DNA from: Haladaptatus sp. DJG-WS-42
GTDB taxonomy: Archaea; Halobacteriota; Halobacteria; Halobacteriales; Halococcaceae
DNA: 64,000 nucleotides
NCBI RefSeq assembly: GCF_037198285.1
Contig: NZ_CP147243.1
Location: 682,001 to 746,000, forward strand
Reading direction: 5' to 3'
The notes under the pieces were generated by a model. It saw nothing but the letters and a program-made list of their open reading frames with translations. It ran no database searches and was not told the origin of the DNA. Shown here in pieces: positions 1-64,000 of the stretch. Every line of letters starts with the position of its first letter. Positions within the stretch are counted from its first letter, which is position 1. Made by a program: the position numbers and the translations under genes.

Positions 1-462
1 ATGTTCGACATCCTGTCGTTCACCGAACGCGACGAATACTACCGCGTCTTCCCCGACGAGGGAGGTCGCCTCGCACTCACCGCCATCCCCGGCGATGCCG
101 CAGACTCGAAACTCGGCAAGATCACGGGCAAGCGCAGCGTGCAGGGTGGCAAGACGCAGCTGTCTCTCCACAACGGCCAGACGCTCCTCTTCGACGAGGA
201 CCCTGGCTACAACGGCGGCGACTCGCTCGTCGTGTCCAGTGACGCAGAAGTCGTTGCCCACTTCGTCTACGAAGAGGGCGCGCTCGTCACGGCAATCAAG
301 GGACAGCACGCAGGCGAAATCGGCACCATCGAGAACATCGAAGTTGCCCCATCGTCTGCCTCGAACCGCGTCGTCGTCTCCCAAGACGACGGCTCGTTCG
401 AAACGGTCGAAGAATACGTCGTCGTTATCGACGAGAACTTCACCGGAGGTGACGACGAATGA
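1..462 (+). CDS. rps4e: 30S ribosomal protein S4e (5'-truncated by window edge)
   Basis: This is the C-terminal part (153 residues visible) of the archaeal/eukaryotic small-subunit protein S4e. The family is about 230-240 residues, so the N-terminal S4 RNA-binding domain lies before the window, and the ATG at position 1 is an internal methionine. The central S4e domain ([16 protein letters not shown]) is followed by a KOW-like segment around residues 95-110 ([11 protein letters not shown]). The acidic tail ends in a TGA that overlaps the ATG of rpl5 (ATGA, 459-462), so the two are very likely translationally coupled within the spc operon. Confidence 0.95.
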
Positions 463-977
463 GCGAGGCTGAGTTCCACGCAATGCGACAGCCCCGTGTC
501 GAAAAAGTCGTCGTCCACATGGGTGTCGGCCGCGGTGGGCGCGAGCTCGCCAACGCAGAAGACATCTTAGAAGACGTGACCGGCCAGCAGAGCGTTCGGA
601 CGCTCGCAAAGCGTACGGTCCCGGACTTCGGCATCCGCGAGGGTGACCCAATCGGTGCCAAAGTGACGCTCCGCCACGAGGACGCAGAAGAGTTCCTCAC
701 GACGGCGCTCACGCTCGTCGACCTCAAACCAAAGCAGTTCGACGACAACGGCAACTTCAGCTTCGGCGTTCCGGAACACACGGAGTTCCCAAGCCAGGAG
801 TACGACCCGAACATCGGGATTTACGGGCTTGACGTCACCGTCAACCTCGTCCGTCCCGGCTACCGTGTCGCAAAGCGCGACAAGGTCAATCGACAGATTC
901 CGTCGGCCCACAAGCTGACGGTCGAGGACGCAATCGCGTACCTCGAATCGACGTATGACGTGGAGGTGAACAAATGA
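459..977 (+). CDS. rpl5: 50S ribosomal protein L5 (uL5)
   Basis: Large-subunit protein uL5, 172 residues, full length for archaea. It contacts 5S rRNA and the P-site tRNA in the central protuberance. The opening [16 protein letters not shown] is the family's N-terminal strand-helix, and [18 protein letters not shown] near residues 127-145 is the conserved C-terminal part. The start overlaps the rps4e stop by four bases and the stop overlaps the rps14 start by four (ATGA 974-977). It sits in canonical order between rps4e and rps14. Confidence 0.97.
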
Positions 978-1138
978 GCGAGGAACTCGGCGAGCACGCC
1001 ACGAAGCGGACGGGCCAGCTCCAACAGTGCCAGCGATGCGGTCGCAAACAAGGCCTTGTTGGCAAGTACGACATCTGGCTCTGCCGGCAGTGCTTCCGTG
1101 AGATTGCCCGAAGCATGGGCTTCAAGAAATACAAGTAA
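974..1138 (+). CDS. rps14: 30S ribosomal protein S14 (uS14), zinc-ribbon type
   Basis: A 54-residue protein of the small-subunit head, easy to miss because of its size. Two CxxC pairs (CQRCGR near residue 19 and CRQCFREIA near residue 39) form the zinc ribbon of archaeal-type uS14, and the C-terminus RSMGFKKYK is typical of the family. The ATG at 974 overlaps the rpl5 stop (ATGA). Only one base separates its stop from the rps8 start. Length and position between rpl5 and rps8 both match the archaeal spc operon. Confidence 0.96.
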
Positions 1139-1139
1139 C

Positions 1140-1532
1140 ATGGCAGATAACGACCCACTCAGCAGCGCACTCTCCGGCATCGACAACGCCGAGAGCGTCG
1201 GTCATCTGACCCAGACAGTTGAGCCCGCCTCGAATATCATCGGCAGCGTGCTTGAGGTCTTCTACGACCGCGGGTACATCAACGGCTTCGAGTTCGTCGA
1301 AGACGGCAAAGCCGGTCGATTCGAGGTTGAACTAAAAGGCGCGATCAACGAATGTGGTTCGGTCAAGCCCCGCTACTCGGCGGGTGCAGACGACTACGAG
1401 CGATGGGAGAAACGGTTCCTCCCAGCCCGTGACTACGGGACGCTTGTCGTGACTACCAGCCACGGGATCATGAGCCACTACGAGGCCCGCGAACAGGGTA
1501 TCGGTGGCCAAATTATCGCGTACGTGTACTGA
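1140..1532 (+). CDS. rps8: 30S ribosomal protein S8 (uS8)
   Basis: Small-subunit platform protein uS8, 130 residues. It binds the central domain of 16S rRNA. The family C-terminal signature appears as VVTTSHGIMSHYEAREQGIGG around residues 104-124 (hydrophobic strand, T-S-x-G-I-M, then the G-I-G-G turn). I chose the ATG at 1140, one base after the rps14 stop, which gives the family N-terminus MADNDPLSSALSGI; an in-frame ATG further upstream would add residues from the rps14 frame. It is followed after three bases by rpl6. Confidence 0.96.
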   Translation: MADNDPLSSALSGIDNAESVGHLTQTVEPASNIIGSVLEVFYDRGYINGFEFVEDGKAGRFEVELKGAINECGSVKPRYSAGADDYERWEKRFLPARDYGTLVVTTSHGIMSHYEAREQGIGGQIIAYVY

Positions 1533-1535
1533 ACC

Positions 1536-2072
1536 ATGGCACGAGTAGAACTCGAAATTCCAGACGATGTGACGGCCGAAGTCGACCGCTTCGACCTCAC
1601 AGTAAGCGGCCCAGAAGGATCGGTAACGCGCCGACTCTGGTACCCGAACGTCACCGTCTCCGTCGACGACAGCGTTGTCGTCATCGAGAGTGACGTTGAG
1701 AAAGCCAAGATGAACGCCACCATCGGGACGTTCTCGAGTCACATCGAGAACATGTTCCACGGCGTGACCGCAGGATGGGAGTACAAGATGGAAGTCTTCT
1801 ACTCTCACTTCCCAATGCAGGTTCGCGTCGAAGGTGACGACGTTGTCATCCAGAACTTCCTCGGTGAGAAGTCCCCGCGACGGACCACCGTTCACGGCGA
1901 CACGGAAGTTCAGATTGACGGCGAGGAGCTGACGCTCACCGGTCCCGACAAAGAACACGTCGGCCAGACCGCAGCGGACATCGAACAGCTCACGCGCGTC
2001 AAAGGCAAAGACACACGGGTGTTCCAGGACGGCGTCTACATCATCGAAAAACCACAGCGAGGTGACGCCTGA
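1536..2072 (+). CDS. rpl6: 50S ribosomal protein L6 (uL6)
   Basis: Large-subunit protein uL6, 178 residues, near the factor-binding site. It consists of two similar alpha/beta repeats; the second ends with the archaeal signature in which [17 protein letters not shown] (about residues 132-148) precedes [14 protein letters not shown]. The N-terminus [12 protein letters not shown] is canonical. Its TGA shares one base with the ATG of rpl32e (TGATG, 2070-2074), a common coupling arrangement in this operon. Confidence 0.97.
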
Positions 2073-2785
2073 TGGCAGACGAAGACCAACCACAAGAACT
2101 GACCGACATCAGCGGTGTCGGCGAGGCAAAGGCAGAGGCACTCCGCGAAGCAGGCTTCGAAACGGTCGAAGCCGTCGCACGCGCCTCCCAGTCTGAACTC
2201 GCCGAGGTTGATGGCATCGGTAACGCCCTCGCCGCCCGTATCAAAGCGGACGTCGGTGGCCTCGAAGTCTCAGAGGAGACGGAAGCCGAAGTCGAAGACG
2301 AAGACGCAGAAGCCGAGGAGGCGGACGCCGAAGACGTCGAGACCGAACTGCAGCCACGCGGACTGGTCGATAAGACCCCCGACCTCGACGACGAGGAAGC
2401 GCGCCTGCTCCAAGCACGCGCCCGCACTGGCAAACCGCAGTTCAACCGCCAGGACTACCACAAGAAAAAGCGCACGCCGACCTCGTGGCGCAAGCCACGC
2501 GGCGGTCTCTCGAAGCAGCGCCGCGGCATCAAGGGCAAGGGCCCGATGGTCGAGGCAGGCTACCGCACCCCGAAATCGATTCGGGGTCGCCACCCAAGCG
2601 GCTTCGAAGAAGTGCGCGTCTTCAACGTCGACGACCTCGAAGGCGTCGACGGTGACACGCAGGCAGCCCGTATCGCTGGCTCCGTCGGTGCTCGCAAACG
2701 CGAACGCATCGAAGAGGAGGCAGAGGAGAAGGGCATCCGCGTGCTCAACCCAACCTACGTCGAAGTTGAGGTGACAGAAGAATGA
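2072..2785 (+). CDS. rpl32e: 50S ribosomal protein L32e (eL32) with N-terminal helix-hairpin-helix extension
   Basis: At 237 residues this is roughly 100 longer than the core eL32 fold. Residues 8-65 form a helix-hairpin-helix-like module ([20 protein letters not shown], then [19 protein letters not shown]), followed by a highly acidic linker (about 66-90, mostly E, D and A) and then the eL32 core starting near [20 protein letters not shown]. Such an extension is known for haloarchaeal L32e; its role is not settled. Starts one base into the rpl6 stop and ends in a 4-nt overlap with rpl19e. Confidence 0.96.
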
Positions 2786-3231
2786 GCGACCTGAAAGCCC
2801 AGCGCCGTCTCGCAGCCGACGTCTTAGACGTGGGCAAGAACAAAGTCTGGATGGACCCAGAAGCCTCAGCCGAGATTGCAGACGCAATCACGCGCGAGGA
2901 CATCCGCGAACTCGTCGCAGATGGCTCCATCAAGGCACAGGACAAGCGCGGGAATTCCCGCGGTCGTGCCCGTGAGCGCAACAAGAAGCGCGCCTACGGA
3001 CACCGCAAAGGCCCCGGTTCCCGCAAAGGGAAGGCTGGCGCACGGCAGAACAAGAAAAAGGACTGGACGAGCCGCATTCGCGCACAGCGAAAGAAGCTCA
3101 AGGAACTCCGCGACGAGGGTGAACTCAACCGCACCCAGTACCGCTCGCTTTACAACAAGGCAAGCGGTGGCGAGTTCCGCAGTGTTCAGTACCTGCTCAA
3201 CTACATCGAACAACAGTACGGTGACGAATAA
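2782..3231 (+). CDS. rpl19e: 50S ribosomal protein L19e (eL19)
   Basis: Archaeal/eukaryotic large-subunit protein eL19, 149 residues, not found in bacteria. The N-terminal segment [20 protein letters not shown] and the following [20 protein letters not shown] are family hallmarks. A basic stretch (about residues 52-100, rich in R, K and [21 protein letters not shown]) is the extended rRNA-threading region. The C-terminal helix is shorter than in eukaryotes. It overlaps rpl32e by four bases and rpl18 by one (TAATG). Confidence 0.97.
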
Positions 3232-3785
3232 TGGCTAACGGACCACGATACAAGGTTCCGATGCGGCGCCGCCGAGAGGTCAGAACGGACTACCACCAGA
3301 GGTTGCGCCTGTTGAAATCCGGCAAGCCTCGTCTGGTCGCTCGAAAGAGCAACCAGCACATCAGGGCGCAGCTGATCACGGCTGGAGACGAAGGCGACGT
3401 GACACTTGCAAGTGCAACGTCCGCCGACCTCGCCGAGTTTGGCTGGGAGGCCCCGACTGGTAACCTGCCTGCAGCGTACCTGACCGGCTTCCTCGCCGGC
3501 AAGCGCGCGCTCGCAGCAGGCCTCGAAGAGGCAGTGCTCGACATCGGCCTTAACACGGCAACCCCCGGCAACAAAGTGTTCGCAGTTCAAGAAGGCGCAA
3601 TCGATGCAGGACTCGACATCCCGCACAACGAGAGCGTCCTCGCTGACTGGTCTCGCACCCGTGGCGAACACATTGCCGACTACGCAGCATCGCTCGACGA
3701 ACCACTCTACAGCGGAGAGTTCGACGCGACCGAACTCCCCGAGCACTTCGACGAAGTGCGTGAACGACTGGAGAACGAACTATGA
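3231..3785 (+). CDS. rpl18: 50S ribosomal protein L18 (uL18)
   Basis: uL18, 184 residues, binds 5S rRNA in the central protuberance. The N-terminal [20 protein letters not shown] and [20 protein letters not shown] are conserved archaeal uL18 sequences. The C-terminal acidic extension (about residues 145-184) is of the haloarchaeal/eukaryotic kind and absent from bacterial L18. The start shares one base with the rpl19e stop; the stop overlaps rps5 by four bases (3782-3785). Confidence 0.97.
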
Positions 3786-4423
3786 GCAGAAACAACAACG
3801 GCTGGGAGCCACGAACCCGTCTCGGTCGGAAAGTCGCAGAGGGCGACATCACCACGATGGAAGATGCCCTCCGCTCGGGTCTCCCGCTGAAGGAGCCCCA
3901 GATCGTCGACCAGCTCCTCCCGGGGCTCGAAGACGACGTGCTGGACATCAACATGGTCCAGCGCATGACTGACTCCGGCCGCCGTGTCAAGTTCCGCTCG
4001 GTCGTCGCCATTGGTAACCGCGATGGTTACGTTGGCTACGCCCAGGGCCGGGACGACCAGGTCGGTGGCTCCATCCAGAAGGCAATCGAGCGCGCAAAAC
4101 TGAACATCATCGACGTCTCGCGTGGCTGCGGGTCGTGGGAATGTGGCTGTGGGCGACCCCACACCGTCGCACTCCGCACGTCCGGCAAGGCAGGCAGCGT
4201 CGAGGTCGAACTCCAGCCCGCCCCACGCGGGCTTGGACTCGCGGGCGGGGAGACCGTCCGTTCGGTGCTCGAGCTCGCCGGTATCGAAGACATCTGGACG
4301 CGCTCGTCGGGGAACACCCGTACGACCGTCAACTTCGCAAAAGCAACCTTCAACGCGCTTCGCAACACGGCTGAGGCCCGCGTGCCCCAGCACGCCCGCG
4401 AGCAGCGTGAGGTGATCGAATAA
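3782..4423 (+). CDS. rps5: 30S ribosomal protein S5 (uS5)
   Basis: uS5, 213 residues, lies at the mRNA entrance and takes part in decoding fidelity. The double-stranded-RNA-binding-like S5 domain starts near [17 protein letters not shown] (about residues 75-92). The second domain carries [19 protein letters not shown] (about 148-167). A cysteine pair CGSWECGCG near residue 115-123 is typical of archaeal uS5. ATGA overlap with rpl18 upstream and TAATG overlap with rpl30 downstream. Confidence 0.97.
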
Positions 4424-4887
4424 TGCGAGCACTCGTCCAGATTCGCGGTGAAGTGAACATGGAACAGGGCGTCCGCGACACGCTCTCCATGCTCAACATC
4501 CACAAAGTCAACCACGCGACCTTCGTCCCGGACACGGAGGCCTACCGTGGCATGGTCACCAAGGTCAACGACTACATTGCCCACGGTGAACCAAGCAAGG
4601 ACGTCGTCGTCACGCTCCTTCGGACGCGCGCAGAGCCGCTCGAAGGCGACACGACCGTCGACGACGAGTGGGTGGCAGAAAACACCGATTACGACGACAT
4701 CGAGAGCCTCGCAGACGCGCTCTTCGCAGAAGAGACGAACCTCCGCGAGCAAGGCCTCTCTCCCGTGCTTCGCCTCCACCCCCCACGCAAGGGGCACAAC
4801 GGCATCAAGCACGTTACTAAAGAGGGTGGCGAACTCGGTAAGCACACGACAGAGGAGATCGACCACCTCCTCGAGGCGATGCGATAA
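4423..4887 (+). CDS. rpl30: 50S ribosomal protein L30 (uL30), archaeal long form
   Basis: uL30, 154 residues, the long archaeal/eukaryotic form; bacterial L30 is about 60. The start [21 protein letters not shown] and the RLHPPRKGHNGIKHVTKEGG block near residues 118-138 are family motifs. The TAATG overlap at 4423 links it to rps5. Two bases separate its stop from rpl15. Confidence 0.96.
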   Translation: MRALVQIRGEVNMEQGVRDTLSMLNIHKVNHATFVPDTEAYRGMVTKVNDYIAHGEPSKDVVVTLLRTRAEPLEGDTTVDDEWVAENTDYDDIESLADALFAEETNLREQGLSPVLRLHPPRKGHNGIKHVTKEGGELGKHTTEEIDHLLEAMR

Positions 4888-4889
4888 CC

Positions 4890-5390
4890 ATGACCAGTAA
4901 GAAACGACGCCAGCGTGGCTCGCGCACCCACAGCGGCGGTACCCACAAGAACCGGCGTGGTGCCGGACACCGTGGTGGCCGCGGTCGCGCCGGTCGCGCA
5001 AAACACGAGTTCCACAACTACGAACCGCTTGGCAAACACGGGTTCACCCGGCCGCCGTCCGTCCGCGAAGACGTCCGCACCGTGGACGTCCAGACGCTCG
5101 ACGAGAACGCGGTGCTCTACGCCGCAGACGGTCTCGCAGAAGAGACCGACCACGGTTTCAAGCTGGACGCCCGCGACATCGTCGAGGACGGTCACGACGT
5201 CGACGTCGTGAAAGTGCTCGGTGGCAGCCAGATTCGTAACCAGCTCGTCGTAACGGCTGACGACTTCAGCGAGAGCGCACGCGAGCTCATCGAGGGCGAA
5301 GGCGGCGACGCCATCCTCAGTGAGCGCGGCGAAGAGCGCCAGGCTGAACTCGAAGCAGACGACGAAGACGAAGACGAGGACGCGGAGTAG
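4890..5390 (+). CDS. rpl15: 50S ribosomal protein L15 (uL15)
   Basis: uL15, 166 residues, an early-assembly large-subunit protein. The extended basic N-terminus TSKKRRQRGSRTHSGGTHKN then RRGAGHRGGRGRAGR (to about residue 37) is the glycine/arginine tail that threads into 23S rRNA. The globular C-terminal domain follows, and the last ten residues are almost all D and E. It lies two bases after rpl30 and four bases before secY. Confidence 0.97.
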   Translation: MTSKKRRQRGSRTHSGGTHKNRRGAGHRGGRGRAGRAKHEFHNYEPLGKHGFTRPPSVREDVRTVDVQTLDENAVLYAADGLAEETDHGFKLDARDIVEDGHDVDVVKVLGGSQIRNQLVVTADDFSESARELIEGEGGDAILSERGEERQAELEADDEDEDEDAE

Positions 5391-5394
5391 ACCC

Positions 5395-6870
5395 ATGGGC
5401 TGGAAGGAGGCTGCTGAACCGGTGCTCACCCGAATGCCGTCGGTACGCAGACCGGAAGGTCACGTGCCGTTCCGTCGCAAGCTCGGCTGGACAGCGGGCA
5501 TTCTGGTGTTGTATTTCTTCCTGACGAACGTGTTCCTGTACGGACTCGGCTCCGGGCAGTCTGACGTGTTCGGGCAGTTCCGCTCCATCCTCGCGGGTGG
5601 TCAGGGGACAATCCTGCAGCTCGGTATCGGTCCAATCGTCACCGCAAGTATTGTGCTGCAGCTACTCGGCGGCGCCGACCTCTTGGGCCTCGACACGAGT
5701 AACCCGAGAGACCAGATCCTCTATCAGGGCCTCCAGAAGTTCCTGGTGGTCGTGATGATTCTGCTCACCGGCCTCCCGATGGTCTTCGCAGGAAACTTCC
5801 TGCCCGCAGACCCACAGGTCGCCCAGAGCCTCGGCATTGGCCTTGGCGGCGTGAAGTGGCTCATCTTCGCCCAGATCTTCGTTGGCGGCATCCTCATCCT
5901 GTTCATGGACGAGGTCGTCTCGAAATGGGGCGTTGGCTCAGGGATTGGCCTGTTCATCATCGCCGGTGTGAGCCAAAGTCTCGTGGGTGGCTTCTTCGCC
6001 GTCCCCGGGATTGGCTCGAACGAAGCCGGGCTGTTTGCGACGTGGTTCGGCATGCTTACCGGCAGCGTTGACATGCCAAGCCTCCTGACGGTTCCGGGCT
6101 TGCAAGTGCTCTTCATGGGTGAAGGGCAGATTCTTGCGCTCATCACGACCCTCCTCATCTTCGGTGTGGTCGTGTACGCAGAGAGCGTCCGCGTCGAGAT
6201 TCCCCTCTCGCACTCGCGTGTGAAGGGAGCTCGCGGTCGCTTCCCCGTCAAACTCATCTACGCGAGCGTCCTGCCGATGATCCTCGTTCGTGCGCTCCAA
6301 GCGAACATCCAGTTCCTCGGACGCATCTTAGAGGCCCAGTGGGCCGGAATGCCCGGCTGGGTCGGCACGTACGCCCAAGGCCAGCCCGTGAGCGGGTTGT
6401 TCTACTACCTCGCTCCCATCCAGTCACCAGGGCAGTGGATGTGGTGGCTTGGCCAGACGACGGCCGAGCCGTGGATGATTATCATCCGCGTGCTCATCGA
6501 CCTGACCTTCATGGTCATCGGTGGAGCTATCTTCGCCATCTTCTGGGTGGAGACCACCGACATGGGGCCGGAAGCAACCGCGCGCCAGATTCAGCGCTCG
6601 GGGATGCAGATTCCCGGCTTCCGCCAAAGTCCCGGTGTCATGGAGAAGGTCTTAGAACGCTACATCCCGCAGGTCACCATCATCGGTGGTGCCCTCGTGG
6701 GCCTGCTCGCCGTCATGGCGAACATGCTCGGCACCATCGGTGCCGTCTCCGGGACGGGACTGCTGCTCACCGTCTCCATCACGTACAAACTGTACGAGGA
6801 GATTGCTGAGGAGCAACTCATGGAGATGCACCCGATGATGCGCCAGATGTTCGGCGGCGGCGGCGACTAA
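5395..6870 (+). CDS. secY: Preprotein translocase subunit SecY
   Basis: Channel-forming subunit of the Sec61/SecYEG translocon, 491 residues, about ten membrane helices. The N-terminus GWKEAAEPVLTRMPSVRRPE is the cytosolic amphipathic helix. The first membrane helix (ILVLYFFLTNVFLYGLG) and the following plug region are clear, and cytosolic loops contain the basic segment SHSRVKGARGRFPVKL. I chose the ATG at 5395, four bases after rpl15; an in-frame ATG at 5320 lies inside rpl15 and is rejected. As in most archaea it closes the spc operon, but adk does not follow directly (it starts at 18556). Confidence 0.98.
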   Translation: MGWKEAAEPVLTRMPSVRRPEGHVPFRRKLGWTAGILVLYFFLTNVFLYGLGSGQSDVFGQFRSILAGGQGTILQLGIGPIVTASIVLQLLGGADLLGLDTSNPRDQILYQGLQKFLVVVMILLTGLPMVFAGNFLPADPQVAQSLGIGLGGVKWLIFAQIFVGGILILFMDEVVSKWGVGSGIGLFIIAGVSQSLVGGFFAVPGIGSNEAGLFATWFGMLTGSVDMPSLLTVPGLQVLFMGEGQILALITTLLIFGVVVYAESVRVEIPLSHSRVKGARGRFPVKLIYASVLPMILVRALQANIQFLGRILEAQWAGMPGWVGTYAQGQPVSGLFYYLAPIQSPGQWMWWLGQTTAEPWMIIIRVLIDLTFMVIGGAIFAIFWVETTDMGPEATARQIQRSGMQIPGFRQSPGVMEKVLERYIPQVTIIGGALVGLLAVMANMLGTIGAVSGTGLLLTVSITYKLYEEIAEEQLMEMHPMMRQMFGGGGD

Positions 6871-7129
6871 GTAGATACTGGAATGTCGAATTGACTGAAT
6901 TCGGCGTTCTGAGCCTTTTATTTCACTCTGTCTAAGCAGCTCTGTCGTTGCGAGTTGGGGTTGTTGCAATTCTACTGAGACTCCTGCGCCAACCCACTTT
7001 CTAGCTTCCTCCTGTTCGATACCGACCTGCTCCGCTGGATACCCCGCTGCGGTAGCCGTTTCTTTAGTGTCGCGCCAGCTGTTCGGTGCTGGCAAGTAAC
7101 CGAACCGCTTGGGGTACCCCGGAACCGTG
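6871..7129. other. AT-richer interval between secY and the convergent gene at 7130
   Basis: A 259-base stretch with lower GC than its flanks. No complete gene was recognised. On the minus strand one frame stays open through the whole interval, one base out of frame with the neighbouring gene's stop, and encodes a peptide that looks protein-like (RFGYLPAPNSWRDTKETATA). It may be the lost 3' part of that gene; see findings. No obvious terminator for secY was seen beyond short T runs near 6917-6920. Confidence 0.5.
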
Positions 7130-7747
7130 TTACGGGATATTGTCGGTCTTCCGTTTGAGTTCCCGTTCATCCCGCCAGGTCTGCCCGTGCTCTGTCCGCA
7201 GAAGAAAGGCGAGGTGTGATGCCGCCATCCCGTTATCGTACTTTTCTCGTTCTGTTTCGTCATCCGAGTACTGTCGCTTCAACACCCACGTCTTCGCCAG
7301 GTACGCCGGAGAGGCGAGCATTCCGAGTTCCCACGTGTACCCGCCATCGAAATCCTCGATGACCGCCACAATATGGGAGGCTCGGCCACACAGAATATCG
7401 AATACACCCCACCATAACGCCATCTGCTCCGATTCTATCCCAAAATCTTCTAACTGCATCGCCACCGACGGCGGCGTCTCTCGTCGGTCTAATCGGTCGT
7501 ACACCAATTCTCGACGTTTCGCCGCCGGACTCGGCTCTTCGTTTTCGTCGCTGTCGTCACCCGCCCCGACAACCAAGTAACGGTGCTCGTGATTCTTGAT
7601 GCGCTGTAGTTCTTGGCCATTCAGGATGCTTTTCAGCGTCTGGTGCTCCTCGGGAGTCAATACCCCCACAACCGCGTCGCCGAGTACATGCTGTATCGCG
7701 TCTTCAACGTCGTCTTCCTCGATGTCGGAAGGAACCGTCATTATCAT
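7130..7747 (-). CDS. Uncharacterised haloarchaeal protein, possibly deoxyribosyltransferase/TIR-like fold
   Basis: 205 residues, function not recognised. The N-terminal third is acidic and helical (TPEEHQTLKSILNGQELQRI). The C-terminal half has a pattern of hydrophobic strands around GRASHIVAVIEDFDGGYTWE, followed by LGMLASPAYLAKTWVLKRQ. A small-residue pair followed by an E in a nucleotide-binding strand recalls nucleoside 2-deoxyribosyltransferase or TIR-like proteins, but this is only a resemblance. The reading frame ends abruptly at 7130 and a frame shifted by one base continues plausibly, so the gene may be frameshifted. A second ATG lies at 7741. It is divergent from the winged-helix gene at 7866, and base composition suggests accessory DNA. 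Confidence 0.55.
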   Translation of the reverse strand: MIMTVPSDIEEDDVEDAIQHVLGDAVVGVLTPEEHQTLKSILNGQELQRIKNHEHRYLVVGAGDDSDENEEPSPAAKRRELVYDRLDRRETPPSVAMQLEDFGIESEQMALWWGVFDILCGRASHIVAVIEDFDGGYTWELGMLASPAYLAKTWVLKRQYSDDETEREKYDNGMAASHLAFLLRTEHGQTWRDERELKRKTDNIP

Positions 7748-7865
7748 ACCCGTCGAAATGTCACACCATTAATCCTCGTACTACTTTCACCTTCACGTTG
7801 CTACTTTTTACGAGACTGGTTGCAGTACCATTTACAGATTCATCTTCACTGAGATACAAATAGTT

Positions 7866-8339
7866 ATGTTGGCAGACCCAATATACACAAATATGCACCC
7901 GAGCAACGCTGGCCGGAACCATATCGACATCCGCCACACCACCAGCGACACCCCATCGAGTGCGACAGACAGCTTCAACGAGTGGCTCGCGCTCCAGAAA
8001 TCCACCGACGAAACCCGTGCGAACATCATCGCTGACCTCGTTGGACACCCGACCATGGCCACCGTTGAGGAACTCGATTACATGAACCCCGACCTCAGCG
8101 ACCACTCCATCCGAAGACATCTCAATATCCTCATCGACGCGAAAGTCGTCAAAGAGTACGAACTCGACACCCGTCTTCGCAACTATCCATACAAGTTCTA
8201 CGGGGTTACCACAGAAGCCCGCGACCTGTTCGACCGGAACAACCTGTTCCCTGCCGACGCCTGGAAACGCCAGTACGCAAAAGTCAAAAAGACGCCCCGT
8301 ATCCGCGAAGTTGAAACCATGCCACGGCCCGACAAGTGA
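7866..8339 (+). CDS. Winged-helix DNA-binding protein (ArsR/PadR-like)
   Basis: 157 residues. A winged helix-turn-helix is visible from about residue 55: IIADLVGHPTMATVEELDYM is the first helix pair, DHSIRRHLNILIDAKVVKEY the recognition helix and start of the wing. The remainder (TRLRNYPYKFYGVTTEARDL) fits the wing and a dimerisation tail ending in LFPADAWKRQYAKVKK. It is likely a transcription regulator. The 118-base gap to the divergent gene at 7747 is the natural place for its operator. An alternative start is the ATG at 7893. The target genes cannot be told from the sequence. Confidence 0.75.
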   Translation: MLADPIYTNMHPSNAGRNHIDIRHTTSDTPSSATDSFNEWLALQKSTDETRANIIADLVGHPTMATVEELDYMNPDLSDHSIRRHLNILIDAKVVKEYELDTRLRNYPYKFYGVTTEARDLFDRNNLFPADAWKRQYAKVKKTPRIREVETMPRPDK

Positions 8340-8420
8340 ACGATTGGAGACCGCGCGGGATGCCACCGACGCGCTACGAGGTGCAAGCGTCGAAGTCGTG
8401 ACCGGTTTTGCGAACTGAAC

Positions 8421-8909
8421 TTAGAGTGCGCCCCAGTCAACCGGCCCGCTCACGAAGCGTTCGTTGAGCCGCGGCAACACCGTTTCAGCCCACGCTTCGA
8501 CGAAGTAGTCGTAGGCCTTCGTCCACGCTGCGCCTTCGCCCCAGCCGCTGTGGGTCAGCGTGACCTGCGTGCGGTCGTTCGGGAGGTCACGGAAGCGGAC
8601 AACGACGCTCGTTCGCTGGTCGCGGACGGTGGGCAGCGACGGTGGGGCGTTCCACGTGAAACTCAGCATCCGCTTCGGTTCGATGGCGAGGATGACGTTG
8701 CCTTCGCCGCCGCGGAGGCCGTCATCCGCATCGGGACTGAAAAACAGCTCGTAGGTGCCCATCACGACGAGGTCAACGGTACAGTCGGGCGCGAAGAAGC
8801 TTCGAACGCCCGCGTCGGTGGTCCAGGCGTCCCAGACAGCGGCTCTGCTGGCCGGAACAGTGACCGTTGCGTGGATGACGCGCTCTCTGCCGATAGAACG
8901 AAGCTGCAT
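8421..8909 (-). CDS. SRPBCC/AHSA1-domain protein
   Basis: 162 residues forming one START-like (SRPBCC, AHSA1) domain. Residues 11-30 (VIHATVTVPASRAAVWDAWT) are the family's first strand and helix; the mid part contains GVRSFFAPDCTVDLVVMGTY and the last third DRTQVTLTHSGWGEG followed by the long C-terminal helix. These proteins bind hydrophobic ligands, and some activate Hsp90; the actual ligand here is unknown. I chose the ATG at 8909 because the further upstream frame to 9047 does not resemble the family. Convergent with the regulator at 8339 across 81 bases. Confidence 0.85.
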   Translation of the reverse strand: MQLRSIGRERVIHATVTVPASRAAVWDAWTTDAGVRSFFAPDCTVDLVVMGTYELFFSPDADDGLRGGEGNVILAIEPKRMLSFTWNAPPSLPTVRDQRTSVVVRFRDLPNDRTQVTLTHSGWGEGAAWTKAYDYFVEAWAETVLPRLNERFVSGPVDWGAL

Positions 8910-9176
8910 ACAGAGCGTAGGCTGGCAGAGAGCGTAAAGTCGTGCGCTCGCCAACCCGTTGTGGCATCCGGCCCCACAAACAACCGATTCTGAGAGTGAG
9001 AGGAGCCCCCGCAAAGAGCGATGCCCGTTGGCCGGTCGTTCACCCAAACTGGATATTGCAAAACCCAGAGGTGGAGACGCGCGCTGGGATAATGAGCGCG
9101 ATTCAGGGCGACTGACTGGTCAGAATACGGCGCTTCGGCGCGAGGTTGAAACGTGTGGTACGCCAACCCACACCAC
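8910..9176. other. Intergenic region, no gene recognised
   Basis: A 267-base interval between two divergent genes. It contains short GC-rich inverted repeats (for example GCGCTTCGGCGC near 9131-9142) and several weak A/T patches, but no open frame with coding character. It presumably holds the promoters of the 8909 and 9177 genes; I could not place either TATA box with confidence. Confidence 0.4.
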
Positions 9177-9350
9177 ATGTGGGTGTTGCAAATCGGCCTC
9201 GAAGGCTCCGGTGTCGAGACAGGACTCGGAGACCTCGTCGCCGCGGCGGTCGTCTGGGTGAGCGTGCTTGCGCTCCCGCTGCTGATAGGGAAAGCCTACG
9301 ACTTCTGCTACGAGTTTTTCGATCCGGTCGTCGAAGACGACTGGGAGTGA
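9177..9350 (+). CDS. Small single-span membrane protein
   Basis: A 57-residue protein with one clear membrane segment (LVAAAVVWVSVLALPLLIG, about residues 20-38), flanked by the polar N-terminus LEGSGVETGLGD and an acidic C-terminus VVEDDWE. Function unknown; short one-helix proteins of this type are common in haloarchaea. The ATG at 9177 is preferred over that at 9153, because the extra residues WYANPHH look non-coding. Convergent with the Thr-rich gene, 34 bases away. A spurious frame remains possible. Confidence 0.5.
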   Translation: MWVLQIGLEGSGVETGLGDLVAAAVVWVSVLALPLLIGKAYDFCYEFFDPVVEDDWE

Positions 9351-9384
9351 CGCGTTTCGAAACCGTTGGGTAAGAAGTGGTGGG

Positions 9385-9906
9385 TTAGTCGAAACTGAAG
9401 ATGCCGTCGTCAGAGTCGTCTGATTCTGTCGTGGTGGTTGATTCGGTCGTCGTAGACTCGGTTGTGGTCGTGGTGGAGGTCGTCGCAGTCGTATCGGTCG
9501 TGGTGGTCTCTTCGGTTGTGGTCTCCGTGGTGGTCGTGTCTGTCGTCGTTTCCGTGGTCGTCTCCGTAATCGTCACCGTTGGCTCGGTCGTCGTGGTGGT
9601 TGTGGACGTTGTGGTTTCCGTCGATGTTTCCGTCGAATCGTCCGCGTCGTCATCGTCTGCGTCGTCATCGTCAGTCGTCGTGGACGTGGCTGTCTCTTGG
9701 GTGGTTGTCGTTGCCGTCGTGGCCGCCGTCGTCGTGGTTGCCGTCGGAGTTGCCGTGTTCGCCGTGTCAGAGTGATTGCCTTCAGCGAGGTTGCTGACGG
9801 ACGAGCCCATTTCGGGCGCGAAGGGAGCGATACCCGTCGAGACGGCGATACCCGAAACGAACAGCAAGAGCCCAACGGCGAAGAGAGATTTTTGTGTCAC
9901 ACCCAT
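9385..9906 (-). CDS. Thr-rich secreted or membrane-anchored surface protein
   Basis: 173 residues. An N-terminal hydrophobic segment (LFAVGLLLFVSGIAVSTGI, about residues 8-26) acts as signal peptide or anchor. From about residue 55 to the end the chain is almost only T, E, S and D, with short runs such as TTTTTTEPTVTITETTTETT and one DDDDADDDDADD patch. Such mucin-like regions are usual O-glycosylation stalks on haloarchaeal surface proteins. There is no recognisable folded domain. An ATG at 9930 would add eight residues; the start at 9906 puts a short basic region right before the hydrophobic core. The low-complexity DNA invites sequencing or slippage variation. Confidence 0.7.
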   Translation of the reverse strand: MGVTQKSLFAVGLLLFVSGIAVSTGIAPFAPEMGSSVSNLAEGNHSDTANTATPTATTTTAATTATTTTQETATSTTTDDDDADDDDADDSTETSTETTTSTTTTTTEPTVTITETTTETTTDTTTTETTTEETTTTDTTATTSTTTTTESTTTESTTTTESDDSDDGIFSFD

Positions 9907-9993
9907 TGTTGAGTATCCCTTACCTGTCACCCCTCGTTATTATCGGGAGGCTAAACCGGTGAAACGGTCAAAAAAGCGGGGAGGCGTGGTCGA

Positions 9994-12231
9994 TTACCGA
10001 CCGAATAACCGCTCGCGGAGGGTGCGACTGCGGCCTTTCTCTGCGAGCAATACCGAACACGAGATGTCGTCCACCACGTCGAGGACGAGCGACCCGCGAA
10101 CGAGGCGGGTGAGCAGGCCCTTTTCGGTCGCGCCGATGATGACGAGCGACGACTCTTTCGCCGCCGTCTCGATGGCGCCTTCGACGTCGCCCGTGGTGTC
10201 GATGCGGAGGGTTACGTCCGTGAGGTCGTGGTCTGTGGCCCACTGCTCTAAGAACGCGCGACCTGATTCCTCCTCGTCGGGTGAATCGACGGCGTGTAGC
10301 AGCGTAATCTCCGAATCGTACTCTGCGCGCAGCATCGTCGCCACGGCCGCAGAGAGGTCTGAGTCCGGGCCACCGGCGGTCGGGACGAGCAGTTTCGACG
10401 GGTCGAACCCGCGGTTTTTGAGCACGAGGAAGTCACACGGGATGTTCTCGGTGAGTTCGTCGAACGTGCTCTCTGCGCGCCCGGGTGCGCCGTGGGAATC
10501 TTTGCCCCAGCCCATCACGACGAGGTCTGCGTCGTGGGATCGCGCCGCGTCGAAGATTTCCTCGAACGACCGGTGTGAGAGGATGGTGTGAGTGTCTATG
10601 TCCACGCCGAACGTCGTCGCGTCTTCGCGGGCGCGTTCGAGCAGCGACGAGGACTCTGCGTCGAGTTGGTCTTTGTAGGCTGCGGCCCCCGCAAGCGCCG
10701 TCTGGTCGGGGACGGTGATGATGTGGACGGCGTCTACGGTGCCACCTTTCTGCTTTGCCACCGCGCTCGCAAGTGAGATGAGGTCTTTCTCGCTCGCCGG
10801 GTTTGCAAGCGGCACCATCACGCGGTACTGACCACCGTCTGGCTGAACCGCGCCTGCCGCGGAGACGGCGGGTTCTGGCATCACTTCAGAGCGGTTCAGG
10901 ATGTACTGGCTCAAGATGCCCTGTTTCTCCGTCCGCGAGCGGGCGTAGAAGACGTACCAGAGCGCGGCGAAGGCGACGAAGGCGAAGCTAAGGGCGATGA
11001 TTTCCGGATTGATGAACGCGATGAGCGCAAACGAGATGAGCGCGCCGAGAATCGGCACGATGGGATAGAACGGCACCTTGTAATCCGGTTTGTAGCCCGC
11101 TGGGTTCGCCTCGCGCATCACGATGAGCGCGATGTTGAGCAGGCCGTAGATGATGAGGTGGAGCGTACTCCCGGCCGTTGAGAGGGTCTCTAAGTCACCG
11201 AACAGGATGAATAACAGAATGAACCCGCCGGTGAGCGCGATTGCGCGATACGGCGTCCCAAAGCGTGGGTGGATCGTGTTCAGGTCTTCGGTGACGATTT
11301 TGTCCCGACCCATGGCGAAGTTGATGCGCGAGGAGGCGAGAATCGAGGCGTTCGCACTCGATGCCGTGGCGAGCAAGCCCCCGAACAGGAGGGCAATGGC
11401 CCCGGCTGGCCCGAGTAAGATGCGCGCCACGTCCACGACGGCGGTGTCGTTGCCCGCGACCACGCTGTTTGGCACGGCGGCGAGGACGACGAGCAAGACA
11501 AGCGCGTAGATGGCGGTGACGAGCAGGACGCTCCCGATGACTGCGCGCGGTAGGTTGCGGCCGGGGTCTTTGATTTCCTCTGCGACAGACGTAATCTGGA
11601 CGAAGCCCAGATACGAGACGAAGATGATGCCCGTCACAGGAAGCAACGGCCCGTAGCCATCCGGCGCGAACGGCCGGAGCGAGGAAATGTCCGCTTGCAG
11701 CGCGCCAACGGTCGTGAACACCGCGAGGATGGCCACGAGCGTGACGACGATGATGTTTTGGAGCCGTCCGGTCTCCTTTGCGCCCACGTAGTTGATGAAG
11801 GTGAACAGCGCCGCGCCGACGAGCGCGATGATTTTCGCACCCGTTAGCGTGAACGGCCCCAGCGCAAGTGTGGGCACGTCGACGAACACGGAGACGTACT
11901 GACCAAAGCCGAACATGTAGAACGCAGAGGCAAACGCAAGCCCCATCCAATTAGCCCAGCCAGCGACGCTGCCGAACAGCGGCCCGAGCGCGTGATTGAC
12001 GTAGTAGTACGCGCCCCCGGCTTTCGGCATGGCCGTGCCGAGTTCGCTCGCGGAGAGCGCGGTCAGCAGGGCAATCCCCCCACCAAGGACGAACGCCGCG
12101 GCGGCGAGCGGGCCTGCGGTCTGGACGGCCACGCCGGGCAGGACGAAGATGCCCGCCCCAATCATGGTGCCGACGCCGATGGTTAACGCGGCGAGCGGCC
12201 CGAGGTCTTTTGCGAGTTCTTCCTCGCTCAT
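9994..12231 (-). CDS. APC-family amino acid permease fused to two UspA domains
   Basis: 745 residues. Residues 1-430 form an APC-superfamily transporter of about twelve membrane helices; the first carries the substrate-binding motif IGVGTMIGAGIFVLPG. Residues about 460-600 and 605-735 are two cytosolic UspA-like domains. The first is preceded by GGQYRVMVPLANPASEKD, and GWGKDSHGAPGRAESTF is near its nucleotide-binding loop; the second ends with SSLVIIGATEKGLLTRLVRG. Transporter-UspA fusions are known in haloarchaea and suggest nucleotide- or stress-dependent control of amino acid or cation uptake; the substrate is not evident. The start overlaps the stop of the upstream UspA gene (ATGA, 12228-12231), so they form one operon. 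Confidence 0.9.
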   Translation of the reverse strand: MSEEELAKDLGPLAALTIGVGTMIGAGIFVLPGVAVQTAGPLAAAAFVLGGGIALLTALSASELGTAMPKAGGAYYYVNHALGPLFGSVAGWANWMGLAFASAFYMFGFGQYVSVFVDVPTLALGPFTLTGAKIIALVGAALFTFINYVGAKETGRLQNIIVVTLVAILAVFTTVGALQADISSLRPFAPDGYGPLLPVTGIIFVSYLGFVQITSVAEEIKDPGRNLPRAVIGSVLLVTAIYALVLLVVLAAVPNSVVAGNDTAVVDVARILLGPAGAIALLFGGLLATASSANASILASSRINFAMGRDKIVTEDLNTIHPRFGTPYRAIALTGGFILLFILFGDLETLSTAGSTLHLIIYGLLNIALIVMREANPAGYKPDYKVPFYPIVPILGALISFALIAFINPEIIALSFAFVAFAALWYVFYARSRTEKQGILSQYILNRSEVMPEPAVSAAGAVQPDGGQYRVMVPLANPASEKDLISLASAVAKQKGGTVDAVHIITVPDQTALAGAAAYKDQLDAESSSLLERAREDATTFGVDIDTHTILSHRSFEEIFDAARSHDADLVVMGWGKDSHGAPGRAESTFDELTENIPCDFLVLKNRGFDPSKLLVPTAGGPDSDLSAAVATMLRAEYDSEITLLHAVDSPDEEESGRAFLEQWATDHDLTDVTLRIDTTGDVEGAIETAAKESSLVIIGATEKGLLTRLVRGSLVLDVVDDISCSVLLAEKGRSRTLRERLFGR

Positions 12232-12656
12232 TCGTCTGAGGCGTCCGGCAAGACGACCACCGGCCGGTCGGTGTCGGTCACGAGAGACAATGCAACATCA
12301 CCGGAAAGCAGGCGAACCCACCGGCTTCCTCCGCGGGGCGAAAAGGCAATTGACGTCGCGTCTACGTCCGTGGCAGTGTCGAAAATCGTCTCCGCGACGT
12401 CCGTTCCGTAGCGCAGTTCGGTCTCGACGGTCCCCACGGTGAGCGTGTCTTTGACGACGGCGAAAATGTCTGCTGCGCCCTCTTGTCGTTGTTCGACCGA
12501 CGCCTTGTCGGGTGCGCCACCTGCTTTCTCGATGACGTGGAGCGCCACGACGCGGCTGTCGGCGTCGAGATACGGCGCGAGTGCGAGACAGGTCGTTCGT
12601 GCGTCAGTCTCGTCAGCGACCGGGACGACGACGCATTCGACGAGAGAGTTACCCAT
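12228..12656 (-). CDS. Universal stress protein family (UspA)
   Basis: 142 residues, a single UspA alpha/beta domain. It starts with the strand LVECVVVPVADETDARTTCL and ends with the strand-loop RLLSGDVALSLVTDTDRPVV typical of the C-terminal half. The ATP-type G-x2-G-x9-G(S/T) loop is only partly conserved (SPRGGSRWVRLLSGDVA), so nucleotide binding is uncertain. It is translationally coupled to the permease-UspA fusion and may act with it. The ATG at 12656 is preferred; one at 12665 is three codons upstream. Divergent from trkA at 12889. Confidence 0.85.
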   Translation of the reverse strand: MGNSLVECVVVPVADETDARTTCLALAPYLDADSRVVALHVIEKAGGAPDKASVEQRQEGAADIFAVVKDTLTVGTVETELRYGTDVAETIFDTATDVDATSIAFSPRGGSRWVRLLSGDVALSLVTDTDRPVVVLPDASDE

Positions 12657-12888
12657 CGACACCACCGCCCGGTGGTTCGTGTTCGATGGCGAGGCCGTGA
12701 CTTTTCCCGTTGCTGGCGAGTGAATGGTTCATGATAGGTGCAGACAGACTACTCGAACTTAACTGGTCGGTGTCGTCGGTCGATACGTGAGCAATTTGCA
12801 CACTGCGACGGTCTGAGGAATAGAAATGAACTTACCTGCCCCGGCAATACACGACAACCATGAAGAGTCTCGCTCGTGAGGGGTCTGG

Positions 12889-14223
12889 ATGCGAGTAATC
12901 GTTGTGGGAGCCGGTGAAGTCGGCTCAAGTATCGCAGCGAGCCTCGCAGACAGCCACGAAGTGGTCGTGATTGATATTGACCGCGACCGCGTCGAGGCGC
13001 TCACCTACTCACTCGACGTGCTCGCTATCGAAGGCGACGGCGCAGACCTTGACACGCTCAGAGAAGCCGGTATCGAACAGACCGACATGGTCATCGCCAG
13101 CACGGACGACGACGAGACGAACATCGTGACCTGTGGGACCGTCAAAACCACGAGTGACGCCTTCACCATCGCCCGGGTGAAGAACACGAAGTATCTCACG
13201 ACGTGGCAGAGCAAAGAAGGCGCATTCGGCGTCGACTTCCTCGTCTGTACGGACCTCCTGACCGCAGAGAGCATCGTCCGCGTCGTTGGCCTCCCCGCGA
13301 CCCAAGACGTAGACGCCTTCGCAGGCGGGAGCGTCCTCATGGCCCAGTTCGGCATCTCCTCTGAGAGCCCCATCACCGGTCAAACGATTCGAGACGCAGA
13401 CCGGTTCGACTCGCTCACGTTCGCCGCCATTTTGCGGGGAGATGAGGTCGTCATCCCGCGCGGGGAGACGACAATCGAGACCGACGACCAAGTCATCGTC
13501 ATCGGAAGTCCAGAGAGCGTCCGCGGCTTTGCGATGGAACTTGCGCCCGGACAGGGAGGGAATGGCCAAGACGTGGTCATTATCGGCGGCAGCGAAATCG
13601 CCTTCCAGACCGCCCGCCTGCTCGAAGCCCGCGGCTTTCACCCGCGACTCATCGAAGACCGAGAGGCGCGCGCGCTCGACCTCGCTGAGAAACTGCCGAA
13701 CACCACGGTCATGCAGTCAGACCCGACCGACATCGAGTTTCTCACTCGTGAGATGGTCGGGGAGGCCGACATCGTCATCGCTGGTCTCGAATCCGACGAA
13801 CGCAACCTGCTCGCCTCGCTGCTCGCAAAGCGCCTTGGCGCGAAACGCACGGTTGCCATCGTCGATGCGGGCGAGTACGTCGACCTGTTCGAAGCCGTTG
13901 GCGTGGACGTGGCCGTAAATCCTCGAGAAGCGACCGCAGAGGAGATTACGCGCTTTACCCGCGACGAGCAAGCAGAGAACGTCGCGCTCATCGAATCAGA
14001 TCGTGCGGAGGTGCTCGAATTCGAAATCAAAGCAGAGAGCGTGCTCGCGGGTCGCCCGATTCAAGAGTCCGTCGCAGACCTCCCCGAAGGCGTCGTCATC
14101 GGCGCGGTGACCCGCGACAACCGCATGATTACCCCGCGCGGGGACACCGTCATCGAAGTGAACGACCACGTTGTCCTGTTCGTTGACCACGATGCAATCG
14201 ACGCGGTGACCGCGAGCGTATGA
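12889..14223 (+). CDS. trkA: TrkA potassium-uptake regulatory subunit, two-RCK form
   Basis: 444 residues: two tandem RCK units, each a Rossmann NAD-binding domain plus a C-terminal RCK_C domain. The first Rossmann motif is VIVVGAGEVGSSIAASLAD at residues 3-21; the second is VVIIGGSEIAFQTARLLEAR near 228-247 and has lost the classic GxGxxG. RCK_C domains end in TDDQVIVIGSPESV and VNDHVVLFVDHDAI. It gates the TrkH channel in response to nucleotides. The ATG at 12889 follows a GAGGGGT Shine-Dalgarno-like stretch (12878-12884). The stop overlaps trkH by four bases. Confidence 0.95.
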   Translation: MRVIVVGAGEVGSSIAASLADSHEVVVIDIDRDRVEALTYSLDVLAIEGDGADLDTLREAGIEQTDMVIASTDDDETNIVTCGTVKTTSDAFTIARVKNTKYLTTWQSKEGAFGVDFLVCTDLLTAESIVRVVGLPATQDVDAFAGGSVLMAQFGISSESPITGQTIRDADRFDSLTFAAILRGDEVVIPRGETTIETDDQVIVIGSPESVRGFAMELAPGQGGNGQDVVIIGGSEIAFQTARLLEARGFHPRLIEDREARALDLAEKLPNTTVMQSDPTDIEFLTREMVGEADIVIAGLESDERNLLASLLAKRLGAKRTVAIVDAGEYVDLFEAVGVDVAVNPREATAEEITRFTRDEQAENVALIESDRAEVLEFEIKAESVLAGRPIQESVADLPEGVVIGAVTRDNRMITPRGDTVIEVNDHVVLFVDHDAIDAVTASV

Positions 14224-15755
14224 AACGGCGCGTAAACTGGTGGACGAGTGTCAGCCTGACCGGCACCGTCATCAAGTACCTCTCGGTCGCGCTGTTGCTC
14301 CCGCTGTTCGTCGCACTCGTAGACAGGGAGGGCATCATGACGTTCGTCGCCACCATCGCCATCACGCTCACCGTTGGTGTGGCCTTAGAGCGCTTCGAAC
14401 GCGACGACGAGTTGGGCTTTCGTGAAGGCTTCTTGATGGTCGCACTGACGTGGTTCGGCGTCGCCGTCATCGGGACGATTCCGTACCTCATCGCGGGCTA
14501 CGGCACCGAGTCCATGCTCGCAAACCCCGTGAACGCGCTGTTCGAGTCGATGAGCGGGTTTACGACAACCGGAGCGACGGTGATGGGCGACTTCACGATT
14601 CACTCGCGCGCCATCCTCATCTGGCGACAGTTGACGCAGTGGCTTGGTGGCATGGGAATCGTCGTCCTCGCCGTCGCGATTCTCCCCGAACTCTCGGTCG
14701 GGGGCGCACAGCTCATGGACGCGGAAGCGCCCGGCCCCGGCCTCGAAAAGCTCACCCCGCGAATCGCAGAGACGGCGCGGGCGCTCTGGGGGGCGTATCT
14801 CGGCTTCACCGTCCTCGAAATCGTGTTGCTCTACGGGCTACATCTGGGCGGGATGGCCCCGAACATGGACGCATACAACGCCGTCGCCCACGCGCTCACG
14901 ACGATGCCGACGGGCGGCTTCTCCCCCGAAGCCCGCAGCATCGAAACGTTCTCTGCGGCCGTCCAGTGGGTCATCATCCCCTTCATGGTCGTGGCGGGCA
15001 CGAACTTCGCGCTGTTCTGGCACGTCCTCACGGGGGAACCCAAGCAGTTATTCGAAGACAGCGAGTTTCGCGCCTATCTCGGCGCGATGGCCGTGCTCTC
15101 TGCGGTAATTGCTGGCTTGCTCTTTACGGGTGCGGGCATCGGAACTATCGCCGGACAGGTGCCCCCAATCATCGGTGAGGCGGAAGATTCGCTTCGCCAC
15201 GCCACCTTCCAAATCGTCTCGATTGTGACGACGACGGGCTACGCTTCGATGGACTTCAACACGTGGAGTGCGCCCACCCAGTACCTCCTGCTGTTCGCCA
15301 TGTTCATCGGCGGCAGCGCGGGGTCGACGGGTGGGGCAGTCAAAATCGTCCGCTGGCTCGTCATCCTCAAATCGCTCCGCCGTGAGCTGTTTACGACCGT
15401 CCATCCGGAAGCCATCTCACCGGTGCGCCTCGGCGGCCGGGCGGTCGATGAGCGCGCGATTCGTGGCATCTACGCCTTCACGCTGCTGTACGTGCTCATC
15501 TTCTTTTCCGGCGTGCTGTTCATCCTCGTGGACATGACGCGCGTCCAAGATTCGCTGTCGGTGCTCGAAGTCATGAGCGCCGTCGCCGCGACGCTCGGGA
15601 ACGTCGGGCCGGGCTTTGGCGCGGCCGGACCGATGAACAACTACCTCGTGTTCACCCAAGAGAGCAAGCTCTTTATGGTGTTCTTGATGTGGGTTGGGCG
15701 ACTGGAAATCTTCCCCGTGTTCGTCCTGCTCACGTCTACGTACTGGCGGAGTTAG
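14220..15755 (+). CDS. trkH: TrkH-type potassium uptake channel subunit (copy 1)
   Basis: 511 residues, membrane pore of a Trk/Ktr potassium transporter. Four membrane-pore-membrane repeats are visible; the filter-like loops include FESMSGFTTTGATVMGD, the region around TMPTGGFSPEARS, STGGAVKIVRWLV after VTTTGYASMDFN, and ATLGNVGPGFGAAGPM. It pairs with the trkA gene whose stop it overlaps (ATGA 14220-14223). Its own TAG (15753-15755) interleaves with the stop of the opposite-strand trkH copy, leaving no intergenic space. Confidence 0.95.
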   Translation: MKRRVNWWTSVSLTGTVIKYLSVALLLPLFVALVDREGIMTFVATIAITLTVGVALERFERDDELGFREGFLMVALTWFGVAVIGTIPYLIAGYGTESMLANPVNALFESMSGFTTTGATVMGDFTIHSRAILIWRQLTQWLGGMGIVVLAVAILPELSVGGAQLMDAEAPGPGLEKLTPRIAETARALWGAYLGFTVLEIVLLYGLHLGGMAPNMDAYNAVAHALTTMPTGGFSPEARSIETFSAAVQWVIIPFMVVAGTNFALFWHVLTGEPKQLFEDSEFRAYLGAMAVLSAVIAGLLFTGAGIGTIAGQVPPIIGEAEDSLRHATFQIVSIVTTTGYASMDFNTWSAPTQYLLLFAMFIGGSAGSTGGAVKIVRWLVILKSLRRELFTTVHPEAISPVRLGGRAVDERAIRGIYAFTLLYVLIFFSGVLFILVDMTRVQDSLSVLEVMSAVAATLGNVGPGFGAAGPMNNYLVFTQESKLFMVFLMWVGRLEIFPVFVLLTSTYWRS

Positions 15756-17338
15756 GGGTTCAGCCCGTAAATCGCCGCCCGCACGAACACGAGGATGGGG
15801 ATGATTTCTAAGCGCCCGACCCACATGTTGAGAATGAGCATCCCCTCTGCAAGGCGTGGCATCGTCGGCCCGGTGATACCGGTCGAAAGTCCGACGTTGC
15901 CCTGTGCGCTCGCAACCTCAAACAGCGCGTCTGCGTAGGTGAAGTCGGGGCCAGCGAGGTTCGTGAGTAAGACGCTCCCGACGATGAGCAAGATGAGCCA
16001 AAGGAGGGTGACGATGGCCGCCTCTGCGAACTCGCGCTCCATCTCATTGCGGTGGAGCGTCCGGCCATCCATCTTGAGCGTGACGACGGCGTTCGCCGGG
16101 AGGAATACGCGTCTGAACTGCCAGCGAATCCCGCGGCCAATCGTGTAGCCGCGGATGATTTTGATGCCACCGACCGTACTGCCTGCGGCCCCGCCCATCG
16201 TCATCGCCCCGGAGAGGATGACCTTCCCGCCCGCAGACCACGTCCCGATGGGGGCGGACTGAAAGCCCGTGCAGGTGAGCGCGCTGATGAACTGGAACGT
16301 CGAATCGCGAAGCGAAAGCGCAGGCGCGAGCGTGGCGAGGTTCTGGATCGTGAGCGCGACGACGCCGAGACCGAACAGGATGAACAGCCAGCGCGTCTGG
16401 AGGTCGGACACAAAGTGGCGCAGGTCGCGTTCTGTGAGGACGAGGTAGTGGATGGGGAAGGCAATCGCGCCGATCGCCATTATCGGCAGGAGCACGACTT
16501 CGATGAGCGGGGAGTCGTAGGTCCCAATCGAGTTGTCGGTGACCGAAAAACCGCCGGTCGAAAGGCCCGTCATCGCGTGATTTATCGCCTGCCACGCGAC
16601 TTCCGTCGTCGGGAGCGCGCTGCCGTAGTCAGAGAGGCGAATCGCCATGAACAAGAGCGCAATCGAGAGAAGCGTGTAGCCGAGGAACATCTTCCAGACG
16701 GTTCTGACCGTCGAGACGACACTCGGGTGGATTTTCTCCTCGCGGGTCTCGCTCTGGTAGAGCGCGTAGCTTCCACTGCCGGGGCGGGCGAGAATCGAGA
16801 CGGTGAGGACGATGACGCCCACGCCGCCGACCCACTGGATAAGTGACCGCCACCAGAGCAGTGCCTTTGGCATGGTCGGTTCGTGAACCGCCATCGTCAG
16901 GCCGCTGCCCGTCCAGCCGCTCATCGACTCGAAAAAGGCGTGCAGCGGCGACCGGAAGTGGGCGAGGCTGGAGCCGTAATCGACACCCGCAGGGACGTAA
17001 CTCGCCGCAACGGAGTGGGGCACGAGGTACGCGGCGAACAGGAAGGGCAACGCGCCGAAAATCGCGGTCGCGAACCACCCGGCGGCGGCGATGACCATCC
17101 CGTGTTTCATCCGCGGGGCGGGCGCGTCGTCGAACAGCTTCCGGGCGAGGCCACCAGTCCCGGCGGTAATCGCGGCCGCGAGGACGAACGCCCCGGCGAC
17201 GTAGAGTTCTCCGAACGCAAGCGCCACGCCCGCAGAGAGGGCGAGTAAGGCTGCTTCCATCAACACCAGCGCGCCAACGTCGCGGAAGATGGTGGCGAGG
17301 TCGGTGGGTACGATGCCGTCGCGGGTTCGATATACCAT
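15752..17338 (-). CDS. trkH: TrkH-type potassium uptake channel subunit (copy 2)
   Basis: 528 residues, a diverged paralogue of the trkH copy it converges with. Pore loops: FESMSGWTGSGLTMAVHE, the region MTGLSTGGFSVTDNS, LTCTGFQSAPIGTW with GGAAGSTVGGIKIIRG, and ASAQGNVGLSTGITG. I chose the ATG at 17338, one base after the stop of the upstream trkA (17340-17342), over an in-frame ATG at 17365 inside trkA. The two form an operon transcribed leftward. Differences from copy 1 in the pore loops suggest different ion affinity or gating, which I infer only from divergence. Confidence 0.93.
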   Translation of the reverse strand: MVYRTRDGIVPTDLATIFRDVGALVLMEAALLALSAGVALAFGELYVAGAFVLAAAITAGTGGLARKLFDDAPAPRMKHGMVIAAAGWFATAIFGALPFLFAAYLVPHSVAASYVPAGVDYGSSLAHFRSPLHAFFESMSGWTGSGLTMAVHEPTMPKALLWWRSLIQWVGGVGVIVLTVSILARPGSGSYALYQSETREEKIHPSVVSTVRTVWKMFLGYTLLSIALLFMAIRLSDYGSALPTTEVAWQAINHAMTGLSTGGFSVTDNSIGTYDSPLIEVVLLPIMAIGAIAFPIHYLVLTERDLRHFVSDLQTRWLFILFGLGVVALTIQNLATLAPALSLRDSTFQFISALTCTGFQSAPIGTWSAGGKVILSGAMTMGGAAGSTVGGIKIIRGYTIGRGIRWQFRRVFLPANAVVTLKMDGRTLHRNEMEREFAEAAIVTLLWLILLIVGSVLLTNLAGPDFTYADALFEVASAQGNVGLSTGITGPTMPRLAEGMLILNMWVGRLEIIPILVFVRAAIYGLNP

Positions 17339-17339
17339 T

Positions 17340-18023
17340 TCAGTTGCGGTCCTCGTAGTGGCCAAAGATATCGGTTACCTCCGGTGTTGCGCCCTCCCCC
17401 GAATACACGGTCAGCAGGTCGCCCGCTTCGAGTCGCGTGCTCCCGCGGGGCGTAATCGGATGGCCCTCGCCGTTTCGCTCGATGGCCACGATGAGCATTT
17501 CCGCCGAGAGTAAGCCCGCCGCGTCGGCTTCCTGCAGCGTCTTACCGTCGATTGGCGAGTCCTCTTTGACAATGATTTCGAATACTTCAGCCTCGTCACC
17601 GATGCGCATGTAATCGACGATTGCCGGGCGTTTGACTGAGCGATAGAGGTACTCTGCGATGAGCCGCTGTGGATTTTCCATCGTGTTCACGCCAATCTGC
17701 CGGAAGATGTCCATGTGGTCTGGGTTGTGCACGACCGAGACGATTTTCGGGATGGACAGTTCCTGAGAGAGGAGACAGACCATGATGTTGGTCGCATCCT
17801 GGTCGGTCGTGCTGATGAGCGCGTCTGCGCGGTCTGCGCCCGCATCGAGAAGCGTGTCTTTGACCGTGGCATCGTCGTGGATGACGAGACAGTCGAACGA
17901 CGAGGCAACGAGTTCTGCCTTTGCTTCGTCACGTTCGATGACGACGACCTCATTTCCCCCCGAAGTCGCAATCTGAATCAGCGGCGTACCAATGTCACCA
18001 GCACCAACGATGACGATATACAT
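17340..18023 (-). CDS. trkA: TrkA-type potassium uptake regulatory subunit, single-RCK form
   Basis: 227 residues, a single RCK unit: Rossmann domain with YIVIVGAGDIGTPLIQIATS at residues 2-21, then the acidic strand end EVVVIERDEAKAEL, and an RCK_C domain from about residue 140 (FEIIVKEDSPIDGKTLQEAD). It is half the length of the trkA at 12889, so it should assemble as a ring of more subunits (known for KtrA-like proteins). One base separates it from its trkH partner downstream. A TATA-like stretch is not obvious in the 44 bases separating it from the gene at 18068, so the two may be co-transcribed. Confidence 0.93.
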   Translation of the reverse strand: MYIVIVGAGDIGTPLIQIATSGGNEVVVIERDEAKAELVASSFDCLVIHDDATVKDTLLDAGADRADALISTTDQDATNIMVCLLSQELSIPKIVSVVHNPDHMDIFRQIGVNTMENPQRLIAEYLYRSVKRPAIVDYMRIGDEAEVFEIIVKEDSPIDGKTLQEADAAGLLSAEMLIVAIERNGEGHPITPRGSTRLEAGDLLTVYSGEGATPEVTDIFGHYEDRN

Positions 18024-18067
18024 CTGGAATCGGGGTTATCTTCGGGATGTTGAAAGTGTGTCGTTTC

Positions 18068-18451
18068 TCAGATTTGCGTGACCCATGCCGTGTAATCCCC
18101 AGACTGGTCATAGACGGTACAGAATGCCACGTCGATGAACTCGGCAACACGTTCGGGGTCGGTTCGTGCTTCGATGCGAACGTTCGTCCCGTCTGCTTCT
18201 TCGGGGCGGGTGAGGTCGTCGATTTTGTACGCCGGATAGTCCGTGAGGAGAGATTTCAGGCGGTCGAGTTCGGCAGCGGTGCAGTCGAGGTTGAGCGTGC
18301 CTGTCGCAAACTGAACCCACGGAGACGGCTTTTCTCCCACGGCCTCGGCTTCGATGGTCAGAAACGGGCTCTCGCGGTGCTCGTGGGCGGCAATCGCATC
18401 GACAAAAAGCGCCTGGCGCCCGTCGGCAGTGTCGGCGGCGAATCGCGTCAT
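18068..18451 (-). CDS. Uncharacterised small haloarchaeal protein
   Basis: 127 residues, acidic, soluble, of unknown function. A mixed alpha/beta pattern is visible: the helix [18 protein letters not shown], the strand [10 protein letters not shown], the [20 protein letters not shown] segment and a final strand TAWVTQI. No catalytic or metal motif is visible. I chose the ATG at 18451 (MTRFAAD) because it lies about 25 bases after a TATA box (CTTTTAGGC, read on the minus strand, 18482-18474). It is divergent from adk, and the two promoters flank a perfect palindrome. Confidence 0.75.
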
Positions 18452-18473
18452 GCGGACGGCTTCGTGGTGGAAG

Positions 18474-18535
18474 CCTAAAAGCGAGGGGGCCACAAAACGG
18501 GCGAACCTTCGCCCGTTTCCATACGCCTTTTAGGG
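18474..18535. promoter_or_regulatory. Bidirectional promoter with a central perfect 24-nt palindrome
   Basis: Two near-identical TATA elements point outward: CTTTTAGGC on the minus strand (18482-18474), about 25 bases before the ATG at 18451, and CTTTTAGGG on the plus strand (18527-18535), about 25 before the adk ATG at 18556. Between them, AAACGGGCGAA (18495-18505), CC, TTCGCCCGTTT (18508-18518) forms an 11-bp perfect inverted repeat. The spacing implies leaderless transcripts and a shared operator that could control both genes; the regulator is unknown. Confidence 0.6.
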
Positions 18536-18555
18536 CTGGCCTCAAATTCTCGGCT

Positions 18556-19188
18556 ATGAGTCAGCCGCACATCCTGTTGCTCGGCGCACCGGGCGCTGGT
18601 AAAGGCACCCAGAGCAGTCGAATCGTGGAGTCGTTCGGCGTCGAACACGTCACGACAGGTGACGCACTGCGCGCCAACAAGGATATGGAGACGGAGTACG
18701 GCACGCCTCGGTCGTTCATGGAAGCCGGTGAACTCGTCCCCGACCCGGTTGTGAACGCCATCGTCGAAGAGGCGCTCACGAGCGCAGACGGCTTCGTGTT
18801 AGACGGCTACCCACGCAACATAGAGCAGGCCGAAGAACTCGACGGCATGACAAGCCTCGACCTCGTTGCCTACCTCAACGTTGACGAAGAAGAACTCGTT
18901 GCTCGCCTGACCGGCCGCCGCGTGTGCAGCGAGTGTGGCACGAATTTCCACGTCAAGTTCAACCAGCCCGCAGTAGAGGGCGTCTGTGACGAGTGTGGCA
19001 GCGACCTCATCCAGCGCGACGACGACACCGAAGAAACCGTCCGCGAGCGCCTGCGCGTCTTCCGTGAGAACACGGAACCGGTCATCGAATTCTACCGCGA
19101 GCGCGACCAGCTCGTCGAAATCGATGGCGAGGGCACACCCGATGAAGTCTGGACAACCCTGAACGCCGCCATCGAAGACGCACAGTAA
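18556..19188 (+). CDS. adk: Adenylate kinase
   Basis: 210 residues; converts AMP + ATP to two ADP. The P-loop [16 protein letters not shown] occupies residues 6-21, followed by the AMP-binding segment THVTTGDAL-like ([11 protein letters not shown]) and [13 protein letters not shown] around residues 80-92. The LID domain carries four cysteines (CSECGTNFH and CDECG, about residues 118-150), so it is a zinc-binding long form related to bacterial Adk, as in other haloarchaea. It opens a cluster with DUF106, cmk and truB that in many archaea directly follows secY. Confidence 0.97.
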
Positions 19189-19271
19189 GCGACTTTTCTC
19201 CCGGCACAACGCCGGTTTTCCAGCGCGCGAAGAGTAAAAGGTTGATTAACAGCTAGTGCCAAGAGAGGTCA

Positions 19272-20186
19272 ATGGCACGGACAGCGGAAAAAGTGACCGC
19301 ACTCGTCAATCAAGACGGGTCGATGGCCGACGCCCTCAACGTCGTCCTCGAACACGCCCAGAACGGGGATGGCTCCGTTGCGTGGGGCGATGTGAAAGGC
19401 GAAATCACGAGTGGCGAGTGGGGTCGTCTCATCGAGAAGGGCATCCTCATCGAGGGTGATGGCGACGGCTTCGTCGTGAACAACCCAGACCAGGTGCGCG
19501 CGGCGCTCGATGACACCACCCCGGGCACGAAAAGCCGGTCGCGGTCGAAGAAATCGAACAGCAGCGACACAGATTCGAGTTGGTCTTCGTACGACAAGGC
19601 CGCAGCCCTCATCACCGTCGGGCTGTTCGCAGGGTACTCCTACGGCCCGGTGCGCGACATCATCGGCGGCGGGATGAACGTCCTCCTTGGCCCGCTTGAA
19701 TCGATGTTACCGTTCTACGTCGTCGTGATGGTGCTCGCACTCTTTACCGGGCTGTACTCCACGCTCTTGCAGGCGAATCTCATGGACATGGAGAAGATGG
19801 GCGAATATCAGTCTGCGATGAAGGAGATTCAAGAGCGGCGCAAGGCCGCCCAAGAGCGCGGCGACGACGACGAACTCGAACGCATCCAAGAAGAACAGAT
19901 GGAAGCCATGGGTGACAACCTCGGTATGTTCAAAGAGCAGTTCCGCCCGATGGTGTGGATCATGCTGCTCACCATCCCAGTGTTCCTCTGGATGTACTGG
20001 ATGCTGCTGACCCGCGGTGACGTGATTACACCGAACCAAATCACCATGCCGCTCATCGGGACGGTCGGCTGGGAAGAGGGTGTCCTCGGCCCATTGCAGG
20101 CGTGGATTCTCTGGTACTTCGTCTGCTCGGTGAGCTTCACCCAGATTATCCGTAAATCGCTCAACATCCAGACGACGCCGACGTAA
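19272..20186 (+). CDS. DUF106 membrane protein (EMC3/Oxa1-superfamily insertase-like)
   Basis: 304 residues. The first ~95 residues are a soluble N-terminal domain (AEKVTALVNQDGSMADALNV) and a Ser/Lys linker (KSRSRSKKSNSSDTDSS). Then come three membrane spans: LITVGLFAGYSYGPVRD, YVVVMVLALFTGLYSTLLQA and MLLTIPVFLWMYWMLL, plus a final one near WILWYFVCSVSFTQII. A charged coiled coil (KEIQERRKAAQERGDDDELE) sits between spans two and three. This is the archaeal DUF106 family, homologous to EMC3, TMCO1 and Get1, membrane insertases that work next to the Sec channel. Conserved linkage to adk, and in other archaea to secY, fits that role. Confidence 0.9.
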   Translation: MARTAEKVTALVNQDGSMADALNVVLEHAQNGDGSVAWGDVKGEITSGEWGRLIEKGILIEGDGDGFVVNNPDQVRAALDDTTPGTKSRSRSKKSNSSDTDSSWSSYDKAAALITVGLFAGYSYGPVRDIIGGGMNVLLGPLESMLPFYVVVMVLALFTGLYSTLLQANLMDMEKMGEYQSAMKEIQERRKAAQERGDDDELERIQEEQMEAMGDNLGMFKEQFRPMVWIMLLTIPVFLWMYWMLLTRGDVITPNQITMPLIGTVGWEEGVLGPLQAWILWYFVCSVSFTQIIRKSLNIQTTPT

Positions 20187-20222
20187 CGAACTTCTTTTTA
20201 CTCCCTCGCTCGGAGGGTGTAT

Positions 20223-20798
20223 ATGCTAATTACCGTCTCCGGACCTGCCGGAAGCGGCAAGAGTACCACCGCAAAGGCGCTCGCCGAGTCACTCGGCTAC
20301 GAGCACATCAGCGGTGGCGACCTCTTTCGCTCTCTCGCAGCAGAACGTGGACTGACGCCGCTCGAACTCAACAAGCAGGCAGAAGAAGACGAGCAAATCG
20401 ACCGCGACTTAGACCGCAGGCTGCGCGACATCGCCCGCGAGAACGACGACGTGGTGCTCGAATCGCGCCTCGCTGGCTGGCTCGCAGGCGAGTACGCAGA
20501 CCTCCGCCTTTGGCTCGACGCGCCACTGCACGTCAGAGCCGCACGGATTGCAGACCGCGAGGGCAAACCCGTAGAGCAGGCGCGAAAGGAAACCCGCGCG
20601 CGCTCAAGCAGTGAGGCCCAGCGGTATCAAGCGTACTACGGCATCGACATCACCAACCTCTCTATCTACGACCTGAACGTCAACACGGCGCGCTGGAGCC
20701 CGGAAAGCGCGCTCGCCATCGTCCGAACCGCGGCCGAAGAGTACACCGCAGCGGACGACGAAGGGACGGTCGAGATAACCATCGACTACCAGTTCTAA
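20223..20798 (+). CDS. cmk: Cytidylate kinase (archaeal type)
   Basis: 191 residues; phosphorylates CMP/dCMP. The P-loop is [20 protein letters not shown] at residues 3-22. [17 protein letters not shown] follows, and the LID arginines are in [21 protein letters not shown] element (CTTTTTA, 20194-20200) lies 26 bases before the ATG at 20223, supporting this start over a codon pair earlier (20217) and implying a leaderless mRNA. A short hairpin (CCCTC GCTCG GAGGG, 20203-20217) falls between TATA and start. The stop shares one base with the truB start. Confidence 0.95.
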
Positions 20799-21682
20799 TG
20801 CTCGAACGCGGCCCACCCGAAGATCGACGCCCCACAGACCGTCTGCAGTTCGGGGTCATCAACCTCGACAAACAGCCCGGCCCCTCGGCCCATCAGGTGA
20901 CCGGCTGGGTACGCGACTTGGCCGGGGTCGACCAGGCCGCCCACTCGGGAACGCTCGACCCGAAAGTCACGGGCTGTCTGCCGATTTTGCTCGGCGACGC
21001 CACGCGCATGGCCCAGGTGTTCTTAGAAGGCCACAAGGAGTACGTCGCGGTGCTCGAACTCCACGGCCGCGCGCCCGCTGACCTGGAAGCAACAGTGAAG
21101 GAGTTCGTCGGCCCGATTTACCAGAAACCGCCGCGTAAGAGCGCCGTAGTTCGCCGCCTGCGCGTGCGAGAGATTTACGAAATCGACGTGCTCGAAGTCA
21201 CCGAGCGCCAAGCCCTGCTCCGGATTCGCTGTGAGAGCGGCACCTACATCCGGAAGCTGTGTCACGACATCGGCCTCGCGCTCGGAACTGGCGGGCACAT
21301 GGGGCACCTCCGACGGACGGCCACGACGCCGTTTGACGATTCGACCATGGTGACGCTCCACGACTTCGCAGACGCGCTTGCCTTCGCCGAAGACGGCGAC
21401 GAAAGCTGGCTCGATGAAGTGGTTCAGCCCGCAGAACGCGCGCTCACCCACCTGCCGAAGGTTACGATTGCGCCGAACGCGGCCGAACAGGTCGCAACCG
21501 GCGCGCAGGTGTACGCCCCCGGCGTGATTTCAGTCGATGGCGTCGAAGACGGTGACGAGAAGGACCGCCCGCTCGTGGCGTGTTACACGCCGGATGGGGC
21601 CGTCGTCTGTCTCGGCAGACTGGCTGGCGCACCGTCTCGGGAGACGGGCTGTGTGGTCTCTTTAGAGCGCGTGCTCGTCTGA
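20798..21682 (+). CDS. truB: tRNA pseudouridine synthase TruB / Cbf5-type
   Basis: 294 residues. The catalytic domain has the conserved AAHSGTLDPKVTGCLPILLG (about residues 47-66) with the nucleophilic Asp. A PUA RNA-binding domain follows from about residue 215 (PKVTIAPNAAEQVATGAQVY). In archaea this enzyme makes Psi55 in tRNA and, with L7Ae, Nop10 and Gar1, is the H/ACA RNP catalytic subunit. It overlaps cmk by one base (TAATG) and lies 65 bases before tRNA-Pro. The name cbf5 is equally used. Confidence 0.95.
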   Translation: MLERGPPEDRRPTDRLQFGVINLDKQPGPSAHQVTGWVRDLAGVDQAAHSGTLDPKVTGCLPILLGDATRMAQVFLEGHKEYVAVLELHGRAPADLEATVKEFVGPIYQKPPRKSAVVRRLRVREIYEIDVLEVTERQALLRIRCESGTYIRKLCHDIGLALGTGGHMGHLRRTATTPFDDSTMVTLHDFADALAFAEDGDESWLDEVVQPAERALTHLPKVTIAPNAAEQVATGAQVYAPGVISVDGVEDGDEKDRPLVACYTPDGAVVCLGRLAGAPSRETGCVVSLERVLV

Positions 21683-21715
21683 GGAAACCCGTAGGCGAGA
21701 CGCCGAAGCGAAGGG

Positions 21716-21723
21716 CTTAATGT
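21716..21723 (+). promoter_or_regulatory. TATA element of the tRNA-Pro gene
   Basis: CTTAATGT is centred about 29 bases before the first tRNA nucleotide, within a locally A/T-richer patch after truB. Position and composition fit an archaeal TATA box. The call rests on spacing alone. Confidence 0.45.
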
Positions 21724-21747
21724 TCACACTCTCATCCCCTGATATGC

Positions 21748-21820
21748 GGGACCGTGGGGTAGCCTGGTATCCTCTGCGGATGGGGTCCGTAGGACCTGAG
21801 TTCGAATCTCAGCGGTCCCA
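21748..21820 (+). tRNA. tRNA-Pro, anticodon GGG
   Basis: 73 nt, intron-free. Acceptor stem GGGACCG (21748-21754) pairs with CGGTCCC (21813-21819), discriminator A at 21820. The anticodon arm is TGCGG-ATGGGGT-CCGTA with GGG at positions 34-36, reading CCC/CCU proline codons. The T arm is CTGAG-TTCGAAT-CTCAG. The D arm contains GGTAGCCTGGTA. CCA is not encoded. Its last bases are also the left edge of a long inverted repeat that runs downstream, and 15 nt of its T arm recur at 21952-21966. Confidence 0.97.
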
Positions 21821-21895
21821 CATTTCTGACGCGAATAAGTTCAACGAGCACCGCGTAGCGGTGTGAGTTACACGATGAGCGGATAGAATGTGGAA
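21815..21895. repeat. Long inverted repeat, copy 1, abutting the tRNA 3' end
   Basis: Outer arms CCACATTTCT (21818-21827) and AGAATGTGG (21885-21893) pair with one bulged T. Inside is a hairpin CACCGC-GTA-GCGGTG (21849-21863). The left arm includes the last three tRNA bases. It aligns with copy 2 at 22023-22100 (shared GTCCCAC, GACG(T/C)GAATA, CAACGAGC, GCGTAGCGG-like core, TGGAA), and both outer and inner stems differ by compensating changes. Confidence 0.75.
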
Positions 21896-21926
21896 AGAGC
21901 TGGGATTCGAGCAGGAAGTGGGAGGT

Positions 21927-22193
21927 GAGCGAAGCGAACGGGAACGACCGTGTTCGAATCTCAGCGTCTTGTACGAGCGACAGCGAGTACAAGAGAAGGA
22001 GTGAACGCAGTGAGCGACTGGCGTCCCACCTTTTGACGTGAATATAGACAACGAGCGCCGCATAGCGGCGCGAGTAACTCATGAACGTCAAAAGGTGGAA
22101 TGAGCCTTGGCGTCTTGCGCGAGCGAAGCGAGCGCAAGGCTCGTTGCGACCGCAGGGAGCAACGGTGGTTCACGCGAGTGAAACGAGCGTGAA
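21927..22193. repeat. Six copies of a GA-NN-GNA-N'N'-GA hairpin core
   Basis: Cores at 21927-21937 (GAGCGAAGCGA), 21975-21986 (GAGCGACAGCGA), 22003-22013 (GAACGCAGTGA), 22121-22131 (GAGCGAAGCGA), 22148-22158 (GACCGCAGGGA) and 22176-22186 (GAGTGAAACGA). Four sit on unrelated perfect stems: CTTGTAC/GTACAAG, CTTGCGC/GCGCAAG, CGTTGC/GCAACG and TTCACGC/GCGTGAA. The two inner pairs covary (GC/GC, AC/GT, CC/GG, GT/AC), while GA opposite GA and a GNA-type loop are kept. This implies a conserved fold with tandem sheared G-A pairs. Confidence 0.75.
22023..22100. repeat. Long inverted repeat, copy 2
   Basis: Outer arms CCACCTTTTGACGT (22026-22039) and ACGTCAAAAGGTGG (22085-22098) are a perfect 14-bp inverted repeat. 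The 45-nt interior contains GCGCCGC-ATA-GCGGCGC (22055-22071). It is homologous to copy 1 at 21815-21895, with arms mutated in step. It is preceded by a tRNA-Pro 3'-end fragment that is interrupted by two of the small hairpins. Confidence 0.75.
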
Positions 22194-22313
22194 TGAAGGC
22201 CCACATCCCTCCCCGCGTCCACCTTGCACATGCAAGCTCCAACCCGCCGCTGTACAGGACTTTTCACCCAAACGGCCCAAGCACATACAAGTGGTCGCGT
22301 ACAATGGAGTGAT

Positions 22314-22535
22314 ATGGGGTTGGGGAAACTACTGAACTCGCCGGGAGCAAAGCGGATAAGCACGCTGTCGATGATTGCAGAGGCAGCGTTTGCGTTCCGA
22401 CGCGGAGAACCGAAGATTGGAGCCATGCTCATCGGAGCGGCGCTGCTCTCGATGCGCTGGAGTGTCGTCGGGTTGGCCAGTGAGGGACTGATTCGACTGT
22501 ACCGTCGTAAACGACCACTCTACGCACACCAATGA
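22314..22535 (+). CDS. Small basic protein with hydrophobic helices, unknown
   Basis: 73 residues. A short basic start (GLGKLLNSPGAKRISTL) is followed by two hydrophobic or amphipathic stretches (SMIAEAAFAFRRGEPKIGAM and IGAALLSMRWSVVGLASEGL) and a basic tail RLYRRKRPLYAHQ. Possibly membrane-associated; function unknown. The ATG at 22314 is preferred over upstream ATGs that lie in the repeat tract. The stop overlaps the next gene's start by four bases (ATGA 22532-22535), which supports both being real. Confidence 0.6.
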   Translation: MGLGKLLNSPGAKRISTLSMIAEAAFAFRRGEPKIGAMLIGAALLSMRWSVVGLASEGLIRLYRRKRPLYAHQ

Positions 22536-22714
22536 CAGACGAAAGCTCCGAAGACAAAGCCGAGGCAGCACAGGCACAGCGAGAAGCGGGAAACGAGCAC
22601 GAACAGGAGCGCAAACAGGAAAAGCTCGAACGCGAAGACGAGGCGCGCGAACAGGAAGCCGAGAAGGCGGAGAATCCGGACAATCACCGCGACGGCGAAC
22701 CGTTCCAGAGCTAA
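22532..22714 (+). CDS. Small, highly charged helical protein, unknown
   Basis: 60 residues, almost entirely E, K, R, A, Q and D (EQERKQEKLEREDEAREQEA), predicted as one long charged helix or coiled coil. No family recognised. Translational coupling to the 22314 gene (ATGA) is the main argument that it is genuine. Convergent with the CopD-like gene, 13 bases apart. Confidence 0.5.
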   Translation: MTDESSEDKAEAAQAQREAGNEHEQERKQEKLEREDEAREQEAEKAENPDNHRDGEPFQS

Positions 22715-22727
22715 ACTGGAGTCCTTT

Positions 22728-23168
22728 TTAGAGCAGCCCGGCGACGACGAGCAGGGCGAGGGCGACCGCGCCCGCGGTGAAAAATAGCGGGAGGTTCTGC
22801 TCGACAGCCACCTTCGCGGTTCTACTGCCGAGTTCGCGCCGCAGACGGCGGAGACCGACTTGGAGGAGGCCGGAGAGAATCACCCAGAGGACGACCATCG
22901 AGAGGACGAGGTGGCCACGTCCGGTCGAAGCGAGTGAGCCGAAGGTGTAGAAGTTTCCGGCGAGGTGGCCACCGGTGATGAGCAAGAAGAGAATCGAGGC
23001 GGTCGTCACGGTGGTAAAGCGCCCGGCGATCCATTGGAGCCCGTCGGTGCTCATCTGCCCGGCGCGGGCGGCGGGGAGGATGATACCAACGAAAAAGAGC
23101 GTGCCGCCGACCCAGATGCCAGCGAACAGCATGTGGAACACGGCCATTATCGTATCAATGAGTGCCAT
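22728..23168 (-). CDS. CopD-like four-helix membrane protein
   Basis: 146 residues, four membrane spans: IMAVFHMLFAGIWVGGTLFF, TTASILFLLITGGHLAG, LVLSMVVLWVILSGLLQVGL and LFFTAGAVALALLVVAGLL. The first span has the H...GxW...GG pattern and the second a conserved GGH of the CopD/YcnJ-type membrane domain, which in some proteins takes part in copper uptake or haem handling. The role here is inferred only from fold. Upstream (23196-23206 and 23213-23223) the near-repeat AATTGTTC(C/G)GG occurs twice, 17 bases apart, and may be a regulator site. Confidence 0.7.
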   Translation of the reverse strand: MALIDTIMAVFHMLFAGIWVGGTLFFVGIILPAARAGQMSTDGLQWIAGRFTTVTTASILFLLITGGHLAGNFYTFGSLASTGRGHLVLSMVVLWVILSGLLQVGLRRLRRELGSRTAKVAVEQNLPLFFTAGAVALALLVVAGLL

Positions 23169-23237
23169 GTTCCGAGTAAGGCACCGGGGTGTCCAAATTG
23201 TTCCGGTTGCTGAATTGTTCGGGTCGATGCCGGATGT

Positions 23238-24968
23238 TCAGTTGTCGTGCTTTGCGGCGGGGTTGGTCACCGCGCCGATTGCAGCCGACCCGAACAGCTG
23301 GCCGTACTTGGCGAGCACGCCCGAGTCGTAGTTCGGTGCGGGTGCCTCCCACTCATCGAGGCGGGCAGCGAGTTCGTCGTCCGAGAGGTCGATGTCGAGG
23401 GTACGTTCCGGGATATCGACGGTGACGGTGTCGCCGTCTTCGAGCACGGCGATTGGCCCGCCGACAAACGCTTCGGGGGCGACGTGTCCAATCATCGGAC
23501 CGCGCGTCCCGCCGGAGAACCGGCCGTCGGTGATGAGCGCGACGTCGTCTTCGTGGCCCGCGCCGACGACGGCGGCGGTGACGCCGAGCATCTCGCGCAT
23601 GCCGGGGCCGCCCTGTGGGCCTTCGTTGCGGATGACGATGACGTCGCCAGACTCGATGTGGCCTTCTTGGACGTAGGCCATCGCGTCCTCTTCGTCTTCG
23701 AAGATACGAGCGGGGCCTTCGTGGTGGAACTTGTCGTCGCCGGTGACTTTGAGCACCGCGCCGTCGGGGGCGAGGTTGCCTTTGAGGATTTTGATGGCTC
23801 CCTCTGCTTGTTTTGGCTCCTCGACGGTGTAGAGGAAGTCGGCGTCGATGTCCTCGTCTGCGGGCAGGTCAAGCTGGTCGAGTTCCGCTGCGATGGTGCG
23901 CCCGGTCACAGTCAGCGCGTCGCCGTGGATGAGCCCGGCGTCGAGCAGGCGACGGATGACGATTGGGACGCCGCCGATTTCGTGGAGGTCGTTCATCACG
24001 CGCGCGCCGCCGGGTTGGAGGTCGGCGATTTTCGGCGTGCGCCGAGAGATTTCGTCGAAGTCGTCGATGTCGAGGTCGATGCCTGCCTCGCGGGCGAGCG
24101 CAAGCAGGTGGAGCACGCCGTTGGTCGAGCCGCCGATGGCAGTCTGGACGGCAATGGCGTTCTCGAAGGATTTCCGGGAGAGAATATCGGAGGGACGGCG
24201 TTCTTCGCGAATGACTTCGACGGCGAGTTCGCCGGCGCGACGGGCCACGTCGTAGCGTTCGTCGTGTTCTGCCGGGGCGCTTGCGCTGCCGAGCGGGGCC
24301 ATGCCGAGCGCCTCGCTGATGGAGGCCATGGTGTTCGCGGTGAACATCCCGCCACAGGAACCCGCACCCGGACAGGCGTGGCGCTCTAACTCGTCTAACT
24401 CTTCTTCGCTCATGTCGCCGGTGGCGTACGCGCCGACGCCCTCGAACACCTGGACGATGGTCACGTCGCGGCCGTCGTGGTGGCCGGGCATGATGGACCC
24501 GCCGTAGAGAAAGACGCTTGGGAGGTCGGTTCTGATGGATGCCATCATCATCCCCGGGAGGTTTTTGTCACAGCCTGCAACCGTGACGAGGCCGTCGAGA
24601 CGCTCCCCGAAGGCGACGAGTTCGACCGAGTCGGCGATGACTTCCCGGGAGATGAGCGAGGCTTTCATCCCCTCTGTGCCCATCGAAATTGCGTCAGAGA
24701 TGGTGATGGTGCCGAACTCGATCGGCATGCCGCCCGATTCGTCAACGCCCTCGATGGCAGAGGCTGCAACGTCATCTAAGTGGACGTTACACGGCGTGAT
24801 GTCGGCGGCGGGGTTTGCGACACCAATCATGGGCGAGGCGAGGTCTTCGTCGTCGAATCCCATCGCGCGGAACATGGCGCGGTGGGGCGCTCGCTCTGGC
24901 CCCTCGGTGACATCGCGGGAGGGAAGCCCCTCTGGTTTCTCAAGCTTCTGCTTGTGACCGTGGCTCAT
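23238..24968 (-). CDS. ilvD: Dihydroxy-acid dehydratase
   Basis: 576 residues, full length. It dehydrates 2,3-dihydroxy-isovalerate and its C6 homologue in valine, isoleucine and leucine synthesis. Fe-S and active-site motifs include [17 protein letters not shown] (near residue 130-147) and [19 protein letters not shown] (about 193-211), and the C-terminal [19 protein letters not shown]. The first residues ([20 protein letters not shown]) are a usual haloarchaeal N-terminus. It stands alone here, without other ilv genes. Divergent from the glycosyltransferase at 25076. Confidence 0.97.
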
Positions 24969-25075
24969 ACGCGGAGGTAGCCACGGAGGTTCTTAAAAGG
25001 CCGCACCTGAACAGATGTTGCTGTCATTCCGAAACAACAGAACACCTTTGACGACGGGGGCGGGAAGGCAGGGTG

Positions 25076-25783
25076 ATGAACGCCGACTGGCCCGACGCTG
25101 CCGTCGTTATCGCCGCCTACGAGGAGGCAGACTCGATTGGCCGCACGCTCGACTCACTCGACGGGCAAGAGGCCGAGGTCATCGTCGTGGTCGGCGGCGA
25201 CGACGACACTGCCGCGATTGCAGAAGGCCACGACGCCGTAGACCGGATATTAGAAGATGAAGCAGAAGACGGGCCGAGCGCCGCCCGCAATCAGGGCGCA
25301 CGCGCGGCCACCGCAGAAGTCGTCTGTTTCACCGACGCGGATACCGTCGTCCCAAATCACTGGGTGGCAAAGCATCGGCGTCACTACACAGACGCTGCGG
25401 TAGCGGGCGTTGGCGGCCCGCTCCGGCCACAAGGAGACAGCACGAAACACCGGCTGCTGTTCAAGATTCTCTCCGATTACTGGTATCGCGCGGCGTGGCC
25501 CGTCGGCTTCGTCCAGCAGTCGGGGAACAACTGTTCGTATCGCCGGACGGCCTTTCTGGAGGCAGGCGGCTTCGACGAGGAAATCCCGTTCATGGAGGAC
25601 ACCGAGTTGTCCCTACGGATGAAACGTTTCGGGCGCGTCGTCTACGACAAGGACTGTCCGGTGTACACCTCGACGCGCCGCCAGACCGACCAGGGCTACG
25701 TCGGGCTGTTTCTCACCTACGCCCGCGGCTATCTCGATTACTTTGTCTTGAACCGGCGACCCGACGACGGCTACTTTAAATAG
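25076..25783 (+). CDS. Family 2 glycosyltransferase
   Basis: 235 residues, a GT-A fold of family GT2. The nucleotide-binding start AAVVIAAYEEADSIGRTLDS is at residues 7-26. The metal-binding acidic motif is VCFTDADTVVPNHWV near residues 84-98. The acceptor region has GGFDEEIPFMEDTELSLRM (about 163-181), with the ED dyad acting as probable base. There is no membrane anchor, unlike the processive enzyme at 37446. Likely transfers a sugar to lipid-linked or protein-bound glycans; donor and acceptor unknown. A GTG at 25073 directly precedes the ATG chosen. Confidence 0.88.
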   Translation: MNADWPDAAVVIAAYEEADSIGRTLDSLDGQEAEVIVVVGGDDDTAAIAEGHDAVDRILEDEAEDGPSAARNQGARAATAEVVCFTDADTVVPNHWVAKHRRHYTDAAVAGVGGPLRPQGDSTKHRLLFKILSDYWYRAAWPVGFVQQSGNNCSYRRTAFLEAGGFDEEIPFMEDTELSLRMKRFGRVVYDKDCPVYTSTRRQTDQGYVGLFLTYARGYLDYFVLNRRPDDGYFK

Positions 25784-25834
25784 CAAGTTGCCACTGTCGA
25801 AACCCCGATACGACAACCCCGCCAAGCGACGGCC

Positions 25835-26803
25835 ATGGTGCGGGTCACGACCGGTGGACGTCTCCACTTTGGCTTTAGCAACCTTTCGCTTGCGCACGCG
25901 CGCCTCTACGGCGGCGTCGGCGTCACGCTCGCAGAGCCACGCGTGGTGGTCGAAGCTCACCCCGCAGACGGCGTAGTGTGTGACCACCCGGTCGCCGCCC
26001 GCTACGCACAGGAAGCAGCCGCCGTACTCGGCGTCCCCGGCGCGCGCGTGACGGTTCACGAAGAACTGCCGCGACACGTCGGCCTCGGGAGCGGGACGCA
26101 ACTCGCGCTCGCCACGCTCAAAGCGGTCGCAGAAGCGAACGGACGGGAGGTTTCCGTGCGCGAGATTGCGCCGACGCTCGGCCGAGGCGGCCGCAGCGGT
26201 ATTGGGGTGGCGGGCTTCGAGTCGGGTGGGTTCATCTTCGACGCGGGCCACCCGACGGAGCGATTCACGACCAACCGCCCGGCGGACGGCGAATGGGACG
26301 TGCCCGCGGTCGCAGCGCGCCACGACATCCCCGCAGACTGGCGGTTCGTCGTTGTGATTCCGGACATCCCCTCGGGACGAAGCGGTGCGAACGAAGACGA
26401 GAGCATCCGGACGGCCGTCGAGGACGCAGACCCGGTGCTTGCAGACGATATTTCGACGCAGATTGCCCGGCGCGTCCTGCCCGCGGTCGCAGAGGGCGAC
26501 TGGCGAACCTTCGGCGCGGCGGTGGCGACCATCAGCCGCCTCAATGGCGCGTGGTACGCCGATGAGCAGGGCGGCGTGTTCCGGCCACCGCTCGGGGAAC
26601 TCGTGAACAGACTGACTGCGAGCGGGGCGGTGTCGGGTGCGGGCCAGTCGTCGTGGGGGCCTGCGGTGTTCGGCGTGACCGACCGGGAGCACGCGGCGGC
26701 CGCCCGCGAGGTGGCACGCGAGGCGCTCGACGCCGTTTCGGTGTCGGGTGACGTGTTCGTCTCGCGCGGTCGAAACACTGGCGCGGACATTCTATCGGAG
26801 TAA
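25835..26803 (+). CDS. Beta-ribofuranosylaminobenzene 5'-phosphate synthase-like (GHMP fold)
   Basis: 322 residues, matching archaeal beta-RFAP synthase. Start RVTTGGRLHFGFSNLSL (residues 3-19) is the family N-terminus. The GHMP-kinase glycine loop is seen as PRHVGLGSGTQLALATLK (about 79-96). The C-terminal part has GAVSGAGQSSWGPAVFGVTD. In methanogens this enzyme condenses PRPP with 4-aminobenzoate for methanopterin; haloarchaea keep the gene although they use folate-type cofactors, so its exact product here is uncertain. It runs in the same direction as the glycosyltransferase upstream, 51 bases apart. Confidence 0.88.
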   Translation: MVRVTTGGRLHFGFSNLSLAHARLYGGVGVTLAEPRVVVEAHPADGVVCDHPVAARYAQEAAAVLGVPGARVTVHEELPRHVGLGSGTQLALATLKAVAEANGREVSVREIAPTLGRGGRSGIGVAGFESGGFIFDAGHPTERFTTNRPADGEWDVPAVAARHDIPADWRFVVVIPDIPSGRSGANEDESIRTAVEDADPVLADDISTQIARRVLPAVAEGDWRTFGAAVATISRLNGAWYADEQGGVFRPPLGELVNRLTASGAVSGAGQSSWGPAVFGVTDREHAAAAREVAREALDAVSVSGDVFVSRGRNTGADILSE

Positions 26804-26834
26804 CACGTAAGCGGAAGGCCTGCCATAGCCCGGT

Positions 26835-27671
26835 ATGAAGCGCATCCCCTTTGGCATCCCGCGGCTCGACTCCATCATCGACGGTGGCGCACCCGCAGGG
26901 AGCGTTGTCTTGCTGTCTGGTGAAGCAGGCGCAGGGGCACGAGAGTTCATGTACACGAGCGCCGTGATGAACGGGCTCGCAAACGGTGATACGGAACTGT
27001 TCGACCTCTACTATGGCGACGTCCAACCGGAGACGGTGTTTCCAGACGAAGTTCACTATCTGTCCTTTACTGCAGACGAAGCCCAACTCACCCGTGAGAT
27101 TGGGCTGACTATTGACGAAGAAATCGTCGAACAAAGCGTCGAGGCAATCACGTTCCACGACCTCTCAGACGAGTATTTCAACGAGAGTCAGGTGCCGAGA
27201 GAGTGGTACGCAGAGAAAGCACTCACAATCGAAGGTCTCGGCTCGTCGCACGACTCAGAAGGCGTGCTCACCGCCTTTTCGAACTGTCTCGACCGCGTCG
27301 CAAGCGGCAACCTCGTTGTCATCGACTCGCTCACCGACCTCGTAAACACCGTCTCCGATGAGCGCCAGTGGGCTGACATCACGCTGATTATTAAAGGTCT
27401 CCAGAAGGCTGCGTTCCAGTGGGAGGGGCTCATCTTGCTCTACATCAACGCGGAGACGGTTCAGCCAGAAGAGCACGAACAACTGGTCGAAGCGACTGAT
27501 GGGACGATGGAATTTACGTGGGAAACCGGCGGGTCGAGTCGGGCGCGAACCATGTTCGTCAAACAGTTCCGCGGCATCCTCCCGCGTATCGAGGCAGAAA
27601 ATATCGTTCGGTTCGAAACCGAAATTAATGACTCCGGGTTCGATATTAGTAATGTGCAGAAAATCAGATAA
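26835..27671 (+). CDS. RecA/KaiC-like protein with degenerate P-loop (HTR-like family)
   Basis: 278 residues with a RecA-like core. The opening IPFGIPRLDSIIDGGAPAGS is the KaiC/RadA type. The Walker A position reads LSGEAGAGAREFMY (residues 28-40), in which Lys and Ser/Thr are replaced by Ala and Arg; Walker B is intact (NLVVIDSLTDLV, 159-170). ATP hydrolysis is therefore unlikely, and binding is doubtful. Haloarchaeal proteins annotated HTR-like share this look. It starts a three-gene set with 27716 and 28585; 44 bases separate it from the next gene. Function unknown, plausibly signalling or DNA-associated. Confidence 0.8.
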   Translation: MKRIPFGIPRLDSIIDGGAPAGSVVLLSGEAGAGAREFMYTSAVMNGLANGDTELFDLYYGDVQPETVFPDEVHYLSFTADEAQLTREIGLTIDEEIVEQSVEAITFHDLSDEYFNESQVPREWYAEKALTIEGLGSSHDSEGVLTAFSNCLDRVASGNLVVIDSLTDLVNTVSDERQWADITLIIKGLQKAAFQWEGLILLYINAETVQPEEHEQLVEATDGTMEFTWETGGSSRARTMFVKQFRGILPRIEAENIVRFETEINDSGFDISNVQKIR

Positions 27672-27715
27672 GTTTGAAGGAACGTTTAAGGTGATTGTTC
27701 CAATATCTACAGTGA

Positions 27716-28588
27716 ATGGAGGGTGAGGAATCGAGGGACGTGGCCGTGCGGATACCGAACTCGCTTGATGAGTGGCTCACTGCCAAGACGGATGCGCTCG
27801 GTGTGTCACACGAAACGCTACTCGTTCAGTTACTCGCGGCGTATCGACTGACTGACGAGAACGCCGCGAGCGATCTCAAAACGGCGCTTGACCAACGCGA
27901 TGCTGTGAACAGCGACCAACTTGCGTCGGTCGAAGCGACGCTCACACAGCGACTGGAATCGGAAGTTGGTGACGTCGACGAGAAGCTCGAATCACTCATC
28001 GGTGACGTGCGAGCGCGCGTCATTCAAGTGAAAAAGGAAGCAGACGCAAAAGCGCCGAGCGACCACACCCATCCCGAACTCTCGACCGTCGAAACCCTCG
28101 AACAGTCGGTGGCCAGCCTCCAAGACGAGGTTGACCAGCTTGCAACGGAAGTAGACCGCGAGGCCAGTACGCGCACGGACGAACACACGGCGTTCCGCGA
28201 CCGAATCGCAGAGCTCGAATCGAAGCTCCAAACCGTCGCTCGCGTCACGCTCGACATGCGCAAAGTGGTACGCACCGACGCAGAGCGCGCAGAGCGCGAG
28301 CGACTCCTCACAACCCTCAGAGAGATTGCAGCAGAGGACGGGGTGCGTACGGCGAAGTGCGACGCGTGTGGTGCACCAATCGACGTGGCGCTCTTGAACG
28401 ACCCGACCTGTCCGGGCTGTGGCCACCTGTTCACCGACATTGAGCCGGGGACGTGGCTCATCCGCTCGCCACGGCTCGTGAACACTCGCCCCGAACTCGA
28501 AGCCGGAACCGACGAAGAGACTGACTTAGACGTGCTCGCAGAGGTCGTCGGCGAGGTCGAAGTTGCCCCCGGAGGCAACAACCAATGA
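27716..28588 (+). CDS. Ribbon-helix-helix, coiled-coil and zinc-ribbon protein
   Basis: 290 residues in three parts. Residues 8-45 look like a ribbon-helix-helix (VAVRIPNSLDEWLTAKTDAL then HETLLVQLLAAY). Residues about 50-205 form a long coiled coil with heptads (SLQDEVDQLATEVDREAS). A zinc ribbon follows with Cys215, Cys218, Cys232 and Cys235 (CDACG and CPGCG). The tail is acidic. The layout suggests a DNA-binding or scaffold protein that dimerises through the coil. It overlaps the next gene by four bases (ATGA 28585-28588) and follows the degenerate RecA-like gene, so the three likely work together. Confidence 0.75.
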   Translation: MEGEESRDVAVRIPNSLDEWLTAKTDALGVSHETLLVQLLAAYRLTDENAASDLKTALDQRDAVNSDQLASVEATLTQRLESEVGDVDEKLESLIGDVRARVIQVKKEADAKAPSDHTHPELSTVETLEQSVASLQDEVDQLATEVDREASTRTDEHTAFRDRIAELESKLQTVARVTLDMRKVVRTDAERAERERLLTTLREIAAEDGVRTAKCDACGAPIDVALLNDPTCPGCGHLFTDIEPGTWLIRSPRLVNTRPELEAGTDEETDLDVLAEVVGEVEVAPGGNNQ

Positions 28589-28956
28589 CACGCGACGACC
28601 GCGACATCTTCGACAAACTCGCCGCGGAGACAAGCCACGAGGTACAAGACCCGCTTTCCGAACTCGACGAAGAATCACTAACCGACGCGGAGGCGAGCAC
28701 CCTCGCGGACGACGACCTCTGGGACGCCCTCGCGGACACAGACGACATGACGATTACGAACGGGTCGGAAGAACTCGAGGAGGCCGTCGTCGAAAAACAG
28801 GCCTTTTGCGAGTCTTGTGAGCACTTTACCGCACCGCCAGAGGTCGGCTGTACCCACGACGGGACGAAAATACTCGAACAGACCGATATGCGCCACTTCA
28901 AAGTGCGAAACTGCCCCGTCGTCGCCCAGCGCCGCGAACTCGAAGCAGAGCGCTAA
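28585..28956 (+). CDS. Acidic protein with cysteine cluster, unknown
   Basis: 123 residues. The first 70 are strongly acidic and helical (DEESLTDAEASTLADDDLWD). The C-terminal part has FCESCEHFTAPPEVGCTHDG and, further on, RNCPVV, so four cysteines (two in CxxC) plus a histidine could bind zinc or an Fe-S cluster. No named family. Coupled to the preceding gene by ATGA. The downstream tfs has its own TATA box just past this stop. Confidence 0.7.
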   Translation: MTRDDRDIFDKLAAETSHEVQDPLSELDEESLTDAEASTLADDDLWDALADTDDMTITNGSEELEEAVVEKQAFCESCEHFTAPPEVGCTHDGTKILEQTDMRHFKVRNCPVVAQRRELEAER

Positions 28957-28959
28957 CCC

Positions 28960-28967
28960 TTTTTTAC
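28960..28967 (+). promoter_or_regulatory. TATA box of tfs
   Basis: TTTTTTAC lies directly after the preceding stop, centred 26 bases before the tfs ATG at 28989. That spacing places the transcript start at or next to the ATG, so tfs should have a leaderless mRNA separate from the upstream three-gene operon. Confidence 0.55.
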
Positions 28968-28988
28968 GCAGAGCGACAACCCGCGTCC

Positions 28989-29309
28989 ATGCAATTCTGC
29001 GACGAGTGTGGCTCCATGATGCACGCAGACGGCGACGAGATGGTGTGCAAGAGCTGTGGCGCGCGCGTGCCAAAGGACAAAGCGGCCGCAAAGAGCTTCG
29101 TCAGCACCGAAAAGCAGACCTTCGACGACGTCATCGAGACCAGCGAAGAGGCCGCAGACGAGGGGAAACCAACCGCCAAAGAAGAGTGCAAAAAGTGCGG
29201 CCACGACCGGGCGTGGTACACCATCAAGCAGACCGGGTCTGCGGACGAGCCGCCGACGCGCTTTTTCAAGTGTATGGAGTGTGGGCATCGGTGGCGAGGG
29301 TATAGCTGA
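28989..29309 (+). CDS. tfs: Transcription elongation factor TFS
   Basis: 106 residues, the archaeal homologue of RNA polymerase subunit Rpb9/TFIIS. The N-terminal zinc ribbon is FCDECGSMMHADGDEMVCKS plus CG, and the C-terminal one uses CKKCG...CMECG. The catalytic acidic hairpin is TGSADEPPTRFFKC (about residues 78-91), where the DE pair stimulates RNA cleavage by stalled polymerase. Both ribbons intact and length normal. Confidence 0.96.
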   Translation: MQFCDECGSMMHADGDEMVCKSCGARVPKDKAAAKSFVSTEKQTFDDVIETSEEAADEGKPTAKEECKKCGHDRAWYTIKQTGSADEPPTRFFKCMECGHRWRGYS

Positions 29310-29377
29310 GGTATCGGAGCCAAACGGTCACTCGCTCGAAGCAAAACACAGTAATCACCGCCGCGAGTACTAGCGGT

Positions 29378-29752
29378 ATGAGTTCTAAAGATAAGGTGAT
29401 GGTCAGAGACGTGATGTCCACACCGCTTGAGACGATTTCGAAGGGTGCAACGGTAATGGAAGCCGCCAAACAGATGCGTGAAAAAGACATCAACGCACTG
29501 GTCGTCGAGACCACGCCACGAGCGATTATCAGCAGTACGGACGTGCTCGACGCCGTTGCCGACGGCCGTGACATCTCGACGCTGACCGTGGCTGACGTGA
29601 TGACCACCAACGTCGAAACTGCCACGCCAACCCTCTACATGGAGGAGGTCGCCGCGATGATGACCAGTTACGGTATCAAACACCTCCCGGTCGTTGACGG
29701 TGACTACGTCGGGATGGTTTCCTCGACCGACGTCATGGCCTACCTCTCGTAA
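29378..29752 (+). CDS. CBS-domain-pair protein
   Basis: 124 residues, two CBS motifs and nothing else. Motif 1 starts at VMVRDVMSTPLETISKGATV (residues 7-26) and motif 2 at LTVADVMTTNVETATPTLYM (about 70-89), each ending with a G-x-x-S-x-x-D-like segment (AIISSTDVLDAV, YVGMVSSTDVMAYL). Stand-alone CBS pairs bind adenine nucleotides and regulate partner proteins. The partner is not evident. Confidence 0.92.
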   Translation: MSSKDKVMVRDVMSTPLETISKGATVMEAAKQMREKDINALVVETTPRAIISSTDVLDAVADGRDISTLTVADVMTTNVETATPTLYMEEVAAMMTSYGIKHLPVVDGDYVGMVSSTDVMAYLS

Positions 29753-29813
29753 CCAACCGAGAAGCGTTACTGATTGCGAAAGGGGTTTCTCTCCAAACGC
29801 CTCACACCCGAAC

Positions 29814-30323
29814 GTGAGTACAGACGAGCGACGAGTCGAGGTGCATCCGGGCTGTGAGGCGGTCGTGGACTTCGACCCCTCGCTCACCTTCGAGTGCATA
29901 GAGGAGTGTACGTGGTGTTGTACCCACGGCGTGCTCCTCTATGAGCCGGACTTTTTCGAACTCGCAAAGCACGCCGACTTGAACGAGGCGACGACGACGT
30001 TCCGGGGGGAGAACTTCGTCAAGCGCGAGCAGAAAAATCGTGCGGAGCACGTAAACGAGGAGGGCCAAGCCTGCTTTTTCCTGCGCGACGACGGGCTTTG
30101 CGAACTCCACTTAGAACACGACTGGAAGCCAGCGCGGTGTTCGGTGTTCCCCCTGCAGGTAACGGTCGAAGACGGCGAGATTCACGTCTCGGTTCGGGAG
30201 TCGGCCCACGAACACTGCGAGGGACTCGACGTGAGCGAGCGGAAGGTCATCGACAATCTGGACGCGTTCTTGCCGCAGGTGCTCTGGGAACTCGACGACC
30301 CGGACACGTTGAAAGAACTCTGA
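29814..30323 (+). CDS. YkgJ-type cysteine-cluster protein
   Basis: 169 residues from a GTG start. The cysteine cluster family pattern is clear: FECIEECTWCCTHGVLLYEP (about residues 28-47), then CFFLRDDGLCELH near 86-98 and WKPARCSVFPLQV near 104-116. These Cys are presumed to bind zinc or an Fe-S cluster; function is unknown. No ATG exists in frame within the family-like region; GTG at 29814 gives a sensible N-terminus (STDERRVEVHPG), whereas the upstream ATG at 29694 lies inside the CBS gene. The stop is one base from the convergent membrane-protein gene. Confidence 0.8.
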   Translation: MSTDERRVEVHPGCEAVVDFDPSLTFECIEECTWCCTHGVLLYEPDFFELAKHADLNEATTTFRGENFVKREQKNRAEHVNEEGQACFFLRDDGLCELHLEHDWKPARCSVFPLQVTVEDGEIHVSVRESAHEHCEGLDVSERKVIDNLDAFLPQVLWELDDPDTLKEL

Positions 30324-30324
30324 G

Positions 30325-31236
30325 TTAGAACAGCAGTTGCGTTTCGAAGCCGAGGACGACCGCGTAATTAGCGAGCGAGAGGCTTAGGTATGCGACTGCA
30401 GGGGGCAGGAGCGAGTCACTCCGCTCGTAGGTGTAGGCGGCGATAGCGAACACCGCGAGGTGTGTGAGCGTGAACAGGCCTTCCGCGACGGAGTCGGTGG
30501 CGTTGATGCCCGGTACGAGAATGACCACCGCAAGCAACACGAGCGGCAGGTACGCGAGATACCGAATCGAGGCGCGCTGCGTGCGCGCCGTGGCGTACAG
30601 CGCAATGCCGAGTGTGAGCACGAGCAGAAACGTCCCGACGAGTTTTCCGAGGTCGGGAGCCAGCGCAAAACCGCCAGTCGTACTCACCATCGCAACTCCG
30701 GCGAGCACTGCGGTGAGGATGACGGTGGCAGTCCCGTCGAACACCTGCCGGAGCGTTCCCTGCACGAGCACCTGACAAATCAAGACGAGCGTTGGGACGC
30801 CAATTACCACCGCTAACCCGATTATCAGCAATATCGGTGCAAGCGCCGCGTCTGTGGCGTAGGAGGTCTTGGTGAGCGTCCGGTACGGTATCCCGGTGAG
30901 CACGCCAACGAGTTTGGTGAGGGCGACGAATGCGAGGGGGCCAATCCCGGCGAGCACGAGCGCGATGCGGTTGGGTCGAGCGGGGAGTGACAGCCCCGGC
31001 CAAACGTCTCGAATCGACGCATACGCCGCGATGAACACGATGAGTCCAGCGAGGAAGATGAAGCCAGAGGCAAAGCCGCCGACTACCGACACGGAGCCAA
31101 GTACTGAAGTGTGCGATTGTGCTATCGCCCGCAATCCCTGACGCCAGAGGTAGACCACGCCCAACATCGCGCCAACGACGCCGAGTTCAACGAGGACTCG
31201 ATGAATTGAGCGGGATGACAGCGATTGGATAAGCAT
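30325..31236 (-). CDS. Multi-span membrane protein, unknown
   Basis: 303 residues, about eight membrane helices (for example VLVELGVVGAMLGVVYLW, GFIFLAGLIVFIAAYAS, ILLIIGLAVVIGVPTLVLIC and YLPLVLLAVVILVPGI). No conserved polar pair or motif identifies a transporter or protease family. A TATA-like TTTAAATAAT on the minus strand (about 31254-31267) is 25 bases before the ATG at 31236, and a 7-bp inverted repeat lies just beyond it. Probably a haloarchaea-specific protein. Confidence 0.75.
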   Translation of the reverse strand: MLIQSLSSRSIHRVLVELGVVGAMLGVVYLWRQGLRAIAQSHTSVLGSVSVVGGFASGFIFLAGLIVFIAAYASIRDVWPGLSLPARPNRIALVLAGIGPLAFVALTKLVGVLTGIPYRTLTKTSYATDAALAPILLIIGLAVVIGVPTLVLICQVLVQGTLRQVFDGTATVILTAVLAGVAMVSTTGGFALAPDLGKLVGTFLLVLTLGIALYATARTQRASIRYLAYLPLVLLAVVILVPGINATDSVAEGLFTLTHLAVFAIAAYTYERSDSLLPPAVAYLSLSLANYAVVLGFETQLLF

Positions 31237-31253
31237 AGAAAATGTTAGTATTC

Positions 31254-31290
31254 TAATTATTTAAATTTGCACGAATGTTTGAGCATTCGT
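31254..31290 (-). promoter_or_regulatory. Promoter with adjoining inverted repeat for the 31236 gene
   Basis: The minus strand carries a TATA-like A/T tract (31267-31254) 25 bases before the ATG at 31236. Immediately upstream is ACGAATG-TTTGAG-CATTCGT (31271-31290), a perfect 7-bp inverted repeat at the position where a TFB-recognition element or an activator/repressor site would lie. It could also be the tail hairpin of the ZIP gene, whose own stop is at 31327 on the same strand. Confidence 0.4.
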
Positions 31291-31326
31291 AGCGTGACAC
31301 GACGTGAGAGAAAGGAGCGTGCAGTG

Positions 31327-32172
31327 TTATGCAACGGCCAGCCACGCGAGGAGCACCGCGAACGCACCGAGTGAGGTGCTGATGACGGCATGTACCCGCA
31401 AGCGGTCGAGCAGGGCGTGGGCGTCGTCGGTGAGTTTCGCAACTTCGCCGACTTCGCCGCCGACCTCACACCGGGGCAGAAAGTCCATGGCGATGTGGAG
31501 GAAAATTCCGGCGGCGAACCCGAACACGGCGGCGTTGAGTTGGGCGGACTCGGGGAAGGCAACGAGTCCCGAGAGGATGGCCGTGATGCCGACGCCTGCG
31601 GCGGGGAGCAGGATAATCGAGGTGGACTTGTCGTTTGCCGCAAGGCGGCGAGCGGCGGCGTAGCCTGCTGGGCCTTTGTGCGAGACGATGGCGAGGCCGA
31701 GGACGAGGCCGAGTTCGGGGAGCGTCGCGTAGACGACGCCGATGATGATGCCCGCGGTGAGCGAGTGGGCGGTTAGGTGGGCCGTGGTCGCGTCGAAGGG
31801 CAGGTCAAGGTGGGCGAGGCGGTGGCCGACGGTGTGGGACGCGAAGCCGAGGAGGATGCCCGCGGCGACACCGAAGCCACCAATCTTGGGGTCGAAGCCG
31901 AACGCTTGGGGCAGGAGAAAGACGGCGGCGCTCGTGACCATCGCGCCTGCGGCGAGGCCGTAGCCCCAGACGAGGCGACCGGCGTGTTTCGAGGCGGCAG
32001 CGCGCTTGCCCGGGATTGCGGCACCGGCCATTGCGGCGAAGGCAACCCACCCGATAGTGAGCACCTTCCAGAGGCCCGCCGTGACGGCGAGCCCTGAGAG
32101 GACGATAAACGCGAGCACGCCCGCGTACCCGACGTAGGTTCGAGCGGGCGCGGAAACTCCGGGCTGAGACAT
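31327..32172 (-). CDS. ZIP-family divalent metal transporter
   Basis: 281 residues, eight membrane helices. The ZIP metal-path signature is in helices four and five: HLTAHSLTAGIIIGVVYA (about residues 131-148) and LGLAIVSHKGPAGYAAAR (about 157-174), with the paired histidines that coordinate Zn or Fe. The variable loop near residue 240 has CEVGGEVGEVAKLTDDAH. It imports Zn, Fe or Mn into the cytoplasm; specificity cannot be read. Same direction as 30325, 90 bases apart, with a separate promoter for the latter. Confidence 0.9.
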   Translation of the reverse strand: MSQPGVSAPARTYVGYAGVLAFIVLSGLAVTAGLWKVLTIGWVAFAAMAGAAIPGKRAAASKHAGRLVWGYGLAAGAMVTSAAVFLLPQAFGFDPKIGGFGVAAGILLGFASHTVGHRLAHLDLPFDATTAHLTAHSLTAGIIIGVVYATLPELGLVLGLAIVSHKGPAGYAAARRLAANDKSTSIILLPAAGVGITAILSGLVAFPESAQLNAAVFGFAAGIFLHIAMDFLPRCEVGGEVGEVAKLTDDAHALLDRLRVHAVISTSLGAFAVLLAWLAVA

Positions 32173-32211
32173 GTTGTTAACGCAGTGGTTGTAATTAATA
32201 AGTTCGTCGGT

Positions 32212-32901
32212 TCACCGGGTTGCGCGCTTCCAGTCGCCGAGGCCGACGATTTTCCCGTCTACAGCTTCTGCCGGGCATTCGGTTGCGGCCCAGTAGAACA
32301 TCGGCGCGACCGTTTCGGGTGCCCGTCCGCTGCCTGCGAGGTCGGTTTCGACCGCGCCGGGGTCGACGATTCCCACGGGGTGGTCGAGTTCGGCGGCAAA
32401 TCCAAACACGAGGGCTTCGGCGGTTGCCTTGGAGATGGCGTAGCTTCCGTATCCCGGTGTGTACTCGCGCGCGACCGACCCCGAGGTGACGAGGATGCGG
32501 GCGTCGTCTGCGAGGTGCGGAAGGGCTTCGCGGATGGTCGAGAACACGCCGCGGGCGTTCGTCCGGAGATGGTCATCGAAGGCGGCGTAGGACTCGTGGG
32601 TGAGCGGCGTTTCGCCGGGAGCACCGTGATACACCCCGGCGTTCGCGACGACGAGGTCGATGTTGCCGTTCACCCGGGCAGCGGTCTCCATCAGGAACTC
32701 CACGTCGAACTCGTCGCGCACGTCTGCTCGCTGCGTGGTCACGTCGCCTGCTGTTGCGTCGAGTTCATCGACAAGAGCCGAGAGCGCGTCTGCGTCGCGT
32801 CCGGCGGCGACCACGTGTGCGCCTTCGGTGGCAAATGTGTGGGCGACTGCCTTCCCGATGCCGTGGGTCGCGCCGGTGATGACCGCCGTGTACTCTTGCA
32901 T
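32212..32901 (-). CDS. Short-chain dehydrogenase/reductase
   Basis: 229 residues, classical SDR. Cofactor motif AVITGATHGIGKAVAHTFA (residues 6-24, TGxxxGxG), structural motif LVVANAGVYHG (about 80-90), catalytic Ser in ILVTSGSVAREYTPG, and YxxxK as YAISK (about 145-149). The residue after the second strand (AAGRDAD) suggests NADP preference. I chose the ATG at 32901, 25 bases after a TATA box (CCTTATT on the minus strand, 32928-32922), over an upstream ATG at 32976 in the crt promoter. Divergent from the carotenoid cluster; a carotenoid role is possible but unsupported. Confidence 0.88.
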   Translation of the reverse strand: MQEYTAVITGATHGIGKAVAHTFATEGAHVVAAGRDADALSALVDELDATAGDVTTQRADVRDEFDVEFLMETAARVNGNIDLVVANAGVYHGAPGETPLTHESYAAFDDHLRTNARGVFSTIREALPHLADDARILVTSGSVAREYTPGYGSYAISKATAEALVFGFAAELDHPVGIVDPGAVETDLAGSGRAPETVAPMFYWAATECPAEAVDGKIVGLGDWKRATR

Positions 32902-32921
32902 ACGGATGCGTGCGAACCGGG

Positions 32922-32965
32922 GCAATAAGGCGATTTCCCTGTCTCGTTGGGGTGGTTCCTTATCA
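32922..32965. promoter_or_regulatory. Divergent promoters of SDR and carotenoid operon
   Basis: On the minus strand CCTTATT (32928-32922) is about 25 bases before the SDR ATG (32901). On the plus strand CTTATCA (32959-32965) is about 27 bases before the crtD ATG (32989). Only about 30 bases separate the two elements, so a bound regulator would be expected to affect both directions. Confidence 0.5.
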
Positions 32966-32988
32966 TCGTAGAACATGTAGAGTATCTC

Positions 32989-34476
32989 ATGAGTCCAGAC
33001 TCGCGCCAGTCGGTCGTCGTCATCGGTGGCGGCGTCGGCGGCCTTTCGACTGCGTGCTACCTCGCTTCTGCTGACTTCGACGTCACGGTTTTAGAAAAGA
33101 ACGAACAACTCGGTGGCAGAGCCAGTCGCCTCACCGAAGACGGCTTTCACTTCGACATGGGGCCGTCGTGGTACCTCATGCCCGACGTGTTCGAGCGATT
33201 CTTCCGTCACTTCGGCAAACTTCCCTCCGAGTACTACGAACTCGACCGCCTCGACCCACACTACCGGATTTTCTTCAAAGACGGCGACAAGGTGGACATC
33301 ACGCCCGACCGCGAGCAGGTGAAAGACGTGTTCGACTCGTACGAACCCGGCGCGGGCGCACAGCTCGACGCCTACTTAGAAGAAAGCAAGCGCAACTACG
33401 AGGTTGCGATGAACGAGTTTGTCTACAAAGACCGCCCGAACCTCCGCGACTGGGTTGACCCGTCCGTGCTCAAGGCTGCGCCAATCGGCCTCAACCTCAT
33501 CGGCTCGATGCAAGATCACGTCGAGGACTACTTCGAGCACCCGAAACTCCAGCAGATAATGCAGTACACGCTCGTGTTCCTCGGTGGCTCGCCGAAGAAC
33601 ACGCCCGCGCTCTACAACATGATGAGCCACGTCGATTTCAACCTCGGCGTCTACTACCCCGAAGGCGGCATTGGCGCAGTCATAGACGGCATCGTCGAAC
33701 TCGCCGAAGAACTCGGGGTGAAGTTCGTCACCGACTGCGAGGTGACGGAAGTGACCCGCCGTCGCGAAGGCTTCCTCGTCGAAACGACACAGGACGAGTA
33801 TCACCCAGACCTCGTCGTCTCGGACGCCGACTACGCCCACACGGAACAAGACCTGCTCCCCGAACACGAACGCCAGTACTCGGCCGATTATTGGGAGGAT
33901 AGAACCTACGCCCCCTCCGCGTTCTTGCTCTACCTCGGCGTCGAAGGCGACGTAGAGGAACTCGCCCACCACACGCTCGTGCTCCCTGAAGACTGGAACC
34001 CACACTTCGAGCAAATCTTCGACCGGCCTGCGTGGCCGGACAACCCCGCGTACTACCTCTGTGTCCCCTCGAAAACGGACGACACCGTGGCTCCTGCGGG
34101 TCACAGCAACCTGTTTGCGCTCGTCCCCATCGCCGCCGGACTGACCGACACGCCGAAACTCCGCCGCCAATACCGCGCGAAAATCCTCGACGACATCGAA
34201 ACGAACACCGGCGTCCGCCTCCACGACCGCATCGTCTTCGAAAAGTCGTTCTGCGTGCGCGACTTCGCAAGCCGGTACAACAGCACGCAAGGAACCGCAC
34301 TCGGTCTCGCTCACACGCTCAGACAGACCGCCCTGCTCCGCCCGCCACACCGCTCGAAGAAGGTGAGCGGCCTCTACTTCACTGGGTCGTTTACCACCCC
34401 CGGCATCGGCGTCCCAATGTGTCTCATCAGCGGCGAACACGCCGCGAACGCCGTCATTCACGATTCGCCGCTATGA
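32989..34476 (+). CDS. crtD: Carotenoid 3,4-desaturase / phytoene desaturase family
   Basis: 495 residues, FAD-dependent CrtI-type desaturase. Dinucleotide fold VVVIGGGVGGLSTACYLASA at about residues 8-27, followed by VLEKNEQLGGRASRLTEDG. The C-terminal family signature is GLYFTGSFTTPGIGVPMCLI (about 463-482). Directly followed by lyeJ and cruF with a 4-nt overlap, the gene order known for the bacterioruberin desaturase CrtD in Haloarcula japonica, so I favour CrtD over the lycopene-forming CrtI; the sequence alone does not separate them securely. The ATG at 32989 fits the TATA spacing; an upstream ATG at 32947 does not. Confidence 0.88.
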   Translation: MSPDSRQSVVVIGGGVGGLSTACYLASADFDVTVLEKNEQLGGRASRLTEDGFHFDMGPSWYLMPDVFERFFRHFGKLPSEYYELDRLDPHYRIFFKDGDKVDITPDREQVKDVFDSYEPGAGAQLDAYLEESKRNYEVAMNEFVYKDRPNLRDWVDPSVLKAAPIGLNLIGSMQDHVEDYFEHPKLQQIMQYTLVFLGGSPKNTPALYNMMSHVDFNLGVYYPEGGIGAVIDGIVELAEELGVKFVTDCEVTEVTRRREGFLVETTQDEYHPDLVVSDADYAHTEQDLLPEHERQYSADYWEDRTYAPSAFLLYLGVEGDVEELAHHTLVLPEDWNPHFEQIFDRPAWPDNPAYYLCVPSKTDDTVAPAGHSNLFALVPIAAGLTDTPKLRRQYRAKILDDIETNTGVRLHDRIVFEKSFCVRDFASRYNSTQGTALGLAHTLRQTALLRPPHRSKKVSGLYFTGSFTTPGIGVPMCLISGEHAANAVIHDSPL

Positions 34477-35369
34477 GAACTTCGACGCTTTCGCGCGCGA
34501 CCGACGTGCTCACCAACGCGCTCCCCGGAGCGTCCACGCTGAGTGGCTACCTCCTCAGACTCTCGCGGCCGCGATTCTGGTTCTACCTCGCCGGACCGGT
34601 CATCGTCGGGGCGGCCTACGGCGCAGGCTCGCTCGACGCGTTGTTCGCGCCGCTTAGCGTCGCCCTCTTCGTGTATTTCCTGCTCCCGGCGAACGTGTTT
34701 CTGTACGGTGTAAACGACATCTTCGACCGCGAGGTGGACGTTGAAAACCCGAAAAAAGAGAACAAGGAAGTCAGGTACTCGGGCGACCGTGGCGTGCTGG
34801 CCGCGATTCTCGTCTCGGGGCTGCTTGGACTCGTTTTCGTCCCGTTCCTCCCGCTGCTCGCACTCGCCGTCCTCGCAGTGTACTACTTCCTCGCCGTCGA
34901 GTACAGCGCGCCGCCGTTCCGGTTCAAGACGACGCCCTTGCTCGATTCGCTCTCGAACGGGCTGTACATCCTGCCCGCCGTCGTCACGTACACCGCACTC
35001 GCGGGCGACCTGCCGCCAACCCTCGCCATCGTGGGCGGGTGGCTCTGGACGATGGGGATGCACACCTTCTCTGCGATTCCCGACATCGAACCAGATCGTG
35101 CGGCAGGCATCCGGACGACGGCGACCGCGCTCGGCCAGCGGCTAACCTACGTGTACTGTGCAGCCTGCTGGTTTGTGGCGGCCATCGCGTTCGCGCTCGT
35201 CCATCCCCTGCTCGGTGCGCTGCTCGCGCTCTATCCGCTGCTCGTGTTCGGTATCGTTGTAGCTGGGGTGGGTGTCAACCGCGCCTACTGGTGGTATCCC
35301 GCCGTCAACACCGTCGTTGGGATGGTGCTCACCCTCGGCGGTCTCTGGAGGTTCGTCGGTGGCGTCTGA
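34473..35369 (+). CDS. lyeJ: Lycopene elongase / 1,2-hydratase (UbiA prenyltransferase)
   Basis: 298 residues, UbiA-type membrane prenyltransferase with about eight spans. The first prenyl-diphosphate/Mg motif is FLYGVNDIFDREVDVENPKK (NDxxDxxxD, about residues 76-95), the second is HTFSAIPDIEPDRAAGIRTT (DxExD-like, about 198-217). In haloarchaea LyeJ adds C5 units and water to both lycopene ends, starting C50 bacterioruberin synthesis. The ATG at 34473 overlaps the crtD stop (ATGA); an in-frame ATG at 34032 lies deep inside crtD and is rejected. Confidence 0.93.
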   Translation: MRTSTLSRATDVLTNALPGASTLSGYLLRLSRPRFWFYLAGPVIVGAAYGAGSLDALFAPLSVALFVYFLLPANVFLYGVNDIFDREVDVENPKKENKEVRYSGDRGVLAAILVSGLLGLVFVPFLPLLALAVLAVYYFLAVEYSAPPFRFKTTPLLDSLSNGLYILPAVVTYTALAGDLPPTLAIVGGWLWTMGMHTFSAIPDIEPDRAAGIRTTATALGQRLTYVYCAACWFVAAIAFALVHPLLGALLALYPLLVFGIVVAGVGVNRAYWWYPAVNTVVGMVLTLGGLWRFVGGV

Positions 35370-36198
35370 GGTGTCGAAGCGACTCGACGCGCTCGTCCAC
35401 GCAAATCGGTTCACGATTGCCGTCGTCTTCCCGCTCGTTGGAACCTTCCTGCTCATCCTCGGAAGCGAGGGCTACGTCCCGCAGGAACTCGCGCTCAATC
35501 CGTTCTTGCTCGTCGCGGCGACGTTCGTGATGCGCCTGCCGCTCATCGCCGGGTTGACGCCGCTTGTGACTCGCCGGGCGACCGTTGCGCTCGTCGCACT
35601 CGCCACCTTCACCTACGCCGTCGAACTCGTCGGCGTCAGAACGGGACTACCCTACGGCGAGTTTTCGTATCAACTCGCGCTCGGGCCGATGCTGTTCGGC
35701 GAAGTCCCTCTCGCGCTGCCCATCTTCTACTTTCCACTGCTACTCAACAGCTATCTGCTCGGATTGCTCCTGCTTGGGCCGCGCGCAACCACTCGCCTCC
35801 GTCGGATTCTTGCAGGTATCTGCATCGTCCTCGTGATGGATCTCGTACTCGACCCGGCCGCCGTTGACCTCGGCTTCTGGGCGTACGTCGGCGGTGGCGC
35901 GTACTACGACGTGCCGCTCTCGAACTACCTTGGATGGGTGTTCTCCGCCACCATTGCAGTGTCACTCATCGAACTGGGCTTCCATGCAGACCGGGTGAAA
36001 AACCGACTCGACACCTGCTCGTTCATGCTCGACGACCTCGTGAGCTTCGCCATCCTGTGGGGGGTCATCAATGGCTACTTCGGCAACTGGATTCCCGCCG
36101 CACTGGCCGCTGGGTTCGCGCTCATCTTGCTCCGACTCGACCGCTTTGACTTCGCGGTTGGCCCGGTCGTCAGGTCACAAAAATCGAAACACAGCTAG
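35359..36198 (+). CDS. cruF: Bisanhydrobacterioruberin hydratase (CruF family)
   Basis: 279 residues, about seven membrane helices, CruF/DUF422 carotenoid hydratase. It adds water to the C50 chain ends to give bacterioruberin. Characteristic parts: YAVELVGVRTGLPYGEFSYQ (about residues 84-103), VMDLVLDPAAVDLGFWAYVG (about 159-178) with conserved acidic residues, and PLSNYLGWVFSA. No ATG is available; GTG at 35359 starts 11 bases inside lyeJ and gives ASEVSKRLDALVHANRF; another GTG at 35371 is possible. Its TAG interleaves with the crtB stop in the palindrome CTAG (36195-36198). Confidence 0.92.
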   Translation: MASEVSKRLDALVHANRFTIAVVFPLVGTFLLILGSEGYVPQELALNPFLLVAATFVMRLPLIAGLTPLVTRRATVALVALATFTYAVELVGVRTGLPYGEFSYQLALGPMLFGEVPLALPIFYFPLLLNSYLLGLLLLGPRATTRLRRILAGICIVLVMDLVLDPAAVDLGFWAYVGGGAYYDVPLSNYLGWVFSATIAVSLIELGFHADRVKNRLDTCSFMLDDLVSFAILWGVINGYFGNWIPAALAAGFALILLRLDRFDFAVGPVVRSQKSKHS

Positions 36199-37145
36199 CG
36201 CGCTTGCGTTGGCGTGCCCGTGGGTTCGGGTGGCCTCGACTGCGTCGTTCCTGCCGTGCTCACTTTCTCGAAGACGGCTTCGGGGTCTGAATTCCACAGC
36301 CACTGCCACCGAGTTTCGGCGATGAGTCTGAGCTTTCGCACAGCAGAGAGCGACGGCGTCTGGGTGAGCGTGTCCATCCCCTGTTCGCGGATGAGACGGT
36401 GGTGGTCGGCGTAGAGAATCGCAGAGAGCAAGATGGCGAACTGGCTGTCTTCCGGCAAATAGCGAATCCCCGCGACGCCCTCGCGGTAGAGTTCCTCTGC
36501 GCGAGTTAGCTCCGAGGAGATAGCGTCTGCGAACTCTGGCGTGAACTCGCGGCGCTCGATTTGGGTCTCGCTCACGCCGAAGGTGTCGAGGGTGGTCTTC
36601 GGGAGATAAATGCGGTCGCGGTCAACGATGTCCTCGCCCACGTCGCGCAGGAAGTTGGTGAGTTGGAACGCCTCACCGAGGCGAGTTGCGTGGGGAAGGG
36701 CGCGGTCTGGCTCCTCGGGTTGCATCACACAGGTCATCATCCGGCCAACGGCGGCCGCAGACCCGCGCATGTACGTTTCGAGTTCGTCGTAGGTCGCGTA
36801 CCGGTCTTTCTCGATGTCGGCGCACATCGCGTCGATGAACGCTTCGACCTCTGTATCTGGGATGTCGTAGGTCGTACAGAGGTCGCGGAAGGCGAGGAGC
36901 ACGGGGTCGTCAGTCTCTCGACGGCCGAGTACCTCGTCGCGGAGCGTCTCCAACCGCCGACGCTGGGCGTCGGGCGTGAGGTCGTTTTCGCTGTCTACGA
37001 CTTCGTCTGCGATGCGGAAGAAGGCGTACAAGACGTACGTTGCGTGACGAATCCGCTTTGGGAGCAGCTTCGTCGCATAGTAGAACGTCTTGCCAGTCCG
37101 ACGGTGGATGGCCTTACTTTTGGCTATAGAGTGGCGGTGTACCAT
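36195..37145 (-). CDS. crtB: Phytoene synthase
   Basis: 316 residues, trans-isoprenyl diphosphate synthase fold. It joins two geranylgeranyl diphosphates into 15-cis-phytoene. First Asp-rich motif FFRIADEVVDSENDL (about residues 40-54), second in FQLTNFLRDVGEDIVDRDRI (about 179-198), with MMTCVMQPEE nearby. The ATG at 37145 gives the family start (MVHRHSIAKSKAIHRRTGKT); the open frame beyond lies in intergenic DNA. A TATA-like CTATAACC about 45 bases upstream implies a short leader. It supplies substrate to the crtD-lyeJ-cruF operon with which it converges. Confidence 0.95.
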   Translation of the reverse strand: MVHRHSIAKSKAIHRRTGKTFYYATKLLPKRIRHATYVLYAFFRIADEVVDSENDLTPDAQRRRLETLRDEVLGRRETDDPVLLAFRDLCTTYDIPDTEVEAFIDAMCADIEKDRYATYDELETYMRGSAAAVGRMMTCVMQPEEPDRALPHATRLGEAFQLTNFLRDVGEDIVDRDRIYLPKTTLDTFGVSETQIERREFTPEFADAISSELTRAEELYREGVAGIRYLPEDSQFAILLSAILYADHHRLIREQGMDTLTQTPSLSAVRKLRLIAETRWQWLWNSDPEAVFEKVSTAGTTQSRPPEPTGTPTQAR

Positions 37146-37445
37146 GCGGGAACAATAATTCAGTTGACGTTTCTCAGGGTTATAGAGATTTGCGCGGGTT
37201 TGGGAAACTCCCCAACCAGTAAGGTGTGCGACGTATGCTCGTTCGAATTGCCAGCGGGTCCGGTTGGCACGTTGGCACGTCGGCGCGTGAAATCTTAGCC
37301 TACCATAGTGGTAGTCACACGATAGCAAACAGCATAGAACGCATCTCTAGTCTGAGCGCAGCGTGTCCACTACCTATCCACCGGGTTCGCCTGCCAATAA
37401 CGTGGCTCTGAACGCACCCAAGAAAGTCGACGAGGAACCCGACTG
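37146..37445. other. Intergenic region between crtB and the glycosyltransferase, with a possible micro-ORF
   Basis: 300 bases. It contains the crtB promoter (leftward) and a small hairpin CTACCA-TAG-TGGTAG (37300-37314). A 27-codon frame starts with GTG at 37363 and ends at 37446 in TGATG, overlapping the next ATG by one base; its last part (NAPKKVDEEPD) looks protein-like and haloarchaeal-acidic. It may be a leader peptide or a mis-framed N-terminus. Nothing else recognised. Confidence 0.4.
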
Positions 37446-38900
37446 ATGCAGGGAGGACTCCCCCTCAGCGTGTACGGCATCGTCGTCGCGCTGTATCTCA
37501 GTTTGAAGCTGGTTGGCTACTGCAGGTACCGGCCCTTCGAACAGGCAATTACGACGCCTCCGGTGAGCGTCATCATCGCGACGTACAACGAAGACCCGGC
37601 GCTGATGCGGGCCTGTCTCGACAGCATTCTCGACCAGCCGTATCCCGTGGCCGAGGTGTTCATCACGGACGACGGCAGCGAAGACAAGCGGGCATGGCGC
37701 GCAATCAACCAGTACGCGGCGCGCGATTCGCGCATCGTCGCCCACCGATTCCCGGAAAATCGAGGGAAACGCCACGCACAGGCCTACGGCTTCGCGCGGG
37801 CGACCGGCGACCTGTTTGTCACCGTTGATTCCGATTCGATTCTCGAACCGAACGCGCTTGCTGAACTGGTCAAACCATTTGCAGACCAAGGCGTGACCGC
37901 CGTCACCGGCTATCCGAAAATTCTCGACCGCGAACGCACCCTGCTCTCCCGGCTCATCGACATGCGCTACTGGAGTTCGTTCAACGTAGACCGCGGCGCA
38001 CAGTCGGTGCTCGGCATCACGACCTGCTGTACCGGCGTGTTCAGCGCATATCGTGCAGACATTGTGCGCGAGGTTCTCACAGCCTACGTCGAACAGAAGT
38101 TCCTCGGCAAACCGTGTCACTACGGCGACGACCGCCACTTGACAGCCCACGCCCTCAAACGCGGAAAGGTGGTATTCCAGTCAACCGCCCAAGCGTGGAC
38201 GGCCGCCCCAGACGGGTTTCCGACGTATGTTCGCCAGCAGACGCGGTGGATGCGGAGCTTCTGGCGCGAATCACTGCTGGCGCTCGCGTGGGCACCGAAA
38301 CGAAGCATCGTCCTCGCCGCGCTCATGGTCGTGGAGTTGAGCCTGCCGCTCGCCTTGCTCGGCGTCGGCGTCGGGACGATGCTCTATCGCGTGTTCGTCC
38401 TCGGCGCGCTCGCAAGCCTCGGGATGTACCTGCTTGCGATTGCAGTGATGGCGTACCTGAGGAATCTCGCCTACAGCCGTCGCCACCTCGGGACGTTCCT
38501 CATCGCCCCACTGTACGGCGTGTTGTTCTTCACCGTTCACCTCCCGCTGTTGCTCTACGCGCTCGTGACACTCCGGACGACCCATTGGGGGACGCGGCAG
38601 GTCACGACGGCCGACGCTGGACGTCCGGCTTTGATAGGCAGAATTGGGTTCTCGCTTGGCCTCGGAAACCTGCTCAGACAAGACCGGGCGAACGCGGTGC
38701 TCCTGCCGGTTCGCGGCGCACAGCTCCACCGTCTTCAGCAACGGATTCACCGTCGCGCAACCGCCGACTCTGCACCGACCGCCGAGTCGGGCACGCCTCG
38801 TGAGGAGCCAACCGCCACACGGCACCGCGTCGTTCCGCCGGATACCTCGCTTGCCGTCCAGCGGTTCCGTGGGGTCGCAGCCGAAGCGGACGACGGCTAA
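37446..38900 (+). CDS. Membrane processive glycosyltransferase, hyaluronan synthase/NodC-like
   Basis: 484 residues. One N-terminal membrane helix (SVYGIVVALYLSLKLVGY), then a GT2 catalytic domain: PPVSVIIATYNEDPALMRAC (about residues 38-57), DxD-type VTVDSDSILEPNAL (about 124-137), CCTGVFSAYRADIV, the GDDRHLTAHALKRG acceptor motif (about 225-238) and the processivity motif QQTRWMRSFWRE (about 262-273). Four or so C-terminal helices form the export channel. This motif set is that of HAS, NodC and chitin synthase class enzymes, so it probably polymerises and exports an amino-sugar or uronic-acid polysaccharide. The last 70 residues are a basic, low-complexity tail. Confidence 0.88.
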   Translation: MQGGLPLSVYGIVVALYLSLKLVGYCRYRPFEQAITTPPVSVIIATYNEDPALMRACLDSILDQPYPVAEVFITDDGSEDKRAWRAINQYAARDSRIVAHRFPENRGKRHAQAYGFARATGDLFVTVDSDSILEPNALAELVKPFADQGVTAVTGYPKILDRERTLLSRLIDMRYWSSFNVDRGAQSVLGITTCCTGVFSAYRADIVREVLTAYVEQKFLGKPCHYGDDRHLTAHALKRGKVVFQSTAQAWTAAPDGFPTYVRQQTRWMRSFWRESLLALAWAPKRSIVLAALMVVELSLPLALLGVGVGTMLYRVFVLGALASLGMYLLAIAVMAYLRNLAYSRRHLGTFLIAPLYGVLFFTVHLPLLLYALVTLRTTHWGTRQVTTADAGRPALIGRIGFSLGLGNLLRQDRANAVLLPVRGAQLHRLQQRIHRRATADSAPTAESGTPREEPTATRHRVVPPDTSLAVQRFRGVAAEADDG

Positions 38901-38931
38901 AAATCTCGTTGTGTCGTGTGCGTCGAATTGT

Positions 38932-40242
38932 CTACGGCCCGAGATAGCCCCACGCGAGCAGCCGGTCGCCGTCGCCCTCAATCCACCGCCGGCCGATGTC
39001 GTCGCGGTAGTACAGATTCGGGATGATGATGTTCTCGATGCGGCCGTAGGCTTTCTCCTGTGCCCGACGCATCGTCGGCCCCTTTCCCGTGGCGATGATG
39101 GCGATTCCTGACGTGCCCGCGACGCGCCACTGGCCGTTTACCTTCTTCGTGTCCTCGATATGGATCCCCTCTCGGTCGTCGGTCTCGAAGACGATGGCCG
39201 CGTTGCGCGAGTTTTCGTCAAAGGTCTTGTCGTCATCAAAGGGGAACGGCGGCACGCAGATGCGAACTGCAATCTGGTAGCCGTTGTGCACCTGCAACTC
39301 GGGGTCGTCGCCGTGTGCGAGTTTGTAGAAGAACTCGCCAGTCTCCGTCTTGAACGATTCTTCTTGCAGGACAATCGTGGGGTAGCCAAAGCGTGGCGTG
39401 AATTCGAGCGGGTAAATGCCCGAACTGTTGACGATGCAGTTGATGTCGATGCTGCCGACGTAGCCTTCGTTTGCGAGCCAGTCTTCGAGTTTGCCGAGGG
39501 TTTCGCGGAACAGTTTGTTGCGCCCTGTCCAGAACATCGAGGTCCCCATCTCGCCGGTCGACGGGCCGATGTTGCCCGGGAACAGCTTCTTGTGCTCGAA
39601 GTTGAAGTTGATGGGTTCGACGAACTTGTTGCCGTTGAAAAAGCCACAAACGGCGATTTCGACGCCCGAGACGCGGCGTTGGAGCTGAAAGCCCTTCATC
39701 CGGTGGCCCCACGCTTTCTTGTAGGCGCGAAGCACGTCCACCACGTCGCTGCCGTCGTCTTCGCGGCCGACGTACAGCAAGCGTTTGACGTTCTGCACCT
39801 CACCGAGCGGCTTGATGACGTACGGGCCAGGATTCTCTCTGATGTACTCGATGCCCGCGTCGAAATCGGAAAACTCGCGGTGTTGGATGGTGTTGACGTC
39901 GTGTTCTCTGAGTATCTCCATCGCGTAGCCGCGGTCGTCTTCTAACCGGTCTGTGTTTTGTGTCCCGCCGACGACGGCTTTGCCCTGTGCGCGCAACTCT
40001 TCTGCGAGTTGTCCGGTGCCGACCTCGGAACCGACCCAGATGTCGTCGAAGATGATGACGTCGGCCCAGTCGATTTCCGCCTCCCAGTCATCGGTTTTTT
40101 CGACAAATCCGTCCGCGATTTCGCGGTCGGCCTCGGTTTCGATGTAGTACTTTACGTCGTGGCCCTCCTCGGCCACCTGCCACGCAATATCGCCGATGAG
40201 GGCGGCATCGAGCGAACAGAACAAGAAGTTCTTGGGGTCCAT
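38932..40242 (-). CDS. purD: Phosphoribosylamine-glycine ligase (PurD-type ATP-grasp)
   Basis: 436 residues, ATP-grasp fold of the archaeal PurD group. It ligates glycine to phosphoribosylamine in purine synthesis. N-terminal Rossmann-like part DPKNFLFCSLDAALIGDIAW, ATP-grasp nucleotide loop in PYVIKPLGEVQNVKRLLYVG (about residues 138-157), Mg ligands near GSIDINCIVNSSGIYPLEFT (about 264-283), and ETDDREGIHIEDTKKVNGQW in the C-terminal domain. Haloarchaea can carry divergent PurD homologues, so exact substrate is an assignment from similarity. A TATA-like GGTTTTTACGG on the minus strand (40272-40263) is 25 bases before the ATG. Confidence 0.85.
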   Translation of the reverse strand: MDPKNFLFCSLDAALIGDIAWQVAEEGHDVKYYIETEADREIADGFVEKTDDWEAEIDWADVIIFDDIWVGSEVGTGQLAEELRAQGKAVVGGTQNTDRLEDDRGYAMEILREHDVNTIQHREFSDFDAGIEYIRENPGPYVIKPLGEVQNVKRLLYVGREDDGSDVVDVLRAYKKAWGHRMKGFQLQRRVSGVEIAVCGFFNGNKFVEPINFNFEHKKLFPGNIGPSTGEMGTSMFWTGRNKLFRETLGKLEDWLANEGYVGSIDINCIVNSSGIYPLEFTPRFGYPTIVLQEESFKTETGEFFYKLAHGDDPELQVHNGYQIAVRICVPPFPFDDDKTFDENSRNAAIVFETDDREGIHIEDTKKVNGQWRVAGTSGIAIIATGKGPTMRRAQEKAYGRIENIIIPNLYYRDDIGRRWIEGDGDRLLAWGYLGP

Positions 40243-40401
40243 AGGAAAGCCGTCTCAGGCCACCCGTAAAAACCTCTCTCAGCCGACTGTTTCTGGCCGA
40301 CGGAACCCGGATGAGGGTTGTGCCACAGTCGCGAATGCGGGTGTGAGCCACGGAACCACCCGGTCGGACACATTTAAGGTCTCCACACCCAATTTTCTGA
40401 C

Positions 40402-40800
40402 ATGGTTCGATTTCTCGTCGGCACGAACGACGTCACCACGAGCGAGGCACTCGTTTCGTACCTCGAAGCGCGCGCAACTGACGGCGACACGGTGTTCGCC
40501 GTAAACTCACTGTTTGGCGGCGACGACACGGACGACAAAGACGTGTTCGCCGGCCGTGACGCCATCGAGTACATAGAAGAGTCGTTGGGCGACACGCTGA
40601 CGGTGGAGTCCCACCAGCTCGTCCGGGGCAACGCAGCCGCAGAGGACATCAAGAATTTCGCCGAAGAAAACGACGTCGACGAGGTCGTCATCGGCATCCG
40701 CAAGCGCAGTCCGACGGGGAAGGTCGTGTTCGGCTCGACCGCACAGGACATCCTCCTGAGTTCGAGTCGGCCTGTCGTTTCGGTACCGCTCTCCCAGTAA
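40402..40800 (+). CDS. Universal stress protein family (UspA)
   Basis: 132 residues, one UspA domain: MVRFLVGTNDVTTSEALVSY start, then LVRGNAAAEDIKNFAEENDV, VIGIRKRSPTGKVVFGSTAQ (about residues 97-116, the G-x-x-G-x9-G-S nucleotide loop) and RPVVSVPLS end. The nucleotide loop is intact, so ATP binding is likely. TATA element CATTTAAGG (40371-40379) sits 27 bases before the ATG. A GACAAA-CCATT-TTTGTC hairpin (40804-40820) follows the stop and could be a terminator or part of the next promoter. Confidence 0.88.
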   Translation: MVRFLVGTNDVTTSEALVSYLEARATDGDTVFAVNSLFGGDDTDDKDVFAGRDAIEYIEESLGDTLTVESHQLVRGNAAAEDIKNFAEENDVDEVVIGIRKRSPTGKVVFGSTAQDILLSSSRPVVSVPLSQ

Positions 40801-40841
40801 GCAGACAAACCATTTTTGTCGTCTGTACCCAACGGATAGGT

Positions 40842-41114
40842 ATGAGCCGAGAGCACCTTCAAGCAGCAAGCGACCAACTCACAGCAATCGCCGCAGACCT
40901 AGACGACGAAACCCTCGCAGAGCGACTGTCCGGCATCGCAGAACAGGTCGGAACATTCGCGAGCCAAGAGCGCGGCCCAGACCATGGCCGACTCGCCCGC
41001 ATCGAGAACGCGCTCCACGAGGTGAAAGCGAAGGTTGACGACGACCAGAAAAAAGCCATCGAACAGGCCCACGAAGAGATCAAGGCCTTCCGGTCTACGG
41101 TTTCGGGGATTTAA
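40842..41114 (+). CDS. Small all-helical acidic protein, unknown
   Basis: 90 residues, about four amphipathic helices (EHLQAASDQLTAIAADL, LAERLSGIAEQVGTFAS, GRLARIENALHEVKAKV and KKAIEQAHEEIKAFRSTV). The layout resembles short haloarchaeal proteins of no known function that end in a helix with a conserved I-x-A-(F/Y)-R motif. No cysteine or metal site. Its TAA shares three bases with the opposite-strand stop of the ornithine-cyclodeaminase gene (TTAA, 41111-41114). Confidence 0.7.
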   Translation: MSREHLQAASDQLTAIAADLDDETLAERLSGIAEQVGTFASQERGPDHGRLARIENALHEVKAKVDDDQKKAIEQAHEEIKAFRSTVSGI

Positions 41115-42331
41115 CCGAGCAACTCTTCTTTGAGAATCGGGACGAACGTCCCGATGTCAGTCACCATGCCAACAGCCTGCGCGCTGCCGCGGTCTAGCAG
41201 TTGGGTCACGGTCGCGGGGCTGATGTCCACGCAGACGACCTTCGTCGTGGAAGGCAGGCAGTTCCCGACGGCCACCGAGTGAAGCAGCGTCGAGAGCATG
41301 AGCACCATGTCGGCGCCCCGTGCTTGCTCACGGATGGCGTTCTGGGCTTCGATGGAGTCGGTGATGGTGTCGGGGAGCGGGCCGTCGTCGCGGATGGACC
41401 CGGCGAGGACGAACGGCACGTCGTTCGTGACGCACTCGTACATCACGCCAGAGTCGATGAGTCCCTCCGCGACGGCCGCTTCGATGCCGCCCGCGCGGAT
41501 GATCTCCGAGATGGTGTAGATGTGATGTTTGTGGCCTTTCCGCGGGTGGTCTAACGTTTCGACGTCCATCCCGAGCGAGGTGCCGTATAGGTCGCGCTCT
41601 AAGTCGTGGACAGCGAAGCCGTTGCCCGCAGAAATGCCGTCGATATAGCCTTCGTGGACGAGTTCGGCGAGCGCGGGGCCGGCGCCGGAGTGGAGGAGCG
41701 CCGGGCCACAGACAGCGATGATTTTCCCGCCTTCGTCTTTCGTTTTCTGCATCGCGTCCGCGATGTTCGAGATGGTCGTTTGCGAGGGTCGCTCAGAAGA
41801 GATGCCACCTTGCATGAAGCCGAACGCACCGCCTGCCTCGCGGGGGCGCTCTGGGGGTTTGACCTTGATGCCAGATTCGCCGGTGACGACGAGGTCGCCC
41901 TCCTCGATGCCGTTGAGCACCTTCGTGTAGGCGCGTTTTTCGTCGGTGTCGATGACGACCGCACAGTCCATCTCGATGTCTTCGACGGCGAGCCACTCAT
42001 CTTCGTAGCGAACCCACGTCGGATGGTTCGTGGTCGAGTAAAATCCAATCGGGACGACTTGGTCACGGGGGGCGGGGTCGAGTTCCACATCGCGCACGTC
42101 AGAGGGGTTCGCCCCCGACTGGTGGAGTTCGTGCATGATGCGGCTCAGATCTTCTTCCGTCTCCGCAGACACCGTTAACCGGGCGTAAGATTCGTCCGTC
42201 TTCTGGCGGCCAATGTCGAACTCCTCGACGTTGAACCAGCCGTTGAAGTCCATGATGATGCCGAAACACGCCTGCATCATCCCCGAGTCGATGATGTGGC
42301 CCTCAAGTTCGACTTCACTCGAAACGCTCAT
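41111..42331 (-). CDS. Archaeal ornithine cyclodeaminase / LOR-SDH domain family (TIGR00300)
   Basis: 406 residues. The N-terminal domain (about 1-180) starts VELEGHIIDSGMMQACFGII and ends near VTGESGIKVKPPERPREAGG; the C-terminal NAD-binding domain includes KIIAVCGPALLHSGAGPALA and ISAGNGFAVHDLERDLYGTS. This is the family related to the saccharopine dehydrogenase LOR/SDH domain, one methanogen member of which was shown to be an ornithine cyclodeaminase (ornithine to proline plus ammonia). It also forms the C-terminal half of cyanobacterial ArgZ/AgrE. The ATG at 42331 begins the conserved region; an ATG at 42397 is upstream. Confidence 0.85.
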   Translation of the reverse strand: MSVSSEVELEGHIIDSGMMQACFGIIMDFNGWFNVEEFDIGRQKTDESYARLTVSAETEEDLSRIMHELHQSGANPSDVRDVELDPAPRDQVVPIGFYSTTNHPTWVRYEDEWLAVEDIEMDCAVVIDTDEKRAYTKVLNGIEEGDLVVTGESGIKVKPPERPREAGGAFGFMQGGISSERPSQTTISNIADAMQKTKDEGGKIIAVCGPALLHSGAGPALAELVHEGYIDGISAGNGFAVHDLERDLYGTSLGMDVETLDHPRKGHKHHIYTISEIIRAGGIEAAVAEGLIDSGVMYECVTNDVPFVLAGSIRDDGPLPDTITDSIEAQNAIREQARGADMVLMLSTLLHSVAVGNCLPSTTKVVCVDISPATVTQLLDRGSAQAVGMVTDIGTFVPILKEELLG

Positions 42332-42409
42332 GGAAACACCTCGGGGGCGGGGTGATAAGACGGTTGTGGGATACTGTCGGCTGTCCGCGTGTGACACACT
42401 CCAAATTCC

Positions 42410-42793
42410 TTATTCGGCTAACCGACAGGCAACCGTCCATGAACACTCCGTCGCGGCCGTCAGGCGCTGATAGAGCGCCTGTAAACCCGGTGGCTCGGTC
42501 GCGGGGAGGACGTGAAACTCCACCGCACCGGACCGGATGGCGACCCGGAACACGTCGCCCGTGTCGCGGTCATAAACGAGAAACAGTGGCATCGGCAGGT
42601 CGAACCAGTCGCCGTAGGTGTACGGGTCATCGTCGAGAATGGAGACGACGAGGGTTCTGAGGTGGGCGTCTTCCTGTTCGGGGTCAGGCGTGAGCGTGAA
42701 AATGGTTTGTCCCGCGAAGGTAACGCCGCCGTCTCTCGAATACTCGCGTCGCGGGCGCTGTGGAATCTCGAACGTTGGAAGCTCCGTACTCAT
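42410..42793 (-). CDS. Uncharacterised acidic protein
   Basis: 127 residues, soluble, mixed alpha/beta. Readable segments are VTFAGQTIFTLTPDPEQED, LRTLVVSILDDDPYTYGD, MPLFLVYDRDTGDVFRVAIR and VEFHVLPATEPPGLQALYQR. No known motif; the pattern of four strands and a final helix could be a PepSY/SnoaL-sized fold, but I make no call. The ATG at 42793 is followed by the haloarchaeal-looking STELPTFEIP. Same strand and 50 bases after the CAAC membrane protein, so co-transcription is possible. Confidence 0.7.
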   Translation of the reverse strand: MSTELPTFEIPQRPRREYSRDGGVTFAGQTIFTLTPDPEQEDAHLRTLVVSILDDDPYTYGDWFDLPMPLFLVYDRDTGDVFRVAIRSGAVEFHVLPATEPPGLQALYQRLTAATECSWTVACRLAE

Positions 42794-42843
42794 GACCCCT
42801 CTTACCCATGTGATTGGTTCGCAATCACTTATATATGCTCGCC

Positions 42844-43434
42844 CTAGAAGTCCACGGGGCAGCCGTTTATCTCGCCGCCGCGCATGCCTTCTGCAATCCA
42901 GTAGATGGAGAGCAGCAGCGTGACGAACGCGAGCAAGGCGAATTCGAGGCCGTCGAGCGGGAGGAAGGTGAGCGAGACAGAGATACCGAACAGCGAGAGA
43001 ATGCCGACGATTAGGACAGACCCGCACGCCGCACAGCCCGCGCCGAGCGTCCCAAGGATGAGCCCCGCGACGCCGGAGCTCCCTTGGCGCACCGAGAGGT
43101 CGTGTTCGCGCAGGTGGTAGGTGACCATCGCGATGTCGACGCCAAAGAGGAGCGCGATGAGGACGAGAACCGACCCGGTGAGCAGGTCGAACGACTCGCT
43201 CACGAAGGGGTAGAGCCCCGAGAGCAAGGCGAGTTGGTTTGCGAGTGGAAGCGACCCCGAGAACAGCGCGAAGCCGACGAGGTCTGGGTTGAGTGAGAAC
43301 ACAAACAACGTGAGGCCAAAGAACGCACCAACGAGCGTCACGACTGCGTAGAGCGGAATCGTGACGACGAGGCGGGCGGTTCGCGCCATCAGCCGCCAGT
43401 CGCGCCCGCGGGTCGGCAGTCGGACGCGGCTCAT
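42844..43434 (-). CDS. Membrane protein with intramembrane CxxC, DsbA partner candidate
   Basis: 196 residues, five or so membrane helices. Residues about 135-155 hold LGTLGAGCAACGSVLIVGIL, a CAAC pair in or at the edge of a helix, and the C-terminus has one more Cys (INGCPVDF). The ATG (43434) overlaps the stop of the DsbA-like lipoprotein gene (ATGA 43431-43434), so the two are made together. A CxxC in the membrane next to a thioredoxin-fold protein is reminiscent of DsbB, VKOR or CcdA, although the sequence matches none of them clearly. I infer a disulfide-relay role. Confidence 0.7.
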   Translation of the reverse strand: MSRVRLPTRGRDWRLMARTARLVVTIPLYAVVTLVGAFFGLTLFVFSLNPDLVGFALFSGSLPLANQLALLSGLYPFVSESFDLLTGSVLVLIALLFGVDIAMVTYHLREHDLSVRQGSSGVAGLILGTLGAGCAACGSVLIVGILSLFGISVSLTFLPLDGLEFALLAFVTLLLSIYWIAEGMRGGEINGCPVDF

Positions 43435-44102
43435 AGCTGGAGGGCGTTTTCGAACACCCGTACGTCTTGTGCGCCTTGTACCGACGTTTGGAGTTCGCCG
43501 TCGAGGAACAGGTAGAACGTTGGCGTGGCGCTCGCACCGGCGGCTTTGCCGGAGTCGAGGTCGAGTTGCACGGCGTCGTCGTACGCCTTGTCGCGGGCGT
43601 CTTGGGCGACGGCGGCCGCGTCGAGGTCGGTTTCCGCGGCGAGGAACTGCTCGGTCTTCTCGAGGACGTTCGCTTCCGAGAACGACGGCTGGTCTGCGTA
43701 GTAGTGGTCTTTCAGCGACCAGAAGGCGTCCTCGTCGCGGGCGTAGGTGGCTTCGAGCGCCTGGACGGCGGGCTTTCCCCACGGGTAGATGATTGGATAC
43801 ACCCGGAACGCGAACGCGACGTTTCCGGTGTCAATGTGCTTTGCTTTGAGTTCCGGGAGCGTGTTCTGCTCGAACCGGCGGCACGTAGAGCACGATGGGT
43901 CTTCGTAGGCGACGATGAGCGCTTCCTGGTCTGCAGAGCCGAGGACGGGTTGGACGTCTACATTCCCGAGCGCCGGGTGCATTTCACCGCCCCCGTCTCC
44001 ACCGCCGTCTGTCGGCCCTGTATCCCCAGCACTGCCGAGACAGCCCGCGAGCGCCGTGAGCCCGGTGATGGCGGTTCCCGTGAGGAAGCGTCGTCGATTC
44101 AT
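43431..44102 (-). CDS. DsbA-like thioredoxin-fold lipoprotein
   Basis: 223 residues. The signal NRRRFLTGTAITGLTALAGC has a twin-arginine start and a lipobox ending in Cys21, so it is exported folded by Tat and lipid-anchored. The mature protein has a Gly/Asp linker and a DsbA domain with active site YEDPSCSTCRRFEQNTLPEL (Cys71, Cys74) and a cis-Pro candidate in AGASATPTFYLFLDG near residue 190. It oxidises or isomerises disulfides outside the cell, probably in partnership with the coupled membrane protein at 42844. Divergent from the YedK gene; a TATA-like CATAAGC (44129-44123 reversed) lies about 25 bases upstream. Confidence 0.9.
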   Translation of the reverse strand: MNRRRFLTGTAITGLTALAGCLGSAGDTGPTDGGGDGGGEMHPALGNVDVQPVLGSADQEALIVAYEDPSCSTCRRFEQNTLPELKAKHIDTGNVAFAFRVYPIIYPWGKPAVQALEATYARDEDAFWSLKDHYYADQPSFSEANVLEKTEQFLAAETDLDAAAVAQDARDKAYDDAVQLDLDSGKAAGASATPTFYLFLDGELQTSVQGAQDVRVFENALQL

Positions 44103-44206
44103 ACCACCTGTTCGGGCGCGATGCTTATGGTGGTTTTGCGGAATTGCACCAAACTCACACCAAAATTCGGGGAGCGTTTAACCGACTGGAACGCCTCTGT
44201 GCTGTC

Positions 44207-44917
44207 ATGTGTGGGCGATACAGCCTGTTTACACCGCCTGAGGAGGTCGAAGCGCGTTTCGATGCCCGCTTCGAGCGCCGATATCGACCGCGGTACAACG
44301 CCGCGCCGAGCCAAGACCTCCCCGTGATTCAGAACACCGCCCGCGACCAGATTCGAACCCTCCGTTGGGGGCTGATTCCGTCGTGGGCGTCAGAGGCAAA
44401 GGTGGGGAACAACCTCATCAACGCGCGCGCAGAGACCGTCCGCGAGAAACGCAGCTTTGCAGACGCTTACGAGCAGCGTCGCTGTCTCGTCCTCGCAGAC
44501 GGCTTCTACGAGTGGGCGAAGACGGACACCGACAAACAGCCCTACCGCGTCGCCTTCGAAGACGACCGGCCGTTTGCGATGGCGGGGCTGTGGGAGCGCT
44601 GGAAGCCACCGCAGAAACAGACCGGCCTCGGTGATTTTGGCAGTGGGACGCCGGACGGGGCGGTCGAACCGGTTGAAAGCTTTACCATCATCACGACCGA
44701 ACCCAATGATGTGATACGACCGCTCCACAACCGGATGGCTGTCATCCTCGAACCAGAGGCCGAAGCCGCGTGGCTCACCGGCGACGCAGCCGACGTGTCC
44801 GACCTGCTCAAGCCGTACCCGGGCGACGACCTGCGCGCCTACCCCGTCTCGACGGCAGTCAACAACCCCGGCAACGACCGTCCTGAGCTAATTGAGGAGG
44901 TCGATGTCGCCGCATGA
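44207..44917 (+). CDS. SOS response-associated peptidase YedK/HMCES
   Basis: 236 residues. Catalytic Cys2 begins the chain (MCGRYSLFTPPEEVEARFD), NAAPSQDLPVI follows at about 34-44, LRWGLIPSWASE at about 53-64, NARAETVREKRSF at about 72-84, and the glutamate/histidine-bearing FYEWAK and RPLHNRMAVIL later. The family crosslinks covalently to abasic sites in single-stranded DNA, shielding them. The ATG at 44207 is fixed by the need for Cys2. TATA (CGTTTAACC, 44175-44183) is about 28 bases upstream. It overlaps the next gene by four bases. Confidence 0.95.
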   Translation: MCGRYSLFTPPEEVEARFDARFERRYRPRYNAAPSQDLPVIQNTARDQIRTLRWGLIPSWASEAKVGNNLINARAETVREKRSFADAYEQRRCLVLADGFYEWAKTDTDKQPYRVAFEDDRPFAMAGLWERWKPPQKQTGLGDFGSGTPDGAVEPVESFTIITTEPNDVIRPLHNRMAVILEPEAEAAWLTGDAADVSDLLKPYPGDDLRAYPVSTAVNNPGNDRPELIEEVDVAA

Positions 44918-45360
44918 CGGGTGACCACATCGAGTACACCTACACCCACGGGATGACTGAGGAGGATGTTCAGGAGATTCTCAAAGAGACCAACACGGGT
45001 GTCCTCGGCCTCTCGCGTGACGGCAGTGCCTACGCGATTCCGGTGGCGTTTCACTACGACGGCGAGCGCTTTATCATCCGGCTTGGTCGCCACGCCGACA
45101 GCGAGAAGATGTCGTTCATCGAGACGACGGCGTCTGCGTGTCTCACCTGTTACGACTACGAACCGCCGGACACTTCGTGGAGCATCATCGCCCGCGGGCC
45201 GCTCCGCGAATTAGACGCAGCCGAACACGAGGCCTACCCGGACGCGGACATAAACGAGGCGTTCATCCCGCTCAGAATTTTCGGAGAAGCCCCTGAGGAA
45301 CTGGAGCCTGCGCTGTTCGAACTATCAGTGATGGAGTTGACCGGGCGACGAACTGGCTAA
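44914..45360 (+). CDS. Pyridoxamine 5'-phosphate oxidase-fold flavin protein
   Basis: 148 residues, split-barrel FMN-binding fold. Segments: EDVQEILKETNTGVLGLSRD (about residues 13-32), AYAIPVAFHYDGERFIIRLG (about 34-53), HADSEKMSFIETTASACLTC and SWSIIARGPLRELDAAEHE. Similar haloarchaeal proteins bind FMN or F420; substrate unknown. ATGA overlap with the YedK gene (44914-44917) suggests common expression. The stop is one base from the carbonic-anhydrase-like gene on the other strand. Confidence 0.88.
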   Translation: MTGDHIEYTYTHGMTEEDVQEILKETNTGVLGLSRDGSAYAIPVAFHYDGERFIIRLGRHADSEKMSFIETTASACLTCYDYEPPDTSWSIIARGPLRELDAAEHEAYPDADINEAFIPLRIFGEAPEELEPALFELSVMELTGRRTG

Positions 45361-45361
45361 G

Positions 45362-45880
45362 TCAGTCGAACAGGTCGGTGTAGCGCTCTGCGAGGTTCGT
45401 GTACTCGCCCGACGAGTAGTCGGTGAAGATGGTCTCCGGGTCGATGGTGGTCTCAGACAGCGGCGTCACAATGGCGGGCACGCCGCGAGCAAACGACTCT
45501 GGTGGGATGTGGTACTCCTCTGGAACAACGGAACCGGAGGCGACAATTGTCTTCTCGCCGACGACGACGCCTGCGTTCAACACGGCGTTGAAGCCGACGA
45601 GTGCGCCGTCTTCGACGGTGGCTTCGTTGATGACCGCCCCGTGGCCGACCATGACGCGGGTGCCGATGTTCGACGCGTGAACCACGGCGTTGTCGCCGAC
45701 GTGTGATTCCGTGCCGACTCTGACCGGGCCGATGTCGCCACGGAGGACGACACCGGGCCAGACGCTCGCGTCAGCTTCCACCGTCACATCACCGATGAGC
45801 GTCGATTCCCGGCTGACGTGGGCGTGTTCGTGAACGTTCGGGCGCATTCCCTCGAATTCGTAATGACGTCGGTCACCCAT
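45362..45880 (-). CDS. Gamma-carbonic anhydrase-like hexapeptide-repeat protein
   Basis: 172 residues, left-handed beta-helix. Hexapeptide turns run from STLIGDVTVEADASVWPGVV to NAVLNAGVVVGEKTIVASGS. Metal-type histidines occur at VGDNAVVHASNIG and VMVGHGAVINE, as in the YrdA/PaaY/gamma-CA group. Carbonic anhydrase activity is possible but many members show none. I chose the ATG at 45880 (MGDRRHYEFEGMRPNV). Convergent with the PNPOx gene, divergent from the FAH-fold gene. Confidence 0.88.
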   Translation of the reverse strand: MGDRRHYEFEGMRPNVHEHAHVSRESTLIGDVTVEADASVWPGVVLRGDIGPVRVGTESHVGDNAVVHASNIGTRVMVGHGAVINEATVEDGALVGFNAVLNAGVVVGEKTIVASGSVVPEEYHIPPESFARGVPAIVTPLSETTIDPETIFTDYSSGEYTNLAERYTDLFD

Positions 45881-45979
45881 GGGAAGATGTACGCGCGCTA
45901 ACGTGATAACACTGCGCACGATGTGGCCAGTTAGGCCGCAAGCATAACACGTAAACGAGCGCTCCGAGATTTCTCGCGC

Positions 45980-46696
45980 ATGCACCTAGCCCGCGTTCGC
46001 ACGCCCGACGGCGTGGTTACTGGCGAGTACGATGACGGCGTCGTCATGCACAACGAGCGAGCCTACGAGGTCGGCGAAGACGCGACGTTGCTCGCGCCGA
46101 GTGAGCCGTCGACGTTCTATTGCGTCGGGCGCAACTACGCGAAGAAAATCGAGCAGATGTCCTACGAAATCCCGGACGAACCCGACTTCTTCATCAAGCC
46201 CGCCGTCTCGCTGCACCATCCCAACCAGCCGATTCCGTATCCAAGCTTCACGAACGACCTGACGTATGCAGGCGAACTGGCGGCAGTCATCGGTGAGGAG
46301 TGCCACGACATCACCCCAGCAGAGATTCCTGACGTGGTCCACGGCTACACCATCTTGAACGACCTCGACGCGCTCGACCAACCGCGACGGACGGCGCGCA
46401 AAGCGTTCGACGGCTCTGCGCCACTCGGCCCCGTAATTGCGACCGATGTCGACCCCGCGAATCTGGCGATGGAGACGAAAATCAACGGCGAGACCCGCCA
46501 AGAAGACCACACCGAGAACATGCTGTTCGACCCGCTCGACATCGTCGCGTTCCTCTCAGAGCGCTTTACGTTCAAACCCGGCGACGTCATCTCCTTTGGC
46601 AGCCCCGCAAATCCGGGCGGGCTTGAACCCGGCGACGAAATCGAGATCTGGTACGAGGGCATCGGCACGCTCCGGAATACGGTCGAATCGTCCTAG
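45980..46696 (+). CDS. Fumarylacetoacetate hydrolase (FAH) family protein
   Basis: 238 residues, FAH fold. STFYCVGRNYAKKIEQMSYE (about residues 44-63) and FFIKPAVSLHHPNQPIPYP (about 70-88) are the family's N-terminal catalytic region, DLTYAGELAAVIGEECHDI contains the metal-binding ExE, and GDVISFGSPANPGG is at the end. Members hydrolyse or decarboxylate 2-oxo acid metabolites of aromatic breakdown, or oxaloacetate; no aromatic pathway gene is nearby. A TATA-like CGTAAACGA (45950-45958) is 26 bases before the ATG. Confidence 0.9.
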   Translation: MHLARVRTPDGVVTGEYDDGVVMHNERAYEVGEDATLLAPSEPSTFYCVGRNYAKKIEQMSYEIPDEPDFFIKPAVSLHHPNQPIPYPSFTNDLTYAGELAAVIGEECHDITPAEIPDVVHGYTILNDLDALDQPRRTARKAFDGSAPLGPVIATDVDPANLAMETKINGETRQEDHTENMLFDPLDIVAFLSERFTFKPGDVISFGSPANPGGLEPGDEIEIWYEGIGTLRNTVESS

Positions 46697-46737
46697 ATTC
46701 ATTACCGTAGCCATCCAACAGGTATGCAGGGTGGCGT

Positions 46738-47169
46738 ATGTACGAACACATTTTACTGCCGGTAGACGGCCACGAGGGAACCGCGGGAGCGGTCGAACAC
46801 GCGATTGACCTGGCGAAAACGTACGGTGCGAGCCTCCACGTGCTGTTCGCCGTCGAAGTACGCGGACTCGACCTGTTAGAAGAACCGAACCTCGGAAAGT
46901 TCCGCGAAGAGCTAGAAGCAGAAGGAGCGAGCGCGCTCGAAGAAGCGGAAGTGCGGGCAGAAGACGAGGGTGTGACGACCGTCACGACGCTCGTTCACGA
47001 CGACCCGCGCGAGGCGATTTTGAGCTACACGGACGAAAACGACATCGACCTCATCGTGCTCGGACAGGGTCGAGAGGGGCTGTCTCGCTTCTTACTTGGG
47101 AGCGTCACCGACCGCATCGTCCGCGAAGCTTCTGTGCCGGTGCTCGTGGTCGGTGCTGGCGAGGACTAA
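46738..47169 (+). CDS. Universal stress protein family (UspA)
   Basis: 143 residues, canonical UspA. Start YEHILLPVDGHEGTAGAVEH with the D of the first strand, middle TLVHDDPREAILSYTDENDI, and the ATP loop VLGQGREGLSRFLLGSVTDR (about residues 108-127, G-x-x-G-x9-G-S) followed by VPVLVVGAGED. Nucleotide binding is likely. The fourth Usp-bearing gene in the window, beside 9994, 12228 and 40402. It stands alone in its own transcription unit. Confidence 0.93.
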   Translation: MYEHILLPVDGHEGTAGAVEHAIDLAKTYGASLHVLFAVEVRGLDLLEEPNLGKFREELEAEGASALEEAEVRAEDEGVTTVTTLVHDDPREAILSYTDENDIDLIVLGQGREGLSRFLLGSVTDRIVREASVPVLVVGAGED

Positions 47170-47217
47170 GTTCAGACGCTCTGTGAAACACAACACAGGG
47201 TCATCGGTGAGTGCGTT

Positions 47218-47859
47218 TTACCTGTCAGCAGTGATTTCGAGTGTGAACCCCCACGTGAACTGGGGAGACGCATCTTGTGACTCACCAATCTTATATGCAG
47301 TTTCAAATTGGTACGTACCCGGCGGAATACACCCTTCTTCAGTGGGGTCGTCAACGACAATCAAGCGGTTACTCATTGTCTCAGCTGGCTGTAATTCGGT
47401 AAGTGGGAGGCTTTCTGTCGTCCAAACGAGTTGGTCGCTTGATTTTCCACTCGTCCCAATGCATTCGGGAGTGTAATTTGAAGGCGGGCTATCTGGCGCG
47501 GTCAGTGAGTACAAGAGAATTCCTGCAGTTCCGCTTCCCCCACTCGAACCTTTATAGTAGGCAGGTCGAAACCGCCCTGTTGAATCGCCAGTGTTTGTGA
47601 CCGTTGATTTCAGAGTTGCTGTGTGATTGTGGGAGAGAGTCGGTTGTTCGACCACAATCTGTAAATCCACTCCAAAGGCGTCATCGACAGCGTCCACCTG
47701 TGTGACTTCGACACTTCTTTGAAAATCGCTTTCCACTGCTGGTTCGGTATCTGCTGACGAGGGTTGACGTGGGGTGCTGTTTATCCATTGAGTCCCGACA
47801 CACCCGGCGAATGCTGGCATCACCCCACCAAGCCCACGAATAAAATTTCGCCGCCACAT
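47218..47859 (-). CDS. Secreted lipoprotein, unknown (accessory-type composition)
   Basis: 213 residues. The signal RRNFIRGLGGVMPAFAGC has a twin-arginine start and a lipobox with Cys at about residue 20. The mature part is beta-rich: LQIVVEQPTLSHNHTATLK, STVTNTGDSTGRFRPAYYKG, TESLPLTELQPAETMSNRLI and GCIPPGTYQFETAYKIGES, like an immunoglobulin-fold extracellular domain. No family name. The DNA is visibly AT-richer and uses more A/T-ending codons than neighbours, suggesting more recent arrival. Next gene on the same strand ends 114 bases upstream. Confidence 0.7.
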   Translation of the reverse strand: MWRRNFIRGLGGVMPAFAGCVGTQWINSTPRQPSSADTEPAVESDFQRSVEVTQVDAVDDAFGVDLQIVVEQPTLSHNHTATLKSTVTNTGDSTGRFRPAYYKGSSGGSGTAGILLYSLTAPDSPPSNYTPECIGTSGKSSDQLVWTTESLPLTELQPAETMSNRLIVVDDPTEEGCIPPGTYQFETAYKIGESQDASPQFTWGFTLEITADR

Positions 47860-47973
47860 ACACTCTCATTGGGAGTTGCTTGGTAAACTACTATCTATAA
47901 GTCAAACAGCTATTTGCCCTACGCTTCTCGTGGCGTTGGGTTTCAGCATATGACGTTTTCTGACAATCACGCC

Positions 47974-48408
47974 TCAGCGATAGCCCACGTCTTCGTCAAG
48001 TTTGATTCGACTCTTGATGAAATTCCCCGTCCCGCGAGCGATGACGTTTCCATCGCTGTCTCTCACGACTGCATCTGCGATGAACTGACTCCCGCTCTCG
48101 TGGACGACTTCGCCGACGGCTTCCATCCAACCCTCGGTGATGGGCCGTGTGAGATAGAGGTTGAACTGCGAGGTGAGGACGAACACGTCGGAGACGAGCG
48201 AGTTGACGGCGAAGAAGGCCGCGTCGTCTAAGGCTTTGAAGTAGCTCGACCCGTGGACGGCGTTCGCGGCGTGAAACTGGTCTTCTTTGACCGGCATGGT
48301 GAGCGTTGCTTTGCCCTCCTCGATGCTGAGTTCCGGTTCGTAGTACTCGTTGCACGGAGCGTCCGCGTACATTCGTTCGAGTTTGCGAAAATGCTCGGTG
48401 TTCGGCAT
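47974..48408 (-). CDS. PaaI-like hotdog-fold thioesterase
   Basis: 144 residues, single hotdog domain: KATLTMPVKEDQFHAANAVH (about residues 28-47), then GSSYFKALDDAAFFAVNSLV containing the conserved D in the central helix, QFNLYLTRPITEGWMEAVGE and the final strand DGNVIARGTGNFIKSRI. The family hydrolyses acyl-CoA thioesters; substrate not evident. The ATG at 48408 lies about 25 bases from a TATA-like AACTATGTT on the minus strand (48439-48431). Divergent from ychF. Confidence 0.88.
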   Translation of the reverse strand: MPNTEHFRKLERMYADAPCNEYYEPELSIEEGKATLTMPVKEDQFHAANAVHGSSYFKALDDAAFFAVNSLVSDVFVLTSQFNLYLTRPITEGWMEAVGEVVHESGSQFIADAVVRDSDGNVIARGTGNFIKSRIKLDEDVGYR

Positions 48409-48483
48409 AGGAAAACTGAGACTCGTGCCAACATAGTTCACAGGGTTTCGGCAGAAGACGGCGCTGTGACAGCCCTGCGCACG

Positions 48484-48511
48484 GCGTTTTCGGAACAAAA
48501 CGCTTTACCTA
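48484..48511 (+). promoter_or_regulatory. ychF promoter with overlapping inverted repeat
   Basis: GCGTTTT-CGGAAC-AAAACGC (48484-48503) is a perfect 7-bp inverted repeat whose right end runs into the TATA-like GCTTTACCT (48502-48510), which is about 27 bases before the ychF ATG. The position, covering the TFB-recognition element, would suit an operator; no regulator is known to me for this sequence. Confidence 0.45.
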
Positions 48512-48532
48512 CCGTTGGAGCAAGAAGCGGCA

Positions 48533-49723
48533 ATGAGCTACAAAGTCGGCCTCGTCGGCAAACCCTCTGTCGGCAAGTCGAGTTTCTTCAATGCGGCCAC
48601 GATGAACGACGTCCCAGAGGGGGCCTACCCGTTCACGACTATCGACCCAAGCGTGGGCGAGGCCTACGCCCGCGTCGATTGTGCGGCACCTGACTTCGAA
48701 GAGGAGTGTACCCCGGAGACGGGCTACTGCGACCACGGCATGCGCTTTGTCCCGACCAAACTCGTCGACGTTGCGGGCCTGATTCCTGGCGCACACGAGG
48801 GCAAGGGCCTCGGCAACCAGTTCCTGACCGACCTGAACGAAGCCGACGTGCTCATCCACATCGTTGACTTCTCGGGTAAGACGGACGCCGAAGGCGAACC
48901 AACCGAGGGCCACGACCCCCGCGACGACATCGAGTTCTTAGAAAACGAACTCGACATGTGGTATCTCGAAATCTTAGAGAAGGGTATCGAGCGCTACAAC
49001 GGCAAGTATCAGGCAGAAGAACTCAAAATCGAGGTCGAACTCGCAGAGCAGATGTCGGCGTTCCGCACGAACAAAGACGAACTCAAGCAGATCATCCTCC
49101 GATGTGACCTCGACTTAGACCCCGACGAGTGGGACGAAGACGACCACGCGAAACTCGCTCGCGAGATTCGCAAGGTGACGAAGCCAATCATCATCGCGGC
49201 GAACAAGATGGACACGCCAGAAGCGCAAGCAAACTACGAGGAGATTACGGGAGACCCCGAGTACGAACACCTGACCATCATCCCCGCGAGCGCCCACGCG
49301 GAGAAGGCACTCAAGAAGGCGGACGAACAGGGCGTCGTCTCCTACCGCCCCGGCGAAGCAGATTTCGAGATTCTCGCAGACATTTCCGCAGAACAGGAAC
49401 AGGGCTTAGAGCAGATTCGCGAGTTCATGCAGGCTCACGACGGCACTGGCGTCCAGCAGGCACTCGAAGCCGCGCTGTTCTCTGAACTCGGTGTGAAGGC
49501 TATCTTCCCCGGCACGGCGAACGGCAACTGGGACGAGAAGGGCAAGTTCCGCGACTGCTTCCTGCTCCCCGAGTACGCCACCGCAGAGGACTTCGCCTAC
49601 CATCTTCACACCGACATCGGCGACGGCTTCCTCCACGCCATCGACTGCCGGTCGAAGCGACAGGTCGGCGCAGACCGTGAGCTGTCCCACCGCGACGTCA
49701 TCGAGATTATCTCGACGAACTGA
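48533..49723 (+). CDS. ychF: YchF/Obg-like P-loop NTPase with TGS domain
   Basis: 396 residues, archaeal member of the YchF group. G1 is VGLVGKPSVGKSSFFNAATM (residues 5-24), G3 is LVDVAGLIPGAHEGKGLGNQ, and the G4 position reads ANKMDTPEAQ. An alpha-helical insertion lies between, and a TGS domain closes the protein (FRDCFLLPEYATAEDFAYHL). YchF proteins hydrolyse ATP as well as GTP and associate with ribosomes. The ATG at 48533 precedes the conserved MSYKVGLVG; an in-frame codon at 48515 is upstream of the expected start. Confidence 0.95.
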   Translation: MSYKVGLVGKPSVGKSSFFNAATMNDVPEGAYPFTTIDPSVGEAYARVDCAAPDFEEECTPETGYCDHGMRFVPTKLVDVAGLIPGAHEGKGLGNQFLTDLNEADVLIHIVDFSGKTDAEGEPTEGHDPRDDIEFLENELDMWYLEILEKGIERYNGKYQAEELKIEVELAEQMSAFRTNKDELKQIILRCDLDLDPDEWDEDDHAKLAREIRKVTKPIIIAANKMDTPEAQANYEEITGDPEYEHLTIIPASAHAEKALKKADEQGVVSYRPGEADFEILADISAEQEQGLEQIREFMQAHDGTGVQQALEAALFSELGVKAIFPGTANGNWDEKGKFRDCFLLPEYATAEDFAYHLHTDIGDGFLHAIDCRSKRQVGADRELSHRDVIEIISTN

Positions 49724-49765
49724 CGCACAGAATACACTTATCATCGTTCCCCGCCGAACACCGGT

Positions 49766-51178
49766 ATGAACGGGTATGGGCGGGGATTTTCGACGCTCAC
49801 AGAGGAGCGAACCGCTGAATCGCTGCTCATCGTCGGTGCGATTCCCGACTGGCTGAGGGGGACGCTCATTCGAAACGGCCCGGGCCACTTCGAACTCGGT
49901 GAGGGTCGCGTCACCCACTGGTTCGACGGGTTGGCGATGCTCCGGAAGTTTTCCTTTGCGGACGGCGACGTCACGTACTCGAACCACTTTCTCCGCACCG
50001 AGACGTACAAAGCGCGAAAGCAGGGGAACCTCGGGCCGGGCGAGTTTGCGACCGCACCTGCGACCGGATTTTTGGCGAAACTCAAGTCGATTGTCGTCCC
50101 GGAGACGACGGATAACGCCAACGTCACGATTGGGCGCGTTGGCGGGCACATGGTCGCGCTTACCGAAGTCCCGCGCGTCGTCGCGTTCAACCCAGCGACC
50201 TTAGAAACCCACGGTGAGGTCAGCTTTGACGACGACTTGACTGGCCACGTCATGACGGCGCACGTCCACCACGACGACGAGCGCAACGAGACGGTTGGCC
50301 TGCTCACGAAGTTTGGCAAACCGAGTACGTACACCATTTATCGGCTGCCGGATGGAAGTCTCCGCCGTGAGGAAGTCGCGTCGCTCAAGGTATCTCGTCC
50401 GGCGTACATCCACAGCATCGGTCTCACCGACCGGTACGTCATCCTCGTAGAAGCGCCGTTTACGGTGAACCCGCTCAGCTTCCTGAAGCTCGGCAACGAT
50501 GGCTTCATCGAACACTTCACGTGGGATGGCACAGCCGACACACGCTTTATCATCGTCGACCGCGAGCGCGGCCGCGCCGTTGCCACGCCGCAGACGGCGG
50601 CGTTTTTCGCGTTCCACCACGTCAACGCCTTCGAGCGCGACGACTCCATTGTCCTCGACCTCGTGGCCTACCCTAACCCCGACATCATCGACGGCCTCTA
50701 TCTCGACCGCCTCGAACGCGGCGAGTTCAAAGGCCTCGTTGGCGAACTCAGGCGCTACACCCTGCCGACCGACGACACCGGCCAAGTCGAATGTGAGCCA
50801 CTGTCTGAGATTGCGATGGAGTTGCCAACTATCTCGCCAACCGTCCGCAGACAGCCCCATCGCTACGTTTACGGGCAAGGAAGCGTCATCGAGGGCGACG
50901 GGTTTTCGAACTATCTCGTCAAAGCCGACGTTGCGTCGGGGTCTGCGGCGATATGGACAGCACAAGAAACGTTCTGTGGAGAACCCATCTTCGTGCCACG
51001 GCCGGACGCGACGGCCGAAGACGACGGGGTAGTGCTCTCGGTGATTCTCGACACCGCCGGAGAGCAGTCGTTTTTGCTCGTCTTAGACGGCGAGACGTTT
51101 GTCGAACTCGCCAGAGCGCCGCTTCCACACGTCCTGCCCTTTGACTTTCACGGTGAGTTTTTCGACTGCGTCTGGTGA
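49766..51178 (+). CDS. Carotenoid cleavage oxygenase (RPE65/CCD family)
   Basis: 470 residues, seven-bladed beta-propeller with Fe(II). The four iron histidines sit in TAHVHHDDERN (about residue 168), SRPAYIHSIGL (about 215), FFAFHHVNAFE (about 287) and PFDFHGEFFD (about 464, near the C-terminus). The N-terminal PDWLRGTLIRNGPGHFELGE is the family entry strand. It cleaves a double bond of a carotenoid or apocarotenoid. In a window with a bacterioruberin cluster it could make retinal or recycle carotenoids; substrate unknown. 42 bases after ychF; 39 before the next gene. Confidence 0.93.
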   Translation: MNGYGRGFSTLTEERTAESLLIVGAIPDWLRGTLIRNGPGHFELGEGRVTHWFDGLAMLRKFSFADGDVTYSNHFLRTETYKARKQGNLGPGEFATAPATGFLAKLKSIVVPETTDNANVTIGRVGGHMVALTEVPRVVAFNPATLETHGEVSFDDDLTGHVMTAHVHHDDERNETVGLLTKFGKPSTYTIYRLPDGSLRREEVASLKVSRPAYIHSIGLTDRYVILVEAPFTVNPLSFLKLGNDGFIEHFTWDGTADTRFIIVDRERGRAVATPQTAAFFAFHHVNAFERDDSIVLDLVAYPNPDIIDGLYLDRLERGEFKGLVGELRRYTLPTDDTGQVECEPLSEIAMELPTISPTVRRQPHRYVYGQGSVIEGDGFSNYLVKADVASGSAAIWTAQETFCGEPIFVPRPDATAEDDGVVLSVILDTAGEQSFLLVLDGETFVELARAPLPHVLPFDFHGEFFDCVW

Positions 51179-51217
51179 CCGGCGAACAGTTATCATGATA
51201 GGAGCCAAGACAGCCAC

Positions 51218-51769
51218 ATGGCTCGCGTTCCGTATCTCGATTTTGACAACCTCTCTCCGGACGCCGCTGCGCTTGTAGAAGAAACCGGCCTCGGGCCACT
51301 CCACGTGTTTCGAGCACTGGCGAACAACCCGGCCGCACTCGCCACGCTCACGAAGTCTGCGGGGGTACTCTGGACGGATGCCGGACTCGACACCCGTGGT
51401 GCGGAGTTCGTGATTCTCACGGTTGCCCGCGCCGTCGACAGCGCCTACGAATGGCACCAACACGCCGAAATCGGCCTCGATGCCGGGCTTACGACCGAAA
51501 CCATTCGCGCGATCAGTACAGGCGCTACAGACGCGCTCACGCCCGAAGATGCCGCGCTCTACGAGTACGTGACCGCCTACGTGGACGGCGCCGTCGATGA
51601 CGCGACACACGACCAGTTAGCGACCTTTTTTGACGACAGTGCAGTCGTGGGCATCGCCATGCTCGCAGGCGAGTATCTCGCGCTCTCACGAACCATCGAC
51701 GCCCTCGACATCGAAGTCGAAGGTGAATTTATTGGCTGGAACATCGAAAACCTCGATACGACAGCCTGA
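51218..51769 (+). CDS. Carboxymuconolactone decarboxylase family protein (AhpD-like)
   Basis: 183 residues, all-helical CMD fold: DAAALVEETGLGPLHVFRAL, NNPAALATLTKSAGVLWTD, AEFVILTVARAVDSAYEWHQ, then HAEIGLDAGLTTETIRAIST. The central helix lacks the AhpD CxxC and has EWHQHAEIG instead, which points to a lactone-decarboxylase-like or unknown chemistry rather than peroxide reduction. It follows the carotenoid oxygenase on the same strand and may be co-transcribed. No further hint at substrate. Confidence 0.88.
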   Translation: MARVPYLDFDNLSPDAAALVEETGLGPLHVFRALANNPAALATLTKSAGVLWTDAGLDTRGAEFVILTVARAVDSAYEWHQHAEIGLDAGLTTETIRAISTGATDALTPEDAALYEYVTAYVDGAVDDATHDQLATFFDDSAVVGIAMLAGEYLALSRTIDALDIEVEGEFIGWNIENLDTTA

Positions 51770-51860
51770 AAGACTGTACGGCCCGGCGTGAATGCCAATT
51801 TTTGTGCCGCCGCCCCTACCCTCTGACACCGAGTGTCGCGGTGACAGGCGGTGGTGAACG

Positions 51861-52295
51861 ATGGCACAGAAGATTCCCCCCGAGCAGCGCAATCGCAGCC
51901 AAAGTTTGCGACTGTTCACTGACTACCTGATGGACGGCGAAGATGTGATAGACGAAGTCGTCGCCCCCGACTTCAGAGGCCACGGCTTTGGCGGCCACGA
52001 CGGCGAACTCGTTGGCCCCGCCGGGCTCAGAGACTATTTCGGCGAGACGGTTGGCACGCTCTGGTACGACATCCACGACCAAGTCGCAACGGACGACACG
52101 GTCGTGACGCGATGGACAGTGCGCACTCCGAGCGACATCGTCCGTGGTGGGCCGTCGCCGACGGGTGGCGAAACGGAGATGTCCGGCATCACAATCGACC
52201 GCTTCGAAGCCGGGAAGCTAAAAGAGACGTGGGTACAGGCGGATTATCTCCACCTGTATCGCCAACTCGGCCTCGTCGCAGAGCCGGAACTGTAG
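51861..52295 (+). CDS. SnoaL-like / ester cyclase-fold protein
   Basis: 144 residues, NTF2-like cone fold. Segments LRLFTDYLMDGEDVIDEVVA, PDFRGHGFGGHDGELVGPAG, LRDYFGETVGTLWYDIHDQV and TVVTRWTVRTPSDI follow the SnoaL pattern, with a polar pocket lined by His and Asp. Members are polyketide cyclases or simple hydratases/isomerases; function here unknown. A second polar pattern ITIDRFEAGKLKETWVQADY is the standard C-terminal strand pair. The stop is one base from the ICMT-like gene on the opposite strand. Confidence 0.85.
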   Translation: MAQKIPPEQRNRSQSLRLFTDYLMDGEDVIDEVVAPDFRGHGFGGHDGELVGPAGLRDYFGETVGTLWYDIHDQVATDDTVVTRWTVRTPSDIVRGGPSPTGGETEMSGITIDRFEAGKLKETWVQADYLHLYRQLGLVAEPEL

Positions 52296-52296
52296 G

Positions 52297-52788
52297 TTAC
52301 GCCCGGCGAAGCCGCGGGAACCAACGCGGCGTCTCCGTGAGATACTGGTCGTACTCTTCGCCGAACTTTTCGCGGAGGTGTGGCTCCTCGTAGGAAACAA
52401 TGAAGGCGTGAAACAGCCCCCAAATGAGCGCGCCATAGATCAGCAACAGTGCCGACTGGAAAAACAGCGCCTCGCCGAACACAATCGAGAGTACGCCCAC
52501 GTACATGGGATTTCTGACGACGCCGTAGAGACCAACGGAGACGAGCGACTGTGGTTCATCTGAGGGAGCCGGAGTGCCACCAGCCGCCGCGAACAGCGCA
52601 ACCGTCGTCGTGTAGATGCCAATCCCGATGAGAAAGAGCGTGATGCCGAGATAGCGAAACGGGCCAAACGGCAGCGTGAACATCGACGGGAAGCCCGTGA
52701 GAATGATGTACGGTACGAGGACGGTGACCGTACCCGGCCCGACGAGCGTGAAGAGCGCAGACCGGGCCAGAGGATGCATACGTGTCAT
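52297..52788 (-). CDS. Isoprenylcysteine carboxyl methyltransferase-like membrane protein
   Basis: 163 residues, about five spans, ICMT/PEMT fold. The SAM-binding C-terminal region is well preserved: LVSVGLYGVVRNPMYVGVLS (about residues 82-101) and YEEPHLREKFGEEYDQYLTE (about 132-151), followed by TPRWFPRLR. Archaea lack classical prenylated CaaX proteins, so the methyl acceptor is probably a small molecule or lipid. An ATG at codon 4 is an equally good start. Confidence 0.85.
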   Translation of the reverse strand: MTRMHPLARSALFTLVGPGTVTVLVPYIILTGFPSMFTLPFGPFRYLGITLFLIGIGIYTTTVALFAAAGGTPAPSDEPQSLVSVGLYGVVRNPMYVGVLSIVFGEALFFQSALLLIYGALIWGLFHAFIVSYEEPHLREKFGEEYDQYLTETPRWFPRLRRA

Positions 52789-53221
52789 TAGATGTACTCG
52801 TAAAAATCCTTATTTATATCGTTGCGTGAGACGTGTGGTGATGTCAACGTCCCCAACGCCGCGCAGAAAGTGATGGTCGAGAGACTGCGGGACGCGTGGC
52901 CAGAAACCCAGCGCGCAAGAGCGTGACAGCTCACGACTGCTGTGACGGCGTTTCGGTCTGTAACGAGCGCTATTACGTCGCCAACACACCAGTCGCATTA
53001 ATATCACTCACTGGTTTGCAAACCGGAAGTAAATACACTGGGGTCTGAACCGCGTTGGATACGAAAACAGAGCGTGCGACGAGGAGAACCGAATCCAGTA
53101 CGACGGCGGCCATGTTGACCCCAAGAGAACACCCTCGCGAGAGGGGCAGGTGAGTACCACAAGGTGTGTGACGCGGTGAATCGGTCTGCAAACTGGTAAA
53201 ATTCGAGTGTGGGCGCAGTGA
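52789..53221. other. 433-base gene-free region with palindromes
   Basis: No credible gene on either strand; frames are short and lack coding character. It contains the perfect palindrome GGTTTGCAAACC (53013-53024), a related imperfect element CGGTCTGCAAACTGG (53182-53196), and a hairpin CCCTC-GCGA-GAGGG (53132-53145). An A/T tract near 52800-52820 (ATCCTTATTTATATCG) is the likely promoter of the ICMT-like gene, about 25 bases before its ATG on the minus strand. Confidence 0.5.
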
Positions 53222-53506
53222 CTACGATGCGAAGTGTTCGACGTGGTCTAAGTACGAGATGTCGGGTTTGCCAACGACGCCTGCACGCTCCATGACCTGT
53301 CGCAGATCGTCTGACTCCGCGAAGGTGCGCGCGTGGTCGTCCGTATCGAACTCCATGAGGATGGTCACCTCGTTCGTGTCGTCGTCGCTGCAGAACAGTT
53401 CGTGGCTTCGTTCCCCGCTTTGTTTTCGCAGTTCAGCGTGTTGGTCGAACTCCTTTTTCCACGCGTCATAGTCCTTTACCCGGTGATGGACGAGCATGTG
53501 TGTCAT
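53222..53506 (-). CDS. Dimeric alpha/beta-barrel (ABM-like) protein
   Basis: 94 residues in one ferredoxin-like domain: HMLVHHRVKDYDAWKKEFDQ, ERSHELFCSDDDTNEVTILM, EFDTDDHARTFAESDDLRQV and a last strand ISYLDHVEHF. This matches the antibiotic-biosynthesis-monooxygenase or stress-responsive A/B barrel group, which act on small aromatic or quinone-like molecules. Two further in-frame starts exist (GTG 53518, ATG 53497). Divergent from the alpha/beta hydrolase at 53675, 168 bases away. Confidence 0.78.
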   Translation of the reverse strand: MTHMLVHHRVKDYDAWKKEFDQHAELRKQSGERSHELFCSDDDTNEVTILMEFDTDDHARTFAESDDLRQVMERAGVVGKPDISYLDHVEHFAS

Positions 53507-53674
53507 GTGTGTCACCACAAGAAGGTACGCTGAGTGGAGAGAAATACGCCGTGCACGGAAAGTCGGACACTCGCTCCGCCGGGATGGTCAGTGCGGGACA
53601 CACGACCGGAATGGCGAACAAGACAATTCGACTCAGCCCCCACGCCTTTGCCCTCGTGTGTTGAATGCCCACAC

Positions 53675-54520
53675 ATGCCTCGAACTGACGAGTTCGTCAC
53701 CGTCTCCGGCACCGAAGTGCACTATTCGTCGTGGGGGGACACCGACAAGCCGCCTGTCGTGTGCGTCCACGGCCTCTCGCGTGTAGGGCGGGACTTCGAC
53801 CCGCTCGCCCGCCGACTCGAAGACGACTACTGGGTGGTGTGTCCCGACATGCCCGGCCGCGGCCTGAGCGAGTGGCCCGACGACGACGCAGCCTACGGCC
53901 CGGAGGCGATGGGCGCGCTGCTCGTGGCGTTCTGCGATGCGCTCGACATCGACGAGATGCGGTGGGTGGGTACCTCGATGGGCGGGACGCTCGGCATCGG
54001 CCTCGCCGCAGGCCCGCTCAAAGAGCGCATCACCCACCTCGTCGTGAACGACGTGGGACCAGCCCCCGGCGACGACGAGGGCGCAGACGAGGGAGTAGAC
54101 CGCATCATCGAGTATCTCACGAACCCGCCGTCGTTCTCGACGTTCACCGACTTCGAAGGCTACTACCGCGAGACGTACGCGACCTACAGTGAGATGACGG
54201 ACGCAGAGTGGCGACGATTTACGCGTGAGTCAATGCGCCGACTCGAAACGGGGGAGTTCACGCCCGCCTACGACCCGCGGGTGGTCGAACCGCTGCTGAC
54301 CGCAGAGCCACCCGAAGACCCGTGGGCGATGTGGGAGGCGATTCGTGCGGACATCTTCATCATGCGCGGGAAAACCTCGGACATCCTCGCCGCAGAGACG
54401 TTCGAAGAAATGAAAGTGCGCCAGCCAGAGGCAGAATCACTCGAAATCGACTCGGGGCACGCCCCGTCGCTGAACACGCCCGAGCAGATTCGGCCGATTC
54501 GCGAGTTTTTCAGGGATTAA
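53675..54520 (+). CDS. Alpha/beta hydrolase
   Basis: 281 residues. Oxyanion-hole region VVCVHGLSRVGRDFDPLARR (about residues 28-47), nucleophile elbow in RWVGTSMGGTLGIGLAAG (G-T-S-M-G, Ser about 101), acid after a helical lid, and His in IDSGHAPSLNTPEQIRPI near the end. Homologous to esterases/C-C bond hydrolases; substrate unknown. The ATG at 53675 gives the natural start (PRTDEFVTVSGTEVHYS); an ATG at 53534 adds non-homologous sequence. Its TAA shares three bases with the NhaC stop on the other strand (TTAA, 54517-54520). Confidence 0.9.
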   Translation: MPRTDEFVTVSGTEVHYSSWGDTDKPPVVCVHGLSRVGRDFDPLARRLEDDYWVVCPDMPGRGLSEWPDDDAAYGPEAMGALLVAFCDALDIDEMRWVGTSMGGTLGIGLAAGPLKERITHLVVNDVGPAPGDDEGADEGVDRIIEYLTNPPSFSTFTDFEGYYRETYATYSEMTDAEWRRFTRESMRRLETGEFTPAYDPRVVEPLLTAEPPEDPWAMWEAIRADIFIMRGKTSDILAAETFEEMKVRQPEAESLEIDSGHAPSLNTPEQIRPIREFFRD

Positions 54521-55983
54521 TCGGCAGGCTGTGCCGTTTTCGTTCGCGTCGTCCGCTCGGGGAGACCCCACCCCGTCGCCGCGATGGCGAACAGGATGAG
54601 CGGCGAGAGGAAGCCAAAGAAGTAGTACGGGGCGTAGCCAGCGAGGCCGAAGCTTCCGGCGAGCGTCGGCACGCCCGTCGCTTGGGCCATGAACAGCGCG
54701 CCTGCGTGCCACGGAATGAGTGCGCCCGTTGGCGTGCCAGCGGCTTCGATGGCGCGTGAGAGGTCCTCGCTGTCGAGGCCGTATTCTGCGTACACGTCAC
54801 GCAGGGTGAGGCCGGGGACGACGATGCTCATGTACTGCTGAGAGGTGAGCAGGTTCGTCACGATGGCAGCCGCGCCCGTTCCGGCGACGAGGCCGCCGAC
54901 GCTTGCGACGCCGTTCGAGAGGTGGTAGGCAAGGACGGCGAGGACGCCCGTGCGTTCAAGCAGGCCACCGAGCGAGAGCGCGGCGACGACGACGGTAATC
55001 GTCCACGCAGAGCCAGTCAGCCCGCCGGTTGCGAGCAGGCCGTTTACGAGTTCAGAGCCGGTTTCCGGCGACGTGCCGTTCATGAAAATCGTCCACGCGC
55101 CGGTGAAGGATGCGCCTTGGACGACAATGGTGGTCAACACGCCAGCCAGTACGCCTGCGATGAGCGTTGGAATCGCCGGGTAGCGTTTGAGTGCGAGGCC
55201 AAAGGTCACGAGCAGCGGGAGGAACACGACGGGGCTGAGTGAGTAGGTGCCCGCCAGTGCACCCTGAATTTCTGCGATTTGACCTGCGGGGATAGCGCCC
55301 TGAGAGCGAAGGCCGAGAATCGCATAGCCCACGAGCGCGAGCGAGAAGGCGAGGAGGGTGCTGTTTCGCATCGCCCGGATGTGGTCGAACAGGTTCGTGT
55401 TCGTGACCCCTGCGGCGAGGTTCGTGGTGTCAGAGAGCGGCGACTGTTTGTCACCAGCGTAGGCTCCCGACAGGATTGCGCCAACGGTCATCGGCGCGGG
55501 AACGCCGAGGCCGGCACCGATGCCGACGAAGGCGACGCCGAGGGTGCCTACCGTGGTCCACGACGAGCCAATGGAGAAGGCGACGACGCCCGCGAGCAGT
55601 GCGGTTACGGGCAGGAAGATGACGGGCGTGAGCAGGTCGAGGCCGAAGAACATGAGTGCGGGGATGGTTCCGGCGCTGACCCACGTCGCAATCACGGCGT
55701 AGATGACGAAGATGATGAACAGCGCCTGTTTACCCATCAGCAGGCCGCGGGTCAACCCTTCTGCGAGCGCGTCCCAGCTAAAGCCGAGGTGGTAGCGTGC
55801 CAGCGCGCCGACGAAAATGATGCTCCAGAGCAGCGGGACGTGCGGCGAGAGTTGGAGTACCGCAGAGCCGATGCCGAGGAACACGAGCACGGCGAGCACT
55901 GGGAGCAGCGCGATACCGAGTGATGGTCGCAACTCGGGGTCGATGTCGTCGTACCCGAGCGGCGTGAACGATGGTGAACTCAT
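54517..55983 (-). CDS. Na+/H+ antiporter, NhaC family
   Basis: 488 residues, about eleven spans. The family signature GAYAGDKQSPLSDTTNLAAG is at about residues 172-191. Other landmarks are GTPTGALIPWHAGALFMAQA (about 435-454) and the discontinuous-helix region AAAIVTNLLTSQQYMSIVVP. It exchanges cytoplasmic Na+ for H+, needed in high-salt cells. I chose the ATG at 55983 (SSPSFTPLGYDDIDPE), 25-30 bases after a TATA-like TATTTTATGC on the minus strand (56015-56006). Sits between a hydrolase and an FAD enzyme with which it shares no obvious task. Confidence 0.93.
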   Translation of the reverse strand: MSSPSFTPLGYDDIDPELRPSLGIALLPVLAVLVFLGIGSAVLQLSPHVPLLWSIIFVGALARYHLGFSWDALAEGLTRGLLMGKQALFIIFVIYAVIATWVSAGTIPALMFFGLDLLTPVIFLPVTALLAGVVAFSIGSSWTTVGTLGVAFVGIGAGLGVPAPMTVGAILSGAYAGDKQSPLSDTTNLAAGVTNTNLFDHIRAMRNSTLLAFSLALVGYAILGLRSQGAIPAGQIAEIQGALAGTYSLSPVVFLPLLVTFGLALKRYPAIPTLIAGVLAGVLTTIVVQGASFTGAWTIFMNGTSPETGSELVNGLLATGGLTGSAWTITVVVAALSLGGLLERTGVLAVLAYHLSNGVASVGGLVAGTGAAAIVTNLLTSQQYMSIVVPGLTLRDVYAEYGLDSEDLSRAIEAAGTPTGALIPWHAGALFMAQATGVPTLAGSFGLAGYAPYYFFGFLSPLILFAIAATGWGLPERTTRTKTAQPAD

Positions 55984-56216
55984 TAGCAGGCCGTATGCAG
56001 ATAGCGCATAAAATACCTTTGAATTATACACACAGAGCATGAGTTGTGGTGGCATTTCTCACGAGAACACCCGCCATAAAAACAGAACAAGACTGAAAAG
56101 AGCCACAACTTATTCCCCAGTATCCACGGACAGAACCGAATACTAACCGAGAATCCAGAGTGTATGACGAGGAAGCAACATTCTATTTCCCCGTATCCAG
56201 CGAAGTATTATGGGCT
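55984..56216. promoter_or_regulatory. AT-rich divergent promoter region
   Basis: A 233-base region between nhaC (leftward) and the FAD oxidoreductase (rightward). The TATA for nhaC is at 56006-56015 on the minus strand. An 8-bp inverted repeat AGTTGTGG (56042-56049) and CCACAACT (56103-56110) brackets the centre, and GTATCCA occurs twice (near 56122 and 56194). These may be regulator sites; I have no match to a known one. Confidence 0.4.
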
Positions 56217-57614
56217 ATGGCAGTACGAGAAGTGCGTATCAACGAAACAGCGATTGAAGCGCTCGAAGTGGGGTTCCGAGGGGAATTGATTCAGCCGGGC
56301 GACCCGACTTATGACGAGGCGCGGGAAATTTGGAACGCAGCGATTGACAAGCGTCCCGGACTCATCGCGCGGTGTGCGGGCGTGGCGGACGTCATCGCGG
56401 CGGTCAACTTCGCCCGCGAGCAGGATATTTTGGTGGCGGTGAAGGGGGCCGGACACAACATCGCCGGGAACGCACTGTGTGACGATGGGTTGGTCATCGA
56501 CCTTTCGGGGATGAACGCAGTACGGATAGACCCCGAGGCGAAGACCGCACGGGTCGAACCGGGCGCAACGCTCGGTGATTTCGACCACGAGGCCCAAGCG
56601 TTCGGGCTTGCGACGCCGCTTGGCATCAACTCGACGACGGGCGTGGCGGGCCTCACCCTCGGCGGTGGCTTTGGCTGGCTCACCCGCCAGTACGGCATGA
56701 CCATCGACAACCTGCGGTCGGTTGACCTCGTCACCTCCGCCGGGACGTTACTCCACGTGAGCGACGCAGAACACCCCGACCTGTTCTGGGGCATCCGCGG
56801 CGGCAGTGGCAACTTCGGCATCGTGACCTCCTTCGAGTTCGACCTTCACGAAGTCGGCCCCGAAGTGCTGTGTGGGCCGCTTGTCTACGACGCAACAGAC
56901 GCAAAGCAAATCATGCAGAAGGTTCGGGAGTTCAACCACGACGCCCCCGACGAACTCTCGACCTGGATCGTCCTGCGACAGGCGCCACCGCTCCCCTTCC
57001 TCGACGAAGCAGATGTCGGCAAGGATGTCGTCATCGTCGTCCCGTTCTACGCGGGCGACGTGGCCGAAGGCGAGAAACTCATCGCGCCGCTTCGTGAACT
57101 CGGCACGCTCCTTGGCGAACACGTCGGACCAGCCCCGTACGATGCCTTCCAGCAGGCGTTCGACCCGCTGCTCGAACCTGGGCTTCGCAACTACTGGAAG
57201 ACGCACAACTTCGAAGACATGAGCGACGACGTCATCGAGATGGCCATCGAATATTCCTCGAAGCTCCCGACTCCGATGTCGGAAATCTTCTTCGCCCAGA
57301 TGGGTGGCGCGATGTCACGGGTTGCCGCAGACGAGACGGCCTACCCGTACCGCGACGCGACCTACGTGATGAACGTCCACACGCGCTGGGACGACCCCGC
57401 GCTCGACGACACGTGCAAGGCGTGGGCGCGTGAGTACTACGACGCGCAAGCACCATTTGCCCAGGGCGGGGCATACGTCAACTTCATCAGCGAGAGCGAA
57501 GGCGAAGAAGCGCTCGCATACGGCGACAACTACGACCGCCTCGCCGAACTCAAGAAGGCCTACGACCCGCACAATCTGTTCCGGGTGAACCAGAACGTGA
57601 AGCCACTGGCCTAA
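56217..57614 (+). CDS. FAD-linked oxidoreductase, berberine-bridge/PCMH type
   Basis: 465 residues. FAD-binding domain of the VAO/PCMH fold: LIARCAGVADVIAAVNFARE (about residues 50-69), AVKGAGHNIAGNALCDDGLV (about 75-94; His corresponds to the position often linked covalently to FAD), VEPGATLGDFDHEAQAFGLA and VAGLTLGGGFGWLTRQYGMT. The BBE C-terminal motif is seen as YGDNYDRLAELKKAYDPHNL followed by FRVNQNVKP. Oxidises an alcohol or sugar-like substrate; identity unknown. ATG 56217 begins MAVREVRINE; the frame upstream (56160) is AT-rich promoter DNA. Confidence 0.92.
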   Translation: MAVREVRINETAIEALEVGFRGELIQPGDPTYDEAREIWNAAIDKRPGLIARCAGVADVIAAVNFAREQDILVAVKGAGHNIAGNALCDDGLVIDLSGMNAVRIDPEAKTARVEPGATLGDFDHEAQAFGLATPLGINSTTGVAGLTLGGGFGWLTRQYGMTIDNLRSVDLVTSAGTLLHVSDAEHPDLFWGIRGGSGNFGIVTSFEFDLHEVGPEVLCGPLVYDATDAKQIMQKVREFNHDAPDELSTWIVLRQAPPLPFLDEADVGKDVVIVVPFYAGDVAEGEKLIAPLRELGTLLGEHVGPAPYDAFQQAFDPLLEPGLRNYWKTHNFEDMSDDVIEMAIEYSSKLPTPMSEIFFAQMGGAMSRVAADETAYPYRDATYVMNVHTRWDDPALDDTCKAWAREYYDAQAPFAQGGAYVNFISESEGEEALAYGDNYDRLAELKKAYDPHNLFRVNQNVKPLA

Positions 57615-57752
57615 GTCAGGGTTTATTTTCACTCCACAGGTCACGTTTATGCGGGCGGTCGCACAGCAGGCAGAAATACTCAGAATAAAAGACAGTGTGG
57701 AGAACAGTAATTTTATCGTTCTCTCCGCCCTGTATAGTGTGGTGATTTGCCG

Positions 57753-59195
57753 ATGCGTACCAGAAAACTCCTGAGTCTGTTGGTGTTGGGATTGCTACTG
57801 ACTGGTACAATCGGTGCTGAAAACGCGCTCGTTGCGACCCATCGGACGGTCCTCGACCCCGGCTTCGTCAAGCAGAGTCTCGCAGAAGAAGGCGGCTACG
57901 ACGTGCTTTCGACCGCGGCCATCGAAACGCTCGGTGGCCCGGCCGCAGGTGAACTGAACAACAGTGAGATGGGCGTCCTCGCGTCGCTCACGGCGGAAGC
58001 CTACAGCGAGGCGTTGCTCGACCCGGCGTACCTTGAGGGACAAACGAATGCCAATATCGATGAGACGTACGCCTACCTCCACGGCGATGCGGCAGAACCG
58101 CGGCTTGCGATAGACCTCGCCCCAGCGCAAGCGTCGTTCGCAGAAAATCTCGAATCGAGCATCGTTGAGACGCCGACCGCAGACCTCGTGGGCGACCTTG
58201 ATTTTGCAGACACCGCGTTCCCCCTCGACACTGCGCTGTTGAGAGACGCAGAGACGAGTGAGGCAGGCTTCCTCGCCGCGCGGGCCGAGCTGCGTGAAAC
58301 CGTGCGCGAACAGGTTATCCAACAGGCAGTCGGACAGGCGTTCGAGACGGCCACGGACGACCAGTTGCTCGCGCTGGTGATTGCGAACTACGACTCAGAT
58401 GACTACACGGCGACAGAGAAAGCACGCGAGGTCGAGACTCGAAGGTCGGCTATCGAAGCCGCCCTGCGCGAGCGCATCGAGGCAGACGACGAGCGCGTCG
58501 AGGCGCTCACCGACGAGGCACTCGCTGAACTGGAGACGCAGGCTGTCGCCGCGGTCGAAGCTGCTGTGCCACCCGAAGAACTTGACCCGGCGCTCGTCGC
58601 CGCCACGACCGACCTCACGGCGGTCGTCGTCACCGGCCTCACCGACGAGGACGTGACGTACAACGCCTTTACCGCAGCCCTCGTGGACGCCAAAGCGACC
58701 CTTGCACAAGCGATCGCCACGGAGATGAACGAACAGCTCGCTGCCGAACTCGGCGGGACGGAACTCGTCCTCACTGAGGAGCTGCCAGCCGAGTCCAAGC
58801 AAGCGTTCGAAAACGCCCGCACGGTCGTCACCGTCCTCGACCGCGGTGTGGTCGTCCTCGCGGGCATCAGCCTCGTGTTAGTGGGACTCACGTGGTTTGC
58901 TGACCGCTCCGGTGTGACATTGCTCTCCACCGTCGGCGGGGCGTTCGTGCTCGCCGGGGGCATCTCGTTCGCCCTCGGGTCGGTCGCCAGCACACAACTC
59001 GGTGCGGCGATTGCGAGCAGCGACGGTCCAATCCCGGCGTTTGCAGACCTCGTTCTCGCGCTTATCGGGCGGGTGACGAGCGTGTTCACGGGCCAGTCGC
59101 TCGTGCTCGTCGGCCTTGGCCTCGGCTGCATCCTCGGGGCTGTGGTGTTGCACTATCACGTCGATTCGATAGACCACTTGAACGCCGCCACGTAA
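57753..59195 (+). CDS. Large envelope protein: exported helical domain with C-terminal membrane spans
   Basis: 480 residues. An N-terminal hydrophobic segment (LLSLLVLGLLLTGTIGA, about 6-22) is a signal anchor. Residues 25-360 are acidic, Ala-rich helical repeats (ALTDEALAELETQAVAAVEA and EARAELRETVREQVIQQ-like stretches) and are expected outside the cell. Three spans end the protein: VVVLAGISLVLVGLTWF, LLSTVGGAFVLAGGISFALG and LVLVGLGLGCILGAVVLHY. No known family; the layout resembles large haloarchaeal membrane sensors or stalk proteins. A TTG six bases before the ATG is a worse start. No gene on either side is coupled to it. Confidence 0.75.
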   Translation: MRTRKLLSLLVLGLLLTGTIGAENALVATHRTVLDPGFVKQSLAEEGGYDVLSTAAIETLGGPAAGELNNSEMGVLASLTAEAYSEALLDPAYLEGQTNANIDETYAYLHGDAAEPRLAIDLAPAQASFAENLESSIVETPTADLVGDLDFADTAFPLDTALLRDAETSEAGFLAARAELRETVREQVIQQAVGQAFETATDDQLLALVIANYDSDDYTATEKAREVETRRSAIEAALRERIEADDERVEALTDEALAELETQAVAAVEAAVPPEELDPALVAATTDLTAVVVTGLTDEDVTYNAFTAALVDAKATLAQAIATEMNEQLAAELGGTELVLTEELPAESKQAFENARTVVTVLDRGVVVLAGISLVLVGLTWFADRSGVTLLSTVGGAFVLAGGISFALGSVASTQLGAAIASSDGPIPAFADLVLALIGRVTSVFTGQSLVLVGLGLGCILGAVVLHYHVDSIDHLNAAT

Positions 59196-59265
59196 GTCAC
59201 CGCGCAGAGAGCAGTACAGACTAGCTATTTTGTCCGTGCCAGCGTCTCTCTAGGTGGGATGGGGA

Positions 59266-60330
59266 ATGGCGATTAACACACCGAGTCCACCACGAGGTGG
59301 CGACACGACGATTCCAGACGCACTGACTGCGACCACGTTCCTCGCAACGACGGATGGGGGTATCGCACGGGCCAGTTTCGAAGACAGCGGGTGGACTGTC
59401 TCACGCGCGCTTGTCACCAAAGACGTGCGCTGTCTCGCGGTAGACCCGACCACTCCGGCGATACTGTACGCCGGGACGCAGGGAGACGGGGTGTACCAGT
59501 CAGTAGACGGCGGTGAGACGTGGGAGGCTCTCGGCCTCGACGGCGTGGTCGTGAAATCGCTCGCAGTGAGTCCACACGACCCGGCGGTCATCTACGCCGG
59601 GACGAAACCGGCGTCCATCCACGTATCGAGAGACGGTGGGCTGACGTGGACAGAAGCCTCGGGCTTTGGAAAGATACCGGGCCGTCGACTCTGGTTCTCA
59701 CCGGCCGAACCACCGTTCGTGACGGCGTACGTCCAAGAGATTGCTCTGTCGCCAACCGACCCGGACCTCGTCCTCGCAGGGATTGAATTCGGTGCGGTCG
59801 TGAGAAGCACCGACGGTGGCGAGACGTGGACCGGACACCGGCCGGGAGCGATTCGTGACTGTCACAGCCTCGCGTTCCACGCCACCGACGGCGACCGCGT
59901 GTACGAAGGTGGTGCTGGGTTACGGGGCCGGGCGGGAGCCACGAGCACCGACGGCGGAGAAACGTGGATTGCCCCGACGAACGGACTCGACCGGTCGTAC
60001 GGCTGGGCGGTCGCGGCAGACCCAGAAAACCCAGCGACGTGGTACCTGTCGGCTTCGACAGGACCGTTCGCGGCCCACGGCGAAGAAAACGCTCGCGCGT
60101 ACATCTACCGCTGGCAGGACGATGGGCCGTGGGAGCGACTCTCCGGTGGCCTACCGCAGCCGTCGTTTGCGATGCCCTATGCGCTCCGGACGCTTCCGGG
60201 AACGCCGGGCTTCGTCGTGGCGGGGATGAGCGATGGGGTGGTCTGGTACTCGGCTTCGTACGGTGACGCATGGGAGCGACTGCCCTTCTCGCTCGGGTCG
60301 ATTCACCGGTCGCTCGTGCTCGCGCGCTGA
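59266..60330 (+). CDS. BNR/Asp-box beta-propeller protein
   Basis: 354 residues with four Asp-box motifs (SVDGGETW, SRDGGLTW, STDGGETW twice), spaced about 45-80 residues apart, typical of sialidase/VPS10-type beta propellers. No signal peptide or catalytic sialidase arginines were seen, so it is probably a cytosolic or peripheral propeller, as in other archaeal 'WD40/YVTN/BNR-like repeat' proteins. ATG choices are 59254 and 59266; the second is preferred. Its stop is one base from the K+ channel gene on the opposite strand. Function not known. Confidence 0.88.
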   Translation: MAINTPSPPRGGDTTIPDALTATTFLATTDGGIARASFEDSGWTVSRALVTKDVRCLAVDPTTPAILYAGTQGDGVYQSVDGGETWEALGLDGVVVKSLAVSPHDPAVIYAGTKPASIHVSRDGGLTWTEASGFGKIPGRRLWFSPAEPPFVTAYVQEIALSPTDPDLVLAGIEFGAVVRSTDGGETWTGHRPGAIRDCHSLAFHATDGDRVYEGGAGLRGRAGATSTDGGETWIAPTNGLDRSYGWAVAADPENPATWYLSASTGPFAAHGEENARAYIYRWQDDGPWERLSGGLPQPSFAMPYALRTLPGTPGFVVAGMSDGVVWYSASYGDAWERLPFSLGSIHRSLVLAR

Positions 60331-60331
60331 C

Positions 60332-61177
60332 TCACTCCCGCGAATCGTACTGCTGGTAGATGACGTGCCCACACGCCTTACAGTGGGAGGCGTCTTTGTC
60401 GTGATAGGCGAGGCCGCAGTTTTCACAGGTGACGTTGACGCGCTCTTTGTACGTCCACTCTTTGACGATGCGACTCGCCTGCCACGGAATGATGATGATG
60501 CCGATGATGATAGCAGAGACCGTCACCCAGCGCCCGGCGTTGGTGACGGGTGTGATGTCCCCGAACCCGACGGTCGTGAGCGTGACGACGACGAAGTAAA
60601 AGGCGTCGCCGAAGTTGTTGACCGTCGGATTCAGGTGGTGTTCGAAGCTGTAGAACAGCCCGGCGGTGACGAAGAAGATGGTCACGACGGTGAGCGCGAG
60701 CTTCATCGCCCGGAGCGTCGAGAGCGACACCGTCCCGAAGAAGAACTCTTCGTCTGCGGTAAATCGGTAGAAGCGAAGCGCTCGCATCACCCTGAGTACG
60801 CGCAGGAAGCCAACGTTGAGCGCGACGAGTTCGACGGTTGGAAACAGAAAGATGAGCAGCGTGGGCGCGATGGCGAGCAAATCAACTATCGTGTAGGGGT
60901 TGAGTGCCTCCGCCAGTCGATTTCGAGCGCTGTAGAGGCGAAGCAGGTACTCCCCGAGGAAGACGAAGCTAATCGCCACTTCAAGCTGGAACAAGATGGG
61001 CAGGTACGGCTCCGCGAATGCGTAGGTTTCAACGATAAACAGCGCGATGAAGACGAGAATCAAGGAGAGGAGTGCGACGTCTACGGTCTTTCCGGCGACC
61101 GTCTGGTGGTCAACCAGATAGAAGCGAACCCGCTCACGAGACGTGAGCCCATCGACCGCCGAGGCGTGACCAGCCAT
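60332..61177 (-). CDS. Six-span potassium channel with C-terminal zinc ribbon
   Basis: 281 residues. Helices S1-S6 with an arginine-bearing S4-like segment FLRVLRVMRALRFYRF (124-139) and the selectivity filter TTVGFGD at 201-207, so a voltage-gated-type K+ channel. After S6 (AIIIGIIIIPWQASRIV), residues 251-269 form a zinc ribbon, CENCGLAYHDKDASHCKACG (Cys251, 254, 266, 269). A cytosolic metal- or redox-sensing tail is unusual for this family. I chose the ATG at 61177; an ATG at 61219 is upstream. Convergent with the propeller gene, and downstream (42 bases) of the esterase-like gene at 61220 on the same strand. Confidence 0.92.
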   Translation of the reverse strand: MAGHASAVDGLTSRERVRFYLVDHQTVAGKTVDVALLSLILVFIALFIVETYAFAEPYLPILFQLEVAISFVFLGEYLLRLYSARNRLAEALNPYTIVDLLAIAPTLLIFLFPTVELVALNVGFLRVLRVMRALRFYRFTADEEFFFGTVSLSTLRAMKLALTVVTIFFVTAGLFYSFEHHLNPTVNNFGDAFYFVVVTLTTVGFGDITPVTNAGRWVTVSAIIIGIIIIPWQASRIVKEWTYKERVNVTCENCGLAYHDKDASHCKACGHVIYQQYDSRE

Positions 61178-61219
61178 ACACCTCTGTAGCCTTCCGACGG
61201 ATAAATAGCATGTTCCCAT

Positions 61220-62407
61220 TCAGGCGAGGGTGTCTGCGACCCAGTCGTAGATGACACCGTGGGCAAGCGGGAGGTTGCCGAGCTGGCAGTGGTCTGCTGC
61301 GCCTTCGTGCTCCTCGAACACGCGGAGGGTGGTCGGCCCGGCAACCGCGTCCACGAACTCGTAGGCAAGCGGGAGGGGAATCAGGTGGTCGTCCGCTCCG
61401 GCGAGCGCGAGCGTCGGGCACGTGATGCGGTGGGCCACGTCGCTGAGCGAGTAGGCTTTGAGCGTGTCGAGCAGCCCCGCCATGTCCGTCCCGAACACCC
61501 ATTGCGCGTTCTGGCGCTGCCAGCGCGACCCGGCATCGACGCGCGCAGCGAGTGCGGCGACGCCGTTTACGAGCGCGCCCGGCAGGTACGAAAAGAGGCT
61601 TGCGACGGCTTCCTGTCCGTAGGCAGACGCCGCCCAGAGGTCATAGCAGTGGTCGAACGCGATGCACGCCGTCACTCGGTCGTCGAACGCGGCGGCGCGG
61701 GGTGCGTAGAAGCCGCCCATACTGACGCCGAGCAGTGCGATTTTCGAGGCATCGACGACTGGTTCCGTCTCCAGAAAGTCGATGACCGGCCCCACAACTG
61801 TTTCCCAATTCGTGCGCGCGCGCATCGACTCGTATCTGAGCAAGTCACCCTGTCCGGGGCCGTCGAATACGAAGCAGGCGTAGCCACGTTCGAGCGCCGC
61901 AGGCACGCCACACAAGAAGTAGAGTTCCTCTGCAATCGAATCAAACCCGCCGAGACAGACGAGCGTCGGGTGGGGTTTCTCGCTGTCGTCTGGCGCGAAC
62001 AGATACCCCGAAATCGCCGTGTCCTCGAAGGGAACCTCGACCGCTTCGACGGGCGTATCGAGGAAGTCGAGCGCCGCCCGGAACGTCTCGCGGCTTCGTT
62101 CGTAGGTGGGGATACGTCGTGCGTCGTCGCCTGCTAAGAAAAATTCGGCCGTCCGGTAGTAGGTGTGCGCCCGGAAGAACGCGCCGCGAGCGGTTTCGTC
62201 GCGCCCCTCGTCACGAGCGCGCTCAGCTTCGCTCGCCACCCGGTCTGCGGTTCGTCGCCACTCGGTGTGCCACGACTCGAAATCGCCGTCCTCGATGCGG
62301 TCTGCAGTGGCGAGACACTCACCGAGCGCGCTCCCCTCGTAGGGCGCGTACGCAGTGGCTCTGAGCGTCTGGTAGTCAAACGTCTTGTCGGCGAAATGAA
62401 CGCGCAT
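61220..62407 (-). CDS. Alpha/beta hydrolase of the FrsA/2,6-dihydroxypseudooxynicotine hydrolase type
   Basis: 395 residues with an N-terminal helical cap (about 1-130: HTEWRRTADRVASEAERARD, ARGAFFRAHTYYRTAEFFLA) and a hydrolase core. Core motifs: HPTLVCLGGFDSIAEELYFL, ACFVFDGPGQGDLLRYESMR, IALLGVSMGGFYAPRAAAFD (nucleophile G-V-S-M-G) and ALAGADDHLIPLPLAYEFVD, with His in GAADHCQLGNLPL. The cap layout matches the DUF1100/FrsA-like and PONH family; a C-C bond or ester substrate is possible. The ATG at 62407 is preferred over that at 62455, which lies in the divergent promoter region. Confidence 0.88.
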   Translation of the reverse strand: MRVHFADKTFDYQTLRATAYAPYEGSALGECLATADRIEDGDFESWHTEWRRTADRVASEAERARDEGRDETARGAFFRAHTYYRTAEFFLAGDDARRIPTYERSRETFRAALDFLDTPVEAVEVPFEDTAISGYLFAPDDSEKPHPTLVCLGGFDSIAEELYFLCGVPAALERGYACFVFDGPGQGDLLRYESMRARTNWETVVGPVIDFLETEPVVDASKIALLGVSMGGFYAPRAAAFDDRVTACIAFDHCYDLWAASAYGQEAVASLFSYLPGALVNGVAALAARVDAGSRWQRQNAQWVFGTDMAGLLDTLKAYSLSDVAHRITCPTLALAGADDHLIPLPLAYEFVDAVAGPTTLRVFEEHEGAADHCQLGNLPLAHGVIYDWVADTLA

Positions 62408-62545
62408 ACCGTCTCTACACGTCACTGAAGCAAAATGATTCGTGAGCGAGTTCACAAACCGAAAAAGGGTGGCAACGTGGCATGGTGGGGGCCACGTCGC
62501 CGGGATGGCACACAGGTGGTCGCGGTGGCGACCGGGTCGGGAGGA

Positions 62546-63871
62546 TTACTCCGCTACGATGAACTGACCGGCTATTTCGACCACCTCCTCCATGCCTTTT
62601 GGCTGGTCAACCGCCGCCGGGAACGGGTTCGCCACGTTGAGTTCGTTCAGGAAACTCGCGTGGCGCGCCTCGACGCTATGGATGCCCGCGGCCGCGGCGA
62701 ACACGTCGTCGTTCGAGACGGAGGGTGCCGCGCCAGCGTAGGCGGCGACGCCCGTGTTCTCAAGGGCTTTGCCAACAGCGAGGAACTCCGAAGGGGTTTC
62801 GTAGCCGAAATCGTAGGTTGCCTCTTCGACGGGCGTCCCGCCAAGCTTTTCGATGGTATCCGCGATAGCCGTCACGTGGGCGGCCTCGTGCTCACCAATC
62901 GCCGCGAGGCGGTCTGGCACCGTCATCCGGAGCTCCGCGTCGTAGTCAGAAAGGACGCTCGCGCTGCGGAGTTCGTCCGCGCTGAACGTCTCCAGCCCTT
63001 CGCGGTAGAAGACAGCCTCTAAGTGTTCGAGCGTGAGCGCGTAGTTCAGGATGTCCACGTCGCTCGTCCCATCGTCTTCCTTGCGCATTGGCGTCGCCAT
63101 CGAATCACCGCGCGAAAGCGCACTGCTGTCGTTCGGATTCTCGGTGATGAACTGGCTCGCAATTTCGATGACCTCGTCCATCGACTTCGCCTCGTCTACG
63201 GCCTTCGGGAATGGGTCAGACGAGTTGACGAGGTTGAGGAAGCTCGCGTGGCGGGCTTCGACGCTGTGAATGCCGAGCGCAGCGGTGAGCACGTCGTTGT
63301 TGACAATGGACGGCGCGGCACCCGCGTAGGCGGCGACGCCCGTGTTCTCGAGCGCCTTGCCAACGGCGAGGAACTCCGTGGGCGTCTCGTAGCCGAAGTT
63401 GTACTCGGCTTCTTCAACGGGTGTGCCACCGAGTTGCTCGATGGTGTCTGCGATGGCCGAGACGTGGGCGGCCTCGTGTTCGCCCGTTGCTTTCAGGTAC
63501 TCTGGAACCTGCATCCGGAGAGTCTCACTGAACTTGCTCAGCGCGTCAGCCTGCATGAGTTCGTCATCCGCGAACTCATCGAGGCCGTCACGGTAGAACG
63601 CGTTCTCTAAGTGCTCGAGTGTGAGCGCGTAGTTCAGGATGGCGACGTCTGGGTTGGTGTCCACCGACCCGTCTTCGGTCGTTGTCATGGTGCCTTCGGT
63701 CGTCGTCATGCCGCCGTCTTCCGTGGTCGTTGTGGTCATACCGCCGCCGGATTCGCCACCGCTCATACAGCCAGCGAGGGCGACGCCACCGATGCTGGCG
63801 ATAGTTCCGAGGATGGTGCGGCGCGAGCGGAGGGCGCGACGGTCAGTCGGGGATGGTTCGGAGTCTCTCAT
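62546..63871 (-). CDS. Tat lipoprotein with two tandem ferritin-like domains
   Basis: 441 residues. A twin-arginine signal (RRALRSRRTILGTIASIGG) ends in a lipobox at Cys35 (ALAGC), then a Thr/Glu/Gly linker (45-72). Residues 76-242 and 272-438 are two copies of the same ferritin-like (DUF4439/PCC13-62-type) domain; they share ILNYALTLEHLE, GEHEAAHV, FGYETP(T/S)EFLAVGKALEN and GIHSVEARHASFLN with few differences. Each copy keeps the E and H ligands (E86, E131, H134-like, E175, E205, H208 in copy 1), so each may hold a di-iron site. In plants and bacteria such proteins are linked to desiccation response; iron storage or ROS protection at the cell surface is an inference. Confidence 0.9.
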   Translation of the reverse strand: MRDSEPSPTDRRALRSRRTILGTIASIGGVALAGCMSGGESGGGMTTTTTEDGGMTTTEGTMTTTEDGSVDTNPDVAILNYALTLEHLENAFYRDGLDEFADDELMQADALSKFSETLRMQVPEYLKATGEHEAAHVSAIADTIEQLGGTPVEEAEYNFGYETPTEFLAVGKALENTGVAAYAGAAPSIVNNDVLTAALGIHSVEARHASFLNLVNSSDPFPKAVDEAKSMDEVIEIASQFITENPNDSSALSRGDSMATPMRKEDDGTSDVDILNYALTLEHLEAVFYREGLETFSADELRSASVLSDYDAELRMTVPDRLAAIGEHEAAHVTAIADTIEKLGGTPVEEATYDFGYETPSEFLAVGKALENTGVAAYAGAAPSVSNDDVFAAAAGIHSVEARHASFLNELNVANPFPAAVDQPKGMEEVVEIAGQFIVAE

Positions 63872-64000
63872 AGTGCGGTATCTGGACGGAGCGCGAATCG
63901 ACACAAGAGGATTTGCCGAACTGCGACAGCACTGATGCCAGAGTCTCACCCAAATTCGTTCGAAATTGGCCGCAATCGATGGAGACTGCTGTCGCTCACT
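63872..64000. other. Region upstream of the ferritin-like gene, nothing recognised
   Basis: 129 bases to the window end. It should contain the promoter of the leftward gene at 63871. I see no gene and no TATA box I would defend. An open minus-strand frame extends to 63949 but lacks the signal-peptide start. Confidence 0.4.

Follow-up and report, generated by a model that had tools for sequence, protein, structure and literature searches.

Palindromic hairpin units with arms copied from the neighbouring tRNA: a candidate family of mobile mini-elements at tRNA 3′ ends of Halobacteria

The window analysed here, a 64-kb stretch of the genome of Haladaptatus sp. DJG-WS-42, contains an array of hairpins that follows a tRNA-Pro(GGG) gene. 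The features of the array are listed below, with positions counted from the first nucleotide of the window.

21748..21821, + strand: tRNA-Pro(GGG) gene, the anchor of the array (ARAGORN)
21818..21893, + strand: leading hairpin H1, a long 'A' hairpin (direct repeat D1, DNA and RNA folds)
21899..21966, + strand: B unit (sequence; covariance-model match with E 0.003 at genome 703901-703965, which is window 21901-21965)
21899-21910, + strand: inverted copy of the tRNA-Pro T-arm, in the B unit
21927-21937, + strand: GA core GAGCGAAGCGA, in the B unit
21952-21966: direct copy of the tRNA-Pro T-arm GTTCGAATCTCAGCG, in the B unit, 15/15 identical to 21800-21814
21967..21994, + strand: hairpin with a perfect 8-bp stem, core GAGCGACAGCGA
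21996..22023, + strand: partial B core AAGGAGTGAACGCAGTGAGCGACTGGCG, including GAACGCAGTGA at 22003-22013 (covariance-model match with E 0.02)
22026..22098, + strand: long hairpin H2 with 14-bp perfect outer arms
22112..22140, + strand: GA hairpin, core GAGCGAAGCGA, 7-bp perfect stem
22142..22164, + strand: GA hairpin, core GACCGCAGGGA
22169..22193, + strand: GA hairpin, core GAGTGAAACGA, stem TTCACGC/GCGTGAA

Both the T-arm and the acceptor 3′ strand of tRNA-Pro(GGG) are copied downstream of the gene, and the hairpin at 21967..21994 is inserted within the copied tRNA 3′ end. The outer stem of H1 starts within the 3′ end of tRNA-Pro and includes several GA/GA steps. H1 and H2 are homologous (direct repeat D1, 77% identity), and the differences between them are paired, CACCGC/GCGGTG in one corresponding to CGCCGC/GCGGCG in the other. 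The genome (G000) was compared with two congeners, G001 and G002. In G001, the homologue of H2 is located directly 3′ of tRNA-Pro, so the stretch from 21822 to approximately 22030 (~208 bp) represents extra DNA relative to this congener. In G002, the orthologue of the hairpin at 22112..22140 has a GGTA loop in place of GAA, and the inner CC/GG pairs of the hairpin at 22142..22164 appear also as AC/GT, with the stem TGTTGC/GCAACA. The leading hairpins of the long type share a GAGCACCGCGNAGCGTGTGCGAG-like sequence across genera (window 21848-21867 and 22055-22074; loci L105, L111 and L060), which, judging by the sequence, is possibly a recognition site.

The preliminary description of the window had reported six cores of the GA-NN-GNA-N′N′-GA type, four of them on perfect stems of 6-7 bp. 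A sequence check found each of the six cores in its place. The four perfect stems also exist, but their lengths are 8 bp (21967-21994), 7 bp (22114-22138), 6 bp (22142-22164) and 7 bp (22169-22193), while neither the core at 21927 nor that at 22003 is on a perfect stem; both are placed within larger, partly decayed units. The motif is above chance: four perfect-stem GA-NN-loop-N′N′-GA hairpins were observed in the window against a mean of 0.015 per shuffle and a maximum of 1 in 200 dinucleotide-preserving shuffles. The rest of the 64-kb window contains no further perfect-stem GA hairpin of this type. The bare pattern GANNGNANNGA is common (2114 sites in the genome vs 933 for the reversed control), and therefore only the form paired with stems is informative. 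In 64.5 kb of tRNA 3′ flanks of the genome and its two congeners, the 2×2 mismatch steps within hairpins were GA/GA in 32 cases, TC/TC in six and any other combination in two at most; the respective counts in 40.6 kb from other haloarchaea were 25, 13 and no more than one. The TC/TC step is the GA/GA motif read from the opposite strand. Since the other 2×2 combinations are almost absent from tRNA-flank hairpins, the GA/GA motif is highly specific. The genome-wide counts given here rest on pattern and model searches, on tRNA flanks and on a 400-kb sample.

A comparison of 32 distinct units of the commonest length demonstrated that GA/GA is kept in 28 of them and that the inner NN and N′N′ are complementary in 29, with AC/GT in 15 units, GC/GC in 10 and other combinations as well. 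The inner pairs, whose covariation was seen earlier in the window, are of several types across these units too. The supposed constancy of GA facing GA agrees with most units, but one exception among the 32 has Watson-Crick pairs instead. The loop, which had been thought never to change, does vary: a GACA tetraloop closes the core at 21975, and in the family only 79/153 distinct triloop hairpins, about half, have GNA, which makes this loop a preference and not a rule. In an ungapped alignment of 30 sequences, ten of the 18 pairs show compensatory changes on both sides, with 48 double-changed cells vs 15.2 ± 3.7 in shuffled alignments, and the signal collapses in slid controls. Among hairpins with a single mismatch, the GA strand has more G.T than A.C whichever its orientation (18:5 and 4:1), which indicates that this strand is the folded one. 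Selection acts on a folded single strand, and its footprint, with tandem G-A pairs, which the preliminary description had recognised in one array, is supported class-wide by the compensatory changes. The GA steps are not read as kink-turns, since the loops are symmetrical and lack the three-base bulge. The arm spacing has peaks at 37, 47 and 58; helical phasing was rejected, and the peaks were attributed to added modules of GA plus a pair instead of turns of B-DNA.

The preliminary description, right about the cores, had missed that they belong to units with copies of the 3′ end of their own tRNA, and that the tie to tRNA genes is class-wide. The order of parts in a unit is a leading hairpin, an inverted T-arm copy, a GA hairpin core and a direct copy of the T-arm and acceptor 3′ strand. 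In a typical unit, the tRNA 3′ end and a leading hairpin with GA/GA steps are followed by GGATTTGAA-n-CAGG-GA-GC-GA-NN-loop-N′N′-GA-GC-GA-CCGnG-GTTCAAATCC and the acceptor 3′ strand, the part from CAGG to CCG (CAGG-GA-GC-GA-NN-loop-N′N′-GA-GC-GA-CCG) being the conserved core. The copied T-arm and acceptor strand are those of the unit's own neighbouring tRNA, and the inverted arm copies the 3′ half of the T-arm of this host tRNA. The units span 50-210 bp and contain no integrase gene. Other inserts lie within the copied T-loop and have the GA core on the opposite strand.

Of the 44 tRNA genes listed for this genome, roughly two in three have one to four units on their 3′ side, as tRNA-Pro does, and copies of the gene's own 3′ end were found downstream of 29/44 (tRNA-model gene set). 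The arrays 3′ of tRNA-Gly(tcc) and tRNA-Arg(cct) have the same organisation as that of tRNA-Pro. The RF00005 search of the genome missed tRNA-Trp, which has an intron, and tRNA-Pro(cgg); units lie 3′ of both (genome 98294 and 944814). Acceptor 3′-strand 9-mers are copied downstream of 20/43 tRNA genes in G000, 11/42 in G001 and 22/44 in G002. The respective counts for the 5′ flanks are 0, 1 and 1, and permuted tRNAs give 0.16-0.35 on average (0.27 for this genome). TTCG-type left arms occur in nine of 14 units with TTCGAATC T-loops and in 0/84 with TTCAAATC, a count that is biased because the arm was picked as the best match. The extension of the inverted arm beyond the searched 8-mer provides an unbiased test of tailoring, and there the match to the unit's own T-stem averages 1.90 nt vs 0.90 ± 0.05 nt for shuffled tRNAs. 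Each of the two arms is matched to the tRNA beside it.

Some GA hairpins occur elsewhere. Hairpins of the GA-AC-GAA-GT-GA type lie 37-90 nt upstream of tRNA-Gly(tcc), Gly(ccc), Glu(ttc) and Gln(ttg) in G000, G001 and G002; the arms of some of them match the tRNA 5′ end, and at tRNA-Gln there are direct 5′-end copies as well. Such hairpins were not found in the tested 5′ flanks of other haloarchaea. Near genome position 2233626, apparently at the 3′ end of a protein-coding gene, GA hairpins form a chain without a tRNA link, which has the same GCTC-GTTGC...GCAAC-GGTG joint as window 22138-22168.

The covariance-model search across haloarchaea suggested by the preliminary description found the family class-wide, with 1-31 matches in 115/117 genomes and in all 46 genera. 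A tRNA gene lies directly upstream in 27 of the 29 top loci. Among the matches in G000, 27/29 follow a tRNA gene, one follows copies of the tRNA-Lys end displaced by an integrated element, and one is unlinked. Outside the class, one of 53 other genomes of the phylum has a weak and partial match, to the core only. An 18-nt signature of the unit is present in 21/195 genomes of the class, and its control matches none. Among 84,980 species genomes, 52 of the 56 listed haloarchaeal matches to this signature have a same-strand tRNA gene 28-280 nt to their 5′ side, compared with 0/25 chance matches outside haloarchaea. The named hosts include Haloferax, Halobellus, Halogeometricum, Halomarina, Halorarius, Halonotius and Natronococcus. 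Pattern scans of viral contigs in IMG/VR gave only matches without T-arm copies or a tRNA, and a viral origin of the units was rejected for the lack of T-arm context.

The number of tRNA-end copies varies between congeners at the same tRNA. Downstream of tRNA-Ser(gga), G000 has a 203-nt unit that ends in a tRNA-end copy and is bracketed by a 19-nt duplication TCCCAGTCCTGGCGTTTTC; G001 and G002 have exact empty sites, where the flank directly abuts the tRNA. Comparable whole-unit differences were found at tRNA-Cys, Lys(ttt), Gly(gcc) and Pro(tgg). Whole units are thus present or absent between congeners, with precise junctions. In another genome (G067), tRNA-Lys(ttt) is followed by four identical 111-bp tandem units (G067:C1:2656896-2657284). 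Unequal recombination between direct tRNA-end copies could explain many of the gains and losses without any active mobility system. Integrated elements are also present at two loci of G000. A gap of ~3.9 kb (genome 111650-115740) separates tRNA-Lys(ctt) from its array, whose end is adjoined by a tyrosine integrase (Pfam Phage_int_SAM_1 and Phage_integrase). The tRNA-Phe end copies and units lie ~9.9 kb from tRNA-Phe (genome 1779157-1781157), with a second integrase gene near the displaced array (genome 1780807-1781415). Since the integrase elements sit between these tRNAs and their arrays, the arrays predate the insertions.

The preliminary description left a choice between structured ssDNA and RNA. 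A possible alternative to DNA, rather unlikely although of some weight, is that the units are transcribed as tRNA 3′ trailers, the folded RNA affecting how the tRNA folds, how stable it is or how its 3′ end is processed; the tRNA's own T-arm may then have a competitor in the antisense T-arm. The GA strand does lie on the tRNA sense strand in all detected B units, which speaks for this reading, but the tRNA fixes B-unit orientation, so that strand alone cannot separate RNA from DNA here. The pairs show compensatory changes and tolerate G.U, and with RNA parameters the consensus structure of the B unit has a z of -5.4 and an ensemble frequency of 72%, whereas DNA parameters fold B units moderately; the better reproduction of the consensus fold by RNA parameters counts against the DNA reading. 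On the other hand, the presence of units varies among congeners at the same tRNA, some tRNAs have none, and the Rfam search of window 20500-23500 gave no match. Cores opposite to the tRNA strand also exist (6/38 in the genome and two congeners, 13/38 in other haloarchaea). The loops point the same way: structured RNAs favour GNRA tetraloops, while those of the sense hairpins are GNYA in 14 cases and GNRA in none, and the preferred triloop, GNA, is a stable loop of the DNA type. Because of the loop types and the cores in both orientations, ssDNA is favoured over RNA, and we infer that the active form is folded single-stranded DNA. The DNA mini-hairpins d(GCGAAGC) and d(ACGAAGT), with solved structures (PDB 1KR8 and 1L0R, as listed in PMC5430850), are exactly the inner hairpin of the core in its two most frequent forms, GC/GC and AC/GT arms closed by GAA; they are synthetic model oligonucleotides, whereas the core described here belongs to a natural class-wide repeat.

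Other origins of the units were also considered. It is improbable that they are scars of integrase-dependent plasmids or viruses that used the tRNA 3′ end as an attachment site and were lost by deletion. Integration classically leaves direct copies of the tRNA 3′ end, and real insertions do part the tRNA-Lys(ctt) and tRNA-Phe arrays from their genes, but they sit between the tRNA and a pre-existing array, and random scars would produce neither a conserved, compensated hairpin architecture in 46 genera nor an inverted T-arm copy. Mobilisation of REP- or IS200/IS605-type elements by a Y1 (HUH) transposase, the partner named in the preliminary description, appears very improbable. The hairpins have unpaired steps on one strand, and such transposons are abundant in haloarchaea (PMC3119063). 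The transposase does not, however, co-occur with the units: G001, where units are known from tRNA-end copies, and G045, G061 and G103, with 23, 21 and 21 covariance-model matches, have no Y1 transposase, the sole copy in G000 is interrupted, and G048 has ten copies and no unit. The genomes at hand therefore do not support a requirement for a Y1 transposase. By eye, the feet of the stems showed no shared tetranucleotide of the kind that would serve such elements as a guide. Replication-templated palindromes could arise without a dedicated enzyme: a GA mini-hairpin, ultra-stable and located at a 3′ end, would snap back, prime DNA synthesis and copy adjacent sequence into inverted arms, with the arrays varying by recombination. 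Such an origin is quite improbable; it would account for constant cores on perfect stems whose local sequences are unrelated, for arms matching the local tRNA and for the identical tandem units of G067, but it leaves unexplained why genome-shared modules are placed at tRNA 3′ ends and not genome-wide.

The reading preferred here, to which we give about an even chance, is that the units are a class-wide family of short non-coding palindromic mobile mini-elements of tRNA 3′ ends, served in ssDNA form by a recombinase acting in trans. The active form would be a folded ssDNA hairpin intermediate, and the recombinase would insert or remove units at the T-loop and 3′ end; the tRNA would stay intact because insertion restores its 3′ end. 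The most likely actor would be a tyrosine recombinase at the T-arm palindrome, or else the replication machinery priming on the hairpin core. Copying across the hairpin in its folded state might create the inverted arm or maintain its match (synthesis or correction), which would give perfect stems of local sequence around a constant core, and arrays would grow by repeated insertion and recombination. Tyrosine recombinases occur in all 21 genomes tested, which makes their co-occurrence with the units uninformative. Archaeal XerA can bind stem-looped att DNA (PMC8371274), so a chromosomal tyrosine recombinase is a reasonable candidate and possibly the enzyme of the units. Given their wide occurrence in the class, reading the units as purely selfish requires either high transfer or a benefit. 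Only tentatively can it be suggested that they are a new kind of mobile DNA, ssDNA hairpins whose recombination arms are rewritten for each host tRNA, so that one core colonises almost every tRNA locus, in integron-like tandem arrays for which tRNA 3′ ends are a universal class-wide anchor. Integron attC sites are folded single-strand palindromes forming tandem arrays at one anchor site; the units differ from them in having no cassette genes and a tRNA gene as the anchor.

Several described repeats resemble the units. Like REP/BIME sequences with RAYT transposases and like IS200/IS605, they are short palindromes whose unpaired bases are strand-asymmetric and which are probably recognised in the form of ssDNA; the arms of the units, however, derive from the host tRNA, and there is no Y1 dependence in the tested genomes. 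SMR-A of Haloquadratum walsbyi (PMC3119063) is ~110 bp long, non-coding, has inverted repeats and inserts in palindromes, and no mobilising enzyme has been assigned to it; the units share its size range, non-coding nature, inverted repeats, haloarchaeal host, palindrome insertion and lack of an assigned enzyme. SMRs, however, target IS605/PATE ends, possess fixed shared inverted termini of their own and produce no target duplication, whereas the units lie at tRNA genes, their arms follow the local tRNA, and the insert at tRNA-Ser(gga) is bracketed by a duplication. The integration scars and att sites of archaeal tyrosine integrases targeting tRNAs are reviewed in PMC8371274. As in such integrative elements, the tRNA 3′ end is directly duplicated from the T-loop outwards, with a copy at both ends of the insert; the units differ in their lack of an internal integrase gene, their small size, the conserved hairpin core, the inverted T-arm copy and the tandem arrays at many tRNAs of one genome. 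In Methanopyrus kandleri, about half of the tRNA genes are followed, at ~10 bp, by a palindrome (CGTTA-N9-TAACG; PMC5217627). It is likewise a palindrome 3′ of many archaeal tRNA genes, but a short single motif without tRNA-end copies or arrays. Neither SMRs nor this palindrome, the nearest described repeats, have tRNA-derived arms. No description of the units was found in the full text of the open literature, subscription papers being outside that search, and the family appears to be undescribed in the literature covered.

Virtually all haloarchaeal genomes have members of the family, which lie next to genes that are the most conserved in the cell. Its units are natural DNA hairpins that contain tandem G-A pairs and are demonstrably under selection, and they make a tractable case for the study of palindromes with arms rewritten to match the target. 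Named Haloferax species carry them, and therefore genetics in laboratory Haloferax may be possible. The units also offer an explanation for the unstable 3′ flanks of tRNA genes in haloarchaea, and bear on the origin of tRNA genes as integration hot spots.
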